DNA of 64,000 nt, taken from Limnovirga soli. Lineage in GTDB: Bacteria; Bacteroidota; Bacteroidia; Chitinophagales; Chitinophagaceae. This document shows positions 1 through 64,000 of the stretch, one piece after another. The notes below the pieces were generated by a model. The model was not told where the DNA came from. It worked only from the letters and a program-made list of their open reading frames with translations, and ran no database searches. A program made the translations under genes and the position numbers. Within the stretch, counting starts at the first letter, position 1, and each line of letters begins with the position of its first letter. The stretch lies in assembly GCF_013106755.1 (NCBI RefSeq), contig NZ_WHPF01000004.1, forward strand, positions 1 to 64,000, in the 5' to 3' direction.

Positions 1-75
1 GTAAAAAGGCATAAAAGCAAATTCTATAAAAATACAAGCCAAATTAGCCCAACATTAACCCAAAAATCAGGCGTA

Positions 76-95
76 CTTGCGTCGCACTCTTGTAC
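76..95 (+). repeat. Intergenic repeat core, class I (single)
   Basis: Exact 20-bp core CTTGCGTCGCACTCTTGTAC. A degenerate box (GCCCAAC) lies at 47-53, 22 nt upstream, matching the spacing seen in the other copies. It lies in the gene-free stretch left of the EF-Tu-like gene. Confidence 0.9.
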
Positions 96-228
96 GGCTG
101 GATTCTTAATGGACCTAAACCGCATGGAAGAGGAATGCAAAAGTTGTATGAGGAGAAAGATAAGGTATAAGAAAAGTTTATTTAGCAATCTGAGAGGAGC
201 TGAGGATTAAATTTTACCTAATTATTAA

Positions 229-828
229 CTACCGGCTAGCTTGTTGTAAATGTGTATTAATAATTTCAATTACTTCTCCATATCCAACAACTTTTTGACC
301 TTCACCGAATTCAAATCGTTGTCCTACGAATAAATATTTTTCAAATAACATTGGACTTAATATCCTTATTTCTGCAGTCACCGTTTCACCTGGAAATACT
401 TTTTCTTTGTCAACAAATAACTGTTCACCTGAACTCATTTCTTTTCGTCCGTCAAACCTAACATGAGGTCTATATCCTGATGCTGCATATCCATTCCTTC
501 CACCTTCCTCGGTTGTGAGGTACGTCAGTTTTGCAACAAAGTCTGGGTTGCCTTTTTTTACTTTGTCGATATAAACAACTTGAATTCTGTTATCAGCTTT
601 ATATGTCAAAAAATATGGTTCTTTCTCAAAATGTATTTGAAATTGATTATTTAAGAACTGTGTCCTGATATTTTCCACTTGAATTTTGTCAAACGAATAA
701 ACTTTGTCATGTAATTCTTCTATTCTGTTAAGCCACTTTTCAACAGAACTCATTATGTCTGCCGAATGAATGGTATGTCGGTAATTATTATTTGAAGTTT
801 CAGTTCTGTATGAAAATGTCTGAATCAT
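229..828 (-). CDS. EF-Tu C-terminal-domain-like protein
   Basis: A 199-residue protein of unknown role. Its C-terminal third (about residues 115-190) resembles domain 3 of elongation factor Tu: GYRPHVRF, then a PGETVTAEI strand, then FEFGEGQKVVGYGEV, which parallels the GYRPQF, PGD and EGGRTVGAGVV landmarks of EF-Tu. The GTPase domain is absent, so it is not a translation factor by itself. The first ~100 residues have no recognised domain and no signal peptide. It is the last of three minus-strand accessory genes with cassette-like spacers. A Bacteroidota-type promoter upstream (-33 at 884-887, -7 at 856-863) puts transcription start close to this ATG. The fold similarity is fairly clear; the function is unknown. 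Confidence 0.7.
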   Translation of the reverse strand: MIQTFSYRTETSNNNYRHTIHSADIMSSVEKWLNRIEELHDKVYSFDKIQVENIRTQFLNNQFQIHFEKEPYFLTYKADNRIQVVYIDKVKKGNPDFVAKLTYLTTEEGGRNGYAASGYRPHVRFDGRKEMSSGEQLFVDKEKVFPGETVTAEIRILSPMLFEKYLFVGQRFEFGEGQKVVGYGEVIEIINTHLQQASR

Positions 829-855
829 GAAGTAAGTCTAAGTTTAACTCTAACT

Positions 856-887
856 TAAAAATATACTAACTAAATAGCCTTTCCAAA
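856..887 (-). promoter_or_regulatory. Predicted promoter of the EF-Tu-like gene
   Basis: On the minus strand TTTG (884-887) is followed after 20 nt by TATTTTTA (856-863), close to the Bacteroidota pattern TTTG/TAnnTTTG. The same block is repeated upstream of the next gene. Confidence 0.55.
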
Positions 888-986
888 AATGAGTTATCAT
901 CTCTATGTTGGTAGCTAGGGTTGAAATCCCCTTGCTTACTCTACTACCGGTTAGGCGTTTTATGAGTACATCAATTAAAGGCTATC
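866..986 (-). repeat. Cassette-like inter-gene unit A
   Basis: Read on the minus strand, this spacer starts near the stop of the GNAT gene with AACGCCTAACC. It then holds a nested inverted repeat (GGTAG...CTACC outside, GGG...CCC inside) and ends in a block also present in unit B: 28 bp at 868-895 are identical to 1505-1532. A 9-bp inverted repeat (ATAGCCTTT/AAAGGCTAT) closes the unit. GCCTAAC fits the RYYYAAC half of an integron attC site, but no matching GTTRRRY end was found. Confidence 0.5.
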
Positions 987-1424
987 TCAAGATTTTAATC
1001 CCCATAACCAAGCGTCGCCAATCTCATGGTCTTGAACGATTTCAATAAATTCAAATCCATTATTCTGTAAAATTTTTGTAGAAGCGTTATGTTCTGGTGC
1101 TGTTTTGGCAGTGATTGTTATTGTTGGATCTGTTTGTCGTGAAATTGAAACGAGTTCTTTGCAACAAAATGAAGCAATTCCCTGCCCTTCAAATTCTTTA
1201 AACGTCCAATAAGCAATTTCTACTTTGCCTTCCTTAGGTTGTCCAGTGAATCCACAAGAACCAACAATCTCATTTTCTCTTACCACAAAGTATCCAACCC
1301 AAGGTAGGTTAAAGCCAATTATTTGGTAGTAATCATCGTAAGATTTCAATAACATTTGACAATTATCAGATGAGTAAATGTCATTAGATTTGTCAATATT
1401 GAGTTCAAGTATTTTGAGTTTCAT
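987..1424 (-). CDS. GNAT family N-acetyltransferase
   Basis: A 145-residue acetyltransferase of the GNAT fold, predicted to move an acetyl group from acetyl-CoA to an unidentified amine. Visible landmarks are the central strand GYFVVRENEIVGSCGF, the acetyl-CoA loop region EIAYWTFKEFEGQGIASFCCKELV (Q/R-x-x-G-x-A form) and the C-terminal NNGFEFIEI strand with preceding ASTKILQ. I chose the ATG at 1424 over the in-frame ATG at 1523. The longer start lies inside the repeated inter-gene block, upstream of the predicted promoter -7 element at 1493-1500, and adds a poorly structured leader. It is the middle gene of the three-gene cassette-like array. Confidence 0.8.
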   Translation of the reverse strand: MKLKILELNIDKSNDIYSSDNCQMLLKSYDDYYQIIGFNLPWVGYFVVRENEIVGSCGFTGQPKEGKVEIAYWTFKEFEGQGIASFCCKELVSISRQTDPTITITAKTAPEHNASTKILQNNGFEFIEIVQDHEIGDAWLWGLKS

Positions 1425-1492
1425 TTTCAAACACTTTTTTCTTTTCTTTTTGGTGAAAGAATTCAAGGCTTCAGATAAGCTTGCCGCTAACT

Positions 1493-1524
1493 CAAAAATA
1501 TACGAACTAAATAGCCTTTCCAAA
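1493..1524 (-). promoter_or_regulatory. Predicted promoter of the GNAT gene
   Basis: Minus strand TTTG (1521-1524), a 20-nt spacer, then TATTTTTG (1493-1500), an exact match to the Bacteroidota TTTG/TAnnTTTG pattern. It decides the start of the GNAT gene in favour of 1424. Confidence 0.65.
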
Positions 1525-1602
1525 AATGAGTTTTTATCCCAATGTTGGGAGCAGTGGGCGAAATCCCCTTTGCTACCCGAATGTATTAAACTTGGCGTGT
1601 TA
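1503..1602 (-). repeat. Cassette-like inter-gene unit B
   Basis: Minus strand: the stop codon TAA of the upstream gene is embedded in GCATAACACGCC. An inverted repeat follows (GGGTAGCA against TGCTCCC with one bulge, GGG/CCC inside), then the 28-bp block identical to unit A. The stems of A and B differ in sequence but keep the pairing. Confidence 0.5.
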
Positions 1603-2067
1603 TGCTTGAGCTTTTGTTGATTTCAATATTTTGTCAACTGATGTTAATGTGTCTAATGTAAAACCAAATCTATTGGTTATTACAAATTTGTCTTTAGGGT
1701 TTAAAAATATGTTAAGGGTAAATGGCGAATACAAATACCTTTTCCAACCTGAATAGTGTATTAATTCTGAGGTAATTTGCTCTATTCCATATATTTTGAT
1801 TTTCTCTCCAGACATTCTACTATTTAGTATCAGAATCATTTCTTTTTTTTGTCCGTCAATTTGAATTTCGCTTACATGGTATTGGGTTAATATGTCTCCA
1901 AGTTTACGAAGGAAAATAACAACGACTCCAATAATAAAATTATCCCTGGTAATTGAGTAAAAATAATTTAAAACAAAATATACCAAAGCTGCAAATGCAA
2001 TTGTCCATAGCCAACTTTTCAGTTCGTTAGACCAAAAATATTTCTTGTTTGTTTTAAAAAATTGCAT
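1600..2067 (-). CDS. Small membrane protein with soluble C-terminal domain, function unknown
   Basis: A 155-residue protein I do not recognise. Residues about 18-37 (LWTIAFAALVYFVLNYFYSI) and 42-53 form two hydrophobic segments. The remaining ~100 residues alternate beta-type strands (VSEIQIDGQKKEMILILNS, GEKIKIYGIEQI, LNIFLNPKDKFVITNRFGFTL), which could be a PH-like or other small beta domain facing the cytoplasm. Its stop codon lies inside inter-gene unit B. It is the first gene of the cassette-like array, with its own predicted promoter at 2095-2125. Base composition is A+T rich, as in the two neighbours. Confidence 0.6.
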   Translation of the reverse strand: MQFFKTNKKYFWSNELKSWLWTIAFAALVYFVLNYFYSITRDNFIIGVVVIFLRKLGDILTQYHVSEIQIDGQKKEMILILNSRMSGEKIKIYGIEQITSELIHYSGWKRYLYSPFTLNIFLNPKDKFVITNRFGFTLDTLTSVDKILKSTKAQA

Positions 2068-2094
2068 TGTTAGATTGTGTCAAAAAGTTGCCTG

Positions 2095-2125
2095 CAAAAA
2101 TAGACGAACTAAATCCCCATGCAAA
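2095..2125 (-). promoter_or_regulatory. Predicted promoter of the first cassette-like gene
   Basis: Minus strand TTTG (2122-2125), a 19-nt spacer, TATTTTTG (2095-2102). The spacer shares ATTTAGTTCGT with units A and B. Confidence 0.55.
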
Positions 2126-2214
2126 AAAATGCTACTATGGTTAATCAATGCTATTAAAGTGCGTTTTCTAAGTTCCTCTTATACCCGGTTAACAGCCCAT
2201 TAAATAATCCAACC

Positions 2215-2263
2215 GTACAAGTGAGTGACACAACCGGTGATGCCATGAAAAACAGCTGCTGGT
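2215..2263 (-). repeat. Diverged copy of the intergenic repeat
   Basis: Minus-strand core GTTGTGTCACTCACTTGTAC (2215-2234) differs from the class I core at four positions, all in the CTTGCGTCGCAC half. A box-like GCTGGT follows 23 nt away (2258-2263). It sits in the 364-bp gap before the FG-GAP gene; nothing else was recognised in that gap. Confidence 0.6.
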
Positions 2264-2431
2264 AACAAAAACCTTGCATTTGCCCCACTTTTAAAACTTA
2301 TTTTATGGGTTATTAATCCCTTATGCAATTGGTATCAATTAAATGCTGTAATTTTTGATTGCTTTTATTTATTCACTTATTTACTGCAGGGTACCTTATT
2401 GCTGCAGTAAATAATATTTCTAACATGCCAT

Positions 2432-3625
2432 ATGTACACATTTGCCAGCAGTTTTTATAGGCGTATTTTTCTTTTAGTTGGTATGATGGTTAACTTGCTT
2501 AGTGCCGTTCAGGCGCAGGATACCATTATACAGTCGGGCCCCGTTAAATTTACAAAGCATATCGTTAGCCGCACTTTTATTTCGGAAGGGGTGGCTGTGG
2601 GGGATGTAAATAAGGATGGTATCACCGATATACTTGCCGGTAATTACTGGTTTGCCGGCCCCGCATTTAGGCCCACCATGCTGCATACAGATACCCTTAC
2701 GCAGGTGCCCGGCTATAGCACCAGTTTTTTAAATTTTTGTATGGATGTAAATAACGATGGCTGGCCCGATTTAATACGTTTTGACGTGCCCGGAAGCACC
2801 TGCGCCTGGTACGAAAACCCAAAAAATAAAAAGCTATTATGGCCATCGCATCTTATTTTGTCCACGGCCGGCAACGAAACACCCGCTGTTGAAGACGTAA
2901 ACAAAGATGGCCGTATGGATATTATTTGTAACGATACGCTGGCTAAGCAGGTAATATGGTTACAAGCACCTACCGGTAAAAAAGATACGGTTTGGCAGCG
3001 TCATATTATTAGCAATAATAGTGGCTTGGCTACCAACCGCTATACGCACGGACTTGGCTGGGGCGATATAAATAAAGATGGCCTGGAAGATGTTTTAATT
3101 AAGCATGGTTGGTGGCAATCGCCGGCAGATGTTACCACGCCCAACTGGACATTTCACCCCGCCAATTTTGGAGAAGATTGCGCCAATATGTTTGTGATGG
3201 ATGTAGACAAAGATGGCGACCAGGATGTATTGAGTTCCTCCGCACACGATTATGGCATTTGGTGGTACGAACAACAGCAGGATGCACAGAGTAATACCAA
3301 CTGGCTAACGCATACCATCAGCACCTTATTTTCAGAATCGCATGCACTGGCTTTGCAGGATATTGATGGCGATGGACAGCCCGACCTGATTACCGGCAAA
3401 CGTTATTTTGCCCATAATGGTGGCGACCGCGGCGGCTACGATCCGGCCGTTTTGTACTGGTACCAATATATACCCGGCACCACCCCGCAATGGATACCTT
3501 ACCAGATAGACAATAACTCCGGTATTGGCAACCGGTTTATAGTAGAGGATATTGATAAGGATGGATTAATGGACATTGTGATTTCCAACAAAAAAGGGGT
3601 ATTCTTTTTTCAGCAGATAAAATAA
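2432..3625 (+). CDS. Secreted FG-GAP/VCBS repeat protein
   Basis: A 397-residue exported protein built from beta-propeller FG-GAP/VCBS-type repeats, likely a surface or extracellular binding protein. An N-terminal signal sequence (RRIFLLVGMMVNLLSAVQAQ) precedes the mature part. Seven calcium-binding-like loops are seen in order: DVNKDGITD, DVNNDGWPD, DVNKDGRMD, DINKDGLED, DVDKDGDQD, DIDGDGQPD and DIDKDGLMD, spaced roughly 40-60 residues. These DxDxDG loops are typical of FG-GAP repeats. There is no C-terminal sorting domain, so the final location (periplasm, outer face or medium) is not clear. Its substrate or partner cannot be read from the sequence. Confidence 0.85.
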   Translation: MYTFASSFYRRIFLLVGMMVNLLSAVQAQDTIIQSGPVKFTKHIVSRTFISEGVAVGDVNKDGITDILAGNYWFAGPAFRPTMLHTDTLTQVPGYSTSFLNFCMDVNNDGWPDLIRFDVPGSTCAWYENPKNKKLLWPSHLILSTAGNETPAVEDVNKDGRMDIICNDTLAKQVIWLQAPTGKKDTVWQRHIISNNSGLATNRYTHGLGWGDINKDGLEDVLIKHGWWQSPADVTTPNWTFHPANFGEDCANMFVMDVDKDGDQDVLSSSAHDYGIWWYEQQQDAQSNTNWLTHTISTLFSESHALALQDIDGDGQPDLITGKRYFAHNGGDRGGYDPAVLYWYQYIPGTTPQWIPYQIDNNSGIGNRFIVEDIDKDGLMDIVISNKKGVFFFQQIK

Positions 3626-3650
3626 ATACATGGGCAGAATAACCATTATT

Positions 3651-3721
3651 GGCCCGGCGATAGATTAATATGGCATCGCCGCTTGCGTCGCACTCTTGTG
3701 CGTTTAGATTGTTTATTGGGC
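3651..3721 (+). repeat. Intergenic repeat, class I (single, full-length)
   Basis: Box GCCCGGC at 3652-3658, 23-nt spacer, core CTTGCGTCGCACTCTTGTGC at 3682-3701. It lies between two convergent genes. The right flank (3702-3721) resembles that of the copy at 4980. Confidence 0.9.
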
Positions 3722-3814
3722 ATAAGTAACAGGTGAAAATTAGCGTCAGTATTTGACATGGTACTTTTGGTGGTTACTGCACACAAATTTCCGGATCAAC
3801 TCATTTTAGTTACC

Positions 3815-4081
3815 CTATAAAAATTTAGCCGCAATTCCTACCAGTGCAGATATGCCGCCGTTTATTTTGTTAATGGCAGCTGCTTTAGCCTGGTTGTTAT
3901 TGGTGGCATCTTTCACTTCTGCCAGAACCTTTGCCAGGTCTGCCTTGCTAATGCCCGAATCCTTTATAATGGCTTCTACCTCATCGTCATTCAAACTGGT
4001 TAAACTGGAGAATTGAATAGTAAACTTATCATCAGCCATTTTTGCAGCTGCTTTTGCAAATACATCAAATTTGTAGGCCAT
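3815..4081 (-). CDS. Small helical protein of unknown function
   Basis: An 88-residue protein without a signal peptide, not recognised as any family. It begins MAYKFDVFAKAAAKMADD, has an acidic middle with LNDDEVEAIIKDSGISKADLAKVLAEVK, and ends in a glycine- and hydrophobic-rich stretch (INGGISALVGIAAKFL) that could be a short amphipathic or membrane-associating helix. It is predicted to be almost entirely alpha-helical. It is a stand-alone gene. The coding case rests on a complete frame and biased composition rather than homology. Confidence 0.6.
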   Translation of the reverse strand: MAYKFDVFAKAAAKMADDKFTIQFSSLTSLNDDEVEAIIKDSGISKADLAKVLAEVKDATNNNQAKAAAINKINGGISALVGIAAKFL

Positions 4082-4218
4082 AATAAATCGTATTAATGAT
4101 ATACTTGCTTACACTATTAATAATTGTATTTCAGGATAACGGGTAATAGAGAAAATATAGTTTAAGTGATGGTGGTAAAGATGCATACAGTATGCGAGGC
4201 TTTAAGGAAAAGCTTTGC

Positions 4219-4776
4219 CTAATTAGCCCTAAACAATTGCAACTTAAGCCGCATATACTGTTGTAAAAGAATAGGGTATATGTTATAGGTAATATTCAGT
4301 AAAAATATACTGCAAGCCCAAACTAAACTGTTTACTGCAAAAGCATACACTGTTGTTTCAAGAAAGAATACCAAACATATCCAGTGAAATTTTTCAAATA
4401 AATAAGTAGTGTGTAAAAGTGTCGCAATGGAAGTGCGATTATGCCTTACTGCTTTATATTGCGGGAACTTCTTTTTAATGAGTTTGTTTATAATTACCCC
4501 ATTCTGAATAAGGGTCTCCATTGATGCTACACCCAGTTTTTTATAGATGCCGGGATCTTTTGCCAGTTGTAATGTATCCAAAAATCTCTTTTTGAAAATT
4601 ATTGGAATAAAGCTGCTGGGGATAAAAAAATAAAGAGGCAACAAGCTTTCCTCTGTATACCAAAACAGGCAAACTGGTGTAAAGTGTATTATTGTCCATA
4701 CCAGGTTGGGCACCATATTATACCTGGCCAGGAGTTTTTTTATTCTTTTATCCTCTTCACTACTAGTTAAAGGCAT
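4219..4776 (-). CDS. Membrane protein, possibly CrtO-like acyltransferase family
   Basis: A 185-residue integral membrane protein with about four hydrophobic segments: around residues 22-40, 45-60, 130-150 and 150-172. The order of features, a hydrophobic hairpin, YKKLGVASMETLI, a polar middle and the end NIYPILLQQYMRLKLQ, recalls the small glycosyl-4,4'-diaponeurosporenoate acyltransferase (CrtO)-like family. In that family a YKKxGx segment and a terminal YPxxLQxYxRxR segment are common. No catalytic residue could be confirmed, and no carotenoid gene lies nearby, so the substrate remains open. Confidence 0.5.
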   Translation of the reverse strand: MPLTSSEEDKRIKKLLARYNMVPNLVWTIIHFTPVCLFWYTEESLLPLYFFIPSSFIPIIFKKRFLDTLQLAKDPGIYKKLGVASMETLIQNGVIINKLIKKKFPQYKAVRHNRTSIATLLHTTYLFEKFHWICLVFFLETTVYAFAVNSLVWACSIFLLNITYNIYPILLQQYMRLKLQLFRAN

Positions 4777-4979
4777 TATTGAAAAGTGTTTGTTGATTAT
4801 GCTTGCAAGATTTTGGCTGCATTTAAAAGTAGTATTTAAAAATTATTCCTTCCCTACTGGCGCGGTTAAATTTGGGATGGCTTCACATATAATTGCCTAC
4901 GTTTTCATCATTCGCTATAATTGATAATTGTATTGGCGTAATAATTCATGCTTTAAAAAGCTGCCCAAACAATCCGAAC

Positions 4980-5029
4980 GTACAAGAGTGCGACGCAAGA
5001 GTAGCCAAATGTGTAGCCTGCAGCCGGGT
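4980..5029 (-). repeat. Intergenic repeat, class I (single)
   Basis: Minus-strand core CTTGCGTCGCACTCTTGTAC (4980-4999) with a GCCGGG box at 5023-5028. It sits in the 349-bp gap between divergent genes, upstream of the predicted promoter of the ThuA/sugar dehydrogenase gene; nothing else was recognised in the gap. Confidence 0.9.
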
Positions 5030-5085
5030 ACCAACTGGTGGTAAAGAATTGGTGAAGGGCTTAAGTGTCAATCAAACATTTTATA

Positions 5086-5093
5086 TATCTTTC
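5086..5093 (+). promoter_or_regulatory. Predicted -7 element of the ThuA/sugar dehydrogenase gene
   Basis: TATCTTTC, one base off TAnnTTTG, 33 nt before the ATG at 5126. It supports that ATG over the upstream TTG at 5108. No clear -33 partner was found. Confidence 0.35.
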
Positions 5094-5125
5094 AGCTTCA
5101 TTATTAATTGCCTAAATATATTTTC

Positions 5126-8100
5126 ATGCGAAAGATTGCCTGCTGCATTTGCCTTTTACTGGTTGTGTTTTATTTTTCTGCCTGCCATACAGGTACCAGC
5201 TCACCTAAAGTGTTGCTTTTTGTTAAAACAAAGGGCTACCACCACGAATCAATAACCGCTGGTATTGCCGCGATTGAACAACTGGGGAAGGAGAATAATT
5301 TTGGAGTAGACACCACTACCGATGCATCATTGTTTACTGATGATAACCTGAAACAATACCGGGCAGTTGTATTTTTAAGTACCACCGGCAATATTCTTAA
5401 CAGCGATGAACAGGTAGCTTTTCAACGCTATATAGAAGCAGGTGGTGGTTTTATGGGCATACATGCTGCAGCCGATGCTGAGTATAACTGGGCATGGTAT
5501 AATAAATTGGTGGGTGCTTATTTTAAAAGTCACCCCGGCAACCCCAATGTAAGAAAAGCCACTGTTGATATTACAGATGCTGCAAACCCTGCCATGAAGG
5601 GTTTACCTGCCAAATGGGAGCGTACCGATGAATGGTACAATTACAAAAATATTAATGCCGATATTACTGTATTGGCTACACTGGATGAAGATAGTTATGA
5701 GGGTGGCGAAAACGGCGCCAATCACCCGATTGCCTGGTATCATGATTATGATGGTGGCAGGGCTTTTTATACCGGCGGTGGTCATACAACAGAAAGTTAT
5801 AGCGAACCCTTGTTTTTGCAACACCTGGCTGGTGGTATAAAATATGCCATGGGGCCTGATACTGCCCAACTGGATTATACAAAAGCCTATGCTACAAAAG
5901 CACCGGAAGAAAACAGGTTTACCAAAGTGGTGCTTACCAACGACCTGAATGAGCCAATGGAAATGGCAGTTGCACCCGGCGGTACCGTATATGTAATTGA
6001 GCGTACCGGTAATTTTTTCGCCTATAATCCCACCGCTAATACTACCAAACTGGTGTACCGGTTTCCGGTATTGCTGGATACAAAAGATGTATCGGGAAAT
6101 GGATTATTAGGTGTAACGATTGACCCTGATTTTGCAGTAAATAAGTTTATTTATTTCTTCTACACACCTATCGATAAAAATTACCACCAGAATATTTCCC
6201 GGTTTACCATGATTGGCAATGATTCGCTTGACCTGGCTTCGGAGAAAGTGATTAAACAAGTGCCAATTGATGGGGAAGTAAGTGCCCATACCGGTGGCTC
6301 GCTGGCATGGGATAAAAACAAAAACCTGTTTATTTCTACCGGCGATAATACGGTTCCCTTTGAATCGGATGGGTATGCACCATTGGATGAAAGGGCCGGC
6401 AGAAAAACATTTGATGCCCAACGCTCGGCCTCAAATGCCAATGACCTTCGTGGTAAAATTTTACGCATACACCCCGAAGCTGATGGCAGCTATACTATAC
6501 CCGAAGGCAATCTGTTTGCAAAAGGCACAGCAGGCACCCGGCCCGAAGTGTTTACCATGGGTTGCAGAAACCCCTACCGTATATCTGTAAACCAGCAAAC
6601 ATCTACTGTGTACTGGGGCGAAGTTGGTCCGGATGCAGGGGAAGATTCCCGCCATGGCCCAAGAGGGTATGATGAATTTAATCAGGCCAAAAAGCCCGGC
6701 TATTATGGCTGGCCTTATTTTGTAGGCGATAATAAAGCCTATAACGATTCTGATTTTGCTACCAAAGAAGTTGGGCCACTCTTTGACCCGAATGGCGCAA
6801 CCAATACCTCGGTAAATAATACCGGTATTCAACAATTGCCACCGGCAACAAAACCCATGGTTTGGTACCCATATAACCTCTCGAAAGAATTTCCTGATCT
6901 TGGCGAAGGCGGCCGTGCTGCCATGGCGGGTCCATTTTACCATTACAATAAGAGCACTGCCAAAAAGAACAGTATTCCGGCCTATTACGATAATGCGTTG
7001 TTTGTGTTCGATTGGATGCGTAACTGGATATTTGCCCTGCGTTTTGACGATCAGGAAAACTATACCCGTATGGAAGCTTTTATGCCATTAACCGGCGATT
7101 TTAAAAGACCTATTGATATGGATATTACCCCCGAAGGTGTAATGTATGTATTGGAATATGGTACCATTTACGGAGCAGATAATGATGATGCCCGGCTGGT
7201 AAGAATTGATTATAACGATGGCAACCGTGCACCCGTTGCTAAAATTGAGGCCGATGATACCATAGGTTTGGCTCCCCTGAAAGTAAGTTTCAATAGCAAT
7301 AAAACCTACGATTACGACGAGGATGATCAGCTGAAATATGAATGGACATTTGAAGGCAATAAAGTGGGGGCTACAGAAGCTAATCCGGAATATACTTTCG
7401 CCAATAAGGGTGTATACAAAGTTACCCTTAAAGTAACCGATCCTTCGGGGCTTAGTTCAACAGACACGCTGGAAATTAAGGCGGGCAATACTTTGCCAGA
7501 GGTAACCATTAATACCAATGGCAACAGCTCTTTTTATTTTGACAAAGCTTCGCTGGATTATACAGTGGCGGTAACTGATAAGGAAGATGGTAACATCAAT
7601 GCCGGGAACATACAAGTGCAACTAGATTATGTGCCAAAAGAAGCTGGTACCTGGAAAACAGTAAATGGACAGGGGGTATGGATCAATCCGGCCCAAACCC
7701 TTATCCAATCCAGCGATTGTAAAGCTTGTCACCAAATTGATAAACGAGTGCTGGGTCCGTCATTTAAAGAAGTAGCCGAACGATATACCAGTTCCCCTGC
7801 GGTTATTTCAACACTGGCTAATAAAATCATCAGCGGTGGGGCAGGTGTTTGGGGCAATACCCATTATATGACAGCCCACCCGCAATTGAGTAAAGAGCAG
7901 GCAAGCACTATTGTAAAATATATTCTATCGCTTATCCAACAAAAATCGGTGGACAGTTTGCCTGCAACAGGATCGGTAGTGTTGCAGCCCTCGAATAGTA
8001 AACAGGCAGGCACTTATGTATTGTCTGCCACTTATACTGATATGGGTAATGGCGTTGTGCCTTTAACCGGCAAACAGCAGTTGGTATTAAGGCCACCTTT

Positions 8101-8464
8101 TATAGAGGGCGAAGATGCAGATATAGTAAGTCGTATCAATCGCGGAACCAATGAGTTGGGCAGCATTCATAACAAATCTTATTTTGTATTAAAAGCAATT
8201 GACCTTAAAGGCATTAGTCAGGTTACCTATAATTATTCTTCTAACAATATTGGTGCTACATTGGAAGTGCATATAGATTCCGCCAAAGGCGCCATTATAA
8301 GTACGTTGAACTATGCCGCTACTGGCGATTGGAATAAATACAAACAGGTATCTACCGCCATACAAGATCCAGGTGGTAAACACGATTTGTATTTTGTGTT
8401 TAGAAAAGATACAGAACCCAACCATGATATGTTTGCACTGGATTGGTTGCGTTTTGGAAAATAG
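5126..8464 (+). CDS. ThuA / PQQ-type sugar dehydrogenase / PKD / cytochrome c / CBM fusion lipoprotein
   Basis: A 1112-residue surface or periplasmic lipoprotein. A lipobox ends YFSAC with the lipidated cysteine at residue 20. Domains in order: a ThuA-like (trehalose utilisation) domain about 27-240 (VLLFVKTKGYHHES, GGFMGIHAA); a soluble glucose/sorbosone-dehydrogenase-type beta-propeller about 262-700 (GLLGVTIDPDF, AHTGGSLAWD, RGKILRIHPEADG, GCRNPYR, WGEVGPDAG); a PKD domain about 701-788; a c-type cytochrome with C865-K-A-C-H869 and a later Met; and a C-terminal carbohydrate-binding (CBM6-like) domain about 988-1112. This suggests sugar oxidation with electrons passed to the attached heme. 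The ATG at 5126 is preferred over TTG at 5108. The GMC oxidoreductase gene follows in the same direction. Confidence 0.9.
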   Translation: MRKIACCICLLLVVFYFSACHTGTSSPKVLLFVKTKGYHHESITAGIAAIEQLGKENNFGVDTTTDASLFTDDNLKQYRAVVFLSTTGNILNSDEQVAFQRYIEAGGGFMGIHAAADAEYNWAWYNKLVGAYFKSHPGNPNVRKATVDITDAANPAMKGLPAKWERTDEWYNYKNINADITVLATLDEDSYEGGENGANHPIAWYHDYDGGRAFYTGGGHTTESYSEPLFLQHLAGGIKYAMGPDTAQLDYTKAYATKAPEENRFTKVVLTNDLNEPMEMAVAPGGTVYVIERTGNFFAYNPTANTTKLVYRFPVLLDTKDVSGNGLLGVTIDPDFAVNKFIYFFYTPIDKNYHQNISRFTMIGNDSLDLASEKVIKQVPIDGEVSAHTGGSLAWDKNKNLFISTGDNTVPFESDGYAPLDERAGRKTFDAQRSASNANDLRGKILRIHPEADGSYTIPEGNLFAKGTAGTRPEVFTMGCRNPYRISVNQQTSTVYWGEVGPDAGEDSRHGPRGYDEFNQAKKPGYYGWPYFVGDNKAYNDSDFATKEVGPLFDPNGATNTSVNNTGIQQLPPATKPMVWYPYNLSKEFPDLGEGGRAAMAGPFYHYNKSTAKKNSIPAYYDNALFVFDWMRNWIFALRFDDQENYTRMEAFMPLTGDFKRPIDMDITPEGVMYVLEYGTIYGADNDDARLVRIDYNDGNRAPVAKIEADDTIGLAPLKVSFNSNKTYDYDEDDQLKYEWTFEGNKVGATEANPEYTFANKGVYKVTLKVTDPSGLSSTDTLEIKAGNTLPEVTINTNGNSSFYFDKASLDYTVAVTDKEDGNINAGNIQVQLDYVPKEAGTWKTVNGQGVWINPAQTLIQSSDCKACHQIDKRVLGPSFKEVAERYTSSPAVISTLANKIISGGAGVWGNTHYMTAHPQLSKEQASTIVKYILSLIQQKSVDSLPATGSVVLQPSNSKQAGTYVLSATYTDMGNGVVPLTGKQQLVLRPPFIEGEDADIVSRINRGTNELGSIHNKSYFVLKAIDLKGISQVTYNYSSNNIGATLEVHIDSAKGAIISTLNYAATGDWNKYKQVSTAIQDPGGKHDLYFVFRKDTEPNHDMFALDWLRFGK

Positions 8465-8474
8465 CAATGATGTA

Positions 8475-8610
8475 CCGGGCAGTTGAGGTACTATCAGCAT
8501 CCTTGCGTCGCACACTTGTACAGCAGAATAGCCATTAGCTAAAAGCCCATACAGTTATGCAGTACAAGTGTGCGACGCAAGTACAGTTGCCAAATAGTCA
8601 ACAGCCGGGC
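8475..8610. repeat. Paired intergenic repeat (class I, head-to-head palindrome)
   Basis: Forward core 8502-8521 and reverse core 8562-8581 are perfect 20-bp inverted complements, both with the A variant at the W position. Boxes CCGGGC (8475-8480) and GCCGGGC (8604-8610) lie 21 and 22 nt outside. As RNA this folds into a 20-bp stem with a 40-nt loop between two co-directional genes. Confidence 0.95.
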
Positions 8611-8650
8611 AACAAAAACCAAGAAATAATTTATAAAAAACAGTACCATT

Positions 8651-10381
8651 ATGGCAGGCGATACTTTACAGATAAACAATAGAGCCAAAACCCAAAATAC
8701 CTACGATGCCATTGTAATTGGTTCTGGCATTAGCGGCGGCTGGGCAGCCAAAGAATTAACCGAAAAAGGGTTAAAAGTATTAATGCTGGAACGTGGCCGT
8801 AATTACGATCACATAAAAGATTATGCCACTGCCGGTAAAAACCCTTGGGATTTTACCCACCGCGGCAAAGCAACCACCCAATATAAAAAGGATAATCCCG
8901 TCATCTCAAGAGATTGGGCCATGTATGGCACCGCCGCACAGGAACCCTTGATGGATGCCTGGGTAAACGAAAAAGAATCGCCCTATGTGCAGCAGCAGCC
9001 ATTTGCCTGGTGGCGTAGTTATAGAATGGGTGGCCGCTCATTGCTATGGGGCCGCCAAAGCTACCGGTTAAGCGATATGGATTTTGAAGCCAATGCCAAA
9101 GACGGTATTGCTATTGACTGGCCAATACGCTATAAAGACCTGGAGAAATGGTACGATTATGTAGAAACCTTTGCAGGCATCAGCGGCACAAAAGAAGGGC
9201 TGGCGCATTTGCCAGATGGACAGTTTTTGCCACCCATGGATTTAAATTGTGTTGAAAAAGATGTGGCTGCCCGAATAAAGGAGTTGTACAAAGGCCAGCG
9301 TCATATGTTTGTTGGCCGTGTTGCCAATCTTACCCAGGAAATACCAGGTAGAACCAAATGCCAGTTTAGAAACCGTTGCTGGGAAGGTTGTCCTTTTGGC
9401 GGGTATTTTAGTACCCAGTCATCCACGCTGCCTGCGGCGCTGGCAACAGGCAATTTAACCGTGCGCCCATGGAGTATTGTAACGAAAATTATTTACGATA
9501 AGGATACCAGGAAAGCCACAGGCGTAGAAGTGCTTGATGCAGAAACCAATACAACTTATGAATTTTATAGTAAGATCGTTTTCTTAAATGCATCTGCATT
9601 GAACAGTGCGTGGGTATTAATGAATTCCGCCACGGATATTTGGCCCGATGGACTTGGCAGCAGTAGCGGAGAACTGGGGCATAATATCATGGATCATCAT
9701 TATATGCTGGGCGCCCAGGGCACCATTGAAGGTTTTGAAGACAAATATTATTATGGCCGACGTGCCAATGGTTTTTATATTCCACGGTTTGCCAATTTGT
9801 ATGGCGATAAAAGAGATTTTTTACGGGGCTATGGCTATCAGGGCAGCGCCAGCAGAAATGGCTGGAGCCGCGATATTGCCGAACTGAATATTGGTGCAGA
9901 TTTTAAAGAAGCACTTACCGAGCCGGGTGGCTGGAGCATTGGCGCTACCGGCTTTGGCGAAATACTGCCTTACCACGAAAATAAAATTACCCTTGATAAG
10001 CAGGTGAAGGATAAATGGGGACTAAATGTACTTTCTATGGATGCCGGTTTAAAAGAAAACGAACTGGCCATGCGTAAAGATATCATCAAAGAACTGGTGG
10101 CTATGTTTGAAGCAGCCGGTGTAAAAAATATTACTACCTGGGATAAGGATTATAATATTGGCCAGGGCATACACGAAATGGGTACGGCGCGTATGGGGCG
10201 TGATCCAAAAACCTCCGTGCTAAATGCCAATAACCAGGTTTGGGATGCCCAAAACGTGTTTGTAACCGATGGGGCAGCCATGACTTCCTCTGCCTGCCAA
10301 AACCCTTCGCTTACCTATATGGCGCTAACTGCAAGGGCAGCCGAGTTTACCGTAAACGAAATGAAAAAGGGGAATTTATGA
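8651..10381 (+). CDS. GMC family FAD-dependent oxidoreductase
   Basis: A 576-residue flavoprotein of the glucose-methanol-choline oxidoreductase family, predicted to oxidise a sugar or alcohol hydroxyl using FAD. The dinucleotide-binding GSGISGG (GxGxxG at 24-29) follows DAIVI, and the family's ERGR segment comes about 20 residues later. The C-terminal region holds GIHEMGTARMG and then ACQNPSLT, the places where GMC enzymes keep the catalytic His and Asn. CxxxCxxGC-like cysteines occur mid-protein (KCQFRNRCWEGCPFGG), as in membrane-linked gluconate or fructose dehydrogenase large subunits. No signal peptide is visible. It lies downstream of the sugar-dehydrogenase/cytochrome fusion in the same direction, separated by the paired repeat. 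The usual small subunit gene is not adjacent. Confidence 0.9.
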   Translation: MAGDTLQINNRAKTQNTYDAIVIGSGISGGWAAKELTEKGLKVLMLERGRNYDHIKDYATAGKNPWDFTHRGKATTQYKKDNPVISRDWAMYGTAAQEPLMDAWVNEKESPYVQQQPFAWWRSYRMGGRSLLWGRQSYRLSDMDFEANAKDGIAIDWPIRYKDLEKWYDYVETFAGISGTKEGLAHLPDGQFLPPMDLNCVEKDVAARIKELYKGQRHMFVGRVANLTQEIPGRTKCQFRNRCWEGCPFGGYFSTQSSTLPAALATGNLTVRPWSIVTKIIYDKDTRKATGVEVLDAETNTTYEFYSKIVFLNASALNSAWVLMNSATDIWPDGLGSSSGELGHNIMDHHYMLGAQGTIEGFEDKYYYGRRANGFYIPRFANLYGDKRDFLRGYGYQGSASRNGWSRDIAELNIGADFKEALTEPGGWSIGATGFGEILPYHENKITLDKQVKDKWGLNVLSMDAGLKENELAMRKDIIKELVAMFEAAGVKNITTWDKDYNIGQGIHEMGTARMGRDPKTSVLNANNQVWDAQNVFVTDGAAMTSSACQNPSLTYMALTARAAEFTVNEMKKGNL

Positions 10382-10710
10382 GCTGCCAAAAAAAAGCAGT
10401 TTAGATAAAGTAGTTGGCAATTTTAGGTAAAAGGCATTTTTGTGGGCCTGGCAATAGATTAAAATGGCATCGCCGCTTGCGTCGCACACTTGTGCTTTTG
10501 GTAATGCTGTGCAGCTTTTAATAAACTCAAAAATAGTTAATCGAAATAAAAAATTGTAGCACCAAAAAAATGGATTATTATTTTTATTGAATTAAATACA
10601 TTTTATCTCGTTATAAATTAAATGGCCTTTTGATTTTCGGATTAATTAACCCTAAAAATTCTTCCTAAGTAGGAATATCTTGCAACATAAATAAGAATAG
10701 GAAATTTTTA
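10382..10710. other. Gene-free gap with one repeat
   Basis: A 329-bp space between convergent genes. Apart from the intergenic repeat at 10446-10495 it is A+T-rich sequence in which I see no gene or clear terminator. Confidence 0.5.
10446..10495 (+). repeat. Intergenic repeat, class I (single)
   Basis: Box GCCTGGC 10446-10452, 23-nt spacer, core CTTGCGTCGCACACTTGTGC 10476-10495. The spacer is nearly the same as in the copy at 3682 (both include ATGGCATCGCCG). Confidence 0.9.
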
Positions 10711-12495
10711 TTATTCCTTTATAAATCTTTTGCTAATCACAGTTTTACCGTTACTGATGATTAATGCATAGTTGCCTATAGGAAGTTGTGATAAGTTATA
10801 TGAAAATGAGGTATTTACGGTGCTTGCTGTTTTTCTTACATTTCCATTTATGTCCACGATACTAAGTTTGTTATTAGCGGATGCACTTAAACCTTCTATT
10901 TGCAAACTATATTTTGCAGGGTTAGGATAAATTATGACTTTTTCATCTTCATTACTTTTTGAAATTATTAATGTATTGCTATAAGATATGTTTTCGGAAT
11001 TATTTACAATTCCAACCCTATAAGAGTTTGTACCCGAAGGAACATTAAAGTCTTCGAAAGTCTGGAGATGAGAAGCGTTACTTCCAAATATCTTCGAGAT
11101 TTCTACAAAAGGATTACCGTTATTGCTTCTTTGAATACTGTAATAATTTAAATTTCTATTAAGTCTGTCTTCCCATGTAAAACCATGATGATGAAGCCAT
11201 TTTTTTATACGAACATATATAGGATTTTTAATATTATTTGTTGATAAATACTTGGAGACCATATAATTAGTTGTATTTGTTTCCGAAAAATAGCTACCAC
11301 CTGATGCCGTAAATACACCGTTATGGTCAATAAATAATTTTTCAAACAAACTGTGCTCACCAGCATTATAATTTACCTCAGAACCGTTTGTTCCAAATGT
11401 TGAATCTATATTACCGCTGCTACTAAATCCATACAACGTTGCATAATACTTTGTACTTGGATATGCTTCAACAAAACGCCCGGCTACAACAATATTGTTG
11501 TTTGACGTTATTCCTATTTCATTTCCTTCCGTCCAATTATATCCCATTTCCAAAATTTTTATTCCATTATTACCAAATGCTGCATCCGCATATCCTTCGG
11601 CAGTGTATTTTACCAACGTGAGATTACGAATACCTTTGCCTTTATAGAGGGAGTAGCCAGTAGCTAAAATAAAACCATCGTGAACTTTTATGTTTTTTAG
11701 TGAACCACTTCCAGTACCGGGTATTAAAATTTCTGCTTGCCCCTTGCTTCCAAAAGAACTAACCAAAGAACCCTTGTCATCTAATTTTAGTAGAATATAA
11801 GAAAGAGTTCCTGCTGCCGAATCATATGCTATATAAATATTTCTGTTGATATCAACTGCCAAACCATTTACTTCATAGACTAATGATTTGGTTAAAAAAA
11901 TCGAACCGTTGTTTCCAAAATTTTCATCTTTTGTGCCGTCAGGCATGTACTGGTTAACAAACAAACCTCCTGGTTTTTGAGATTCGCCGCCTTCATTATC
12001 CGCGGTACCGGTTATTACAATCCTGCCATCAGATTGTAAAATAATTTTATTAGCATTATCCTCTTGTTGAATGTCCGATAGAACTATTCCATTAGCGCCA
12101 AAACTGCTATCTAATTGGCCATTTGATTTGAAACGGACCACTATAGCATCTGCTCTATTTGTTGAAGTTCTGTTGGGAATACTACCAGTAGCTAGTATTT
12201 TACCATCTCCTTGGAGTAGGATATCGTTGCAAATGGCTCCGTTTAGCACCAGATTATTAACCACACCTTCGGAGCCAAATGCTTCATCTGCAGTTCCGTC
12301 TGGATTATATCTGGTCAGTAAAAAATTTCCGCCACCCAAAATAATTTTTCCGTCTTTTTGGATAGCCAAACTATTGCTGAACTCTTGAATCCGTTTATCT
12401 ACTAAAACGCCGTGATTTCCAAATGATTCATCTAATGCTTGTGAAAAAGCATATTGCGTAAAAAAGCTAAAAATTAATACCAAGAATGTTTTCAT
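10711..12495 (-). CDS. Delta-60 repeat beta-propeller protein with T9SS sorting domain
   Basis: A 594-residue secreted protein. A signal peptide (MKTFLVLIFSFFTQYAFSQA) is followed by at least seven delta-60/DUF5122-type repeats of the form D-x-x-FGxxG (LDESFGNHG, ADEAFGSEG, LDSSFGANG, KDENFGNNG, VSSFGSKG, ADAAFGNNG, IDSTFGTNG), each followed by a strand-rich DGKI(I/L)xxG segment. The last ~75 residues (VIIYPNPAKYSLQIEG to ISKRFIKE) are a type A Por/T9SS C-terminal sorting domain, so export and surface attachment through the type IX secretion system is expected. The binding target is not apparent. It is a single gene facing the GMC gene. Confidence 0.88.
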   Translation of the reverse strand: MKTFLVLIFSFFTQYAFSQALDESFGNHGVLVDKRIQEFSNSLAIQKDGKIILGGGNFLLTRYNPDGTADEAFGSEGVVNNLVLNGAICNDILLQGDGKILATGSIPNRTSTNRADAIVVRFKSNGQLDSSFGANGIVLSDIQQEDNANKIILQSDGRIVITGTADNEGGESQKPGGLFVNQYMPDGTKDENFGNNGSIFLTKSLVYEVNGLAVDINRNIYIAYDSAAGTLSYILLKLDDKGSLVSSFGSKGQAEILIPGTGSGSLKNIKVHDGFILATGYSLYKGKGIRNLTLVKYTAEGYADAAFGNNGIKILEMGYNWTEGNEIGITSNNNIVVAGRFVEAYPSTKYYATLYGFSSSGNIDSTFGTNGSEVNYNAGEHSLFEKLFIDHNGVFTASGGSYFSETNTTNYMVSKYLSTNNIKNPIYVRIKKWLHHHGFTWEDRLNRNLNYYSIQRSNNGNPFVEISKIFGSNASHLQTFEDFNVPSGTNSYRVGIVNNSENISYSNTLIISKSNEDEKVIIYPNPAKYSLQIEGLSASANNKLSIVDINGNVRKTASTVNTSFSYNLSQLPIGNYALIISNGKTVISKRFIKE

Positions 12496-12875
12496 AAAAA
12501 TGTTTTTAAGTTGATATAATTTTTTTATTCTATTGCGCAGGCAGTATTGCTGCGTCCATTATTTGTTTCGCATTTTTCCTAATATTCTGACATTCAACAA
12601 ATTGATAATTTATAAGCAATTGATACAGTCAGTTCACAGTGGATTTCTCAAAAGATTCTGCGAACGAAGGCGGAAGTCTTAAGTGGATAGGGATTTTTAT
12701 AGTGTTTGAAAATAAAAACATTTTCTTACAATACAAGTTAATTTTTTAGCATATTAAAAAACTAGCGCCCGGTCAAACAAGTATTTTTAAATGCGATAAT
12801 AGTCCCCTGCTGCGACATTAAAGTAGCATTGCTGAAAACATTTAAAGCTATTTTTTTAAATGTTTTAGTAATAAA
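12496..12875. other. Gene-free gap
   Basis: About 380 bp, A+T rich, between the T9SS protein gene and the tRNA terminator. No gene, repeat-family copy or convincing regulatory structure was recognised. Confidence 0.4.
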
Positions 12876-12899
12876 AAAGCCGTTCAATTGAACGGCTTT
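12873..12899 (-). terminator. Terminator of tRNA-Leu
   Basis: A perfect 24-bp palindrome, 12876-12899 (stem half AAAGCCGTTCAA), followed on the minus strand by a T-run. It lies directly after the tRNA 3' end. Confidence 0.8.
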
Positions 12900-12906
12900 A
12901 AAACAG

Positions 12907-12990
12907 TGCCCAGAACAGGAATCGAACCTGCACTACCTTGCGATAACCAGATTTTGAGTCTAGCGCGTCTACCAATTCCGCCATCTGGGC
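12907..12990 (-). tRNA. tRNA-Leu (CAA anticodon)
   Basis: An 84-nt tRNA on the minus strand. Acceptor stem GCCCAGA/TCTGGGC with discriminator A, a D-arm with AATTGGTAGACGC, an anticodon loop CTCAAAA (anticodon CAA, reading UUG), a long variable arm as expected for leucine, and a T-arm with GGTTCGATTCC. CCA is not encoded. It stands alone, followed by its own terminator. Confidence 0.95.
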
Positions 12991-13050
12991 GCTTTCGCAA
13001 CGGTATTTTGCATTTGCATGCATTTTTAACCGGGGTGCAATATTACTACG

Positions 13051-13560
13051 CTATTTTAATCCAGCCAAAATACGGCTAAGATATTTTTTCTTATAGTAGT
13101 AATCTTTTACTTGCAACAGTTCTTCTTTGGTAGAAACACCGTCCGTATAATGTTCAATAATCTCTTTAACAGGTGCATATATGGCTTCTTGAATGTTTTG
13201 TAATTCTTGTTGAATGGCTGCTTTTTTGGTAGCATCTTCCTCCATGCTTGCTTCCATTAGTTGTTCATTAATATCCATCATCTCCATTAAAAAACTATTG
13301 GAGAGCTGGTATTTTTCTTCCACTTCTATTAAACCGTGCAGTTGCAATACATACTGTATAGTAGCATCCGGCTGTTGTAAGGTTTTATAGGCTTTGTTTA
13401 TCAATGCCGATTGTTCCAGCATATCTGTTTGCTCGTCTTCGCCGGATTGCGTATAAAAATCTGGATGATATTTTTTTTGCAGTAAAAAGTATTGTTTGCT
13501 GATGGTGCTTTTATCTACTACCAACTGTACAGGTAAACCAAATAACTCGAAATAATTCAT
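13051..13560 (-). CDS. hscB: Fe-S cluster co-chaperone HscB
   Basis: A 169-residue J-domain co-chaperone that delivers the IscU scaffold to the HscA Hsp70 during iron-sulfur cluster transfer. The N-terminal J domain starts NYFELFGLP and contains the essential HPD (KKYHPDFYTQ, about residues 30-36). The C-terminal half is a helical IscU-binding domain rich in Glu and Gln (LMEMMDINEQLMEA). Length matches the family (165-175). It is not next to other isc genes; iscX and a ferredoxin gene lie 43 kb away in this window. Confidence 0.93.
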   Translation of the reverse strand: MNYFELFGLPVQLVVDKSTISKQYFLLQKKYHPDFYTQSGEDEQTDMLEQSALINKAYKTLQQPDATIQYVLQLHGLIEVEEKYQLSNSFLMEMMDINEQLMEASMEEDATKKAAIQQELQNIQEAIYAPVKEIIEHYTDGVSTKEELLQVKDYYYKKKYLSRILAGLK

Positions 13561-13764
13561 GTGTTAAAAATAAATATGTAAAAACCTTTATGCTGGCCCC
13601 GTTTGCCGGAAATGTAAAATTAGTTAAGTATGGCCAATAGCCATTATATGTAAGTGGCCTTTATGTTAAAAACCGGTCTGTTTGCTTACTACAAGCGGTA
13701 TGATTTGTAGCTATCCATTCCTTTCCAACTTTATTCTTAGCTGCCACAAGGGAAGAACGATGCA

Positions 13765-13778
13765 GTGTGCGACGCAAG
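13765..13778 (-). repeat. Truncated intergenic repeat core
   Basis: Minus strand CTTGCGTCGCACAC, after which the CTTGTAC half is replaced by unrelated sequence. No clear GCCSGGC box is visible. It lies in the 349-bp gap between the divergent genes hscB and the saccharopine dehydrogenase-like gene; nothing else was recognised there beyond a weak -7 match (TACTTTGC, 13881-13888). Confidence 0.75.
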
Positions 13779-13909
13779 TAATGCCATATAATTGTTCTGC
13801 TGTTGGTTACCTAAAAGGCTGTTAGCAGCTTTTATAAACAATACAGTTGATATTAGCCCCGGCACTAACTAAAATTACTTTACTTTGCAATTCTAAAAAA
13901 TAAGAACGA

Positions 13910-15109
13910 ATGTTAGTTATTGGATTAATAAGAGAAGGGAAAATACCTGCAGATAATCGGGTGGCACTTACTCCGGCCCAATGCAAATGGATACAGAAAA
14001 ACAGTACCAACATCTCCATTTTTGCCCAGCCAAGCAATAACAGAAGTTTTACCAATAAAGAATATGAACAGGCTGGCGTGATTTTAAAAGAAGATCTAAG
14101 CAACTGCGATATGCTGTTAGGCATTAAAGAAGTGCCGGTGCATATGTTAATACCCAATAAAACCTATCTGTTTTTCTCGCACACCAAAAAAAAGCAACCA
14201 TATAACCAGGGTCTAATGCATGCCATGATGGACCGCAATATTACCCTGATTGATTATGAATGTCTGGAGCATGCAGATGGACAGCGCATTATTGGTTTTG
14301 GATTTTTTGCCGGCATTGTTGGTGCCCATAATGGCATAATGGCTTATGGTAACAGAACAGGTGAATTTAGTTTGGGCAGGGTGCATAAAAGCAAAGATTA
14401 TCGGGAGTTAATACACACTTACTTTGGCCTTAAACTACCCAACATAAAAGTGGCTGTTACCGGCAGTGGTCGCGTTGCCCATGGTATTATTGAAGTAATG
14501 AACCTGATGGATGTGCAGGAAGTGGAGCCGGATGAGTACCTGCAAAAGCAGTTTTCTTACCCTGTATACACCCATTTAAAAGGCGCTGATTTATACCGCC
14601 ATAAAGAAACTGGCCAATATAAAAGAGAGCATTTTCATGAAAATGCTGCTGATTATGATTGTTTGTTTGAACCTTTCTGCAGCGAAACTGATGTGCTGAT
14701 GAATGGCATTTACTGGGATAAAGCTGCACCGCGCCTTTTTGAAATGGAGGCATTGCATAGCCCGGCCTTTAGAATTCAATCTATTGCAGATATTACTGAC
14801 GATGCATTTGGCAGCGTACCCTGCAACCTGGGCGATGCCACCATTGATGATCCCATTTATGGGGTTGATAGGCTAACCGGTGTAAAAACAGCACCTTATT
14901 TACCCGGCAGTATAGATGTTATGGCCGTGGGCAACTTACCCAATGAATTACCCCGCGATGCCAGTCGTTTTTTTGGCGAGCAGTTAATTAAACATATTCT
15001 ACCCGATTTATTGGGTAATGGCAGTGTGGTAATAGATAGGGCCACTATATTAAAAAATGGTAGTCTAACACCCCATTTCAACTACCTGACAGATTACGCA
15101 GCACATTAA
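13910..15109 (+). CDS. Saccharopine dehydrogenase-like NAD(P)-dependent oxidoreductase
   Basis: A 399-residue enzyme of the alanine dehydrogenase/saccharopine dehydrogenase (LYS1-like) superfamily. The N-terminal domain opens with IGLIREGKIPADNRVALTP, the substrate-domain signature of AlaDH/PNT/LYS1 proteins (arginine and lysine before D-x-R-V-x-L-T-P). A Rossmann segment IKVAVTGSGRVAHGIIEV begins about residue 182. The C-terminal part has DITDDAFGSVPCNLGDATIDDPIYG, typical of saccharopine dehydrogenase-like proteins in Bacteroidota. The reaction is likely NAD(P)-linked oxidation of an amino-acid derivative such as saccharopine, but partner genes for lysine metabolism are absent nearby. It is a single gene. 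Confidence 0.8.
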   Translation: MLVIGLIREGKIPADNRVALTPAQCKWIQKNSTNISIFAQPSNNRSFTNKEYEQAGVILKEDLSNCDMLLGIKEVPVHMLIPNKTYLFFSHTKKKQPYNQGLMHAMMDRNITLIDYECLEHADGQRIIGFGFFAGIVGAHNGIMAYGNRTGEFSLGRVHKSKDYRELIHTYFGLKLPNIKVAVTGSGRVAHGIIEVMNLMDVQEVEPDEYLQKQFSYPVYTHLKGADLYRHKETGQYKREHFHENAADYDCLFEPFCSETDVLMNGIYWDKAAPRLFEMEALHSPAFRIQSIADITDDAFGSVPCNLGDATIDDPIYGVDRLTGVKTAPYLPGSIDVMAVGNLPNELPRDASRFFGEQLIKHILPDLLGNGSVVIDRATILKNGSLTPHFNYLTDYAAH

Positions 15110-15177
15110 AAATCAACGACATATTTTAATATTTTTGGCTGTTTATATGTGCTACTTTAGTTGCCTTATTTTATTAT

Positions 15178-16272
15178 ATGCGTACATCAATTTTACTGGT
15201 AGCCCTTACGGTGGTATTTTTTTCCTGCAAAAAGGATATTGAGGTTAAAGCGGTAAGCAGCGATGCCAGCAATAATGTGGCAACGCCCATTACTTCGGTA
15301 AAAGCAAGTTACTGGGATAGTGTATTTACGCGTTACGGTGGTGGGTGGACAGGCGGCGACCAGGCCGTATCCTACAAACTACCTGATGGCCGTTCTTTAT
15401 GGCTATTTGGCGATTCTTTTGTAGATACCGTTTACCCCAACAGAAAAAGACCCGTTACCGGCTTTATTCATAATACCATGGTAACCATGGATGCGGCAGG
15501 CGGCAATTTTACTACCTATAAAAAGGGTACTGCTAAAAATCCGCAGCCCTATTTTCAGGCTACGGGTAAAAGCTATTATTGGCCTGTATTTACTTTTATG
15601 AATACTGCCAAAACCCAGGTATATGTTTTTCTTGATAAAATAAAACCAACCTCAGGCACTGGATCTTTTGCCTTTAAAGTAACGGGAGTAGATGTAGCCA
15701 TTCTAAACTATCCTGATTTAACCATTCAACAAATTACCCCTTTTAGTACCGGCGATTTTATTAACTGGGCCGGTGCAGCCATGGAAAACGATGACGATTA
15801 TATTTATCTCTATGGTACCGAAAGTACCCAGTACAATAAATTCATTCATATTGCACGTACGCCTAAATCCACACCTTTAAGCAGCGTAACTTATTTTGAC
15901 GGTACCAATTGGATTAACGATCCTTTGCTTAGCAAACGCATGCAGGGCGGCGTTTCTGAGTCGTTTTCGTTTTTCAAAAATCAGGGTAAGTATTACCTGG
16001 TATCGCAAGAGAATTTGCTAGGGCCCAATATCTATATCTGGGATGCCCAAAGTCCTACAGGTCCATTTACCAGAAAAAGATTAATATATACTACCCCTCA
16101 ATTGGCGGGTTCTGTGCCATTGTGGACGTACAATGCAAGTGCTCATATCGAGTTAAATCAAAACAATCAGTTACTGGTGGGTTATTGCGCCAACTCTCAA
16201 ACAAGTGCAGGCTTGTACAGCAATGCAGATAGTTACCGTCCTTATTTTGTATGGGCAACTAACTGGGAATAA
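15178..16272 (+). CDS. Lipoprotein with DUF5005/DUF4185-like beta-propeller
   Basis: A 364-residue lipoprotein (MRTSILLVALTVVFFSC, cysteine 17 lipidated). The mature part begins with a region like DUF5005/DUF4185 glycoside-hydrolase-like propellers: SVFTRYGGGWTGGDQAVSYKLPDGRSLWLFGDSF, followed by blade-like repeats (YYWPVFTFMN, YYLVSQENLLGPNIYIWDAQSPTGPF) and SYRPYFVWATNW at the end. Such proteins are thought to act on or bind carbohydrates at the cell surface, but no catalytic residues could be assigned. It starts 68 bp after the preceding gene and may be co-transcribed. Confidence 0.7.
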   Translation: MRTSILLVALTVVFFSCKKDIEVKAVSSDASNNVATPITSVKASYWDSVFTRYGGGWTGGDQAVSYKLPDGRSLWLFGDSFVDTVYPNRKRPVTGFIHNTMVTMDAAGGNFTTYKKGTAKNPQPYFQATGKSYYWPVFTFMNTAKTQVYVFLDKIKPTSGTGSFAFKVTGVDVAILNYPDLTIQQITPFSTGDFINWAGAAMENDDDYIYLYGTESTQYNKFIHIARTPKSTPLSSVTYFDGTNWINDPLLSKRMQGGVSESFSFFKNQGKYYLVSQENLLGPNIYIWDAQSPTGPFTRKRLIYTTPQLAGSVPLWTYNASAHIELNQNNQLLVGYCANSQTSAGLYSNADSYRPYFVWATNWE

Positions 16273-16298
16273 ATTATTTCTAAAAAAGAGTATTATTT

Positions 16299-16376
16299 GG
16301 GCGTGCCCCTGGCGGGTCGGGCTATACGCTGCAAGTCCTCGCTGCGCTGCGGGCTTTACGCTGCTATCCCTCACGC
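16299..16376. repeat. GC-rich palindromic intergenic element
   Basis: A 78-bp block much richer in G+C than its surroundings, between two convergent genes. It contains GGGCGTGCCC near its left end and a hairpin in which AAGTCC pairs with GGGCTT around the loop TCGCTGCGCTGC. It ends CTGCTATCCCTCACGC. Similar GC-rich blocks are, from memory, scattered between genes in other Bacteroidota. It is unrelated to the CTTGCGTCGCAC family. Confidence 0.6.
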
Positions 16377-16384
16377 AATAAATA

Positions 16385-17125
16385 CTATAAATACAGGTAA
16401 TAGGGTTGTAGCAACTGTATAAAATCGGTAGTATAAGTATTATCCGTGTTTTTTATGGTAATACTTTGTTCATCTGCCGGTGCATTGGGTTTGGTAAACC
16501 CAAATTGTATCATAGCCCTAAAATAGCCATGTTTGGGTGTTTGTTTCACCCCAATAAATTGTTGGACATACAATTTATTTGTAGCAGCTATTTCCAGCAG
16601 TTCGTTTGTGCGGGCAAATGGAATTAATATAAAAAATACACCATCCTTTGCCAGTAATTTGGCTGTAATATGCAACAATTCTGCAAAATCCAATGCATGG
16701 CTGTGTAACGCAAGGTTACGTGAGTTACTATTGCTTTTTAAATCGTGTTCATAAAAAGGTGGGTTGCAAATAATGGTATTGTAGCAATGTGGGGCTTTGT
16801 TTTTTGCGAAATCCTGTATAGTGTTTTGCCAAACTTGTATTTGATCCGCCCAAGGTGAAGCCTGTATATTTTCAGCAGCTTGCCCGGCAGCTTGTTTTTC
16901 TATTTCAACGGCATCTATATGGCATTGATTAAGTTGCTGTGCCAGCATTAGGGTTAATAAACCGGTGCCGGTGCCAATGTCAAGTACTTTAAAAGGCTCG
17001 GCCACCTGGTTTTGTAGCTGTGTTGCAGCCCAGGCCCCAAATAAACAGGCATCAGTGCATACTTTCATGGCGCACTTGGCCTGATGGATGGTAAACTGTT
17101 TAAATGTAAAATAGGTATTTGCCAT
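16385..17125 (-). CDS. tRNA1(Val) (adenine-37-N6)-methyltransferase-like, TrmN6
   Basis: A SAM-dependent N6-adenine methyltransferase of the TrmN6 (YfiC) type, predicted to modify A37 of tRNA. The protein is 246 residues from the ATG at 17125 (MANTYFTFKQFTIHQ), preferred over the longer frame because family members begin with this F-x-F-K-x-F-x-I-x-Q segment. SAM motif I is VLDIGTGTGLLTLMLAQ, an acidic residue ends the next strand (IDAVEIE), and the catalytic NPPF occurs as IICNPPFYEHDLKS, followed by the family's ALHSHALDF. Single gene. Confidence 0.88.
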   Translation of the reverse strand: MANTYFTFKQFTIHQAKCAMKVCTDACLFGAWAATQLQNQVAEPFKVLDIGTGTGLLTLMLAQQLNQCHIDAVEIEKQAAGQAAENIQASPWADQIQVWQNTIQDFAKNKAPHCYNTIICNPPFYEHDLKSNSNSRNLALHSHALDFAELLHITAKLLAKDGVFFILIPFARTNELLEIAATNKLYVQQFIGVKQTPKHGYFRAMIQFGFTKPNAPADEQSITIKNTDNTYTTDFIQLLQPYYLYL

Positions 17126-17347
17126 TAGCGGTTTATATCTGCCAGCACGTTCATCCAAATGAAAATAGCGATAACTGTTCTGCAAATTGCCCCTGTATTA
17201 AAAGCCACAGTTGTTGGAATTATCCAATATTTTCTCCCCAATATTTATAGGTTATGCCTGATTAAATTGCTGATTGCGCCGGATTATAAATAATAGCACA
17301 AAACAGGTAATCACAGGCCTTTGCCCTATGTTGCCATATAGACAACC

Positions 17348-17396
17348 GTACAAGAGTGCGACGCAAGTAATGCCCAATTAATAAGTTTTGCCGGGC
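17348..17396 (-). repeat. Intergenic repeat, class I (single)
   Basis: Minus-strand core CTTGCGTCGCACTCTTGTAC (17348-17367), 22-nt spacer, box GCCGGGC (17390-17396). It lies between two co-directional minus-strand genes. Confidence 0.93.
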
Positions 17397-17428
17397 CAAT
17401 AAATGCTATTTAACCGGGCAAATTGTTT

Positions 17429-18250
17429 TTATTTTTTGCCCTCGAAAAAACCTGATTGTTTTAAAATACCTTTTAAAATAATGATACGGGTGGCGGATAA
17501 ATCTGCATCCTGAGGCCCCTCGATATTTAAGACAAAGGGGTAAACGTGTTTGTTTTCTTCAATCCAACCGGTAACCCAGCCAATGGTATTCCCATTTTTG
17601 CTGGTGCCCAATCCGGTTTTATAGCTAAGCCGGTAATTGGCATTGTTTTCCTGCTCCATGAGTTTTTTAATAATATCCTGTGTGCGGCCCTGGAATGGTA
17701 GTTGATTAAAGTATAATTTTTTTACGATACCCAATTCTTCGTCCGGTGTAACTTGGAGGGTATTGTCCAGCCAGAAAGTATCCAGGTTATTGGTTATGGT
17801 AAATTTGTTATATCGGGAGCCAATACCCAGCGAGTCTATCCAATGTTGCATCGTGTCCTTACCAATACGGCGGGCTATTTCCTGAAAATAGGGAACGGCC
17901 GACACCTTGAAGGCTTCTGCCATAGTTAGGTCTTTATCCCATTCGGGTCTGCGGGAAACGCCATCCCAGGGGATCACCATTCTTTCATTAATAATCTTTC
18001 CGGTTTCTATGCCAATTAATCCATTAATGATTTTAAAGGTAGAGGCGGGTAAATAAGTAGAATCTTTATATCGGTTAAGATTGTACACATTGAAAATGCC
18101 TTGTGCATTATCAAAAATGGCAAATGTGCCGTTAACCTTATTTTCGTCGAAAAAATGTTTAATGCTATTGTCTTCTACTACATTATTGGGGGTACAGGCA
18201 TTAAAGCCCATAATAAGTAATAATGATAAATATAGTACCAATTTGTTCAT
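17429..18250 (-). CDS. Class D (OXA-like) beta-lactamase family lipoprotein
   Basis: A 273-residue penicillin-interacting serine enzyme of the class D beta-lactamase family. The start at 18250 (MNKLVLYLSLLLIMGFNAC) gives a lipoprotein signal with cysteine 19. Motifs: active-site S70-T-F-K73, S117-A-V, the class D WLDNTLQVTPDEE segment, and KTG in YKTGLGTSKNGNTIGWVTGW. The spacing and length (260-280) fit OXA enzymes. Whether it hydrolyses beta-lactams or acts as a sensor-like or cell-wall protein cannot be told from sequence. It is a single gene flanked by a repeat element, with no insertion sequence or resistance genes beside it, so it looks chromosomal and resident. Confidence 0.88.
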   Translation of the reverse strand: MNKLVLYLSLLLIMGFNACTPNNVVEDNSIKHFFDENKVNGTFAIFDNAQGIFNVYNLNRYKDSTYLPASTFKIINGLIGIETGKIINERMVIPWDGVSRRPEWDKDLTMAEAFKVSAVPYFQEIARRIGKDTMQHWIDSLGIGSRYNKFTITNNLDTFWLDNTLQVTPDEELGIVKKLYFNQLPFQGRTQDIIKKLMEQENNANYRLSYKTGLGTSKNGNTIGWVTGWIEENKHVYPFVLNIEGPQDADLSATRIIILKGILKQSGFFEGKK

Positions 18251-18427
18251 GCTAAAAAATTTGCGCAAAGCTATTACAGATATGCTGCTAAAAATACTTT
18301 GTGTAAAAAACTTTGCATAAGATTTAAGGCGCAATAGATATAATTTGTGTTTTTGCTGGTGGTCACACAACCACCAGGCATAAATTTGCGTTTTATTCTA
18401 TTAATTTAGCGATACATAATTGCCATA

Positions 18428-19054
18428 ATGCACACCAACAAGCTTGTATATTATTTTATAGCCCTGATTTTTATAAGTAGTATGGTATGTATATCATGCC
18501 AGCGGGAACTTCAGGAACCGCAAACCGGCATTATTGTACCAATAGATACCATACACACTGATACTACCATTGATGATGTACCCGATACCATTATTATTCC
18601 CCAAAAAGATACCAATGTATATTTTATCAGGTTTAATGCCAATGGGGATGAAAAGCAATTTAATATGGTAGCCAGGGCCAGTTTTTTTACGGTGCCGGGC
18701 AGTGTTTTATATTCAGCCAATGTAGAAGGGCAGGAAGGACTGGTTGCATCCATTAGCAGAATTACCATGTATGTAAATGATTCATTAGCAATTGATACTG
18801 TCCATACCTATACCAATCAATTGCTGGGCAATACTTATCAGGCTACACTTGCTTATTTTAATGCATTAGGTAACCAATACTCCAGTCCTTCTTTGCAGGA
18901 TGTGGCCAATGTACAAATAAGGTTTACCAACATTACAGATAAATATGTAGCCGGCACTTTTAGTGGTTCTACACAAAGTGTTTTGGGGCTTGGGGGTGTG
19001 GCTGTGCCCTTAATTTATGAAATAACCAATGGGGCATTTAAGGTGCACAGATAA
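18428..19054 (+). CDS. Lipoprotein of unknown function
   Basis: A 208-residue predicted lipoprotein: MHTNKLVYYFIALIFISSMVCISC with cysteine 24 in the lipobox. A Thr/Asp/Pro-rich linker (IDTIHTDTTIDDVPDTIIIPQ) precedes a beta-rich domain (YFIRFNANGDEKQFN, VANVQIRFTNITDKYVAGTFSGST). The phrase VAGTFSG resembles small Bacteroidota calycin-like or DUF6252-like lipoproteins, but I do not assign a family. It is followed by a bidirectional terminator and faces kbl. Confidence 0.65.
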   Translation: MHTNKLVYYFIALIFISSMVCISCQRELQEPQTGIIVPIDTIHTDTTIDDVPDTIIIPQKDTNVYFIRFNANGDEKQFNMVARASFFTVPGSVLYSANVEGQEGLVASISRITMYVNDSLAIDTVHTYTNQLLGNTYQATLAYFNALGNQYSSPSLQDVANVQIRFTNITDKYVAGTFSGSTQSVLGLGGVAVPLIYEITNGAFKVHR

Positions 19055-19080
19055 ACCTGCTTTACACAATCACTATAAAA

Positions 19081-19112
19081 AAAAGAGCCTCTGTAAGGGA
19101 GGCTCTTTTTTA
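19081..19112. terminator. Bidirectional terminator
   Basis: An 11-bp stem AAAAGAGCCTC/GAGGCTCTTTT with a 7-nt loop (19081-19109). Flanking A and T runs serve both the lipoprotein gene (+) and kbl (-). Confidence 0.85.
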
Positions 19113-19117
19113 TGTTG

Positions 19118-20305
19118 CTATTTTAAAACACCTAATTCCTTTCCCACTTTTGTAAAGGCAGCTATAGCCTTGTCTAAATGCGCCTGTTCGTGCGCAGCAC
19201 TTAGTTGTACCCTTATACGGGCCAATCCTTTTGCCACAACCGGGTAAAAGAAACCAATAACATAAATACCTTCATCCAATAGTTTGGCAGCAAAGTTTTG
19301 GGCCACAACAGCATCATACAACATAATGGGTACAATGGGGTGGTCTCCGGGTTTAATATCAAAACCGGCAGCTGTCATTTTTGTACGGAAATAGGTGGTA
19401 TTGTATTCCAGTTTATCCCTTAATGCTGTGGTCTCAGTAAGCATATCCAGTACCGCAATGGATGCACCTACAATGCTGGGGGCTACTGTATTGGAAAACA
19501 GGTAAGGACGGCTGCGTTGTCTTAGCAGTTCAACAATTTCTTTGCGGCCACTGGTAAAGCCCCCGCTGGCTCCACCCAATGCCTTACCTAAAGTGCCGGT
19601 TATAATATCAATACGTCCCATTACGCCACGGTATTCATGGGTACCCCGACCGGTTTTACCCAAAAAACCTGAGCTATGGCATTCATCAATCATTACAATA
19701 GCATTGTATTTATCTGCCAGGTCGCAAATAGTATGTAATTGAGCTATGGTGCCATCCATGCTAAATGAGCCATCGGTAACAATAATACGGCTACGGCATG
19801 ATGCAGTTTCCTGAAGTTTGGTTTCCAGGTCGGCCATATTGTTATGCTCGTAACGGTAACGTTGGGCTTTGCATAAACGCACCCCGTCAATAATAGAAGC
19901 GTGGTTTAATGCATCACTTATAATGGCATCCTGTTCATTAAACAAAGGTTCAAATACTCCGCCATTGGCATCAAATGCGGCGGCGTATAAGATGGTATCT
20001 TCTGTGCCCAGAAAACCGGCAATTTTTTGTTCCAGTTCCTTGTGTATGTCTTGTGTGCCGCAAATAAAGCGTACGCTGCTCATGCCATAGCCATGGCTGT
20101 CAATAGCTTTATGTGCAGCTTCAATTACTTTAGGATGTGAAGAAAGGCCCAGATAGTTATTGGCACAAAAATTAAGTACGGTTTTGCCATTTACTATAAT
20201 TTCTGGTCCCTGCTCACTGGTTATTATGCGTTCTTTTTTAAACAGTCCGGCAGTTTCAATTTCTTTTAATTCGTTGGTAATGCGTTGTACAAAATGTTCG
20301 TTCAT
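19118..20305 (-). CDS. kbl: Glycine C-acetyltransferase (2-amino-3-ketobutyrate CoA ligase)
   Basis: A 395-residue PLP enzyme of the alpha-oxoamine synthase family. It splits 2-amino-3-ketobutyrate with CoA to glycine and acetyl-CoA in threonine breakdown. Landmarks: NFCANNYLGLSSHPKV, GYGMSSVRFICGTQDIHKELE, DECHSSGFLGKTGRG, and the PLP-lysine region DIITGTLGKALGGASGGFTSG. The end LSAAHEQAHLDKAIAAF is typical of KBL. Length matches E. coli Kbl (398). The usual partner threonine dehydrogenase (tdh) is not in this window. A TATCTTTG element lies 18 bp upstream of the start. Confidence 0.95.
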   Translation of the reverse strand: MNEHFVQRITNELKEIETAGLFKKERIITSEQGPEIIVNGKTVLNFCANNYLGLSSHPKVIEAAHKAIDSHGYGMSSVRFICGTQDIHKELEQKIAGFLGTEDTILYAAAFDANGGVFEPLFNEQDAIISDALNHASIIDGVRLCKAQRYRYEHNNMADLETKLQETASCRSRIIVTDGSFSMDGTIAQLHTICDLADKYNAIVMIDECHSSGFLGKTGRGTHEYRGVMGRIDIITGTLGKALGGASGGFTSGRKEIVELLRQRSRPYLFSNTVAPSIVGASIAVLDMLTETTALRDKLEYNTTYFRTKMTAAGFDIKPGDHPIVPIMLYDAVVAQNFAAKLLDEGIYVIGFFYPVVAKGLARIRVQLSAAHEQAHLDKAIAAFTKVGKELGVLK

Positions 20306-20322
20306 AAGGCTGTGTTTAGGTA

Positions 20323-20330
20323 CAAAGATA
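20323..20330 (-). promoter_or_regulatory. Predicted -7 element of kbl
   Basis: Minus strand TATCTTTG, an exact TAnnTTTG, 17 nt before the kbl ATG. No clear -33 partner. Confidence 0.45.
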
Positions 20331-20395
20331 GGGCAGGGGCCTGTTTAAAAAAATGGACTTGTTAGAAGCAATTAGGGTATGCTTTTATTTATTAA

Positions 20396-20444
20396 CCGGG
20401 CCATGTGAGCTTTGTGCAGCTTTACTTGCGTCGCACTCTTGTAC
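20396..20444 (+). repeat. Intergenic repeat, class I (single)
   Basis: Box CCGGGC (20396-20401), 23-nt spacer, core CTTGCGTCGCACTCTTGTAC (20425-20444), followed by the right flank ATGGCAGCA (20454-20462). Confidence 0.93.
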
Positions 20445-20558
20445 TTTCTGATTTAATGGCAGCAATAGCGCAATTAACAGTGGCTGGCATAAAAAAATGT
20501 TGCAGCAAACAATAAGGGTTGTTTTACTGCAACATTCATGTTGGTTGTAAGGTATTTC

Positions 20559-21020
20559 CTAGTAAATATCAAAGTAGTAACGTTCTATATAGGTGCCATT
20601 AAAATAGGTGGCTACAAAACGGCTGCCATAAACATAAACATAATCAAAGTTTAAATCTATGCTGCTATGCGAACTATTGTTACTTACATGAATGGTTAAC
20701 TGCTGGTGTGGGCCATTGTAAAAACGACCGTACTCATCATAATAACTGCTGTTAACATTGTTTATATACCAGCTGCCTTGCATGGTGGTATTGGTTTCGC
20801 TGTAAGTGGCAGCACCATCGTTGTACAAATCAAAAATGCCGTTTTCTACGCCTGCATAAAACAGGCTCCATCCGTTGGCATCGCCTTCCTGGGCACTGGT
20901 TAATACCCATGAACCTGCAAGAGGAGATATAACTGGCTGTGGTGTATTAACTACTTTTATGCAACTGGTAAACATAAAAGTTAGAAGTATAAAAGTGGTA
21001 GTGTGTAATAATGTTTTCAT
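20559..21020 (-). CDS. Lipocalin-like lipoprotein
   Basis: A 153-residue lipoprotein (MKTLLHTTTFILLTFMFTSC, cysteine 20). The mature part has the simple pattern of Bacteroidota lipocalin-like lipoproteins: LAGSWVLTSAQEGDANGW, GIFDLYNDGAATYSETNTTMQGSWYINN, then strands ending FVATYFNGTYIERYYF. GSW at the start of the barrel and a middle GSWY are the main clues. The ligand is unknown. The following strand-rich segment is Asn/Ser/Tyr rich. Single gene. Confidence 0.65.
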   Translation of the reverse strand: MKTLLHTTTFILLTFMFTSCIKVVNTPQPVISPLAGSWVLTSAQEGDANGWSLFYAGVENGIFDLYNDGAATYSETNTTMQGSWYINNVNSSYYDEYGRFYNGPHQQLTIHVSNNSSHSSIDLNFDYVYVYGSRFVATYFNGTYIERYYFDIY

Positions 21021-21380
21021 GATGTGATGTTTTTGTTGCTGAATAATTTTTTGCTTATACCTGTACTAATGCAATTCCTTCGCCAGTTTTGGGTGGATTT
21101 CTTTTTTTGAAAGGCAATTAGATTTTATTTAACGCGGCGTGAAAAAAAATATAAAAGAGACAACAGCTGTAACATTTTGGAAAGCTTGTTTTACTACTTT
21201 GAAAATGGTGGTCATTTTTATTTTCTGGGCATAGGAATAGCAGTAAGAATCATGGTTTGCGTTTCGCTTTTTGTTGCTATGAAAGTGGAACGTACAAGTG
21301 AGGTATTTGAGTGACGAAGCAGCAAATACAAAACAACCTACGATCCCAAAATTTACTATTGCCTGCTACCAACAGTAGCA
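21021..21380. other. Gene-free gap with a degenerate repeat
   Basis: 360 bp upstream of the lipocalin-like gene and downstream of the MFS gene. Apart from the diverged repeat at 21292-21323 I see nothing recognisable. Confidence 0.4.
21292..21323 (-). repeat. Diverged copy of the intergenic repeat
   Basis: The + strand reads GTACAAGTGAG, then six extra bases, then GAGTGACGAAGCAGC, resembling the class I core with an insertion. The left flank ATGAAAGTGGAAC matches flanks of class II copies at 35810 and 50511. Confidence 0.4.
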
Positions 21381-22547
21381 TTATACAATAACGGGTGCGG
21401 CAGTGGCTTCCTCTGCCTTTGACGCCAGTAATGCTGTGCCAAAACCTAGAATAGCCATTAGCCCGAATGACCAGCGCAGGTTGAGCGCCTGTGCTATATA
21501 ACCAATTACCGGCGGACCAAATAAAAAGCCCAAAAAGCCAATGGTTGACACTGCAGCCAGTGCCATGCTGGGGTTCATTACCTTTGATTTTCCGGCAAGT
21601 CCATACACCAATGGCACCACTGAGGATACGCCAAGGCCCGTTAAAAAAAAGCCTGCCGTAGCCATATAAAAATCGGGAAATATTACCGCCACTGATAAAC
21701 CCGATGCGATAAGTGTACCGCTAATTTGTAACGTGGTTTTTAAACCCAGTTTTGTTACCAGCCTATCGGCAATAAACCGGCCACTGGCCATGGTGGCCAT
21801 AAAAACGGTATAGCCAACAGTTACCAGGTTATCGGGTGCATGTACTTCCTTTCTAAAATAAATGCCACTCCAGTCGAACATACAACCTTCGCATGCCATA
21901 CAGCAAAAAGAAATAATGCCCAGGTTTACCAGCGATTTATGGGGTAAGGTAAAAAGTGACTGTTTTTTTTCTTGTTGCATATCTTGCTTTAGGGCAAACC
22001 TGAAAACAATGATAATCAGCAATATAATTAGTAAGCCCACCAGTATAAAATGAAATAAAGGACTAATGTTGCGGGCAACCAAAAAAGTACCCAATGCGGC
22101 GCCGCTAAAACCGGCCAGACTCCATAATCCATGGAAGGAGGCCATTACCGAGCGTTTATATAAAATCTCCACACCAACGGCCTGCGTGTTCATTGAAATA
22201 TTCATCAGGTTGCCCGTCATACCAAAGAAAAATAAAATGCTAACCAATTGCCATGTGCTGGTTACAAGGCCAATACTGCATAATAAACAGGCATAGAAAA
22301 TAGTGCCAAAAATCATTACCAGTCTGGAGGAGAATTTGGTAACCAATACACCAGAAATGGGTAAACAAAGCATAGATCCAACCGGCAATGCAAATAAAAC
22401 CGATCCCAGTTGCCCTTCGTTTAATTGCAAATGGCGCTGAATATCGGGTATACGCGATGCCCAGCTGGCAAAGCAAAGTCCAGACATGAAAAAAAAGGTA
22501 CTTACTGCTATACGTGCTTTGCGTGGGCTTTGGTTGCTTGCAAACAT
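21381..22547 (-). CDS. MFS transporter
   Basis: A 388-residue major facilitator superfamily permease with about 12 hydrophobic segments. The N-terminal half has FFMSGLCFASWASRIPDIQRHLQLNEGQLGSVLFALPVGSMLCLPISGVLVTKFSSR, matching the YbjJ/fucose-permease-like branch (a W-A-S-R-I-P motif and an MFS loop 2-3 G-x-L-x-x-K). A second loop-like motif occurs as GRFIADRLVTKLG. The substrate is not predictable; sugars or small metabolites are the usual cargo of the branch. Single gene. Confidence 0.87.
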   Translation of the reverse strand: MFASNQSPRKARIAVSTFFFMSGLCFASWASRIPDIQRHLQLNEGQLGSVLFALPVGSMLCLPISGVLVTKFSSRLVMIFGTIFYACLLCSIGLVTSTWQLVSILFFFGMTGNLMNISMNTQAVGVEILYKRSVMASFHGLWSLAGFSGAALGTFLVARNISPLFHFILVGLLIILLIIIVFRFALKQDMQQEKKQSLFTLPHKSLVNLGIISFCCMACEGCMFDWSGIYFRKEVHAPDNLVTVGYTVFMATMASGRFIADRLVTKLGLKTTLQISGTLIASGLSVAVIFPDFYMATAGFFLTGLGVSSVVPLVYGLAGKSKVMNPSMALAAVSTIGFLGFLFGPPVIGYIAQALNLRWSFGLMAILGFGTALLASKAEEATAAPVIV

Positions 22548-22606
22548 GCTGCAAATATAAGGCCTTGCGCTTTTATGCGTTTATCAAAACTAGTTGTCAA
22601 TTGTTG

Positions 22607-22656
22607 ACCGGACTGTTTATTGTTAATTCAACTTTTCTTGCGTCGCACACTTGTAC
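22607..22656 (+). repeat. Intergenic repeat, class I (single)
   Basis: Degenerate box ACCGGAC (22607-22613), 23-nt spacer, core CTTGCGTCGCACACTTGTAC (22637-22656), right flank TGCAGTAATACTGCGCAGC as in several copies. Confidence 0.9.
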
Positions 22657-22717
22657 TGCAGTAATACTGCGCAGCCTAAAGCAAGCGGTAGAAAGAATAA
22701 TTGCCAAATAATTTTTG

Positions 22718-25700
22718 TTATTGGTTTGGGGTAATTATCACGCTGCTACTACTATTTCGGCCAAACAAAACAGGGAAATACATCAAAGAAGCTGTTGCCG
22801 GGTTAATTGTAAATTTACCTGCAAACCTGGTTTCTAATGGTATGCTAAACACATGTTTTCCTTTGCTTAAGTAGGGTATAAACATCACCACCTTATTTTT
22901 AAAAAACTCCTTGTGTATATTCCAGTCGTCTTGTGTTTTGGTGGTATATACACATCCGGCAGGTATGGGAATTTCCAGCATAACATACTCGGCCTCTTCC
23001 TTAACAAACATCGAAATTTCCATATTTACTTTTTCGCCACTTTGTAAGGTGCTAATGGTTTGTTTATTTTTTTCAAAATGACTTTCTATGCTAAAATGGG
23101 TAGTTACAGCAGCGGGTGCATTATTCCAATAATGCTGATAGATGCTTAAATAAGTTATGCCTCCACCAGTTTTTTTACATTGCCATTCTTTGGTAGCATC
23201 TAAACTAAACTGTGCAGGAAATTTACTAATAGTTATACTCGAATCGCCACTAATTTGAATAGAAGCTTTATCGGTAAATGAATTATTTTGCTGTAAAACA
23301 AATGGCAGTATTGCATTGGTAATGGCTGCGCTTTCTACTGTATTTCTCCAATAACCATTGGTTCGCTGCGAAAGAAAATATTGTATAATGGCAGGCAGCA
23401 TATGGGCAAAATCCTTTTCATTAGCCAATACTTTGTAGGCAACAATGGTAGTGGCTATATTATTATTATACCAATGATAATTATCGGTTCCCCAATGTAC
23501 ATCGCCCAATATACCATTAATTGCTTTAGCTGTTATCTGTTCTAAAATGGTGTTATGCGGTATTTGTAAGCTTTGCATCAAGCTTATATACTTCCACTGC
23601 TGGTATTGTGAAAGTGAATCATACTGTATTGTTTTAATCCATGGTGTATAATCCATTTGATGATTGGCAGCGGCCATAGTACAAAGTGAGGTAAGCAGTA
23701 CATCTTTATTAAATAAAGACAGGTTGTTTTGTAAAAACAATAACCCATTCCTGATATTGTTTTGTACCAGGGGATCTTTGTTTAACATAAGCAGCGCATT
23801 AATTACATAGTTGGTAATATAATAATCAGCCTTGCCGCCTCCCCACCAACTCCACCCGCCATCAAATAATTGTTCTTTTTGTATTTTTTGTATTAATTGT
23901 TCAATTTGTTTTTGATTATTTGAAGGCTTGTGCAGGTTTTCATTTATAGTTTGTTCCATTAACAGGCCCTGTAATTTGGAAGCTGTTTGTTCCATACAGA
24001 AATAAGGATATTCTTTTACATGAGCCAGTTCCTGTAACAATAGGTCAATACTGTTATTAGTAGCCGTTATATTCAATGTTGCAGCAGTAGTGTCACCGGT
24101 AAAACTAAATGCAGTATCTTTTATTAAAACCATAAAATTGCCTTTGTATTCTTCTGTTCCTTTTTTTAATACGGGTATGCTTTTTTCTTCCCCGTCAGTA
24201 AATCCGGTGCTTGTTTTTAAACTAAAAGATGTTTTTATGGTATCTGTATTGTCGGCAATAATATTGTAGGGCGTTATTATGGAAGATTGTGCTGCAATGT
24301 TTTTTTGGTCTGTACGATCCTGGTTTTTATTAGTATGGAAAATGGTATTGATGCCATAACTATCATTGGTATAATTAAATGCTTTGGTAATAATAGATGA
24401 TGAGTCTCCTTCTAATAAAAATGATGGCAAATTTTGTTGTGCCAGTAATGGCTTAAAGGATTTTATAAACAAAGTAGATTTACCTGTTCTTAATTTTTTA
24501 TCCATTGCCAATACATAAATATCCCATCCTGTGATGTTGTCAGGATATGTTACAGCAAATCCGGCTTTTCCATTTTTATCCGTTTCCAGTTCGGGTTCCC
24601 AAAAAGCATAATCCCGGAAAATGGTGCGTAAGGTTTTGTTTTTGGTAGCAATAAGTATTACCCCATTACTGGCACGTGAACCATAAATAGCGGTAGCTTC
24701 GGCTCCTTTTAGAACAGTGATATCGTTTAGCTGCTCAGGGCGTATAAAATCGGGTAATTGATCGTAAGCAATTCCATCAATAATGTATAATGGTGCATTT
24801 TCGCCGGTTATAGTGTTAGCGCCTCGTATACTAATCCTGTTACTGCCGCCAGGATTGCCATTCACCGTAACACCTGCCACTTTGCCTGCAAGCATATTAT
24901 TCGTAGCAAATGGAAAGGATAATTCTTTTTCTCTAATAGAAATTACAGATCCTGTTAGCTCTCTTTTTTTTGCCGTGCCATACCCTGTAACAACTACTTC
25001 CTGCAAATATTGAACTGACATGTCTAATACAGCATTTGCAGTAACTAAGCTTTGTTCGTTTAGGTTTATTTCAAGCTCTTTAGTGGTATATCCTACAGCA
25101 GATATTATTAAGGTGTATCTACTGTTCTTGAGGTGATTGATAGTATACATGCCATCCCCGCCAGTAACTGTTCCTGTAGAAGTGCCCTTTATCATAACAG
25201 TAACACCCGGAATAGGGTGCTTTCCCTTTTTATCAGTTATTTCTCCTGCTATCATAGCATTACCTGCCATAGCTTTTGGTAAATTGCTGATAACAGTATA
25301 AGCATCCTGTGCTGGTGTTTTTTCTGATATTTTTAAGAGATCCAGCTCCCTGCTAGTTTGCTCATTAATCAAATCATTTATTAATTTGTTTTCGGGTTCA
25401 AAAACTGCTTTTAATAAGTTTACACATAGTGTACTATTTGAATTAATGCTAATATTCCCTGCCTCAGCAACAAAGAAATGGTTGGTTACCAGCAGCAGTC
25501 GATACTTGCCTACCGGAATATGGTTGATTTTTTGGTAGCTACCATTATATACAATACTAGCGTGCATATCAATTCCCTGTAATACAAAATATTTTATTGA
25601 GCTATCTGCGCCTGTTTTAATATAAAGTGTGCCGCTGGCATTTGTCATATTAAGTGTTGCCGGGTTGGTAATTGTAAGATAAGGCACCATAATAGCAGGT

Positions 25701-28510
25701 GGGTAAGTTATAGTGGGCAAACCTGGTATTGTATCCCCCATAATCCATTCAGCCGCAATTGATGGTAGTTTTGTATCATTTTTTGTAATGCCAAATACTG
25801 GTTTCTTTTCTAGCCTTAATATTTGTTTGGATATATTATATTCATACCCCGGTTCAAAATTAAAATGCATATCAAATTTACCCGGTGCAAAAAAATGCAG
25901 ACTATCCCCTTTTGTAAAAGGGCCAATCAGGTGCCTTTCGTTTTTATAAAGCTTTACCAGGGAGGAGTTTTGCCATACATAACTATTATTATTAATACTA
26001 TTATTTTCCAGTTGAAGCATACAATGCTGCAGCAAATATTTTTCGTTGCTGGTTAGTGTATCGGGCATGCTAGTGGTATTGGTTTGTAATGGCAAATGCT
26101 CAATATCAAAAAACAGATCGTGTTTATAATTGGGTTGCAGGTAAATGCTGTCTATTTCTATATATTGATTTTTTAAACGAATGCCAATTTGGGTATATCC
26201 TTGTGGGCAGTTAAAGGCATATTTTCCCTGCTCCGATGCACCATTATAATACACCAGTTTTCTATTTACATAAAGCAGGTAAATTTCTTGTGGAATAGCA
26301 TTTTTTACAGCAAAAACACTAAGCTGTGGCAAAAATTCCCCAACAGGTATAGCTACATCCTGGTAGCCGTCTTTAGGTAATAATACCTTATAATAAAGTA
26401 AGCTGTCCAAACCTGCTTTATTTACCCAGCCTTCATGTTTTCCTAAGGCGTATTTTTCAGTAATATAAACATCATCCTGCTCATACGTGTCATAGTTTAT
26501 CATGGGCCTTAGTTTGTATTTATGCAGGTATGGTGGTTCGGGCACCCGAACATCCTTCTTTAACTGTGCATTGTAAGCTGCAGCAGTCAGGTTTACATGG
26601 GCCGCAGGCTTTCCTTTATAATCTTTTACGGCTATGTTTATGCTGTCTTTTTGCCCCGGATAAATGGTATTGTTGGTGTTTATTTGAATAGAAAGTAGTT
26701 TGTATAATAATGCAATATTTTGATTTTTTTCTACCTGGTCTCCATTCCACACATATTGCCATTTTACCTGGTACATTCGGTTTTTGTGAATGGGTTTAGC
26801 TAACCAATATATATATTCGGATACGCTTTTGCCAGTGGCAATAATTTTATTTCCGTCAAATACAGTATAGTTTACAGGAATTTTATTTGGGTTATGCAAT
26901 ACAAACCCAACAGAATCTTTTATGCTTATCCTGGTTAAACTAACTTCATAACCATTATCCAGGGTAAAATCAATAGAATCTTTCTTATTACCGTTCACCG
27001 TATGGTAAAACCGATATCCAGTAACAAAGGGATCTATTTTCATAGAAAAGGGATAGGTTATATTTATCCTTCTGCTGGTTTCGCCACTTAGCTCTACATA
27101 ACCTTCCCCTTGCTGGCTTTTGCCATTTTGCATATTGGTAGCAGTAACGCTATCCTTTTGTTGATTAATTACCAATTCATTGCTTTCAGGCTTATAAATA
27201 ATATTCTTTTCCTCCTCATGCATTTCATTATTGGCGTTTATAAACTGGCAATTGGCAACTAAACTTAAAGTTGCATGCGGCACCACATTGGCTGGTATCT
27301 TAATCACTGTTTCTTCAGTAGCACTTAATGTTGTACGAATGGTGTATACTGTATCTGGTACATAAACGCTGTCCTTACTAAAATCCAGTATGGAATAATT
27401 TAGTAAGCTAAACTGTATACTGCCATCTAAAACAGACAAACCATTGGCATCTTTTGCACTGGCAGTAAATTGTAAAGTATCATTACTATAATAAGTTTCT
27501 TTTGAGGCGTTTAAGCTATAAGTACTTATTTCATCCGGTATATAGTCTTCGGTTTTAAAACTATTGCGCAATACCTGTTTGCCTGCCTTGTTTCTAAAAA
27601 CAATATTGTAGCTAATATCATATGCCATTGTATCGTTTAAGGCAAATGCATAGTCATAGGCGCCGGCAGTCTTTGGGTTTAACTGGGTAAGTAATTGACT
27701 TTTATTGGTTCCCCGGTTATAGTATTCCAGGTATACATTTAGTGGTTGTTTAAAAGGGTGGTGATGTTTACTTACAATAAAGGCCTTAAAATGTACGGTA
27801 TCTGTAAGTTTATACTTGGGCTGGTTAAATAACATATAACCTGCTGAGCCGGCAAAATGCCTGGTCTTGTAATTATAACGCCTGCTTTTAAATAAACCCG
27901 ACACATATCTTGGGGCCCACAATATAGTGGTGCCAACCCTGGTTTTTCCAAAATTATTTAGTCTTTGCCCCAGTATGGTTTTGTCCAGCACTTCATCAGC
28001 ATAAAGGGTGGTAAAAATAGTATCTGTGGGGGTGTATACCTTTATATAAGCCTCATCTGGCTTGCGTTGTGGGATAAGGTAGTTGCCAGCTAATGGTTGG
28101 TATCTGGCCGCTTTCTTATTTACAAAAACACTCGCATTGTTTATAGATCCGCCATTTTTATCGCGTACTTCCAATTGTACCCGGTGCTGATTATTTACAG
28201 CATAAACAAACAAATCGCTGCGTCCAACAATCCATGCTGCCACCATATTATCCTGCACATTTATTAAAACATAGTGCCCCTTAGGTAATACCAATTCATC
28301 AATGCTATCAGTTGCAAACACATAAAACGGTTGCTCATCCAAAAAACGGTCTACTGGTATACCATCTTCATTCAAATATTTTTCGGCACTATCGGCGGCA
28401 ATTTTATAAGCAAAAGTAGACAAGCTTTTTTTCCTTAAGTCCTTTAAATTGGTTTGGGCCGCCATTACCATGGGGCAAACCATCAGCGCAATCAGGATAA
28501 TTTTTCTCAT
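22718..28510 (-). CDS. Giant alpha-2-macroglobulin-like protein with inserted carboxypeptidase-regulatory and TonB plug domains
   Basis: A 1930-residue exported protein. The ATG at 28510 starts a normal signal peptide (MRKIILIALMVCPMVMAAQ). The first ~1050 residues are macroglobulin-type MG domains (MLFNQPKYKLTDTVHFKAF, then SKETYYSNDTLQFTASAKD). A carboxypeptidase-regulatory-like domain follows, about 1080-1165 (IAGEITDKKGKHPIPGVTV, GDGMYTI), then a SusC-type TonB plug about 1165-1290 (EVVVTGYGTAKKRELTG, LAGKVAGV, ISIRGANTI, YIIDGI, TAIYGSRASNGVILI). After it comes the A2M core (FWEPELETDKNGKAGF) and a thioester-like C1505-M-E-Q in YPYFCMEQTASKL with GGWSWWGGG. There is no beta-barrel, so it is not a TonB receptor itself. 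A protease-trap or surface-defence role is inferred. Confidence 0.85.
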   Translation of the reverse strand: MRKIILIALMVCPMVMAAQTNLKDLRKKSLSTFAYKIAADSAEKYLNEDGIPVDRFLDEQPFYVFATDSIDELVLPKGHYVLINVQDNMVAAWIVGRSDLFVYAVNNQHRVQLEVRDKNGGSINNASVFVNKKAARYQPLAGNYLIPQRKPDEAYIKVYTPTDTIFTTLYADEVLDKTILGQRLNNFGKTRVGTTILWAPRYVSGLFKSRRYNYKTRHFAGSAGYMLFNQPKYKLTDTVHFKAFIVSKHHHPFKQPLNVYLEYYNRGTNKSQLLTQLNPKTAGAYDYAFALNDTMAYDISYNIVFRNKAGKQVLRNSFKTEDYIPDEISTYSLNASKETYYSNDTLQFTASAKDANGLSVLDGSIQFSLLNYSILDFSKDSVYVPDTVYTIRTTLSATEETVIKIPANVVPHATLSLVANCQFINANNEMHEEEKNIIYKPESNELVINQQKDSVTATNMQNGKSQQGEGYVELSGETSRRINITYPFSMKIDPFVTGYRFYHTVNGNKKDSIDFTLDNGYEVSLTRISIKDSVGFVLHNPNKIPVNYTVFDGNKIIATGKSVSEYIYWLAKPIHKNRMYQVKWQYVWNGDQVEKNQNIALLYKLLSIQINTNNTIYPGQKDSINIAVKDYKGKPAAHVNLTAAAYNAQLKKDVRVPEPPYLHKYKLRPMINYDTYEQDDVYITEKYALGKHEGWVNKAGLDSLLYYKVLLPKDGYQDVAIPVGEFLPQLSVFAVKNAIPQEIYLLYVNRKLVYYNGASEQGKYAFNCPQGYTQIGIRLKNQYIEIDSIYLQPNYKHDLFFDIEHLPLQTNTTSMPDTLTSNEKYLLQHCMLQLENNSINNNSYVWQNSSLVKLYKNERHLIGPFTKGDSLHFFAPGKFDMHFNFEPGYEYNISKQILRLEKKPVFGITKNDTKLPSIAAEWIMGDTIPGLPTITYPPAIMVPYLTITNPATLNMTNASGTLYIKTGADSSIKYFVLQGIDMHASIVYNGSYQKINHIPVGKYRLLLVTNHFFVAEAGNISINSNSTLCVNLLKAVFEPENKLINDLINEQTSRELDLLKISEKTPAQDAYTVISNLPKAMAGNAMIAGEITDKKGKHPIPGVTVMIKGTSTGTVTGGDGMYTINHLKNSRYTLIISAVGYTTKELEINLNEQSLVTANAVLDMSVQYLQEVVVTGYGTAKKRELTGSVISIREKELSFPFATNNMLAGKVAGVTVNGNPGGSNRISIRGANTITGENAPLYIIDGIAYDQLPDFIRPEQLNDITVLKGAEATAIYGSRASNGVILIATKNKTLRTIFRDYAFWEPELETDKNGKAGFAVTYPDNITGWDIYVLAMDKKLRTGKSTLFIKSFKPLLAQQNLPSFLLEGDSSSIITKAFNYTNDSYGINTIFHTNKNQDRTDQKNIAAQSSIITPYNIIADNTDTIKTSFSLKTSTGFTDGEEKSIPVLKKGTEEYKGNFMVLIKDTAFSFTGDTTAATLNITATNNSIDLLLQELAHVKEYPYFCMEQTASKLQGLLMEQTINENLHKPSNNQKQIEQLIQKIQKEQLFDGGWSWWGGGKADYYITNYVINALLMLNKDPLVQNNIRNGLLFLQNNLSLFNKDVLLTSLCTMAAANHQMDYTPWIKTIQYDSLSQYQQWKYISLMQSLQIPHNTILEQITAKAINGILGDVHWGTDNYHWYNNNIATTIVAYKVLANEKDFAHMLPAIIQYFLSQRTNGYWRNTVESAAITNAILPFVLQQNNSFTDKASIQISGDSSITISKFPAQFSLDATKEWQCKKTGGGITYLSIYQHYWNNAPAAVTTHFSIESHFEKNKQTISTLQSGEKVNMEISMFVKEEAEYVMLEIPIPAGCVYTTKTQDDWNIHKEFFKNKVVMFIPYLSKGKHVFSIPLETRFAGKFTINPATASLMYFPVLFGRNSSSSVIITPNQ

Positions 28511-28617
28511 AATAGTCTGGTATGCAATACAGATGCTGCTATTTACGCAATTACACAAGCCCATTATAATTTATTTATTAGCAGCATATTGGGTTATGCC
28601 TCTTTGCCCAATCCGCT

Positions 28618-28625
28618 TATCTTTG
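28618..28625 (+). promoter_or_regulatory. Possible -7 element for aspS
   Basis: TATCTTTG, an exact TAnnTTTG, 244 nt upstream of aspS. If used, the paired repeat at 28647-28816 would lie in the aspS 5' untranslated region. Confidence 0.35.
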
Positions 28626-28646
28626 CACCCCGTTAAAGTATTTTTA

Positions 28647-28816
28647 GCCGGGCAGGGTGCCTATAGCAGCTTTACTTGCGTCGCACTCTTGTACGGAAGA
28701 ATATATGGGGGCAAAGTCTGGCGGAAAAACTGCCTTTGATTTATGGAAGCTGCGGCAGGTTTCAACAGTACAAGAGTGCGACGCAAGCGGCGATGCCACA
28801 CGTATTTTAGCCGGGC
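28647..28816. repeat. Paired intergenic repeat (class I, head-to-head palindrome)
   Basis: Box GCCGGGC (28647-28653), 21-nt spacer, core 28675-28694; reverse core 28768-28787, 22-nt spacer, box GCCGGGC (28810-28816). The two cores are perfect 20-bp inverted complements, both with the T variant at W. It lies between divergent genes. Confidence 0.95.
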
Positions 28817-28869
28817 TAACATTGCATTACAAGCGCAATTGAATAAAAAACAGATAAAATAAAAATAGA

Positions 28870-30699
28870 ATGTATCGTACACATACCTGCGGCCAGTTAA
28901 GGGTTACCGATGTAAACAAAGAAATTACATTAGCCGGCTGGGTGCAAACCATTAGAAAATTTGGTGCCATTACTTTTGTTGATCTTAGAGACCGTTATGG
29001 CATTACCCAACTATTGTTTGGCGAGCAATTACAACCAGAATTGGACGCCAACCCACTGGGCCGCGAATTTGTAATTCAGGTACAGGGCTTTGTACAGGAA
29101 CGCAGCAATAAAAACCGCAACATACCTACCGGCGAAGTAGAAGTGCAGGTGCACAGCTTTAAAATTTTAAACAAATCGGCCGTGCCGCCTTTTACCATTA
29201 CCGATGAAACCGATGGTGGCGACGATTTGCGTATGAAATACCGCTACCTGGATTTACGTCGCAATGCCGTGAAAAAAAACCTGGAATTGCGTTATGCCGT
29301 TAGCCGTGCTACCCGCAACTACCTGCACGAGCAAGGGTTTATGGATATTGAAACCCCATTTTTAATAAAATCTACACCCGAGGGTGCCCGTGATTTTGTA
29401 GTGCCTAGCCGTATGAATGCCGGACAGTTTTATGCTTTGCCTCAAAGTCCGCAAACATTTAAACAGCTGTTAATGGTTAGCGGGTACGACCGCTATTACC
29501 AGATTGTAAAATGCTTTCGTGACGAGGATTTGCGTGCCGACCGCCAGCCCGAGTTTACACAGATAGATTGCGAAATGTGTTTTGTAGAGCAGGAAGATAT
29601 TCTGCATATGTTTGAAGGACTTATCAAGCACATATTTCATGAAGTAAAGGGTGTGCATTACAAGGAAAAAGTAGAACGCATGACCTGGGAAGATGCCATG
29701 TGGCACTTTGGTAACGATAAACCCGATATTCGTTTTGGTATGAAATTGTGCAACCTTAAAAAACCGGCATCGGTGTTTTTACAAAAAACAGATAATGCTG
29801 CCCTGATAAATGGTGCCGATTTTAAAGTGTTCGACGATGCCGAAACCGTTATTGCCATTGCTGCACCCGGTTGCAGTGAATATACCCGCAAACAAACCGA
29901 TGAACTTACCGAATGGGTTAAACGCCCTCAAATTGGCATGAAAGGTTTGGTGTTTATTAAGTGCAATGCAGATGGTACCTATAAAAGCAGCGTAGATAAA
30001 TTTTATAGCGAGGATAAACTAAAAGCCATTGCCGAGGCTGCAGAGGCACAGCCCGGCGACCTTATTTTAATGCTTGCCGGTGCCGAAGAACGCACCCGCA
30101 AAGCCATAAGCGAACTTAGGCTGGAAATGGGCAAAAAACTGGGTTACCGCAAGGAAACAGAATTTAAATTGTTGTGGGTATTAGATTTCCCGCTGTTTGA
30201 ATATGATGAGGAAGGTAACCGCTGGGTAGCCCGCCATCACCCTTTTACATCGCCAAAACCGGCAGATATTGACGTGATGATTAACAATAACCCGCACATT
30301 GAAGATGCAGCCAAATACCTGGAACATCCTTATGCCAATATTAAAGCCAATGCCTACGATCTGGTGCTAAATGGTAATGAAATTGGTGGTGGTTCTATCC
30401 GTATTTTTCAACGCCCATTGCAGGAGAAAATGTTTGCTGCATTGGGTATGAGCGAGGAAGAAGCTATGCATAAATTTGGTTTCTTGCTGGGTGCTTTTGA
30501 ATATGGCGCTCCACCACATGGCGGTTTGGCTTTTGGATTTGACCGTTTATGTGCTATTTTGGGTGGCAGCGAAAGCATTAGAGATTTTATTGCCTTCCCT
30601 AAAAATAACAGTGGCCGCGATGTAATGCTGGATGCACCGGGCCCAATTGATGAAAAACAGTTTCAGGAGCTGAATATTATTTTAAACCTGCCCGAATAA
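28870..30699 (+). CDS. aspS: Aspartate-tRNA ligase
   Basis: A 609-residue class II aminoacyl-tRNA synthetase that charges tRNA with aspartate. The N-terminal OB-fold anticodon-binding domain starts [32 protein letters not shown]. Class II motif 2 is [27 protein letters not shown], the insertion (GAD-type) domain runs about 290-420, and motif 3 is [23 protein letters not shown] before motif 3 is typical of bacterial AspRS. Length fits the bacterial type (585-610). A terminator follows at 30807-30834. Confidence 0.98.
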
Positions 30700-30714
30700 G
30701 GGTTATATTTTTTA

Positions 30715-30917
30715 GCCGGGCAGATGAGCATGCCCTGGCTTTACTTGCGTCGCACACTTGTGCAGCAGTAATTTTACGCAGCTTTTATTGCATAAATAAA
30801 TTAAAGAGACCCGTTTTATCACGGGTCTTTTTTTATGTCAAACCTTATATGCTGCCATACAGGCAACCGTACAAGAGTGCGACGCAAGTAATGTTGCCCA
30901 TAGCTGCTATGCCGGGC
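30715..30917. repeat. Paired intergenic repeat (class I) enclosing a terminator
   Basis: Box GCCGGGC (30715-30721), 22-nt spacer, core CTTGCGTCGCACACTTGTGC (30744-30763); reverse core 30869-30888 (T variant), 22-nt spacer, box GCCGGGC (30911-30917). The two halves are not exact complements. The aspS terminator lies between them. Confidence 0.93.
30804..30836 (+). terminator. Terminator of aspS
   Basis: Stem AGACCCGT (30807-30814)/ACGGGTCT (30821-30828), 6-nt loop, then a run of seven Ts. Confidence 0.88.
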
Positions 30918-30978
30918 TAAAAAAGAAAAAAGACAGTTGCAATAACTGTCTTTTCCAGAATAATAATGTGTAGCAAGC

Positions 30979-31419
30979 TTAAAAAGGAAGGTCGTCTGCA
31001 TCGCCCATATCTGCTGTAGCAGTTGCTGGAGATACATTGTAAGCGGGTGCAGCGGAAGGTTGACTATAGCTGTTGGCGCTATTGCCATCGCTACCATCAC
31101 CGGCCCTTGAGCCCAATAATTGAACATTAAGAATACGCAAACTTAAGGCAGCGCCCTGGCGGCCATCGGTAGTCGTATAGGTGCGTACTTCGGGGTTACC
31201 TTCTACGTATACCTGTGTACCTTTTTTAAGATAAGGGGCAATGCCGGTTCTATCGGTCCAGTATGCACATTCTACCCAGGTGGTGCGTTCTTTTTGGGTG
31301 CCTTGTGCATCTTTGTATTTCTCCGTATGTGCTACGTTGAAATTGATGACTGTTTTTCCGTTCACGTTGTTTACTACGGCATCTTTACCGAGGTTTCCAA
31401 TTACTAATAGTTTGATCAT
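30979..31419 (-). CDS. ssb: Single-stranded DNA-binding protein
   Basis: A 146-residue SSB that coats single-stranded DNA during replication and repair. The OB-fold has IKLLVIGNLGKDAVVNNVNGKTVINFNVAHTEKY, WVECAYW and QVYVEGNPEVRTYTTTDGRQGA. A Ser/Gly/Ala-rich linker leads to the acidic tail DMGDADDLPF, the protein-interaction tip (family consensus DDDIPF). Single gene at this site. Confidence 0.95.
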   Translation of the reverse strand: MIKLLVIGNLGKDAVVNNVNGKTVINFNVAHTEKYKDAQGTQKERTTWVECAYWTDRTGIAPYLKKGTQVYVEGNPEVRTYTTTDGRQGAALSLRILNVQLLGSRAGDGSDGNSANSYSQPSAAPAYNVSPATATADMGDADDLPF

Positions 31420-31504
31420 ACACTGAAATTTTATTATTAAGGCAATAGCCTAAGATACTACAATTTTGTTTGCGTTAAAAGGAGTTTATACACATTCTGA
31501 TAGA

Positions 31505-31531
31505 CAAAAAAAAGCCGGCTTTTGGCCGGCT
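31505..31531 (-). terminator. Terminator of icd
   Basis: Stem AGCCGGC/GCCGGCT (31513-31531) with a 5-nt loop, followed on the minus strand by an eight-T run. Confidence 0.88.
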
Positions 31532-31552
31532 ATACTATTGTGTTTGCTAAAA

Positions 31553-32785
31553 TTATTTAGCCAGTTTTGCTTTTAAGTTAGTGTCTAAAGCATCCAGGAA
31601 TTCTTCGGTATACAGGTAATGTTCACCGTGATTTACTTTATTGCCATAGATACAAACGGCCAGGTCTTTGGTCATTTTACCACTTTCAACTGTTTCTACA
31701 CAAACAGCTTCCAATGCATGGCAAAAATCAATAAGCTCCTGATTGTTGTCTAGTTTGCCGCGAAACTCCAAACCTCTTGTCCACGCAAAAATTGATGCAA
31801 TGGGGTTGGTAGAAGTTGGCTTACCTTTCTGGTGTTCGCGGTAGTGGCGGGTAACAGTACCATGGGCGGCTTCTGCTTCCATTACTTTACCATCCGGGGT
31901 TACTAAGGTAGAGGTCATTAAACCTAAAGAACCAAAGCCCTGTGCAACAGTGTCGCTTTGTACATCACCATCATAGTTTTTACAAGCCCAAACAAAATTG
32001 CCATTCCATTTTAAGGCAGAAGCTACCATGTCATCAATAAGACGGTGCTCGTAGGTTATGCCAGCTGCTTCATAAGCGGCTTTGAATTCGTTTTGATAGA
32101 TTTCTTCAAAAATATCTTTAAAGCGACCATCATATTTTTTAAGGATGGTATTTTTGGTTGAAAGGTATAAAGGCCATTTCTTTTGTAAAGCGGTATTAAA
32201 GCAGCTTCTGGCAAAACCTTTAATACTTTCATCGGTGTTATACATAGCTAATGCTACGCCATCGCCTTTAAAATTAAATACTTCATATTCCTGTACGGTG
32301 CCATCTTCGCCTTCGAACCTGATGGTAAGCTTGCCTTTGCCTTTGGTAAGAAAATCCGTAGCGCGGTATTGATCGCCAAATGCATGGCGGCCGATACAGA
32401 TAGGTGCTGTCCAGTTAGGTACCAGGCGGGGTACATTTTTGCAAACGATTGGTTCGCGAAAAACGGTACCATCTAATATATTACGAATGGTGCCATTCGG
32501 GCTTTTCCACATTTGTTTAAGTCCAAATTCCTGCACACGTGCTTCGTCAGGGGTAATGGTGGCACATTTAATACCTACGCCAAATTCCTTTATGGCATTG
32601 GCAGCATCAATGGTAACCTGATCGTTGGTTTCATCACGGTATTCCATGCCCAGATCATAGTATTTTATATCAACATCCAGATAGGGCAGGATTAATTTAT
32701 CCTTGATAAACTTCCAGATGATTCTTGTCATTTCATCTCCATCCAATTCCACAACCGGGTTGGATACTTTAATTTTTGAGCTCAT
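31553..32785 (-). CDS. icd: NADP-dependent isocitrate dehydrogenase
   Basis: A 410-residue enzyme that decarboxylates isocitrate to 2-oxoglutarate in the TCA cycle, forming NADPH. It is the eukaryote-like homodimeric type: [21 protein letters not shown] at the start, [29 protein letters not shown], a triosephosphate-like [31 protein letters not shown] (metal-binding aspartates), and [35 protein letters not shown]. Such IDHs are common in Bacteroidota. A TACTTTTG element lies 31 nt upstream of the ATG, and a strong terminator follows. Confidence 0.96.
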
Positions 32786-33255
32786 ATCTATTGTTTTGAG
32801 GTTGTAAAAACGATTGCAAAAGTAATTGTTTCATGAATTAGAATAAACAAAAACAATTTTAAGGCTTTATGCCAGCTTTTTGCCTGGGCGGAATAGTATA
32901 AATTTCTAATATAAAACCAGAAGTAAACTGTACAAATCTACGGCTGAAAGAGGCAATGTTTTGCTGGCCATTTGGCTAAATTACCAATAGTATTAGTCAA
33001 ATAGGGTATACCCTAAAATTAGGGGTATGGCATTTTGCAAAAGGCAAAGAGCGTTTTTCCAGCTAAAATTGTTGCATCCAACAAATGTTGTATTGCGCAC
33101 AAGACTATCTAATTTATCTAAGCATTATTTGAACAGGTGTTCACATATCCAATAAGGATTACTCTGGTGCATTTGGATGAGCTGATGTTTGAGCATTCTT
33201 AATTTTGCTGCTTATCGCAAATCCGGTGGCGTTTTTAAAGAGTTATAGTAATAAA
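32786..33255. other. Gene-free gap with a palindrome
   Basis: About 470 bp between icd and the response regulator. It holds the icd promoter and the palindrome AGGGTATACCCT (33003-33014), followed by TTAGGGGTAT. No gene was recognised and no copy of the common repeat is present. Confidence 0.4.
32817..32824 (-). promoter_or_regulatory. Predicted -7 element of icd
   Basis: Minus strand TACTTTTG, an exact TAnnTTTG, 31 nt before the ATG; a TTTG lies about 23 nt further upstream. Confidence 0.45.
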
Positions 33256-33280
33256 AAAAGCTACAGTATTTGTAGCTTTT
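33256..33280 (-). terminator. Terminator of the LuxR-type response regulator gene
   Basis: 10-bp stem AAAAGCTACA/TGTAGCTTTT with a 5-nt loop and flanking A/T runs. Confidence 0.82.
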
Positions 33281-33311
33281 AAAAAATGCTTTTTATAAAA
33301 CTCGAAATTTG

Positions 33312-33941
33312 CTAAATAAGATTATTGGCAATAGCATATTTAATAATCTCTGCATTGGAATGCAAATTTAATTTCTCAAATATCCTTGATTTATACGTGC
33401 TAATGGTATTTTTATTCAGGAATAATAGCTCCGATATTTCACTGGTACTCTTACCTTCTGCAATAAGCTTAAACACTTCAAACTCTCTGTCAGAAAGGGA
33501 TTGGTAAGAAGCATTTTCTGTATCGTCTCTTATAGAATTGGCCAAAAGGTCGGCAAGTTCGGGGGTGATATATTTTTTGCCGCTTAAGATTTTATCAACT
33601 GCAGAAACCAATTCTGTAATAGCGCTTTCTTTGGTTAAATAGCCTGATGCTCCGTTTTTAATGGCCCTTACGGCATATTGTTCAACGGGGTGCATACTCA
33701 TAATAAGTACCAGTGTGCTGGGAGATTGTTCTTTGATTATTTTTAAGGCTTCAATACCAGACATATTGGGCATGGTAACATCAGATATAACCAGATCGTA
33801 ATGTTCTTTTGTAACTTTTTTTACCAGCTCAACACCATCACTAACGTCATCAATTTGGGCAAAGGGAAAAGATTCTGTTAATACTCTTTTAATGCCTTCT
33901 CTAACCAGGGAGTGATCGTCAGCAATTATAATCTTTTTCAT
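33312..33941 (-). CDS. NarL/FixJ-type response regulator
   Basis: A 209-residue DNA-binding response regulator. The receiver domain (1-120) has IIIADDHSLVREG and the phospho-acceptor D54 in LVISDVTMPNMSGIEAL, then MSMHP and GYLTKES with the conserved lysine. The C-terminal LuxR-type helix-turn-helix (about 145-209) reads LSDREFEVFKLIAEGKSTSEISELLFLNKNTISTYKSRIFEKL. The likely partner is the HisKA_3 kinase at 35938-37743, because NarL regulators pair with that kinase class. It is transcribed away from the kinase at 34133, leaving a 191-bp shared promoter region. Confidence 0.92.
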   Translation of the reverse strand: MKKIIIADDHSLVREGIKRVLTESFPFAQIDDVSDGVELVKKVTKEHYDLVISDVTMPNMSGIEALKIIKEQSPSTLVLIMSMHPVEQYAVRAIKNGASGYLTKESAITELVSAVDKILSGKKYITPELADLLANSIRDDTENASYQSLSDREFEVFKLIAEGKSTSEISELLFLNKNTISTYKSRIFEKLNLHSNAEIIKYAIANNLI

Positions 33942-34132
33942 TTCCGTTTGGATTTTGTGTAAAAATACTCTTTCTTAAGTTAAGAAGTGCATACAAAAAT
34001 CCGGAAATAAGATCATATATTTTTTATTCAAAATAGTTTATCTTTCAATCTGATAAGTTATTCATGGATAACAGGTAAGCATTCTGGTTTGTTTCAATGA
34101 ATTGATCAATCAGCTAACTTAACGATACTCAT

Positions 34133-35689
34133 ATGAAAACTGAATTAACCAATATTTGTAAAGAAAAATCATCAAGGTTTGTGGCTTCATTATTTCCATC
34201 CTCAATAGATCATCAGTGCCAGCAATTGGCTTCAGACATTGCCGGTATTGGCTTTTGCCAGTTGCATTACTCAGAAAATCACTTGTTATACGATCAAAAA
34301 TTGCTGGATATACTACACTTAAGTGAGTATAATAGCCAGAATGGGTTGTCAGATTTTTTTAGCCTGCTGCATATGGATGATGCTGGTTTTGTAAAAGAGG
34401 CAATTGACAATGCAATAATCAGTGGCCAATTAACTATTGAATGCAGGTTGGTGAATGAAAGTAATATACAACGCTGGCTGGCTGTAAAAGGCACTGTATA
34501 CAATTCTGAAGATACTTCAAAGCCTGTTTTACTTCTGGCATGTAGAGATATTACCCAGGAGAAAAATTCTGTTGAAACAATTGCTGCGCTAACAAAAAAA
34601 CTTTCGCTTGCAACCAGCTCGGGCAAAATTGGACTTTGGGATATTTTACTGCCCGATTTTGAAATTCATTGGGATGAATCTATGTACCAGCTTTTTGGGC
34701 TAGCCAGCAACAAAGCGCAACCACTATTTGCAGTGTGGCTAAAAAGTATTCACGAAGAAGATGTAGAAGCACAGAAAAATATTATCGAAAATGCCATTGC
34801 CGAAAAAACAAATTTTGAATCGGAGTTTCGTATAGTTAGGCCTGATAACTCTATACGTTATTTAAAATCCTATGGTTTTTTAAGGCATAATACTAAAGGT
34901 GATGTATGCGGTGTACTGGGTGCTTATCTTGATATTACCGATCAAAAAAATGCGGAGCAGGAGCTTTCCCGCCTAAACCAAAACCTGGAAAAAAGAGCCG
35001 AGGAATTAATTGCTTCCAATAACGAGCTGGAACGCTTTGCCTATATTGCCTCACACGATTTACAGGAGCCGCTTAGAATGGTAAGCAGTTTTATGCATTT
35101 ACTTACCGATCAATACGGCGACACACTTGATAGCGCTGCAAAAGAATATATTCATTATGCTGTAGATGGCGCAGAGCGTATGAAACGGCTAATAATGGAT
35201 TTGCTGGAGTATTCCAGGGTAGGTACCAATAAAGATAAATATGAACAGGTAGATATTAACCAGGTATTAAAAAATATTGAGCAGGTTTTTGAGCCTGAAT
35301 TATCTGAAACAAAAGGACAAATTATTTATGGCGAATTGCCAGTTATAAAAGGTATTGCCACACAAATAGAACAATTGTTTCAAAACTTAATTAGCAATGC
35401 TTTAAAATACCATGGCAGCCTGCCCCCAAAAATTTATATTACCTATAAAGAAGATGAGCAGTACTGGACATTTTTTGTAAAAGACAATGGCATTGGTATT
35501 AATGCAAAATTCTTTGAAAAAATATTTGTAATTTTTCAAAGATTACATTCCAATTCAAAATACTCTGGTACAGGAATAGGCCTTGCTGTTTGTAAAAAAA
35601 TTGTAGACCGGCATAAAGGAAGTATTTGGGTAGAGTCTGAGCCAAATATTGGTAGCATTTTTTATTTTACAGTGTATAAATATTTATAA
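34133..35689 (+). CDS. Cytoplasmic PAS-domain histidine kinase
   Basis: A 518-residue sensor kinase without membrane segments. Two PAS/PAC sensor domains (about 30-142 and 155-272, the second ending in the PAC-type VCGVLGAYLDITDQKNAE) precede a short coiled coil (LSRLNQNLEKRAEELIASNNELE). The HisKA domain follows with H308 in FAYIASHDLQEPLRMVSSF, then the HATPase_c boxes NLISNALKYH, VKDNGIGI and GTGIGLAVCKKIVDRHKG. The FAYIASHDLQEPLR form is the bacteriophytochrome-like Bacteroidota kinase type. The ligand and cognate regulator are unknown. First of the plus-strand kinases in the cluster. Confidence 0.92.
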   Translation: MKTELTNICKEKSSRFVASLFPSSIDHQCQQLASDIAGIGFCQLHYSENHLLYDQKLLDILHLSEYNSQNGLSDFFSLLHMDDAGFVKEAIDNAIISGQLTIECRLVNESNIQRWLAVKGTVYNSEDTSKPVLLLACRDITQEKNSVETIAALTKKLSLATSSGKIGLWDILLPDFEIHWDESMYQLFGLASNKAQPLFAVWLKSIHEEDVEAQKNIIENAIAEKTNFESEFRIVRPDNSIRYLKSYGFLRHNTKGDVCGVLGAYLDITDQKNAEQELSRLNQNLEKRAEELIASNNELERFAYIASHDLQEPLRMVSSFMHLLTDQYGDTLDSAAKEYIHYAVDGAERMKRLIMDLLEYSRVGTNKDKYEQVDINQVLKNIEQVFEPELSETKGQIIYGELPVIKGIATQIEQLFQNLISNALKYHGSLPPKIYITYKEDEQYWTFFVKDNGIGINAKFFEKIFVIFQRLHSNSKYSGTGIGLAVCKKIVDRHKGSIWVESEPNIGSIFYFTVYKYL

Positions 35690-35705
35690 TAACAGGCATT
35701 ATTTA

Positions 35706-35854
35706 CCCGGCTGCAAAACAATTGGCATCACCACTTGCGTCGCACACTTGTACTGTGAAGCATTGTGCAACTAATATGAATTTTTTGATGCCATGAAAAC
35801 AGAACGATGAACCGAGCGTGGCAAGTAAAGCCTAATAGATATTTAAAAGCTGGC
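35706..35854. repeat. Paired intergenic repeat, class I plus class II
   Basis: Box CCCGGC (35706-35711), 22-nt spacer, class I core CTTGCGTCGCACACTTGTAC (35734-35753). Facing it is a class II core on the minus strand (CTTGCCACGCTCGGTT, 35810-35825), a 23-nt spacer and a degenerate box GCTGGC (35849-35854). A mixed pair with the standard outward geometry. Confidence 0.85.
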
Positions 35855-35937
35855 TAACAAAAATAAAAGGCTATAAACCCAAACACCTGATTTTTCATAG
35901 CTAATGAATTGTATTATTCCATTTAAATAATTATACC

Positions 35938-37743
35938 GTGTTAGACAAACAAATTGATATTTTAATTGTGGAAGATAATCCCGGCGACAGGCTTATTCTT
36001 TCTACGTATCTTAAGAAAACAGGTTTGCATATTGGTGAATTATTTATTGCAGAAGACCTGGAAAGCGCCTTTGCCATTTTATCAGAGCAAAAACCCGATA
36101 TAGTTTTTCTGGATTTGTTTTTGCCGGATTCAATAGGGCTCGACTCATTTAGACGCGTTGCCAATGTAAATGCATTTATACCCATTGTAATTTTAACTGG
36201 TTTGTCGGATGCCCGGTTGGCGCTGGAAGCCATTGCATCAGGCGCACAGGATTATTTGATTAAGGGTGATTTTAATGAAAAGATTTTAAATAAAACCATA
36301 CAGTATAGTATAGAGCGCAAGCTGGCACATTTACAGCTGGCACTAAGTGAAAAACGTTTCAGGGCCTTAAGTGAAAATAGTTATGATGGATTAACTGTAT
36401 TGAATAAAGACCTTGGCATTATAGAAATAAGCCCAGCCGGCAGAAAAATTTTGGGCTATTCGCCAGATGAAGTGATAGCACAATTTAGTATTGAGGTTAT
36501 TCACCCCGAAGATCAGCAACTGGTAAATAAATCTTTAAACGAAATACTGGAAGATGCCACCATTGTGCGGCTGATTGAATACCGTTTTGAAATGCCTGAT
36601 GGCAGTTATAAATGGCTGGAATCATCGTTTCATAATTTGTTACATGAACCTGCTGTAAATGCTATTGTATTAAACTACCGCGAAATAACAGAGCGAAAAA
36701 AGTCTGAATCATTACTAAAAGAATCGGAAGAACGTTATCGTTTTTTGTTTGAGAAAAACCCTATGTCAATTATGATATGGGATATTGCCACCCTGCAAAT
36801 ATTGGAAGTAAACGAAACCATGAATTTTGAATATGGCTATTCAAAAGAAGAGCTGCCTGGTATGGGTATTATGGATATATGCGCTGCAGAAGAACAAAAA
36901 GCATTTAAACAATTTGCGGATAAATTTTATACCAGTGCCGACAATTTATTTACAGGTATTTGGCAACATAGAAAAAAGGATGGCGAATTAATGACCATGG
37001 AAATATTTTTTCATAAAATTTACTATCGTGGCCGGCAATGTGTATTGGCTATGGTAAAAAATATTACCGAAAAACTTTTTCTGGAAGCAAGACTGGAAGA
37101 AGAAAAATCTAATCAGCAAAAACAAATTACTGAAGCAATTATTAAAGCACAGGAAAGGGAGCGGGCCGAGATTGGTAAGGAATTACATGACAACGTTAAC
37201 CAGATATTGTCTATTACCAATTTGTATTTGCATTGCGCCATTACAGGTGTAGGATCTAAGGAAAATTTTATTGCCGATAGTAAGAAAAATGTAATGGATG
37301 CCATGAAGGAAATACAAAAAATTTCCAGGGCTATTACACCACCAGATATTTCTTATCTTGGCTTAGAGCCTGTCATAAAATCGCTTACTGCCAATCTCAA
37401 ATCAACCAATATGTATGAGATTGATCTGGTGCTTGATTTTGGCGAGGAGGAAGAGATAAATAATAATATAAAGCTTACTATATACAGGATTATTCAGGAG
37501 CAAATCAATAATATTATCAAACATGCCGAGGCCAAAAAAATCAATATTACTTTAATAAAATCTGATGATAATATCCTGGAACTGGATATTGTAGATGATG
37601 GTAAAGGTTTTGAAATGGGTAAAACCAATTATGGCATAGGGATAACCAATATTAAAAACAGGGTAGAACTGTATAATGGACAAATGGAGTTAATATCCTC
37701 ACCCAATGCAGGTTGTAGCCTGCATGTTACATTTCCATTGTAA
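35938..37743 (+). CDS. Receiver-PAS-PAS hybrid sensor kinase of the HisKA_3 (NarX-like) class
   Basis: A 601-residue soluble protein with a GTG start. Order: an N-terminal receiver (about 5-125; DILIVEDNPGD, phospho-acceptor D59 in DIVFLDLFLPDS); PAS about 140-255 with PAC end LNYREITERKKSE; a second PAS about 262-380; a HisKA_3 dimerisation domain with QERERAEIGKELHDNVNQIL (ELHDNVNQ carries the phospho-His); and a HATPase with INNIIKHAEAK and DDGKGFEMGKTNYGIGITNIKNRVELYNG. HisKA_3 kinases normally phosphorylate LuxR-type regulators; the one at 33312-33941 is the nearest. The N-terminal receiver suggests input from another kinase of the cluster. Confidence 0.9.
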   Translation: MLDKQIDILIVEDNPGDRLILSTYLKKTGLHIGELFIAEDLESAFAILSEQKPDIVFLDLFLPDSIGLDSFRRVANVNAFIPIVILTGLSDARLALEAIASGAQDYLIKGDFNEKILNKTIQYSIERKLAHLQLALSEKRFRALSENSYDGLTVLNKDLGIIEISPAGRKILGYSPDEVIAQFSIEVIHPEDQQLVNKSLNEILEDATIVRLIEYRFEMPDGSYKWLESSFHNLLHEPAVNAIVLNYREITERKKSESLLKESEERYRFLFEKNPMSIMIWDIATLQILEVNETMNFEYGYSKEELPGMGIMDICAAEEQKAFKQFADKFYTSADNLFTGIWQHRKKDGELMTMEIFFHKIYYRGRQCVLAMVKNITEKLFLEARLEEEKSNQQKQITEAIIKAQERERAEIGKELHDNVNQILSITNLYLHCAITGVGSKENFIADSKKNVMDAMKEIQKISRAITPPDISYLGLEPVIKSLTANLKSTNMYEIDLVLDFGEEEEINNNIKLTIYRIIQEQINNIIKHAEAKKINITLIKSDDNILELDIVDDGKGFEMGKTNYGIGITNIKNRVELYNGQMELISSPNAGCSLHVTFPL

Positions 37744-37770
37744 TATATAAAGAAATAAAGCGGATTAATA

Positions 37771-38214
37771 TTAAGCAATTTGTGCCTGAAAATTGGGTAC
37801 AAAATGCTTTATTAACCACTTGTTGTATTTCAGGTTTTCTATTTCTGCCGGATTCAATGGCTTTGATAAAAATTCAATAACACTTTTATATTTTCTTGCT
37901 TTTATCGGATCCTGTGGATCAACAGATGAAGACAGAATTACTATTTTAATTTCAGGGAATTTATTGCCAAATTCTTTTTCGTAAGCCTCTATAAATTGCC
38001 AGGCATCCATCACGGGCATATTAATATCCACAATAATTAATTCCGGCATTTCATGGTATAGTTGCAGGCTGTTTAATTCCTTCAGGTATTCCAATGCGGC
38101 ATTTGCACTTAGTAAACCTACATAATGCTCGCAAAAAGCTGCTTGTTTTAACTGGTACTTTGATAGAATGAGCGTTACTTCATCATCATCAATGGCAAGT
38201 GTACGGTGTATCAT
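37771..38214 (-). CDS. Single-domain response regulator
   Basis: A 147-residue CheY-like receiver without an output domain. RTLAIDDDEVTLIL supplies the acidic pocket, D63 in ELIIVDINMPVMDAWQF is the phospho-acceptor, ILSSSVDPQD carries the conserved Ser/Thr region and FLSKPLNPAEIENL the conserved lysine. It is last in a minus-strand pair, 6 bp after the receiver-PAS kinase, so it is probably that kinase's output or a phosphate sink. Confidence 0.9.
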   Translation of the reverse strand: MIHRTLAIDDDEVTLILSKYQLKQAAFCEHYVGLLSANAALEYLKELNSLQLYHEMPELIIVDINMPVMDAWQFIEAYEKEFGNKFPEIKIVILSSSVDPQDPIKARKYKSVIEFLSKPLNPAEIENLKYNKWLIKHFVPNFQAQIA

Positions 38215-38220
38215 GGCCGG

Positions 38221-39726
38221 TTAATTTAAGTTTTTAAACAATATTTTATATTGGGTGCCCATATCAATTGCACTATCTATTTCTACTGTACCGCCTAAGG
38301 CTTTTACCTGAGATTTTACTGTGTAAAGTCCAAGTCCTTTGCCAACCGAGTTTTTATGAAAACGCTGGTGCAAACCAAAAACCTTTTCCTTATATCGTTT
38401 CAAATCAATGCCCGAACCATTATCGGCATAATATAAAATGGTATGATTGTCTGTTTTTGTTGTTTTTACCTCTACTTTTAATTGTCTGTCGGTAGATTTA
38501 TATTTAATTGAATTAGAAAGCAGGTTGTACATGATATTTTCCAGGTAAGTTTGATTAAAATAAACCCACTGTACCTCGTTAAAATTCTCATCAAATATCA
38601 TATCGGCCTCTTCAATCATATTTCTGAGGGATAGTTTTACGTTTTCAAAAAGCAGTTTAAAGTTTAGTAACTCAACTTTTACATTTTCTTTTTTTCTGAT
38701 TAGTAAAATATTCATCAAATCCTGCAAAGTGTCATTTAACTGTTTGGAGGAATGCACCACATTCTCAAACAGCATATTTAAGGTTGGGTCTGGTATTTGC
38801 TGCAATGCAATTAACTCTTCAAAACCAAGTATGTTCGATAAAGGTGCTCTAACATTGTGCGAAATAATATAGGCAAATTCCTGCAGGTCTTTATTGCTTT
38901 GGGTTAATTCTTCAATCAACAGGTTTTTTTCCTTTTCACTTTTTTTGCGTTCGGTAATATCTCGGGTGGCACCAATTAATCTAAGTGCTTTACCCTCTTT
39001 ATCTCTTAAAATATAGGCTTTGTTTTGAACATGAATATAAACGCCATCACCGCGTTTAACCCTAAACTCTTCGGCATATTCAGTTTTTTTGCCATCGTTT
39101 AAAACTTTCAGCAGGTTCTTATACACTTTACCAATATCCTCGGGGTGAATACTTTCAGCCCATTCAAAAGGGTTATCGCTGCATAAAATATCATCTTCCC
39201 CCATTAATTTTTTCCAGCCTTCTTCACTGCGGTAAAACAATTTTTTCTCCAGGTCGTAATCCCACACCATATCCTGTGTTGCTTTTGTAGCCAGGGTATA
39301 GCGTTCATTCATTTCCTTAATTTTAACTAAATTTCTTTTTCTTTCTATACTGTATTGAATGGTTTTATATAAAATCTTTTTATCAAACTCGCCTTTTTCC
39401 AAATAATCCTGTGCACCGTTTTTTATGGTTTTGTATGCTACTCTTTTGTCTGAGTAACCCGTTAAAACAATAATGGGTAGATCTTCTGCTACTTTGTTAA
39501 TGGCATTAAAGGTTTCTAATCCCGAGCTGTCGGGTAAAAATAAATCCAGGAATATTAAACTAATGCTTTTATCCTTTTCAAGGTAGTGAATAGCATCCGC
39601 CAGGTTTTCTACCGAATGAATACAGCAAACAATCTCTGTTTTAGAAAGAATGGTTTTAATGTAGAGCAAGTCACCAGGATTGTCCTCTACAATAAGAATG
39701 TTTATATTCTCGTCAATAGTTAGCAT
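38221..39726 (-). CDS. Receiver-PAS histidine kinase
   Basis: A 501-residue soluble kinase. N-terminal receiver (about 8-125; NILIVEDNPGDLLYI, phospho-acceptor D61 in LIFLDLFLPDSSG), PAS/PAC about 150-268 (VWDYDLEKKLFYRSEEGW ... LIGATRDITERKKSE), then HisKA with the phospho-His in FAYIISHNVRAPLSNILGFEEL (the HNVRAP form common in Bacteroidota) and HATPase_c with NLLSNSIKYKS, YADNGSGID and GKGLGLYTVKSQVKALGG. Its receiver is very like that of the 35938 protein (VEDNPGD, FLDLFLPDS), suggesting duplication. Co-transcribed with the single-domain regulator. Confidence 0.92.
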   Translation of the reverse strand: MLTIDENINILIVEDNPGDLLYIKTILSKTEIVCCIHSVENLADAIHYLEKDKSISLIFLDLFLPDSSGLETFNAINKVAEDLPIIVLTGYSDKRVAYKTIKNGAQDYLEKGEFDKKILYKTIQYSIERKRNLVKIKEMNERYTLATKATQDMVWDYDLEKKLFYRSEEGWKKLMGEDDILCSDNPFEWAESIHPEDIGKVYKNLLKVLNDGKKTEYAEEFRVKRGDGVYIHVQNKAYILRDKEGKALRLIGATRDITERKKSEKEKNLLIEELTQSNKDLQEFAYIISHNVRAPLSNILGFEELIALQQIPDPTLNMLFENVVHSSKQLNDTLQDLMNILLIRKKENVKVELLNFKLLFENVKLSLRNMIEEADMIFDENFNEVQWVYFNQTYLENIMYNLLSNSIKYKSTDRQLKVEVKTTKTDNHTILYYADNGSGIDLKRYKEKVFGLHQRFHKNSVGKGLGLYTVKSQVKALGGTVEIDSAIDMGTQYKILFKNLN

Positions 39727-39871
39727 ATTAATTACTTATTGGCCTTACGGATTTTGGATACGAAATAGGTTCAGTTAGCACTTTTGATGTATAAAGTACC
39801 CACTATAAAAATGCACAATGGGTAGTACCTCAGAATGAAATGGTGTAGAGATAATTCTACAAACTAATAAA

Positions 39872-39919
39872 TGTGGTAAAAAAAAATGCACTAACTACCA
39901 TTTTGGTTGTTAGTGCATT
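39872..39919 (-). terminator. Terminator after the TlpA-like gene
   Basis: An 11-bp stem AATGCACTAAC/GTTAGTGCATT (39885-39919), extended by three more pairs, with a T-run on the minus strand. It lies 165 bp past the TlpA-like stop, with the repeat element between them. Confidence 0.75.
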
Positions 39920-39939
39920 TTGTAAAAGAATTGTTATTG

Positions 39940-39984
39940 GCCCGGCAAATTAACCTTGGGCAACTGTACTTGCGTCGCACACTT
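39940..39984 (+). repeat. Intergenic repeat, class I with altered end
   Basis: Box GCCCGGC (39940-39946), 22-nt spacer, core CTTGCGTCGCACACTT (39969-39984), after which GTAC is replaced by CAGGG. Same subtype as the copy at 51965. The 357-bp gap otherwise holds the terminator at 39872 and no gene. Confidence 0.88.
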
Positions 39985-40083
39985 CAGGGTTCCTCATTTA
40001 TGGCAACTAATCCGCTTTGTTCAATGAAACCACTGGTTCAAAAACGGGTAATAACTAAATGGAAAGGTTTTATAAGCAATAAC

Positions 40084-40557
40084 TTATTTCAGCCCATCTT
40101 TTAGCATTTTTTCCAGTTCCTGGTGAGATGGGTTTATGGCCAATATCTTCCCTTTAGTATCTAATAAAAAGGTATTTGGTATAAAGTTAACTTCCCATGG
40201 TCCGGCATAATCGCCTTTTATATCCAGTACACTCGGCCAGCTGATTTTATCTTCTTTCATAGCCAGTTTCCAGTCATTTGCATCATTGTCTAAAGAAATG
40301 CTATACACTTCAAAGCCTTTGCTATGATAGGCAGAATATATTTTCTTCAATGATGGTACCGTCCTGCGGCAGGGCCCACACCAACTGGCCCAAAAATCTA
40401 TTAATACCATTTTTCCCTTTAAAGAGGATAAACTAATGGTTTTACCCGCGGCATTGGGTAAACTTATTTCTTTGGCATTTGCACCCACAGCAGGTTGTGC
40501 ATAAGAAAAGCTAAATACTAAACTGGCAATAAGTAAAAGTGATAGTTTCTGCATCAA
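40084..40557 (-). CDS. TlpA-like thiol-disulfide oxidoreductase
   Basis: A 157-residue exported thioredoxin-like protein: signal peptide MMQKLSLLLIASLVFSFSYAQ (M2 is an alternative start), then an AhpC/TSA-like fold with LPNAAGKTISLSSLKGKMVLIDFWASWCGPCRRTVPSLKKI. WCGPC is the redox-active pair, and the cis-proline region is NFIPNTFLLDTKGKILA. It probably reduces or isomerises disulfides in periplasmic proteins. Its position beside two cysteine-rich metal-binding proteins suggests it keeps those cysteines reduced; that is inference. Confidence 0.9.
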   Translation of the reverse strand: MMQKLSLLLIASLVFSFSYAQPAVGANAKEISLPNAAGKTISLSSLKGKMVLIDFWASWCGPCRRTVPSLKKIYSAYHSKGFEVYSISLDNDANDWKLAMKEDKISWPSVLDIKGDYAGPWEVNFIPNTFLLDTKGKILAINPSHQELEKMLKDGLK

Positions 40558-40616
40558 ATAAAATATTAATGTAAAAGCAACTGTTTCAAAAGCATATTTG
40601 AAACAGTTGCCGGTTA

Positions 40617-41141
40617 TTATAACGTAACGTGGTACACTTTGGTACCACTGATTGTACTACAAGTGGATGATACCCCATTATTCATGCATGGCAAAGCCGC
40701 ATATTTCTTAAACTCCTTTTCGGTTTCAAAGTGTTTATCTAACAGCGTAACTACTTTTTCACCGTTTAACACCTGATCCTGAACATTTACAAAATGCAGT
40801 TCTAAGCCTGCTGTATTTACCTTAGCATCGTTTTTAATAGCCACATTATTAAATTGCATGGCCACCTTTAAGCGGGTTATATAATATCCCGCTTCTACAA
40901 TGGTTTTATTAATGTCGTCAAAATCTATTGTAGCATCCTTTTTAAATACAATAGCATAGCTTTCGTCCTTAAAATTGGTTTTTACACTTTCTATTACGGG
41001 CATTTTTTTCAGGGCCTCATAAATAGTTTTGCTGCACATGCTGCAGGTTATACCGCCTGGCGTTAGTGTTGCTTTTGTTACCTGCGCCTTTGGTTGAAGG
41101 CTACATGCCAATAATAAAACTGCTAACCATATATTTTTCAT
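40617..41141 (-). CDS. Exported heavy-metal-associated (HMA) domain protein
   Basis: About 174 residues from the ATG at 41141 (MKNIWLAVLLLACSLQPKAQ, a good signal peptide; the longer frame adds an unlikely leader). An HMA fold follows: ATLTPGGITCSMCSKTIYEALKKMPVIESVKTNFKDESYAIVFKKDATIDFDDINKTIVEAGY, with a CSMC metal-binding pair. The C-terminal part holds two or three further cysteines (LPCMNNGVSSTCST). Likely a periplasmic copper or similar metal binder. The next gene upstream, also HMA, is 23 bp away, consistent with one operon. Confidence 0.82.
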   Translation of the reverse strand: MKNIWLAVLLLACSLQPKAQVTKATLTPGGITCSMCSKTIYEALKKMPVIESVKTNFKDESYAIVFKKDATIDFDDINKTIVEAGYYITRLKVAMQFNNVAIKNDAKVNTAGLELHFVNVQDQVLNGEKVVTLLDKHFETEKEFKKYAALPCMNNGVSSTCSTISGTKVYHVTL

Positions 41142-41164
41142 ACACATATTGCTAAAAGTGCAAT

Positions 41165-41674
41165 TTACATTTTTCCGCAATCTTTACCGTTACAGCAGCT
41201 TTGTTTTGCTGTAGCATCTTTCATATCGTTGCAACAGGCCATGGCTGTATCTTTTTTGCAGCAGTTGTCCATTTTGGCACATTTATCTGCATCGCCGCAA
41301 CATTTCATGGTATTGTTATTGTTTGCAGCGCTGTTGCCTTTTGCAGCTGGTCTGTCGTACTGGCAACATTTATCCAGTTTTTTGTAATCGGCCTCTTTTG
41401 CTTTTTTGTCCTGCGTATCATACCCTGCGCCGGCTATTTTTTCCTGAATTTTAGTATTGCTTGTTTTTGTAGCATTATAGCTTACAACAAGTAATTTGCT
41501 GGTTTTGTTCCAGTCGGCAGTGGTTGCGCCTGCAGACAGGGCAGCCGTTTCTATATGTTCTTTACAACTGCCGCAGTTACCCCAAACTTTTATGGTATCG
41601 GTGGTAGTTTGTGCGCCGGCTAAAAAAACTATCAGTGAAAATGCAGTAGTAAGCACTGCTATATACTTTTTCAT
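41165..41674 (-). CDS. Exported HMA-domain protein with cysteine-rich tail
   Basis: A 169-residue protein from the ATG at 41674 (MKKYIAVLTTAFSLIVFLAGAQ, signal peptide). An HMA domain follows with GNCGSCKEHIETAALSAGATTADWNKTSKLLVVSYNATKT (GNCGSC metal-binding loop). The last ~60 residues carry five CC pairs and several single cysteines with Lys/Asp/Met (KCCQYD, KCCGDADKC, NCCKKD, MACCND, QSCCNGKDC). This metallothionein-like tail suggests metal sequestration in the periplasm. First gene of a probable three-gene operon with the HMA protein and the TlpA-like protein. Confidence 0.82.
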   Translation of the reverse strand: MKKYIAVLTTAFSLIVFLAGAQTTTDTIKVWGNCGSCKEHIETAALSAGATTADWNKTSKLLVVSYNATKTSNTKIQEKIAGAGYDTQDKKAKEADYKKLDKCCQYDRPAAKGNSAANNNNTMKCCGDADKCAKMDNCCKKDTAMACCNDMKDATAKQSCCNGKDCGKM

Positions 41675-41896
41675 ATCGTTATATATTAATGTGATGATTG
41701 ATTGTGGCAATATACGCCTCCTGCCAAAAAATGCAGCAGGATATATAGTAAAATAAGGTTATAATTTTTTTTTGATGGATTGGTTTTGGTTCCGCCAAGG
41801 CTGCAATGGACATCGTTTTTTGCATCGCATTTGGCTCTCCTGCACATCTTTAATATAGCTTTTTTAATAGCCTTTTTGTTGCAAATAGAACCTGTA

Positions 41897-41945
41897 GTAC
41901 AAGTGTGCGACGCAACGGCTGCTGCACAAAGCTTCAACAGCCCGG
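41897..41945 (-). repeat. Intergenic repeat, class I (single)
   Basis: Minus-strand core GTTGCGTCGCACACTTGTAC (41897-41916; first base changed), 23-nt spacer, box GCCCGG (41940-41945). Confidence 0.9.
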
Positions 41946-41965
41946 TACACAAGATTAACCTGTTA

Positions 41966-42343
41966 TCAAATTCTGAAAACGCAGTTTTTTATATAAGACT
42001 TTGTATTGTTTATTAGCGGTGGGTCATTGGCTTTGGATGCTAAAAAGGGATTTATAGCCAGTCCATAAGCATCAATAAAATCAGGTGCCTGAGGTAAAGC
42101 GATTTGTGGTGTGCTGAAAATGAACTCAGGATTGGCCTTTTCATGTGCGTCGTTCACTTTTACCAACTTGTATAAGTGCCCACAGCAAGGCATTTTAGCT
42201 TTACAGTTGCCGCAAACCTCATTGGTATACTGGTTAATGCTTACACCTTCTACCTTGCCCATACAATAGTGTATATTAATGGCAAGACCGGTTGACATAC
42301 CCAGGTATAAAAATGCTAATATGGTGGCAACTGCCCTTTTCAT
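41966..42343 (-). CDS. HYC_CC_PP family protein
   Basis: A 125-residue exported protein. The signal-like start MKRAVATILAFLYLGMSTGLA leads into NIHYCMGKVEGVSI, and further cysteines occur as VCGNCKAKMPCCGHLYKLVKV. The HYC, CC and late PP (NDPPLIN) are the marks of the Bacteroidota HYC_CC_PP family, whose function is not known; the cysteine/histidine content fits metal handling. Together with the HMA proteins it forms a metal-related neighbourhood. It stands 90 bp from the porin gene. Confidence 0.85.
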   Translation of the reverse strand: MKRAVATILAFLYLGMSTGLAINIHYCMGKVEGVSINQYTNEVCGNCKAKMPCCGHLYKLVKVNDAHEKANPEFIFSTPQIALPQAPDFIDAYGLAINPFLASKANDPPLINNTKSYIKNCVFRI

Positions 42344-42433
42344 GAAATGTAAAGGTAAAGAGGAATGGTGATTTTAAAAATGATGCAAACGCTTTTTATG
42401 TTAATGCGGTAAGAAATTTAAATGGTAAACCTC

Positions 42434-44473
42434 TTAGTTTACAAAATTCCACCAAATGCCGATATGCAGCCACATAGACCGGTGAGGAAAATGCGGTGCC
42501 TCGAAATTGTTATTGGTAAAACGGTATTTATCGTTACGGTTAAGCGTGTTGATATTTTCTACCCGTAAAAAGCCTTTAAAACTTTTAATACGAATATGTA
42601 AAAAAGCATTTACATCAGGTGTGTTATTGGCTGTAGAAAACTCGTTTTGCAAAAAGAATTGGCCATTTAAAGGAGAGTAATTATCGGCCTTATAGGCGGT
42701 ATGGTAGCTTACTTCAAAACCGGTGGACATAAACAGGTTGGTGAAAAAGTTGCCTTCAAATGCAAAGCGGTTGCGGGTTAACAGAAAGGGCAGGTTAACA
42801 GGTGCATCGCCGGTTTTTTGCTGCACATGCGCATCTATATACCAATTCCAGTGTTTAGATAGCTTTATTTGCTTCTCAGCACCTATATGTAGTACATTGA
42901 ACAGCGCTGATTGTTGCTTTGCCGTAAAATAGTTATCTAAATAAATATAATTGCTTACTATATAATAATCGCCGGTTAAATTAACTTTTAAACTTGCCAG
43001 GTTAATATTGGCAAAAGCACGGGCTATGTTTTGCTTGCCAAAATTGCCACTGGGTTGCACTGGAAAAGACGTTTCGCCCGGCGAAAAAATTGCAGATTCT
43101 GACCTGTTTACATTTTGAAACCCTAACCGCATTCCGCCCTTGTTTTTATCCAGTAATCTTTCCAGGATTAACAAAGCCTCATAATCACCGGCATAGTTAC
43201 CGGCCGAGTAAAATTTGCCGCTGGCGGCTACATCCCATTTTTTGTTACGGGTACGGTTTCGGTATTCTGCTGCTACATAAATATTGCTATAGGTAGTATT
43301 ATAGGGGTAATAGCCACCGGCAATCATTTCATAACCGGCGCCGGCTTTAAAAAACTGGTTCAGGTTATTTTTTTGTGGAAAGGAGATTATGCTAAAATCG
43401 TTTGAAAGCGTTTTCCATGAATCGCGGAAACTGATGGTATCGGTAAGTCGGGTGAATTGGTAATATTTTGAATACAGCGAATCAACCGGGTAGTAATCCT
43501 GAAATACATAATTCAATTTTCTAAACTCCATCGTATGCTGAAACCGCAGCCTGGGGTAAAATAATTTATAGGTTACAGAATCGGTTACCAGCGAATCTTT
43601 TTGCCCAAGGTCATAATTATGCCTAAAAAGCAGGATGGTTTCATCGTAAGCCGTACCTGTTTTAATTAGTGTAGAAAAAAAGTTTCTGGAAAAAGAAGAA
43701 GCATTGCCCAAACGGGTAGGAATTCCATAAGGATCGTTAAAAGAAAGGCCGCTTAGCTTGCTATCATCCTGAATACCCCCATTTTCTGCCGAACGTAATT
43801 TGTTGGAAATATAAATTACATTTCCTGCATAACGTTTATTTGGGCTAATAAATGCCACATTAAGACGAATATTGTTATGGCTGGTATTCTGGTTTTTAAA
43901 AGCACCGGGGGCATTAATTAAGCGATAGTCAAACCCAAAATTAATATTGCTTTTACGGTTTTGGGTATGGGTAATATTAATCATTTGTTCAGACTTACTG
44001 CCCAACATATAACCCAATTCGGTATAAGGCCTGGTTGTGGTATACAATTTTGTGTTTTCAATAGTATACCTATACTGGTCATAGCTATGAAAACCCGCAT
44101 CCCAGCCCGCTTTCATAAATGGGGTAAAAATCATTGATCGGGTGGCATTACCAAAATTGCCCAAATCGGTATAATACCAGGGTACAGGATACCTGGAATA
44201 GAAATCGTTTACCGTAGAATCCAGCTTATAGGTTTTGGTAGAATCAAAAAAATGATAACTGATGGTGATGGAATCTGCCAATGCATCCCTATGCTGTAAT
44301 TTGTTATTCGCAGAATCGGTTTTGGCGGTAGGTCTCAATCTGCTGTTTAAGGGTGAACCGCTGGAGTTGCTGTTATTATAGCCACCATTATCATTAATTT
44401 GAGCACCAGCTTTTGTTGAACCAACAAATACCAGTGCCACAAGTAATATATATACCAAAAAGTTCTTAGCCAT
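42434..44473 (-). CDS. Putative outer-membrane porin (Porin_10 type)
   Basis: A 679-residue outer-membrane beta-barrel of the Bacteroidota putative porin family. The signal peptide MAKNFLVYILLVALVFVGSTKAGAQ is followed by an Asn/Ser-rich segment, then YHFFDSTKTYKLDSTVNDFYSRYPVPWYYTDLGNFGNATRSMIF, the usual start of this family. The barrel has many alternating strands (NINFGFDYRLINAPGAFKNQNTSHNNIRLNVAFISPNKRYAGNVIY) and an aromatic end (MWLHIGIWWNFVN). The cargo is unknown; location next to metal-binding proteins is suggestive only. Confidence 0.88.
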   Translation of the reverse strand: MAKNFLVYILLVALVFVGSTKAGAQINDNGGYNNSNSSGSPLNSRLRPTAKTDSANNKLQHRDALADSITISYHFFDSTKTYKLDSTVNDFYSRYPVPWYYTDLGNFGNATRSMIFTPFMKAGWDAGFHSYDQYRYTIENTKLYTTTRPYTELGYMLGSKSEQMINITHTQNRKSNINFGFDYRLINAPGAFKNQNTSHNNIRLNVAFISPNKRYAGNVIYISNKLRSAENGGIQDDSKLSGLSFNDPYGIPTRLGNASSFSRNFFSTLIKTGTAYDETILLFRHNYDLGQKDSLVTDSVTYKLFYPRLRFQHTMEFRKLNYVFQDYYPVDSLYSKYYQFTRLTDTISFRDSWKTLSNDFSIISFPQKNNLNQFFKAGAGYEMIAGGYYPYNTTYSNIYVAAEYRNRTRNKKWDVAASGKFYSAGNYAGDYEALLILERLLDKNKGGMRLGFQNVNRSESAIFSPGETSFPVQPSGNFGKQNIARAFANINLASLKVNLTGDYYIVSNYIYLDNYFTAKQQSALFNVLHIGAEKQIKLSKHWNWYIDAHVQQKTGDAPVNLPFLLTRNRFAFEGNFFTNLFMSTGFEVSYHTAYKADNYSPLNGQFFLQNEFSTANNTPDVNAFLHIRIKSFKGFLRVENINTLNRNDKYRFTNNNFEAPHFPHRSMWLHIGIWWNFVN

Positions 44474-44559
44474 TTATCCCTTTAAATTGCGCAAATTAAC
44501 TGTAAAGCTGTGAATGAAAATACAAATCCTTTTTGTTGGCAGCTAAAGCAATATTATTA

Positions 44560-44608
44560 GCCCGGCTTACACGTAAAATGCAGCATTACTTGCGTCGCAC
44601 ACTTGTAC
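44560..44608 (+). repeat. Intergenic repeat, class I (single)
   Basis: Box GCCCGGC (44560-44566), 22-nt spacer, core CTTGCGTCGCACACTTGTAC (44589-44608). Confidence 0.93.
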
Positions 44609-44666
44609 TTAAGGTAATACTATTCAGCAGTAAGCAGCAAATAATACAAATGGGCTTCCCTACATT

Positions 44667-45491
44667 TTATATTACCGCCACCATTTCTTTAAACAACATG
44701 GTTAGCTTGGGTTCTGCATCTTTGGCTGCGGCCAGCACTTCTTCATGTGTAATGGTGTTTTCCTCGTCCCTAATGCCTAAATCTGTAATAACACTTATGG
44801 CAAATACGGTTATTCCGGCATGTCTGGCAGCAATTACTTCCTGTACGGTGCTCATACCAACCGCATCACCACCAACCGCTTTTATCAGCCTGTATTCGGC
44901 ATGGGTTTCAAAAGTTGGGCCTGTAACACCGGTGTAAACGCCTTCTTTTAAATGATAACCCAGTTTTTCTCCAATAATTTTAGCCTTGGCAATCAGGGCT
45001 TTGGCATAAGGTTCACTCATATCCGGAAAACGTGGGCCTAATTCATCTTCATTGGCGCCTAATAATGGATTAATGGTAAACAGGCTGATATGATCTTTAA
45101 TAATCATCAGGTCTCCTATTCCAAAATCGGGGTGTACCCCGCCTGCAGCATTTGATAATAATAAGGTGGCTACACCCAGCATTTTCATTACCCTTACCGG
45201 AAAAGCCACCTGCTGTGGGGTATAGCCTTCATAAAAATGAAAGCGGCCTGCCATAACCACTACCTGCTGCCCGCTAAGACGGCCAAATATCAGTTTGCCA
45301 CTATGGCCTTCTACAGTACTTACCGGAAAATTGGGAATACGGCTATAGCTGATTTCTTTTTCAATCTCTATTTCCTGTACCAAATTACCCAAACCACTGC
45401 CCAAAATAATACCCACCTTGGGTGTGGCACTATACTCTGTACGAATAAAACTTATTGTTTCCTCTAACTGCCGCATTAATATAGAAGCCAT
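44667..45491 (-). CDS. Purine nucleoside phosphorylase (trimeric PNP type)
   Basis: A 274-residue enzyme that splits purine nucleosides with phosphate in purine salvage. Landmarks of the trimeric inosine/guanosine PNP family: KVGIILGSGLGNLV (phosphate-binding), VEGHSGKLIFG, MAGRFHFYEGYTPQQVAFPVRVMKMLG, LLSNAAGGV (purine site), GVYTGVTGPTFETHAEYRLIKAVGGDAVGMSTVQEVIAARH, and ISVITDLG. The ATG at 45491 fits the promoter element at 45520; MRQLEET five codons later is an alternative. Confidence 0.95.
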   Translation of the reverse strand: MASILMRQLEETISFIRTEYSATPKVGIILGSGLGNLVQEIEIEKEISYSRIPNFPVSTVEGHSGKLIFGRLSGQQVVVMAGRFHFYEGYTPQQVAFPVRVMKMLGVATLLLSNAAGGVHPDFGIGDLMIIKDHISLFTINPLLGANEDELGPRFPDMSEPYAKALIAKAKIIGEKLGYHLKEGVYTGVTGPTFETHAEYRLIKAVGGDAVGMSTVQEVIAARHAGITVFAISVITDLGIRDEENTITHEEVLAAAKDAEPKLTMLFKEMVAVI

Positions 45492-45519
45492 AAATGATTG
45501 TATTATCGGTTAATGGCGA

Positions 45520-45527
45520 CAAATATA
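45520..45527 (-). promoter_or_regulatory. Predicted -7 element of the PNP gene
   Basis: Minus strand TATATTTG, an exact TAnnTTTG, 28 nt before the ATG at 45491. Confidence 0.45.
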
Positions 45528-45631
45528 CTGATGACCAAAAAGAACTTTGGCATTCTGATATAAATTGTTTTTTGCAAGGCTATTATGGTGAATAGCTAAT
45601 GCTGTTTATCTTTAAATAAATAATACAACGC

Positions 45632-46273
45632 ATGCTTATCAAACCGCCAGTTGACGCTCTTATTTTTGATATGGATGGTACTTTATGGGACGCAGTAGAA
45701 ACCTATGCCCAATCGTGGAATGAATATTTTAAGCAGCATGGAATTACACGTCATATCAGTAAGGCAGATATTCAGGGTTATATGGGGTTAGAAGCGGCTG
45801 CCTATTTGGAAAAGGTTTTACCTGCCAATTCTATTGAAGAACGTATAGCTATATACAAGGAAGTGGTAGTTATCCAATACCAATTAATTGCGGCTGTTGG
45901 TGGTACTTTGTATAATGGTGTAATAGAAGGGCTACAGGCATTAAGCAAAAAATATAAATTGTTTATCGTTAGCAATTGCCCGGCACATACCATACACTAT
46001 TTTATTCAATGGGCAAATATTGGCGGGCTGATAACGGATACCGTTGCTCATGGTCAAACAGGCAAACCTAAATGTGAAAATATACAACTGCTGATAGAAA
46101 AGTATACCTTTCAATCACCCGTATATATAGGCGATACCAATGGCGATGCCGTACAAAGCCGCTTGGCCAAAGTTCCTTTTGTGTTTGTTGATTATGGATT
46201 TGGTAGCTCTACAGATTATGTTGCCCGTTTCAGTTCATTTACTGCACTGGCAGATTATTTTTTAGCCCTGTAA
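45632..46273 (+). CDS. HAD-superfamily phosphatase
   Basis: A 213-residue haloacid dehalogenase-like hydrolase of the phosphoglycolate-phosphatase-like subfamily. Motif I: ALIFDMDGTLWD (nucleophile D and acid D); a helical cap follows (YAQSWNEYFKQHGITRHISKADI); motif II: LFIVSNCP; motif III and IV: GKPKCENIQLLIEKY and PVYIGDTNGDAVQSRLAKVPFVFVDYGFG. The substrate is not predictable. Single gene, divergent from the PNP gene. Confidence 0.9.
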   Translation: MLIKPPVDALIFDMDGTLWDAVETYAQSWNEYFKQHGITRHISKADIQGYMGLEAAAYLEKVLPANSIEERIAIYKEVVVIQYQLIAAVGGTLYNGVIEGLQALSKKYKLFIVSNCPAHTIHYFIQWANIGGLITDTVAHGQTGKPKCENIQLLIEKYTFQSPVYIGDTNGDAVQSRLAKVPFVFVDYGFGSSTDYVARFSSFTALADYFLAL

Positions 46274-46311
46274 TTTGCTATACCCTAAAAGCCTGTTGCC
46301 ATTTTGTTGGT

Positions 46312-46360
46312 GTACAAGTGTGCGACGCAAGGATGCCAAATTTATAATCTGATGTTGGGT
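46312..46360 (-). repeat. Intergenic repeat, class I (single)
   Basis: Minus-strand core CTTGCGTCGCACACTTGTAC (46312-46331), 22-nt spacer, degenerate box GTTGGGT (46354-46360). Between convergent genes. Confidence 0.9.
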
Positions 46361-46375
46361 ACATAAAATTGTCAT

Positions 46376-47644
46376 TTATTGTAAAGCCTGGTATACACCC
46401 ATCCTGAATTTACGCACAAACTCATTATAATGCGCATAGGGATGAACGTTGGTAAATACCAGCAGTATCAGGTTTTCTTTGGGGTCAATGGTATATTCTG
46501 AGCAATACATGCCACCCCAGGATAAAGAACCCGTACTGGCATTATCGCCGTGGTGCGATTCGTTGGTAAATATTTGTAAGCCAAGGCCAAACTTATCCTG
46601 CCGCTCCCAAACCTCATTTTCGCCAATCTGGTTTTTGCCCATCATTTCTACGGTTTTGCGGCCGAGTATTTGTTTGTTGTTAAAACTGCCGCCATTTAAA
46701 ATCATCTGGCAAAGTTTTGCATAATCTTCAATGGTACTTACCATTCCCGCACCAGCAGAAAAATAAGTTTTTGCACCGGTAGTGGCAAAAAAACGATAGT
46801 CGTTATTGGCGCAAATAGTTAGCGGGGCATCTGCTGAAGGTTTTGAATACAATTCTACCAACCGGCTGGCTTTGGCATCGGGCAAATAGAAATAGGTATC
46901 TTTCATGCCTAATGGGTCCAGGATGGTTTCCTTCAAAAATACATCCAGCTTTTTACCGCTTAGAACTTCTATCAGATAGCCAATAACATCTATGTTAAGT
47001 CCATATACAAATTTTTCTCCGGGGTCGCTTATTAAAGGCCTTGCAGCAATCCTATTAACTACATCAGCCAAAATATCTGGTTGTGTAGAATTGAAATAGG
47101 GTACTTTAAATTCGGGCAAATTCTCTAATGGGTGTTCATAGGGAATGCCTGCGGTATGGCTTAATAATTCACGTATGGTAATTTCGCTTTTGGCGGGCCG
47201 GGTTTCATAATTGCCGGTAGCTTCGTTATAATTAACCAACACTTTTGGGTTTTTAAACGCAGGTATATACTTTGAGATAGGATCGTCCAACACAAATTTA
47301 CCTTGCTCAAATAAGGTAAGTAAACCAACTGTTGCCACCAGTTTTGTTTGGGATGCAATTCGGTAAATATTATCCTTTTTTACAGGCGTTTTTTTCTCCA
47401 GATTACTATAGCCATAGGCTTTATTATACACCACTTTGCCATTATGGGCTACAAAGGTCACTGCATTTGGCGCAATTCCCTCGGTAATAAATGCTTCCAT
47501 CATTGCATCCAGAGTTGTAAGCCGCTCGGCGGAAAAACCAGCATCTGCAGGTGATTTGGCAACGGTAAAAGATTGGGGTTTTTGGGCAACAACAAAAAAT
47601 GGTAGTAACAGAATAAAACACAAGCCTACATAATATTTTCTCAT
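46376..47644 (-). CDS. Exported serine hydrolase (class C beta-lactamase/esterase fold)
   Basis: A 422-residue exported serine hydrolase. Signal peptide MRKYYVGLCFILLLPFFVVAQ; catalytic S-x-x-K is SQTK in NIYRIASQTKLVATVGLLTLFEQGKF, and the second motif is YGLN in EKFVYGLNIDVIGYLIEVLSGKKLDVF. A third H/K-x-G region occurs near GDNASTGSLSWGGMYCSEYTIDP. The family includes AmpC beta-lactamases, D-aminopeptidases and esterases; the length and details favour an esterase or peptidase-like enzyme rather than a true AmpC. Divergent from coaE. Confidence 0.88.
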   Translation of the reverse strand: MRKYYVGLCFILLLPFFVVAQKPQSFTVAKSPADAGFSAERLTTLDAMMEAFITEGIAPNAVTFVAHNGKVVYNKAYGYSNLEKKTPVKKDNIYRIASQTKLVATVGLLTLFEQGKFVLDDPISKYIPAFKNPKVLVNYNEATGNYETRPAKSEITIRELLSHTAGIPYEHPLENLPEFKVPYFNSTQPDILADVVNRIAARPLISDPGEKFVYGLNIDVIGYLIEVLSGKKLDVFLKETILDPLGMKDTYFYLPDAKASRLVELYSKPSADAPLTICANNDYRFFATTGAKTYFSAGAGMVSTIEDYAKLCQMILNGGSFNNKQILGRKTVEMMGKNQIGENEVWERQDKFGLGLQIFTNESHHGDNASTGSLSWGGMYCSEYTIDPKENLILLVFTNVHPYAHYNEFVRKFRMGVYQALQ

Positions 47645-47760
47645 GGCAATTTAAATTGGCTTGTAAGATAGTAATTAAACTGTTTTATATGATTGGTAAA
47701 ACAGATTACTGTTTTTAAACTAATTTCAATCATTATTGATAGCAAAGAATTATTGTTTAC

Positions 47761-48354
47761 ATGTCGTTGAAAATTGGATTAACAGGTGGTATTGGTAGTG
47801 GTAAAAGTACGGTTGCCCGTATTTTTATGGTACTGGGTATTCCTGTGTTTGATGCTGATGCCGCTGCTAAAACCATCATGAATAAGGATGAAGGTCTTAA
47901 GCAAAAAATTATGGCTCTTTTTGGTGAAGAAAGTTATCAAAACGGCGTATTGCAGCGTAAATACCTGGCCAATATTGTTTTTAACGATGCACTTAAGTTG
48001 GAACAATTAAATGCATTGGTGCATCCCGCCACCATAGCATGGGCCAATAGCTGGGCCCAACAGCAAACCACACCCTATAGTATAAAAGAAGCTGCTTTAT
48101 TTTTTGAGTCAGGCTCTGCAATGGGCATCGATTATATTATAGGCGTTTATACGCCTGAGCATTTGCGCATTCACCGCGTTATGCAACGCGATCAGGTTAC
48201 ACGCGAAGAAGTGCTGGCACGCATGCATAAACAAATTGATGAAAATATGAAAATGAAACTGTGCGATTTTGTAATAGTAAACGATGAGCAGCAATTGCTA
48301 ATACCACAGGTGCTGCATTTGCATCAGCATTTTTTATCGCTGAAAAATACTTAG
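47761..48354 (+). CDS. coaE: Dephospho-CoA kinase
   Basis: A 197-residue kinase for the last step of coenzyme A synthesis, phosphorylating dephospho-CoA at the ribose 3'-OH. The P-loop is LTGGIGSGKSTVARIF at the N-terminus, the substrate region is VFDADAAAKTIM, and LVHPATIAWANSW and EAALFFESG are CoaE hallmarks. RVMQRDQVTREEVLARMHKQ is the lid segment. The downstream GNAT gene starts 4 bp after the stop. Confidence 0.95.
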   Translation: MSLKIGLTGGIGSGKSTVARIFMVLGIPVFDADAAAKTIMNKDEGLKQKIMALFGEESYQNGVLQRKYLANIVFNDALKLEQLNALVHPATIAWANSWAQQQTTPYSIKEAALFFESGSAMGIDYIIGVYTPEHLRIHRVMQRDQVTREEVLARMHKQIDENMKMKLCDFVIVNDEQQLLIPQVLHLHQHFLSLKNT

Positions 48355-48358
48355 TTAC

Positions 48359-48856
48359 ATGTTTAATGCTGTTACCATAATACCTTATGCACAAATTCAC
48401 CAGCAACAAGTAATAGAACTGGTACTGGGTACTCAACAAAATGAATTTAATATTCCTATTACCCTGCAAGACCAGCCGGATTTGCTGATGGTAGATGTCT
48501 TTTACAGAAAGGGCAATGGGAATTTTTGGGTAGCCATTCATAATGAACAGGTTGTTGGCAGTATTGCCTTGCTGGATGCCGGACAAGGCCTTGCCACCTT
48601 ACGCAAAATGTTTGTGCATAAGGCTTACAGGGGAAGTACATTTAACACCGCACTATTGCTTTACCAGCAACTGGAAACTTTTGCTATTGATCATTCTTTT
48701 AACAGCATCATGTTGGGTACAGTTGAAAAACTCATTGCTGCCCGAAAGTTTTATGTAAAAAATGGGTTTGAACTAATTGATAAAACAATGTTGCCTGTAC
48801 ATTTTCCGGTAATGGCAGTAGACAATATGTTTTACGTAAAGCACCTAAACAGGTAA
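48359..48856 (+). CDS. GNAT family N-acetyltransferase
   Basis: A 165-residue acetyltransferase: NAVTIIPYAQIHQQQVIELVLGTQ at the start, NFWVAIHNEQVVGSIALLDAG (central strands), LRKMFVHKAYRGSTFNTALLLYQQLETFA (acetyl-CoA loop with Y-R-G-S instead of the usual Q/R-x-x-G-x-G/A) and ARKFYVKNGFELIDKTMLPV at the end. The substrate is unknown. It follows coaE by 4 bp, so they are likely co-transcribed. Confidence 0.85.
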   Translation: MFNAVTIIPYAQIHQQQVIELVLGTQQNEFNIPITLQDQPDLLMVDVFYRKGNGNFWVAIHNEQVVGSIALLDAGQGLATLRKMFVHKAYRGSTFNTALLLYQQLETFAIDHSFNSIMLGTVEKLIAARKFYVKNGFELIDKTMLPVHFPVMAVDNMFYVKHLNR

Positions 48857-48876
48857 TGATTAAATGCAGTTATTGG

Positions 48877-48925
48877 GCCAGGCAGTTTAATTGCTATTTA
48901 GCCCGGTTGCGTCGCACACTTGTAC
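48877..48925 (+). repeat. Intergenic repeat, class I (single)
   Basis: Box GCCAGGC (48877-48883), 22-nt spacer, core GTTGCGTCGCACACTTGTAC (48906-48925; first base changed). A second GCCCGG abuts the core. Confidence 0.9.
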
Positions 48926-48981
48926 TTTCAGCACCGGTAGGAGCAATAAAAAGAATATTTTAAAACCGCAATAGTTAAACT

Positions 48982-49347
48982 ATGGAAAAAGTAAATATTG
49001 CTGAAAAGCTGGCTATGTTTCAGGATTACTGGAACCCAAGAATTGTGGGTGAATTAAACGGGCAGCAGGTAAAACTGGTAAAATTTAAAGGCCCCTTTGT
49101 TTGGCACCACCACGAGCAGGAGGATGAATTGTTCCTGGTAATAAAAGGCCGGTTTGTTATGGAATTAAGGGATAAGATTATCACTTTAAATGAAGGTGAT
49201 TTTTGCATAGTGCCAAGAGGAGTGGAGCACCGCCCCAATGCCGGCGATGAGGAGGTATCTGTTCTTTTATTTGAGCCGGCACAAACGCTAAATACCGGTA
49301 CGGCCGGTGATACTGCATTTACAAAACATAAACTGGAAACAATATGA
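48982..49347 (+). CDS. Small cupin-domain protein
   Basis: A 121-residue single-domain cupin. KGPFVWHHHEQEDELFLVIKGRFVMEL carries cupin motif 1 (G-x(5)-H-x-H-x(3,4)-E-x(6)-G in the form WHHHEQEDELFLVIKG) and GDFCIVPRGVEHRPNAGDEEVSVLLFEP is motif 2 (PxGxxH). The metal ligands are therefore present. Enzymatic or binding function is unknown. Its TGA overlaps the ATG of the next gene by 4 bp, so the two are translated together. Confidence 0.9.
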   Translation: MEKVNIAEKLAMFQDYWNPRIVGELNGQQVKLVKFKGPFVWHHHEQEDELFLVIKGRFVMELRDKIITLNEGDFCIVPRGVEHRPNAGDEEVSVLLFEPAQTLNTGTAGDTAFTKHKLETI

Positions 49348-49664
49348 TTGCTGCCACACCACAGCCACCCTATTATGCGGTTATATTTACCTCATTAAGA
49401 ACAGATATAGCTGCAGATTATCACCAAACAGCTATGCGGATGGTAGAGCTAGCCGAACAGCAGCCCGGCTACCTGGGCCACGAATCTGCCAGAGAATCGA
49501 TTGGCATTACAGTATCTTACTGGCAAAGCCTGGAAGCAATTAAAAACTGGAAACAACAAACAGAACATTTACTGGCGCAACAAATGGGCCGCGAACAATG
49601 GTATACGCATTATAAAACCAGAATTTGTTTGGTACAAAGAGATTATGGTTTCGAAAAAATATAA
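49344..49664 (+). CDS. Antibiotic biosynthesis monooxygenase-domain protein
   Basis: A 106-residue protein of the ABM (dimeric alpha/beta barrel) family: PPYYAVIFTSLRTDIAADYHQTAMRMVELAEQQPGYLGHESARESIGITVSYWQSLEAIKNWKQQTEH is the full-length domain (Q-P-G-(Y/F)-L-G and (V/S)-Y-W-x-S-x-E-A-I-x-x-W are family hallmarks). Members range from monooxygenases to heme-degrading proteins; the reaction here is unknown. Overlaps the cupin gene by 4 bp (ATGA). Confidence 0.9.
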   Translation: MIAATPQPPYYAVIFTSLRTDIAADYHQTAMRMVELAEQQPGYLGHESARESIGITVSYWQSLEAIKNWKQQTEHLLAQQMGREQWYTHYKTRICLVQRDYGFEKI

Positions 49665-49666
49665 AC

Positions 49667-50020
49667 ATGAAAAAATTAACCTGGCCACTAATTGTAGTTT
49701 GCTTTTTGCTGGCAGCCTTGTATAGCTTTATTTACTTTTTTGTAATACCAAATGCTGCCACTTTTTCTGTACCCTATAAATGGAATTCGATGGTGGCCGG
49801 TAAACAAATGGATGAATACTACCAATATGCCGGTAAGCCATTAAAGGAAAAAATTAGCAATGGTAATATTTACAGCCATTGGGAGCAGAAAAAGTTGAAT
49901 TATCTGTATCAGTTGGATATTACTTTTAATGCAGATTCTACCGCTGTAAATTATGTGGTGCATTATACATTTTCCAACACGCTCTTTTCGCGTAAAGGAA
50001 TATTAAAAGAAGGAAAATAG
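49667..50020 (+). CDS. Small membrane-anchored protein of unknown function
   Basis: A 117-residue protein from the ATG at 49667 (MKKLTWPLIVVCFLLAALYSFIYFFVIP), two bases after the stop of the ABM gene; this ATG is preferred over the longer frame that overlaps that gene. One N-terminal membrane segment is followed by a small exported domain with YKWNSMVAGKQMDEYYQYAGKPLKEKISNGNIYSHWEQKKLNYLYQLDITFNADSTAVNYVVHYTF, reminiscent of small outer-envelope SmpA/BamE-like folds, but I do not assign a family. Third gene of the cupin-ABM unit. Confidence 0.65.
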   Translation: MKKLTWPLIVVCFLLAALYSFIYFFVIPNAATFSVPYKWNSMVAGKQMDEYYQYAGKPLKEKISNGNIYSHWEQKKLNYLYQLDITFNADSTAVNYVVHYTFSNTLFSRKGILKEGK

Positions 50021-50035
50021 CGGGCAGATTACCTG

Positions 50036-50428
50036 TTAAAACAAATTGCTGATCATGGCATAAACAAACACTACAACGCCTGCCGTGGTTACAAACCAGG
50101 CATAAAAATGTTTTGAAATGTACACCTTGGAAACACCATTTTCCACCATATTTTTTCTGGTTAAAAAATACGCCAGTATGCGCTGAAATAATATGGCTCC
50201 CAAAAAGCTAATACTTATGGGTTTAAACTGGGTAGGAAATGCACTGATGGTAAAGTAAAATACAGCTATCATTACGATGGTGGTGATAAGCATTATTTTA
50301 GATAATTTCATAACACTGCCCGAAAGTACTTTTACTTTATCCTCGTCCGATAGCGTTTTAAAAGCACCCATTTGTATAAACCTGGAAACAAAAACCGTGG
50401 CTATTATAATTAGAACTGAGTAATCCAT
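50036..50428 (-). CDS. Small integral membrane protein of unknown function
   Basis: A 130-residue protein with about four membrane segments: VLIIIATVFVSRFIQMG (weak), KIMLITTIVMIAVFYFTISAFP, PISISFLGAILFQRILAYFLT and YAWFVTTAGVVVFVYAMISNLF. A cytoplasmic basic loop (TLSDEDKVKVLSG) lies between the first two. No family recognised. Converges on the cupin unit, with only 15 bp between stop codons. Confidence 0.7.
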   Translation of the reverse strand: MDYSVLIIIATVFVSRFIQMGAFKTLSDEDKVKVLSGSVMKLSKIMLITTIVMIAVFYFTISAFPTQFKPISISFLGAILFQRILAYFLTRKNMVENGVSKVYISKHFYAWFVTTAGVVVFVYAMISNLF

Positions 50429-50510
50429 TATTATTTATTTGTGTTGCAAATATGCCGGTTTATAATGATATTTCCGGCTGTTTTACTGCTGCCATATAAG
50501 TGGAACCATG

Positions 50511-50554
50511 AACCGAGCGTGGCAAGGGCCGATGCCATAAGTACCTACAGCCGG
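50511..50554 (-). repeat. Intergenic repeat, class II (alternate core)
   Basis: Minus-strand core CTTGCCACGCTCGGTT (50511-50526), 23-nt spacer containing TATGGCATCGG, box GCCGG (50550-50554). Only the CTTGC end is shared with class I. Confidence 0.85.
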
Positions 50555-50563
50555 TATCCAAAT

Positions 50564-50591
50564 AAAAAACTCCGGAAATAATTCCGGAGTT
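50564..50591 (-). terminator. Terminator of the aspartate aminotransferase gene
   Basis: A 10-bp stem AACTCCGGAA/TTCCGGAGTT (50568-50591) with a 4-nt loop and a T-run on the minus strand. Confidence 0.88.
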
Positions 50592-50614
50592 GATTCTATA
50601 AAACCTTTTTGATT

Positions 50615-51805
50615 TTAGTGCAGTTTAGCCAGTGCATCAATAATTCTTACCCAGGCACGTTCAATATTGTTCATGCTGTTGGCAAAAGAAAAACGAACAC
50701 AATTGGGTTCCCCAAAAGCATCGCCCATTACTGATGATACGTGGGCTGTATTTAACAGGTACATACAAAATTCTGAAGCACCGGTAATGGTGGTTTCTCC
50801 ATCTGTTTTACCATAATAGTAGCTAACATCCGGAAAAATATAAAATGCACCTTCGGGAGGGAAACATTTAAAGCCGGGAATATCTTTTACAATTTCCATT
50901 ACTTTGGCCCTTCTGCGGGTAAACTCTTCAGTCATTTCAAAAGAAGGTTTAAGGTCGCCGGTTAAAGCAACTACAGCTGCTTTTTGGGTAATGGAACAAG
51001 TACCGCTGGTAAACTGGCCCTGTAATTTTTCGCAGGCTTTTGCAACAGCAGTACTGGCAGCAATATAACCCAGGCGCCAGCCGGTCATGGCAAAACCTTT
51101 ACTTAAACCATTTACCAGAATAATACGGTCTTTTAGGTCATCAAACTGGGCAATGCTTTCGTGAGTGCCTACAAAATTGATGTACTCATAAATTTCATCG
51201 GAGATAATATAAATATCAGGGTATTTACGAAAAACCTCGGCCAATGCAGTTAATTCTGCTTTACTATACACAGCGCCAGACGGGTTACACGGCGATGAAA
51301 ACATGAAAAGCTTTGTTTTACTGGTAATGGCTGCTTCCAGCTCAGCCGGAGTAACTTTAAAACCAGCTTCGGCAGTAGTTCTAATTTCTACCACTTTGCC
51401 ACGGGCCATTTTTACCAGCTCGCTATAAGTAACCCAGTAAGGGGTAGGTATAATTACTTCTTCGCCATCATCTACCAGGGCAAAAATGGTATTGGCAAGG
51501 CTTTGTTTGGCACCGGTTGAGGTAATAATATTTTCTGGCTTATAATCTAAATTATTGTCTCTTTTTAATTTGGTGCAAACAGCTTCGCGCAAATCTGCAT
51601 AACCCGCAACGGGGGTATAGTGACTAAAGTTGTCGTTAATGGCTTTAATGGCAGCGTCTTTAACGTGTTGTGGCGTGTCAAAATCTGGTTCACCAAGGCT
51701 AAGGTCAATTACATCAATGCCTTTGGCGCGTAGTTCACGGCCCAGTTTTGCCATTTTGAGCGTTTCTGGCTCACTAAATCTTTCAAGCAATGAAGAAAGT
51801 TGCAT
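50615..51805 (-). CDS. Pyridoxal-phosphate aminotransferase (aspartate aminotransferase type)
   Basis: A 396-residue class I aminotransferase. Landmarks: DVIDLSLGEPDFDTPQHVKDAA, YTPVAGYADLREAV, NIITSTGAKQSLANTIFALVD, PYWVTY, FSSPCNPSGAVYS, YIISDEIYEYINF, and the PLP lysine in INGLSKGFAMTGWRLGYIAA (ILVNGLSKGFAMTGWRLG). This is the AspAT subgroup Ib pattern, so aspartate/2-oxoglutarate transamination is the best guess, though related enzymes act on other amino acids. Its terminator lies right after the stop. Confidence 0.93.
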   Translation of the reverse strand: MQLSSLLERFSEPETLKMAKLGRELRAKGIDVIDLSLGEPDFDTPQHVKDAAIKAINDNFSHYTPVAGYADLREAVCTKLKRDNNLDYKPENIITSTGAKQSLANTIFALVDDGEEVIIPTPYWVTYSELVKMARGKVVEIRTTAEAGFKVTPAELEAAITSKTKLFMFSSPCNPSGAVYSKAELTALAEVFRKYPDIYIISDEIYEYINFVGTHESIAQFDDLKDRIILVNGLSKGFAMTGWRLGYIAASTAVAKACEKLQGQFTSGTCSITQKAAVVALTGDLKPSFEMTEEFTRRRAKVMEIVKDIPGFKCFPPEGAFYIFPDVSYYYGKTDGETTITGASEFCMYLLNTAHVSSVMGDAFGEPNCVRFSFANSMNNIERAWVRIIDALAKLH

Positions 51806-51829
51806 AATTGTCTACAATTTTTTGTGGCG

Positions 51830-51837
51830 CAAAAGTA
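51830..51837 (-). promoter_or_regulatory. Predicted -7 element of the aminotransferase gene
   Basis: Minus strand TACTTTTG, an exact TAnnTTTG, 24 nt before the ATG. Confidence 0.45.
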
Positions 51838-51933
51838 AGCAATCTGCTATTGCTTGTTAAGTTAACATTATCAAACTATTCACTTTTTTACTAACATTAG
51901 TAAGCTAATTATAAGAAAACCCATTTTTTTTGA

Positions 51934-51980
51934 GCCCGGCTTTGGGATGCCTATTTGGGCATCCGTTGCGTCGCACACTT
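51934..51980 (+). repeat. Intergenic repeat, class I with altered end
   Basis: Box GCCCGGC (51934-51940), 24-nt spacer holding an inverted repeat (GGATGCC/GGCATCC), core GTTGCGTCGCACACTT (51965-51980), then CAGGG instead of GTAC, as at 39969. Confidence 0.88.
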
Positions 51981-52021
51981 CAGGGCTTGGCCCATTGGGC
52001 AGCTAAACAGCCAACAACAAA

Positions 52022-52052
52022 ACAGCCGGCAATAATAGCCGGCTGCATTTTT
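52022..52052. terminator. Terminator-like hairpin after the DUF4397 gene
   Basis: 8-bp stem CAGCCGGC/GCCGGCTG (52024-52046), 7-nt loop. The T-run is better on the plus strand, so it may act both ways. Confidence 0.6.
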
Positions 52053-52071
52053 TATAGGTAGCCTTAGATAA

Positions 52072-52779
52072 TTATTCAACATTCACCACTTGCCCAATGC
52101 CTAAAGCCTGTGCGCCTGTACCACCATCAAAACCTTTTAAATAAATGGTGTACGATTTGCCACTTAATAAGTTAATACCACCAAAGCTTTTGTAAATGGT
52201 ACCACTGCCGGGGGGCGTTTTTATGTCAAGCGTATAAGTGCCTGCTTTGATGGTTTTATATAAGGCCAGTGTAGCATTGCTGTTTTGATCGTTAAACGAC
52301 CGGGTAGTATAATTAAGTGTATCGTTGGCATTGTAAAAACTGGCATCCAACGCACTTATATTAGGGCAAAATTGCAGGAATCTAACCCTAACAGAATCCG
52401 CACCCACTGATGATAAAACATCTTCTACAATGGCGGTTTTTATTTTGCTAAGCGAGTCGATAGCGAAAATAGAATAATATTTACCTGCAGACAAGGTAAG
52501 GTTTTGATCTATTAAACTGCTATTGCTGCCATTGGCGTTTACCTTTAAATTATAGGTGCCTGGTGTTACAAAGAAATAACCGGTATCTGCTGTGTATGCA
52601 AAGTTTTGCACCAGCCCACCGCCATTCACCAAAATATCAACATTAGGTGCATTTGGCGATGCATGCACCACAAAAAATGCTGCAGATGGAACTGAAGTCT
52701 CGTCGCCATTAAGTTTACAACCGGTAACCAAAAGGGCTAATAAAAAGGGCATTACTACTAAAAACTTACTTTTTTTCAT
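52072..52779 (-). CDS. DUF4397-domain lipoprotein
   Basis: A 235-residue lipoprotein: MKKSKFLVVMPFLLALLVTGC, cysteine 21. Two tandem DUF4397-type halves are seen: FFVVHASPNAPNVDILVNGGGLVQNFAYTADTGYFFVTPGTYNLKVN and VRFLQFCPNISALDASFYNANDTLNYTTRSFNDQ ... YKTIKAGTYTLDIKTP. The pattern (V/R)-x-x-H-x-S-P-x-A-P-x-V-D, followed by GTY(N/T)L, is the family hallmark. The role is unknown; surface-exposed Ig-like adhesin or envelope protein is often assumed. Confidence 0.88.
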   Translation of the reverse strand: MKKSKFLVVMPFLLALLVTGCKLNGDETSVPSAAFFVVHASPNAPNVDILVNGGGLVQNFAYTADTGYFFVTPGTYNLKVNANGSNSSLIDQNLTLSAGKYYSIFAIDSLSKIKTAIVEDVLSSVGADSVRVRFLQFCPNISALDASFYNANDTLNYTTRSFNDQNSNATLALYKTIKAGTYTLDIKTPPGSGTIYKSFGGINLLSGKSYTIYLKGFDGGTGAQALGIGQVVNVE

Positions 52780-53107
52780 GATTTACATTTTCGGGTGGCG
52801 AAACTAATACATTCTGCCAAACATATGCTAGAGCTTAATTGCTGATAAAACGTTGCATATGTTAGGAACAGATGTTAAACGCACATATTGCCCCAAAATG
52901 ATGCCAGAAATGCATAAAAAAAGTTAAAGCCCTTTAATCTGAATTTCTAAAACAAGTTGTTGCTATTTGGTGGGCATTGTAAATAAAGCCTACAGCCTTA
53001 GCAGTTAGAATGCGCAAAAAAATCGCATTTTAATAGTTCCGCTTTGTGATTGGAAGAGGCAAACATATGTAAACCCATTAGCATAGATTTGTAATACAAT
53101 CATTGTT
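52780..53107. other. Gene-free gap
   Basis: 328 bp between two divergently transcribed genes. It holds a TAGATTTG element (53084-53091) for sdaA and otherwise nothing I recognise; no repeat copy. Confidence 0.45.
53084..53091 (+). promoter_or_regulatory. Predicted -7 element of sdaA
   Basis: TAGATTTG, an exact TAnnTTTG, 16 nt before the ATG; the -33 partner is unclear. Confidence 0.4.
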
Positions 53108-54535
53108 ATGCCGCACGAATCTATTTCTGTATTTGATATGTTTAAAATTGGCGTGGGCCCATCCAGTTCGCATACCCTGGGGCCATGGCGGGCTGCTTTA
53201 CGTTTTTTACAAACTATTCAGCATTGCCAGCCCTTAACAGAAGTGCAAAGGGTACAGGTATTGCTATATGGCTCATTGGCAAAAACGGGCAAAGGGCATG
53301 GAACAGATATTGCGGTTATACTGGGGCTTTGCGGGGATGATCCGGTAACTATTGATGTAAATAGTATTACGCCCAAATTAAATACCATTAACACAGACCA
53401 AACTATATTATTAAACAATCAGCATGCATTTTCTTTTAATCCATTGCAAGATGTGCAATTTTTGTTTAATGAGTCGTTGCCATTTCATCCTAATGGACTT
53501 TGTTTTCTGGCAGATTTTAATAACGGCGAGAGTATAAGCGAAACCTTTTATTCCATAGGTGGTGGATTTGTGGTGAAAGAGGGTGAGTTAGCCGGAGGCA
53601 AACAACCAGTTGATTTGCCTTTCCCCATAAACACTGCTGACGATTTGTTGCATTGGTGTATGAAAACAGGGTTGCCTATTCATGAAGTAGTGATGGAGAA
53701 TGAACTAAGCTGGCATAGCGAAGCTTTTACCCGGCAGGGAGTGCTGGCTATTTGGCAAACTATGAGGGATTGTATATACAGGGGCTGCCATGTAAAAGGC
53801 GAATTACCTGGTGGTTTGCATGTTCGCCGCAGGGCTTTTGATTTGAATAAAAAGCTAACCAATGGTAAGGCCTATAATAATGTAAATGAATGGATTGAGT
53901 TGATAAGAAATGGCGGGCAACAATTTAATTATATTCTGGATTGGGTGAGTTGTTTTGCCCTGGCAGTGAATGAAGAAAATGCTGCTTTTGGTCGTGTGGT
54001 TACGGCACCTACCAATGGGGCTGCTGGAGTAATACCAGCCGTATTATTATATTTTATAGCTTTTTGTAATGGCAATAATGAAGATGCCATAATAAGGTTT
54101 CTGTTAACTGCCTCAGAAGTAGGAAGCATATTTAAAAAGGGCGCTACTATTTCTGCAGCCATGGGTGGTTGCCAGGCAGAAATTGGCGTTTCCAGCGCAA
54201 TGGCTGCCGCAGCACTTACAGAAAGTATGGGCGGCACCCAAAGACAGGCTTTAATGGCCGCAGAAATTGCTATGGAGCATCACCTGGGTTTAACCTGCGA
54301 CCCAATTGGCGGACTGGTGCAGGTGCCTTGTATAGAACGTAATACCATGGGGGCTATAAAAGCTATTACAGCATCTCAACTGGCGCTGCAAAGTGCACCT
54401 GATTATGCTAAAGTAAGTCTTGATAAGGTAATTAAAACCATGTGGGATACCGCTTTGGATATGAATAGTAAATACAAGGAAACCAGTGATGGGGGGCTTG
54501 CTATGAATATACCAATAAGTTTAAGTGAGTGCTAA
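53108..54535 (+). CDS. sdaA: L-serine ammonia-lyase (iron-sulfur type)
   Basis: A 475-residue single-chain L-serine dehydratase converting serine to pyruvate and ammonia with a 4Fe-4S cluster. The N-terminal beta domain starts [30 protein letters not shown] (family signature), and KTGKGHGTD follows. The alpha domain has [48 protein letters not shown] and the cluster-binding region [22 protein letters not shown]. Length equals that of SdaA enzymes (450-475). Single gene. Confidence 0.96.
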
Positions 54536-54585
54536 TATATGGTTGAATAATCTGGGCTATTTAATAAGCAGCCAACTGTTTTGCA

Positions 54586-54635
54586 GTACAAGTGTGCGAC
54601 GCAAGAGGTGCTGCCATAGAAATATTCAGTCGGGC
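54586..54635 (-). repeat. Intergenic repeat, class I (single)
   Basis: Minus-strand core CTTGCGTCGCACACTTGTAC (54586-54605), then a degenerate box (TCGGGC, 54630-54635) 24 nt away. Between convergent genes. Confidence 0.9.
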
Positions 54636-54652
54636 TACAAACCTTAAATAGA

Positions 54653-55588
54653 TTAGGCATATATTCTGAAAAAAATCATCGAGCAAATGCCTGCCAGCAT
54701 TACCAGTTTTATGGCAGTGCTAATAGTGTGATAATCTGCACTGGTGCTGGCTTTTAGCAGTTTATTAAAAATCCAGATTAGGGGTATAAATATAAGTAGC
54801 ATGGTATAGCTAACACTGTACCACCAGGTTAATCTTAATGCATACACCTGCACCACGAGTAGTACACCGGCCAATACAACAATCCATACCGCTACAAATA
54901 TTTTGGTAGCATTTATACCCCATACTATAGGCATGGTTTTGCAGCCATATTTCCTATCGCCTTCTATGTCTTCCATATCTTTTATTACTTCCCTTATTAA
55001 CGAAATAATAAAAGCAAAACCGGCAAATAAAAAGGTTTCTCTTAGTATTTTATCTGCTCGTAAACCAATATCTGTTTTTATCAGGTGGTTATACTCGCAC
55101 CAGGCCACAACCAATATAGTCCAGGCCGTTAAAATGGATATGGTAATATTACCAATTAGCAGTTTCTTTTTAAGGGAAGCAGAATAAATAAACAATAATA
55201 AAACGCAGGCGGTGTTGGAAAAGCCCAGTAACCAAATGCGGCTGGTATAATCAACATAAAAACCCATGGCTATTCCTGAAACACTTAAAATAATATGCCA
55301 AATAATGGTCCAGCGGCGGCGGATGATTTTTGCCACCACCATTTTGTCGGGTTTATTTACCTGGTCTATGTTTAAATCGAAATAATCGTTTATTATATAG
55401 CCGGCAGCTGCAATAAGCACACTGGAAATAACAATAAGTAAAAAGTTTATGCCCCGTACATTGGGCATTACTGTACTACTTTGATACACCGGATATAGTA
55501 TACAATACACAAACAATATTTGTGTAAGTGCTATAAACACCAGGTTTGGCCAACGCACCAGTCTAAAAAATGCAGTAATAAGTTTCAA
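54653..55588 (-). CDS. UbiA-family prenyltransferase, geranylgeranylglycerol-phosphate type
   Basis: A 311-residue integral membrane prenyltransferase with about eight to nine membrane segments. The first aspartate-rich motif is NDYFDLNIDQVNKPDK (N-D-x-x-D-x-x-x-D) and the second is DMEDIEGDRKYGCKTMPIVWG (D-x-x-D-x-x-G-D). The pattern and length match Bacteroidota proteins annotated as geranylgeranylglycerol-phosphate geranylgeranyltransferase, so an isoprenoid-lipid or quinone-like product is expected. The exact prenyl acceptor cannot be read. In the same direction as the KdsC-like gene, 57 bp downstream of it. Confidence 0.85.
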   Translation of the reverse strand: MKLITAFFRLVRWPNLVFIALTQILFVYCILYPVYQSSTVMPNVRGINFLLIVISSVLIAAAGYIINDYFDLNIDQVNKPDKMVVAKIIRRRWTIIWHIILSVSGIAMGFYVDYTSRIWLLGFSNTACVLLLFIYSASLKKKLLIGNITISILTAWTILVVAWCEYNHLIKTDIGLRADKILRETFLFAGFAFIISLIREVIKDMEDIEGDRKYGCKTMPIVWGINATKIFVAVWIVVLAGVLLVVQVYALRLTWWYSVSYTMLLIFIPLIWIFNKLLKASTSADYHTISTAIKLVMLAGICSMIFFRIYA

Positions 55589-55645
55589 AAAAATTACAAT
55601 TGTATAAGCAAAGTAAAAGGTAAACTTTGGGTTTGAAACAGAAAT

Positions 55646-56167
55646 TTATTGGGCTTTGATGGTGGCATCCGTATTCCAGTCGCCCCTAAGTTTTAAAACT
55701 TTTTCAATTATATCCCGGCCACAACCTTCGCCACCTTTTATTGGGGAAATATATTTGGATATCAGTTTTATTTCTATGGCTGCATCTGCCGGGCAGCAGG
55801 GAAGACCAACAATGCCCATGACTTCAATGTCGGGTATGTCGTCTCCCATAAAGAGTATTTCTGTTTTTTGCAGGTTATGCTCCTGCATTAATTGAAGTAA
55901 CAGCTGCTTTTTATTTTCTACCTGCATAAACACGCTGGAAATGCCCAGTTTGTTTAACCGTTCCTGTACTTCGGGGCTGTTGCCGCCAGAAATTACAATT
56001 ACATGATAGCCTTTTTTTACCGCCAGTTGAAGCGCATAACCATCTTTGATATTCATGCGGCGGCACATGCCACCACCGGGCAATAACAATAAAGTACCAT
56101 CGGTAAGTACACCGTCTACATCAAAAACAAAGGTATTTACCGTTTTAAAATGTTCGAGTACATTCAT
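55646..56167 (-). CDS. KdsC-like HAD-IIIA phosphatase
   Basis: A 173-residue phosphatase resembling 3-deoxy-D-manno-octulosonate 8-phosphate phosphatase (KdsC), which makes free KDO for lipopolysaccharide. No cap domain; motif I is NTFVFDVDGVLTDGTLLL, then MNIKDGYALQLAVKKGYHVIVISGGNSPEVQERLNKLGI (motif II), and ILFMGDDIPDIEVMGIVGLPCCPADAA (motif IV). This cap-less tetramer type is standard for KdsC. It lies between the UbiA gene and iscX in the same direction. Confidence 0.9.
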   Translation of the reverse strand: MNVLEHFKTVNTFVFDVDGVLTDGTLLLLPGGGMCRRMNIKDGYALQLAVKKGYHVIVISGGNSPEVQERLNKLGISSVFMQVENKKQLLLQLMQEHNLQKTEILFMGDDIPDIEVMGIVGLPCCPADAAIEIKLISKYISPIKGGEGCGRDIIEKVLKLRGDWNTDATIKAQ

Positions 56168-56213
56168 TGATTGCTGCTTAAATGTTCAAAATGTGGATGT
56201 GGGGAAGAAAATA

Positions 56214-56453
56214 CTATTTCTGGTTATCCCTCCACTCATAAACCCAGCTACTTTGTATCATTTCCAGATGACCTTCAGTGCTTTGCTCACGGGTGCCTTC
56301 AAAATTGGGTATTTCTAAAATCCATTCTAAAAGATCGGTGAAGCGGATGCGGTAGATTTTACCTTCATTGAATTCGGCTCCAAAGCGTTCATAGAGCTTC
56401 ATGGCTATGTCTTCGTGGTCGTTCCAGGTAATGGGTGGTTCAAATGTTGCCAT
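56214..56453 (-). CDS. iscX: Fe-S cluster assembly protein IscX
   Basis: A 79-residue acidic protein of the IscX family, an iron-binding regulator of IscS. WNDHEDIAMKLYERFGAEFNEGKIYRIRFTDLLEWILEIPNFEG is the family core (W-x-D-x-x-D-I-A-x-x-L near the start, R-F-T-D-L-x-x-W in the middle), ending in WVYEWRDNQ. It lies 60 bp after the ferredoxin gene in the same direction, consistent with a mini isc operon apart from hscB. Confidence 0.92.
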   Translation of the reverse strand: MATFEPPITWNDHEDIAMKLYERFGAEFNEGKIYRIRFTDLLEWILEIPNFEGTREQSTEGHLEMIQSSWVYEWRDNQK

Positions 56454-56513
56454 TGAGATTGGTTTACTAAGATTTTGCGGTTATTGAAATATAATTCTTG
56501 AAAATTCGGAAAA

Positions 56514-56849
56514 TTATTCCCCTAAAAACTGCGATTGATCAGGTACCGTAATGGCAATTTCACCATCTCCATCCTGTAATACACACTGGCAGCCTAAGCG
56601 GGAGTTGATACGCGGATTTACCGCCCTGTCTATAAAATCCTCTTCCCTGTCAGAGAGTTCCTCCAAAAAATCCATGCCATCCTGAATATAAACATGGCAG
56701 GTACTGCATGCGCATACTGCTCCGCAATTATGGTGTAATTCAATATCGTTTTTTAATAAAACTTCTAAGATTGAATTGTCTGGCTCAATGTTCGTTAATG
56801 TAACCGGCGCTAATCCCTTCTGTTCAAAATTTACCTTTATGGTATACAT
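56514..56849 (-). CDS. 2Fe-2S ferredoxin (Isc type)
   Basis: A 111-residue adrenodoxin-type ferredoxin supplying electrons for Fe-S assembly. The cluster ligands are C-x5-C-x2-C in HHNCGAVCACSTCHVYI (first cysteine after HN), with the fourth cysteine in RLGCQCVLQDGDGEIAITVPDQS. VYIQDGMDFLEELSDREEDFIDRAV is the typical middle segment. First gene of the unit with iscX. Confidence 0.92.
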   Translation of the reverse strand: MYTIKVNFEQKGLAPVTLTNIEPDNSILEVLLKNDIELHHNCGAVCACSTCHVYIQDGMDFLEELSDREEDFIDRAVNPRINSRLGCQCVLQDGDGEIAITVPDQSQFLGE

Positions 56850-56949
56850 AGCTGTTTACTTTGAGGCGCAAAACTAGGGTAATTGAATAGTTTATCGGTT
56901 ACCATATTAGTAACTGTTGCTAAATTTCTGAAAATAATATTAGCTAACG

Positions 56950-57045
56950 TTTGTTTGTATGGAAAAATAATATTTATTTTGATTTGCGATTGGTTGCTTG
57001 CTCATAACAAGTCCCCATCAGGTTAACTGGTGGGGATTTTTGTTT
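56950..57045 (+). ncRNA. Possible short RNA gene ending in a strong terminator
   Basis: Between two minus-strand genes, the plus strand has TTTG (56950-56957, twice) and TATTTTG (56975-56981), a near match to the Bacteroidota promoter. About 30 nt later comes a small hairpin (CTTG/CAAG, 56997-57010), then a terminator with a 9-bp stem CCCCATCAG/CTGGTGGGG (57013-57035) and a T-run. No protein frame exists between. A transcript of about 55-60 nt is inferred. Confidence 0.35.
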
Positions 57046-57058
57046 CCAGTTAACACTT

Positions 57059-57838
57059 TTATTTGGCATAATAGGTTTGAATACTCTTTGTTAATTGCGC
57101 ATACAGGCCGGCTAAAGCAGGGTAGGTTGCTAATACTGCCAGGTGTTTTTCAATAGTACTATTGTCATTTCTAATAGCGGGGCCTGTTTGCATTTGTGCC
57201 GGCTGGCTATAGCTAAGCCGGTTTGCCACTTCCTGAATAAGGGGTAACAATAACCCAAAATTGATTTTTTCAGCCGCACAGTAATCTGCCGTAAGTGTAT
57301 ATAAGTGATTGGTAAAATTGGATACTATAACTGCGGCTATATGTAATTGCAGTCGTTCCTGATTGCCGGCTACAGATACATTGGCAGATAAGCTTTTAGC
57401 AAAATTGCGGATGGTTCCCACAACAGTCTCATCGTTACCTGCTATTAATAGAGGTATTTCTGGTATAAAATTATTTTCCTTTCTCAGGCTTTGTAAAGGA
57501 TACAATACCCCATAGCCACTACCTGATGCAGATAAAACCTGCATAGGAACCGCCCCCGACGTATGTACAACTATTCCCTTATTAATGTTCAATTTTTCAG
57601 CAATCGTAGCTATGGCACTATCGGCAACTGCCATTATATACATATCTGCATCAGTGCTTATTTGGGTAATATCATTTTTGGCAATGGCATTAACTTCCCC
57701 AGCCAGGGTACTGGCATGTGTTATATCCCTGCTTATGATTTCGGTTATAGTATGCCCTGCATGTTTTATTAATTTAGCCAATACGGTGGCAACATTACCC
57801 GATCCAATGATTACTACATTCATATCTTTGGTATTCAC
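57059..57838 (-). CDS. Rossmann-fold DUF2520 protein
   Basis: A 259-residue NAD(P)-binding protein related to ketopantoate- or pyrroline-carboxylate-reductase-like folds. The N-terminal Rossmann motif is NVVIIGSGNVATVLAKLIKHAGH (G-x-G-N-x-A), followed by VHTSGAVPMQVL and YPLQSLRK, then the DUF2520 helical domain from about 130 (RLQLHIAAVIVSNFTNHLYTLTADYCA, LLPLIQEVANRL). The reaction is unknown. Two ATGs (57838 or 57823) fit the start. It is divergent from the hydrolase gene, with 11 bp between starts. Confidence 0.88.
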   Translation of the reverse strand: MNTKDMNVVIIGSGNVATVLAKLIKHAGHTITEIISRDITHASTLAGEVNAIAKNDITQISTDADMYIMAVADSAIATIAEKLNINKGIVVHTSGAVPMQVLSASGSGYGVLYPLQSLRKENNFIPEIPLLIAGNDETVVGTIRNFAKSLSANVSVAGNQERLQLHIAAVIVSNFTNHLYTLTADYCAAEKINFGLLLPLIQEVANRLSYSQPAQMQTGPAIRNDNSTIEKHLAVLATYPALAGLYAQLTKSIQTYYAK

Positions 57839-57849
57839 CAGTTAATTAT

Positions 57850-58713
57850 ATGGAACTTACACTATCCGCAAGAATTATTCTTAAATATTATAAAACGAAG
57901 TTACAGCTTCTGGAAAAACTGTCTCCCGAAAAGGCTGCCGCAGCTGCATTGCAATTGTTTTTTACACCCTTTGCCAATCAGCGTAAGCTGGAAAGACCCG
58001 CCATTTTTCATAAAGCAGAAAAACTATCTTTTGTTTTTGAAGGCAATACTATTAAAGGTTTTAGATGGCAATCACCAACACCAAATGCACCAGTTATATT
58101 GGTATGCCATGGTATGAATAGCTGCAGCTACCGGTTTGAGAAATATATACAGCTACTAGCGCAATATCATTTTACCATTTTGGCGTTTGATGCACCAGCA
58201 CACGGACAAAGCGAAGGCAATATTTTAAATGCCGTTGTGTATGCAGATATGATATTACAAATTGAAAACACCTATGGCCCTATCCATGGCATTATTGCTC
58301 ATTCTGTTGCCGGTTTAGCCACTTCCTTTGCGGCAGAGCAATGGAACCAAACAAATAAGAAAATTGTATTAATTGCACCTGCCACAGAAACTGTTACCGC
58401 AATCGATAATTTTTTTATCATGCTTCATCTAAAACCTTCATTCAGGGTGCTATTTGACGAAACGGTAAAAAAGCAAAGAGGCCATTTACCAACCTGGTAT
58501 TCAGCAGCAAGGGCTATTCAGCAAACCAATGCAAAAACCTTGTGGATACATGATGAGCACGATAAAATTTGCCCTTATAAAGATGCATTGGCCGTTAAAA
58601 ATATGCAATTACCACATGTTAATTTTATTACCACCCGCAAACTTGGCCACAATAAAATATACAGAGATGCCACTGTACAACATACCATCATGGAGTTTTT
58701 ATTGGCGCCATAA
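57850..58713 (+). CDS. Alpha/beta hydrolase
   Basis: A 287-residue alpha/beta hydrolase. The oxyanion/nucleophile landmarks: VILVCHGMNSCSYRFEKYIQLLAQYHFTILAFDAPAHGQSEG (strand, HG turn and D-x-P-x-H-G-x-S), then GIIAHSVAGLATSFAA (nucleophile elbow as H-S-x-A-G), and a late TLWIHDEHDKICPYKDAL with the acid D and catalytic His near KLGHNKIYRD. No signal peptide; likely a cytosolic esterase or lipase-like enzyme. Starts 11 bp from the divergent DUF2520 gene. Confidence 0.85.
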   Translation: MELTLSARIILKYYKTKLQLLEKLSPEKAAAAALQLFFTPFANQRKLERPAIFHKAEKLSFVFEGNTIKGFRWQSPTPNAPVILVCHGMNSCSYRFEKYIQLLAQYHFTILAFDAPAHGQSEGNILNAVVYADMILQIENTYGPIHGIIAHSVAGLATSFAAEQWNQTNKKIVLIAPATETVTAIDNFFIMLHLKPSFRVLFDETVKKQRGHLPTWYSAARAIQQTNAKTLWIHDEHDKICPYKDALAVKNMQLPHVNFITTRKLGHNKIYRDATVQHTIMEFLLAP

Positions 58714-58733
58714 ATGTGCATGCAATTACTGTA

Positions 58734-59065
58734 CCCAGCCAAAAATCTATATGCAGCATCCGTTGCGTCGCACTCTTGTGCCGCAGTAATACTATGCAGC
58801 TATACCATTAAACAACCCGCTGGCAGCCTGTAAACATGGGGCCAATTGTATAGCTTTATTAAAAATCTCCTCTAAAATTAATTATGGGCTAAACCGAGTT
58901 TTTTTTGATTTTTAAATGATTGGATTAATATTGCATGGTTAGAGCGGGGATGCACATGCTGTTTTTTATGCTCAATTTCACATCATTTGTATGCCTGCCC
59001 ATCATAGTTCCGAAAGCTGAAGAGTGCGACGCAAGCGGCGTTGCACAGTAATACTAAAGCCCGGC
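58734..59065. repeat. Wide pair of intergenic repeats, class I
   Basis: Forward copy: degenerate box CCCAGCC (58734-58740), core GTTGCGTCGCACTCTTGTGC (58762-58781). Reverse copy: truncated core CTTGCGTCGCACTCT on the minus strand (59021-59035), 23-nt spacer, box GCCCGGC (59059-59065). The arms are 239 bp apart, and the sequence between has no gene. It fills most of the 374-bp gap before topA. Confidence 0.85.
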
Positions 59066-59087
59066 TAAAACATTATAAAAACACAGA

Positions 59088-61706
59088 ATGGCGAAGAATT
59101 TACTTATAGTAGAGTCACCGGCAAAAGCAAAAACCATTGAAAAAATTCTTGGTAGCAATTTTACCGTGCGCAGTTGCTATGGTCATATCCGCGACCTGGA
59201 GAAGGATGAAATGGGTATTGATGTGAATAATAATTATTTGCCGCGTTATAAAGTGCCTGATGACAAACAGAAAGTGGTAACAGAGCTTAAACAGCTAAAA
59301 AAGTCATCACAGGAGGTTTGGCTGGCAACGGATGAGGACCGTGAAGGGGAAGCTATTAGCTGGCATTTATGCGAAGTGCTGGGTTTAGACCCGGAAACCA
59401 CCAAACGTATTGTGTTTCATGAAATTACAAAGCCGGCTATTTTGGCTGCTGTTAATAAACCACGTACGGTAAACATGAACCTGGTAAATGCACAACAAGC
59501 CAGGCGTGTGGTAGATCGTATTGTGGGTTTTGAGTTGAGTCCGGTACTTTGGCGCAAAATGAGTATGGGTAATTCGCTTAGTGCCGGTAGGGTACAAAGC
59601 GTGGCTGTACGTTTAATTGCTGAACGCGAAAGGGAAATAAATGGTTTTGCAACTGTAAGCAGTTTTAAAATTGAAGCCACTTTTGAGGCGCTTGATATAC
59701 AAGGTAAACAGGTACAGTTTAAAGCAGAAGCAGCCAGGCAAAACACCGCCACAGATGCAGAAGCGTTTCTAAAAAGCTGTATTGGTGCCAATTATACCGT
59801 AAAAGATGTGCAGGTTAAACCGGCACGTAAATCTCCGGCAGCGCCTTTTACTACTTCTACCCTGCAACAGGAAGCCAGTCGCAAACTGGGTTATGGCGTA
59901 AGCAAAACCATGTTGCTGGCGCAGAAATTATACGAAAGCGGTTATATTACCTATATGCGTACGGATAGCGTAAACTTAAGTGATACCGCTACCGAAGCCG
60001 TAAAAGAACAAATTGCCAGCCAGTTTGGTAATAAATATATACAGGTAAGAAAATACAAAAACAAAAACGAAAGTGCGCAGGAAGCACACGAAGCCATCAG
60101 GCCTACCTATATGCAAAATCAAAGTATTGAAGATGCGGATGGCAGGCGCCTGTATGATTTGATTTGGAAAAGAACCATGGCTTCGCAAATGGCGGATGCT
60201 GAACTGGAAAAAACTACTGCCCGCATAAATGTATCTACCAATAAGGCAGAATTAACCGCACAGGGTGAAGTATTAAAATTCGACGGGTTTTTGAAAGTGT
60301 ACATGGAAGATAAGGATGAAGAAGAAATTGCCGACGATGAAAGTGCTGAAGGCGTATTGCCACCATTGCGTGCAGGTCAGCAATTAAACTTTAAGGAAAT
60401 GAAGGCCATGGAGCGCTTTAGCCGCCCTGCGCCAAGGTTTACCGAAGCATCATTGGTTAAAAAACTGGAAGAACTGGGTATTGGTCGTCCGTCTACCTAT
60501 GCACCAACCATATCTACTATTTTAAAACGCAACTATGTAGAAAAGCGGGATAAAGAAGGTATAAAAAGAGATGTACGTGTATTAACCTTACAGGGGAATA
60601 ACATTACAAAAGCAATGCACCAGGAAAATACAGGCGCTGAAAAATCTAAACTGTTTCCAACCGATTTAGGGTTGGTGGTAACAGATTTTTTAAACCAGCA
60701 CTTTCTGGATGTGATGGATTATAGTTTCACCGCTAAAATTGAAGGTGAATTTGACGAAATTGCCAATGGTAAAACCAGCTGGACAAAAATGGTGGATGGC
60801 TTTTATAAACCCTTTAAAAAAGAAGTTGATAATACACTGGAACATGCTGAGCGCATAAGTGGGGAAAGGGTTTTGGGTACAGATGCAGCAACCGGTAAAA
60901 AAATTGTTGCCCGTATGGGGCGTTTTGGCCCAATGGTGCAAATTGGCAATAGCACAGATGAAGAGAAGCCAAAATATGCTAAACTAAAATCTACTCAAAG
61001 TATTGAAACCATTACCATGGACGAAGCCATGGAATTATTTAGATTGCCTTTGCAGTTGGGCGAATACCAATCTAAAGAGTTATCCGTAAATGCGGGCCGG
61101 TTTGGACCTTATGTAAAATGGGGCGATGATTTTGTATCACTGCCAAAAGGGGAGGACCCTTTAACCGTAGATATGGACAGGGCTATTGAATTAATTGGCC
61201 TTAAGCAAACAGCCGATGCTCCAATAGCCGTATACGAAGGTAAGCCGGTAACAAAAGGCAAGGGCCGGTTTGGTCCGTTTATAAAGTGGAACGATATGTA
61301 TATCAATATTCCACGGGCCTACAATTTTGATATTTTAACACAAAAAGATTGTGCCGCATTAATTGAGGCCAAACTGGAAAAAGAGAGCAACCGCTATATT
61401 CAACAATGGCCCGAAGAAAAAATATCTATTGAAAATGGCCGTTGGGGTCCGTTTATAAAATTTGGCAAGAAAATGCTGAAAGTGGTAGGTCGCAAAGAAG
61501 ATAATGCCAAGTTTAGTGCCGATGATCTTGCAGTAATTGCTTTGGATGATGTAAAGAAAATGATTGAAATTCAGGTGCCCGATGCCTTTGTAAAAAAAGC
61601 AGCCAAAAAAGCACCGGCCCCAAAAAAAGCAGCTACTAAAAAAGCTGCACCTAAAAAGGCCGCTGCAAAAAAAGCGGCGCCCAAAAAAGCAGCTGCAAAA
61701 AAATAA
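59088..61706 (+). CDS. topA: DNA topoisomerase I
   Basis: An 872-residue type IA topoisomerase that relaxes negative supercoils. The Toprim domain is KNLLIVESPAKAKTIEKILG ... WLATDEDREGEAISWHL (E and DxD metal residues), the catalytic tyrosine is in GYITYMRTDSVNLSD, and LGIGRPSTYAPTI is present. Instead of zinc ribbons, the C-terminal third has repeated acidic/aromatic topoisomerase C-terminal repeats (GRFGPYVKWGDDFVSLPKG, KGRFGPFIKWNDMYIN, GRWGPFIKFGKKML). The last ~35 residues are a lysine/alanine repeat (KKAAPKKAA). A terminator follows 17 bp after the stop. Confidence 0.97.
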   Translation: MAKNLLIVESPAKAKTIEKILGSNFTVRSCYGHIRDLEKDEMGIDVNNNYLPRYKVPDDKQKVVTELKQLKKSSQEVWLATDEDREGEAISWHLCEVLGLDPETTKRIVFHEITKPAILAAVNKPRTVNMNLVNAQQARRVVDRIVGFELSPVLWRKMSMGNSLSAGRVQSVAVRLIAEREREINGFATVSSFKIEATFEALDIQGKQVQFKAEAARQNTATDAEAFLKSCIGANYTVKDVQVKPARKSPAAPFTTSTLQQEASRKLGYGVSKTMLLAQKLYESGYITYMRTDSVNLSDTATEAVKEQIASQFGNKYIQVRKYKNKNESAQEAHEAIRPTYMQNQSIEDADGRRLYDLIWKRTMASQMADAELEKTTARINVSTNKAELTAQGEVLKFDGFLKVYMEDKDEEEIADDESAEGVLPPLRAGQQLNFKEMKAMERFSRPAPRFTEASLVKKLEELGIGRPSTYAPTISTILKRNYVEKRDKEGIKRDVRVLTLQGNNITKAMHQENTGAEKSKLFPTDLGLVVTDFLNQHFLDVMDYSFTAKIEGEFDEIANGKTSWTKMVDGFYKPFKKEVDNTLEHAERISGERVLGTDAATGKKIVARMGRFGPMVQIGNSTDEEKPKYAKLKSTQSIETITMDEAMELFRLPLQLGEYQSKELSVNAGRFGPYVKWGDDFVSLPKGEDPLTVDMDRAIELIGLKQTADAPIAVYEGKPVTKGKGRFGPFIKWNDMYINIPRAYNFDILTQKDCAALIEAKLEKESNRYIQQWPEEKISIENGRWGPFIKFGKKMLKVVGRKEDNAKFSADDLAVIALDDVKKMIEIQVPDAFVKKAAKKAPAPKKAATKKAAPKKAAAKKAAPKKAAAKK

Positions 61707-61722
61707 ATATTATAGTTCATTA

Positions 61723-61750
61723 TGCCTGCTGAAAAGCGGGCATTTTTTTT
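61723..61750 (+). terminator. Terminator of topA
   Basis: 8-bp stem TGCCTGCT/AGCGGGCA (61723-61742) with a GAAA tetraloop and an eight-T run. Confidence 0.9.
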
Positions 61751-61755
61751 GAGTA

Positions 61756-61910
61756 GCCGGCAGTAGGTTGTTATGGCATCGGCACTTGCCACGCTCGGTT
61801 TAAGGTTCTGTTTTCATGGCAGCAGTAAATACATACGCGTAGCCGCCATATATTTCTACAGTACAAGAGTGCGACGCAACGGATGCTGCACATAGTAGGT
61901 AAGTTTGGCT
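61756..61910. repeat. Paired intergenic repeat, class II plus class I
   Basis: Forward class II: box GCCGGC (61756-61761), 23-nt spacer, core CTTGCCACGCTCGGTT (61785-61800). Reverse class I: core GTTGCGTCGCACTCTTGTAC on the minus strand (61861-61880), degenerate box near 61905-61910. Same outward geometry as the class I pairs. It occupies the 326-bp gap before the SirB1-like gene. Confidence 0.85.
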
Positions 61911-62032
61911 AATAACTATTGGGCTATAGGTAAAACGCTGCATTGTAAAAGGCTTTAAATAATCCACAAACCTTAATAAGTTCCTTATGGAAGTGTTACA
62001 AAACTTTCTTTAGTTTACAAATCAAACTTACT

Positions 62033-62911
62033 ATGGAAGAAAACCGGGAAATATCAGCATTGCTAACCCTGATTGATGATCCGGATGAAGAGGTTTTTAC
62101 CACTGTTTCAGAACGTATTATTCATTATGGATCGGGTATTATTCCCAACCTGGAAAATTTATGGGAAAATACTCCGGATAATGAAATACAGGAAAGAATT
62201 GAAATGATCATTCACCGCGTACATTTTACCGGATTGGTACAGGATTTTACGCAATGGAGAGATAGTGCCTATCACGACCTTTTGTTTGGGGCTTTACTGG
62301 TAGCCAAATACCAATATCCCGATCTTCAAACCGCACCTGTAATTTATGAGATAGATAGAATGAAACGCAATATATGGCTGGAGTTGAATACTTATCTTAC
62401 GCCATTAGAACAAGCCAATGTTTTAAACAGCATTTTGTATAATTATTATAATTTAAAAGGCACCGAAATTGCCTACAACAATGCAGATGATTTTTTTATT
62501 CATAAAGTAGTGCAGGGTAAAAAGGGCAACTCAATTTCAAATGGTATTTTATATATGATATTGGCAGAACTGCTGGATTTGCCTGTAAGGGCCGTTAATA
62601 TTCCACGCCAGTTTGTTCTAGGTTATTTTAATAGTGAATTTGATGTGGAAAATGCAACTTTATTAGAACAGGCACAATCCGGTATTGACTTTTTTGTAGA
62701 TGCCTCTAATGGCAATCCTTTTACCTGGCAGGATGTGGAAGGATATTTAAAGCGTGTGTCTATAACGCCAATGCCAGGGTATTTTAAACCGCTCTCAAAA
62801 AAAAGAATTATACAACAGTTATTGGAGGAGTTATCTCAGTGCTTTGATACCCCCGGCCAGCAATATAAAAAAGCTGAACTATTGCAATTAGCTGCCTTGC
62901 TGGACGCATAA
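62033..62911 (+). CDS. SirB1/transglutaminase-like protein
   Basis: A 292-residue protein with the SirB1-type transglutaminase-like domain in its middle (LNSILYNYYNLKGTEIAYNNADDFFIHKVVQGKKGNSISNGILYMILAELLDLPVRAVNIPRQFVLGYF). The catalytic cysteine of true transglutaminases is not at GKKGNSISNG (family GxCxS-like), so activity is doubtful. The first ~110 residues have an ARM-like helical layout (LIDDPDEEVFTTVSERIIHYGSGIIPNL). The function of SirB1-like proteins is unclear. Single gene, 84 bp before surE. Confidence 0.8.
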   Translation: MEENREISALLTLIDDPDEEVFTTVSERIIHYGSGIIPNLENLWENTPDNEIQERIEMIIHRVHFTGLVQDFTQWRDSAYHDLLFGALLVAKYQYPDLQTAPVIYEIDRMKRNIWLELNTYLTPLEQANVLNSILYNYYNLKGTEIAYNNADDFFIHKVVQGKKGNSISNGILYMILAELLDLPVRAVNIPRQFVLGYFNSEFDVENATLLEQAQSGIDFFVDASNGNPFTWQDVEGYLKRVSITPMPGYFKPLSKKRIIQQLLEELSQCFDTPGQQYKKAELLQLAALLDA

Positions 62912-62994
62912 TTCTATGGTGTTTGGAGTGAAAGTTTCGTAAAGATTTCTTACAGGTCGCCGCTGAAAAATCTAAAATCAGCTATCTTGCATCA

Positions 62995-63789
62995 ATGGCC
63001 AAAAAAACTACAAAAAAAGAAAAGCCCGTAATTTTAATCACCAACGATGATGGTGTTACCGCCCCTGGCATAAAAGCTTTGGTGGAAGCTGTAGCACACT
63101 TAGGTAAAATTGTGGTAGTGGCACCAGATAAACCTCAAAGTGGAATGGGGCATGCTATTACTATTGGTCATCCGTTACGTATGCATGCGGTGCATTTATT
63201 TGATGGGGTGGAAGCATACCAATGCAGTGGAACACCGGTTGATTGTGTAAAGCTGGCGGTAGATAAAGTGCTGCACCGTAAGCCGGACATTTGTTTAAGT
63301 GGCATTAACCATGGTGCCAATCACAGTATCAACGTAATTTATAGCGGTACTATGAGTGCGGCATTGGAAGCTGCTATTGAAAGTATACCTAGCATTGGTT
63401 TTAGTTTGCTGGATTATAGTATTGAAGCTGATTTTACCGGGGCCAAGCAATATGCCGCTATTTTGGTAGAGCACTTATTAAAAAAGAAATACGATAAACA
63501 TCTTTGCCTGAATGTAAATATTCCCGCAATAAAGGCTGAGTTGATAAAGGGCATTAAAGTTTGTAAACAGGCTTATGCCAAGTATGAAGAAAAATTTGAG
63601 GAGCGTAAAGACCCGCACGGCAAACAATATTATTGGTTAACCGGTGATTTTGTAAATTTTGATACATCAAAAGATACGGATGAATGGGCATTAAAGCACA
63701 ATTATGTAAGTGTGGTGCCGGTTCAGTTTGATCTTACCAATTATGCGCTAAGGCAAAAATTAATTTCACCTTTAACTAAATTGTCTTGA
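62995..63789 (+). CDS. surE: 5'/3'-nucleotidase SurE
   Basis: A 264-residue nucleotidase removing phosphate from nucleoside monophosphates, needed for survival in stationary phase in E. coli. The metal site begins with PVILITNDDGVTAPGIKALVEA (two aspartates) and continues with VAPDKPQSGMGHAI, SGTPVDCVKLA and LSGINHGANHSINVIYSGTMSAALEA (Asn ligand). A short lysine-rich leader (MAKKTTKKEK) precedes it. The next gene begins at its stop codon, so the pair is co-translated. Confidence 0.95.
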   Translation: MAKKTTKKEKPVILITNDDGVTAPGIKALVEAVAHLGKIVVVAPDKPQSGMGHAITIGHPLRMHAVHLFDGVEAYQCSGTPVDCVKLAVDKVLHRKPDICLSGINHGANHSINVIYSGTMSAALEAAIESIPSIGFSLLDYSIEADFTGAKQYAAILVEHLLKKKYDKHLCLNVNIPAIKAELIKGIKVCKQAYAKYEEKFEERKDPHGKQYYWLTGDFVNFDTSKDTDEWALKHNYVSVVPVQFDLTNYALRQKLISPLTKLS

Positions 63790-64000
63790 AAAAAAACAGT
63801 TTCCCTTTGGGAGTGATTATTGGACTGATTTGTCCGTTAATAGGCATCGTAATTTTCTATTTTCTAAAAGCAAGTGGAACCCCTTTCGATTATTTTCTGC
63901 AGGTAATGTGGCAGAGCAAACCATTACTTACTGCGGCCGTAAGCTTTTCGCTTTTTATAAATGCAGTTGTATTTACAATTACGGTAAACAAGGGTATTGA
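63786..64000 (+). CDS. Partial membrane protein, cut by the window edge
   Basis: A frame of 71 codons open to the right edge. It starts with a TTG that overlaps the surE TGA (TTGA): MKKNSFPLGVIIGLICPLIGIVIFYFL is one membrane segment, and LLTAAVSFSLFINAVVFTITVNKGI a second. The overlap argues for translational coupling with surE. In Bacteroidota a small membrane protein and lpxB often follow surE; the identity here is not certain because the end is missing. Confidence 0.6.
   Translation, partial: MKKNSFPLGVIIGLICPLIGIVIFYFLKASGTPFDYFLQVMWQSKPLLTAAVSFSLFINAVVFTITVNKGI

Follow-up and report, generated by a model that had tools for sequence, protein, structure and literature searches.

What does it mean that the copies of a short repeat, wherever two of them lie close together, face one another in only one way? 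In the 64,000 nucleotides of Limnovirga soli analyzed here (contig NZ_WHPF01000004.1; "the window"), a sequence-only reading had pointed to six such places, with the forward copy on the left and the reverse copy on the right, and had suggested that the pair is a functional or mobile unit of which the single copies are half-units, as in the BIMEs made of REP elements, or that it folds into a long hairpin in RNA. All six pairs are present at their places in this arrangement (6/6, p=0.0002 under four equal arrangements; Table 1). Their positions and polarity stand, but they are not six pairs of one uniform repeat, since those at 35735 and 61785 each combine TTGCGTCGCACWCTTGTAC with CTTGCCACGCTCGGTTCA. 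Similarly, GTAC ends face inward and GCCSGGC boxes lie outermost in general, the exceptions being the right copy at 59016, which ends in ..CTTCAGC, and the boxes at 8474 (ACCGGGC) and ~61903 (degenerate). The sole oppositely arranged pair in the window (41897-/42145+) rests on a 4-mismatch chance match within a gene.

Table 1. Pairs and single halves of the repeat in the window
Feature	Position	Strand	Core(s)	Spacer	Remarks
Pair 1	8474..8610		8503-8521 (+), 8562-8580 (-)	40 bp	boxes ACCGGGC 8474-8480, GCCGGGC 8604-8610
Pair 2	28647..28816		28676-28694 (+), 28768-28786 (-)	73 bp	divergent genes either side; directly downstream of promoter-like site TATCTTTG; position also occupied in both sister species, right core lost in one
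Pair 3	30715..30917		30745-30763 (+), 30869-30887 (-)	105 bp	spacer contains terminator-like hairpin
Pair 4	35705..35854		type 1, 35735-35753 (+); type 2, 35807-35825 (-)	53 bp	
Pair 5	58733..59065		58763-58781 (+), ~59016-59034 (-, variant TTGCGTCGCACTCTTCAGC)	234 bp	
Pair 6	61755..61909		type 2, 61785-61803 (+); type 1, 61861-61879 (-)	57 bp	degenerate right box
Single half	77..95	+	type 1		
Single half	2215..2233	-	type 3 (TTGTGTCACTCACTTGTAC)		
Single half	3683..3701	+	type 1		
Single half	4980..4998	-	type 1		
Single half	10477..10495	+	type 1		
Single half	17348..17366	-	type 1		
Single half	20426..20444	+	type 1		
Single half	22638..22656	+	type 1		
Single half	39970..39988	+	type 4 (TTGCGTCGCACACTTCAGG)		54 bp identical to C1:281103
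Single half	41897..41915	-	type 1		'+ -' pair in both sister species (by eye)
Single half	44590..44608	+	type 1		
Single half	46312..46330	-	type 1		
Single half	48907..48925	+	type 1		
Single half	50508..50526	-	type 2		
Single half	51966..51984	+	3-mismatch variant		
Single half	54586..54604	-	type 1		

Alignment of the halves reveals one constant order: a T-run, the GCCSGGC box, 22-24 variable nt, a conserved core of 15-19 nt (TTGCGTCGCACWCTTGTAC) and a variable tail arm, whose terminus often lies near GGCAGC. Each half is a bipartite, non-palindromic element of ~80 bp, and its core, beginning TTGCGTCGCACWCTT.. after the 22-24 nt, occurs in several types (type 1, TTGCGTCGCACWCTTGTAC; type 2, CTTGCCACGCTCGGTTCA; type 3, TTGTGTCACTCACTTGTAC; type 4, TTGCGTCGCACACTTCAGG). 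Box and core are conserved while the arms are free to vary, at orthologous sites included, from which we infer that a sequence-specific protein may recognize the box together with the core. Boxes that point toward a gene start and boxes that point toward a gene end have an equally sharp T-run, which therefore looks like a part of the element rather than a chosen target. No long-range covariation or RNA structure is found within the half among 258 halves, whose folded consensus reaches only -0.3 kcal/mol. The repeats of the 64-kb window gave no match in Rfam, and a literature search found no description of this repeat.

The orientation rule extends to the whole genome. At up to 3 mismatches the core matches 867 forward and 845 reverse sites (1712 in 5.48 Mb), with 0 matches for the reversed core. 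In 864 kb of the same genome sampled for neighbors less than 250 bp apart, we count 72 '+-', 2 '-+', 0 '++' and 0 '--' pairs (p=7e-41 against 1/4); the four arrangements are far from equal, and with 72/74 '+-' the rule holds decisively. HMM copies combined with gene calls, which come from a simple home-made caller applied to drafts and metagenome bins, yield 76 '+-', 4 '-+', 1 '--' and 0 '++' among copies sharing an intergenic region of this genome. In the sister species, 188/238 such pairs are '+-', against 13 '-+', 17 '++' and 20 '--' (1.39 Mb), and in another genus 8/8 are (30 loci). Only 22 of the 378 HMM copies overlap called genes, so that the halves lie almost only between genes.

This polarity is not confined to pairs. 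Neighboring single-copy gaps carry opposite orientations in 109:35 cases in this genome (p=5e-10) and 187:44 in the sister species (p=4e-22), and the resulting alternation of single halves (+ - + -) runs across whole genes, with '+ gene -' and '- gene +' about equally frequent in this genome. Simulating strict alternation with 20-30% random loss of halves yields pairs, singles and alternation in main proportions close to those observed. The '+ ... -' arrangement behaves as a unit, as had been proposed, with a genome-wide polarity. Same-orientation neighbors are rare and similar in their arms, many deriving from tandem duplications; one run of such copies with very similar arms (G000:C1 393992-408688) probably belongs to a tandemly duplicated gene family. 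Replication-strand bias was rejected, since the apparent long single-orientation runs vanished in a fuller list of copies. That alternation arises solely from selection against direct repeats was set aside by reasoning, since such selection predicts too few pair-pair neighbors and leaves the excess of opposite singles unexplained.

Genes lying between tails also differ from those lying between boxes. In two genomes, tail-side genes have a lower GC content (0.382 vs 0.406, p=1.7e-7; 0.378 vs 0.405, p=6e-18), a difference that persists with length matching and one value per interval (p=7e-6 and 1.5e-19). They also have lower codon scores (p=1.5e-4 and 3e-8), are shorter in both genomes, and less often have homologs in the other of the two species (0.30 vs 0.47 and 0.23 vs 0.36). 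In Pfam scans, both sides contain ordinary genes; the sister species has two Y1 transposases, and both lie between tails. The repeats therefore seem to indicate the entry points of new DNA into the chromosome. We note two further intervals in the window: at 22718-28564, a 1948-codon gene and a single + half form an apparent insertion, the flanking genes being adjacent in both sister species, and at 12907-12990 a minus-strand tRNA gene lies within the interval '+ 10477 ... - 13759'.

The two members of a pair, in contrast to their fixed orientation, are independent in sequence. Core types agree in 34/65 partner arms (40 expected) and A/T positions in 15/32 (16 expected), and no correlation between partners is seen in either feature or in the sequence of the arms. 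An inverse duplication of halves was consequently rejected: two partners resemble each other no more than randomly chosen halves do, and likeness occurs only in same-orientation neighbors from tandem gene duplications. A coding origin of the reverse strand looks improbable as well, in view of its frequent stops (by eye). Beyond the tail arms, almost every one of 74 pairs has a spacer of its own, which argues against recent copying of the pair as one block; four pair spacers (G000:C1 106655, 112764, 468286 and 476110) have a minisatellite-like sequence in common, GGATGTGCGGATG with its complement. Nor do the singles look like defunct half-units, an intact core being as common among them (139/196) as among paired halves (111/160); in the sister species the singles are slightly better.

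Comparison between species, at ~62% protein identity, separates the sites from their content. In syntenic gaps of two species, 17 halves share position and orientation, 14 are found in the sister only and 2 here only; the sites at 28676 and 41897 of the window exemplify the loss of a single half. Orthologous halves are, however, no more alike than random ones, and their core types differ, which together with the shared positions suggests that sites persist while their content is exchanged. The 54-bp identity between the half at 39970 and C1:281103 is the clearest such event, a recent exchange, copying or conversion. Across synteny breaks, box-facing halves tend to stay with their gene (37/46 vs 15/28, p=0.015). 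A concentration of the breaks themselves at occupied gaps was considered but is not claimed: occupancy in this genome shows it clearly, with 62 broken and 22 kept for occupied gaps and 11 and 17 for empty ones, but occupancy in the sister genome gives 65/43 vs 7/8, no clear effect.

The reading that we favor, and to which we give an even chance, is that inverted pairs colonized the gaps between transcription units long ago, that their halves were later exchanged or lost, and that newer genes lie between the tails. The founding unit would have been a MITE- or REPIN-like inverted pair with its boxes outward, and its spread through the inter-unit gaps of an ancestor would have bracketed each resident transcription unit as '- unit +'. 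Exchange of halves between sites would then have erased the similarity within pairs, which is how this reading accounts for the independence of partner types, and halves would have been lost singly. Between the tails, where no stop codon or promoter would be disturbed, new DNA could have entered in pieces ranging from a short spacer up to whole genes or other mobile elements; today's singles would then be survivors of a pair or else the left and right ends of a unit loaded in this way. This scenario explains polarity, alternation and compartments together. Against it, we caught no complete pair in the act of transposing, and different pairs do not share spacers; alternation between pairs and singles is weak (52:40 in this genome); genes of ordinary housekeeping function, a class II tRNA synthetase among them, also lie between tails; and box-away halves show some conservation too (p=0.08). 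Bacterial MITEs, such as the Correia elements of Neisseria, are likewise non-coding and intergenic with inverted terminal arms. The pairs described here differ from them in having no shared internal sequence, the minisatellite in four pairs apart, and interiors of up to whole genes; a parental transposon was not found here.

A less probable alternative is that independent half-elements insert in a polar manner, box flush to a gene end (e.g., past a T-run), so that two halves in one gap automatically come to lie tail to tail and the pair never is a unit. The uncorrelated partners and the unique spacers fit this well, as does the core start, found most often 40-50 nt past the stop codon on the box side. 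In addition, one lone half fills the argG-argC gap of a genome of another genus (G007; genes named by eye), whereas five related species have ~33-40 bp between the aligned coding parts; a half may hence insert alone, and this case, together with the lack of an observed pair transposition, keeps the independent-half model alive. In the argG-argC gap at L258 (G234) we also observe a degenerate copy, its core apparently split by ~50 nt. Under independent insertion, however, the orientations on the two sides of a gene should be unrelated, contrary to the alternation of singles, and the T-run, equally sharp at either gene end, looks like part of the element.

It is rather unlikely that the halves are host-selected protein-binding sites, serving chromosome organization, insulation of transcription units or DNA uptake, with polarity reflecting an oriented function. 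Several findings would suit such a role: core and box are conserved, at orthologous sites too, while the arms are free; single halves are no less intact than paired ones; position and orientation persist from one species to another; and 68% of convergent gaps are occupied. The survey of the family (Chitinophagaceae) speaks against it: the core occurs in 91/197 genomes in 1 to >2000 copies, and numbers differ strongly inside genera; a drop from >2000 copies to zero within the family, and in one genus from 145 to 0, is improbable for an essential site. A binding protein was not found. The core is also present on a few viral contigs (20 stretches), possibly prophage bins with host flanks. DNA uptake sequences (DUS/USS) likewise have a short conserved core in very many copies, often in inverted pairs near gene ends, but the repeat here is longer and bipartite, and few of its copies (22/378) overlap called genes. 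A further reading, a genome-wide boundary system in which a sequence-specific factor reads polar sites bracketing each resident transcription unit, protects the box side and steers DNA that arrives toward the tails, so that the chromosome would consist of addressable modules, is speculative and we consider it unlikely.

That the pairs are REP doublets mobilized in trans by a RAYT (Y1 tyrosine transposase), as in REPINs and BIMEs, is improbable. As in those systems (Bertels and Rainey 2011, PMC3116915; PMC2817692), hundreds to thousands of short extragenic repeats populate each genome, inverted doublets are over-represented (72/74 and 188/238), and singles and doublets coexist. In fact, exactly one REP-type Y1_Tnp gene exists in this genome, and it lies between a + and a - copy (L001:921-2067 on G000:C76; also L010), a REPtron-like locus inside a '+ ... 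-' unit. This gene is, however, surrounded by its own, different REPs (GCTCCGTAGGAGCAACCTGTTTATAG; GCTCCGTAGGAGCAACC..), with the equivalent TGCCCCGGAGGGGCAACC in the sister species, so that two species each have, within a '+ ... -' unit, a RAYT locus accompanied by REPs of its own. In most other copy-rich genomes the repeat does not flank the Y1 genes, one genome with 267 repeat copies has no Y1_Tnp, and no mobilizing enzyme for the repeat was found. Moreover, the half has no stem-loop and no cognate RAYT, spacers are unique, singles are not decayed, and alternation carries on across genes. CGTC- and GTAG-tagged REPs, of which CGTC-tagged families without transposase genes are reported in Bacteroidetes among others, have 8-9 bp stems with 4-5 nt loops and form tail-tail dimers with variable spacers, heterodimers being described (PMC3733652). 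CGTC is present here too, but inside a non-structured core (TTGCGTCGCAC) without an 8-9 bp stem. CGTC dimers are mostly head-head (PMC3733652); the pairs here are nearly all tail-tail under a naming of ends that is our own. On the features tested, membership among REPINs is therefore rejected: of the proposed likeness to BIMEs the layout stays, and the REP/RAYT system, with its stem-loop core and cognate transposase, does not.

Least probable, and already largely contradicted, is a role of the pair in RNA as a long hairpin, which the sequence-only reading had also offered and which would serve transcript ends or transcript stability: pairs of two type 1 cores can form a 19-20 bp stem and halves lie near stop codons, but arms are not kept complementary and agree only at chance level, which lends no support to a maintained RNA or cruciform hairpin, no covariation is seen within the half, pairs also occur between divergent genes, and such a role has no place for alternation across genes.

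In sum, the orientation of the copies splits the chromosome into box-side and tail-side compartments that differ in GC content, codon use and conservation. A REP-like layout can occur in thousands of copies with no recognizable REP stem-loop or RAYT gene, which turns the search for a mobilizing or binding protein into a concrete problem. If the reading as founding pairs is true, the repeats would record, with strand resolution, which genes were already there at the time of their spread and which arrived later.
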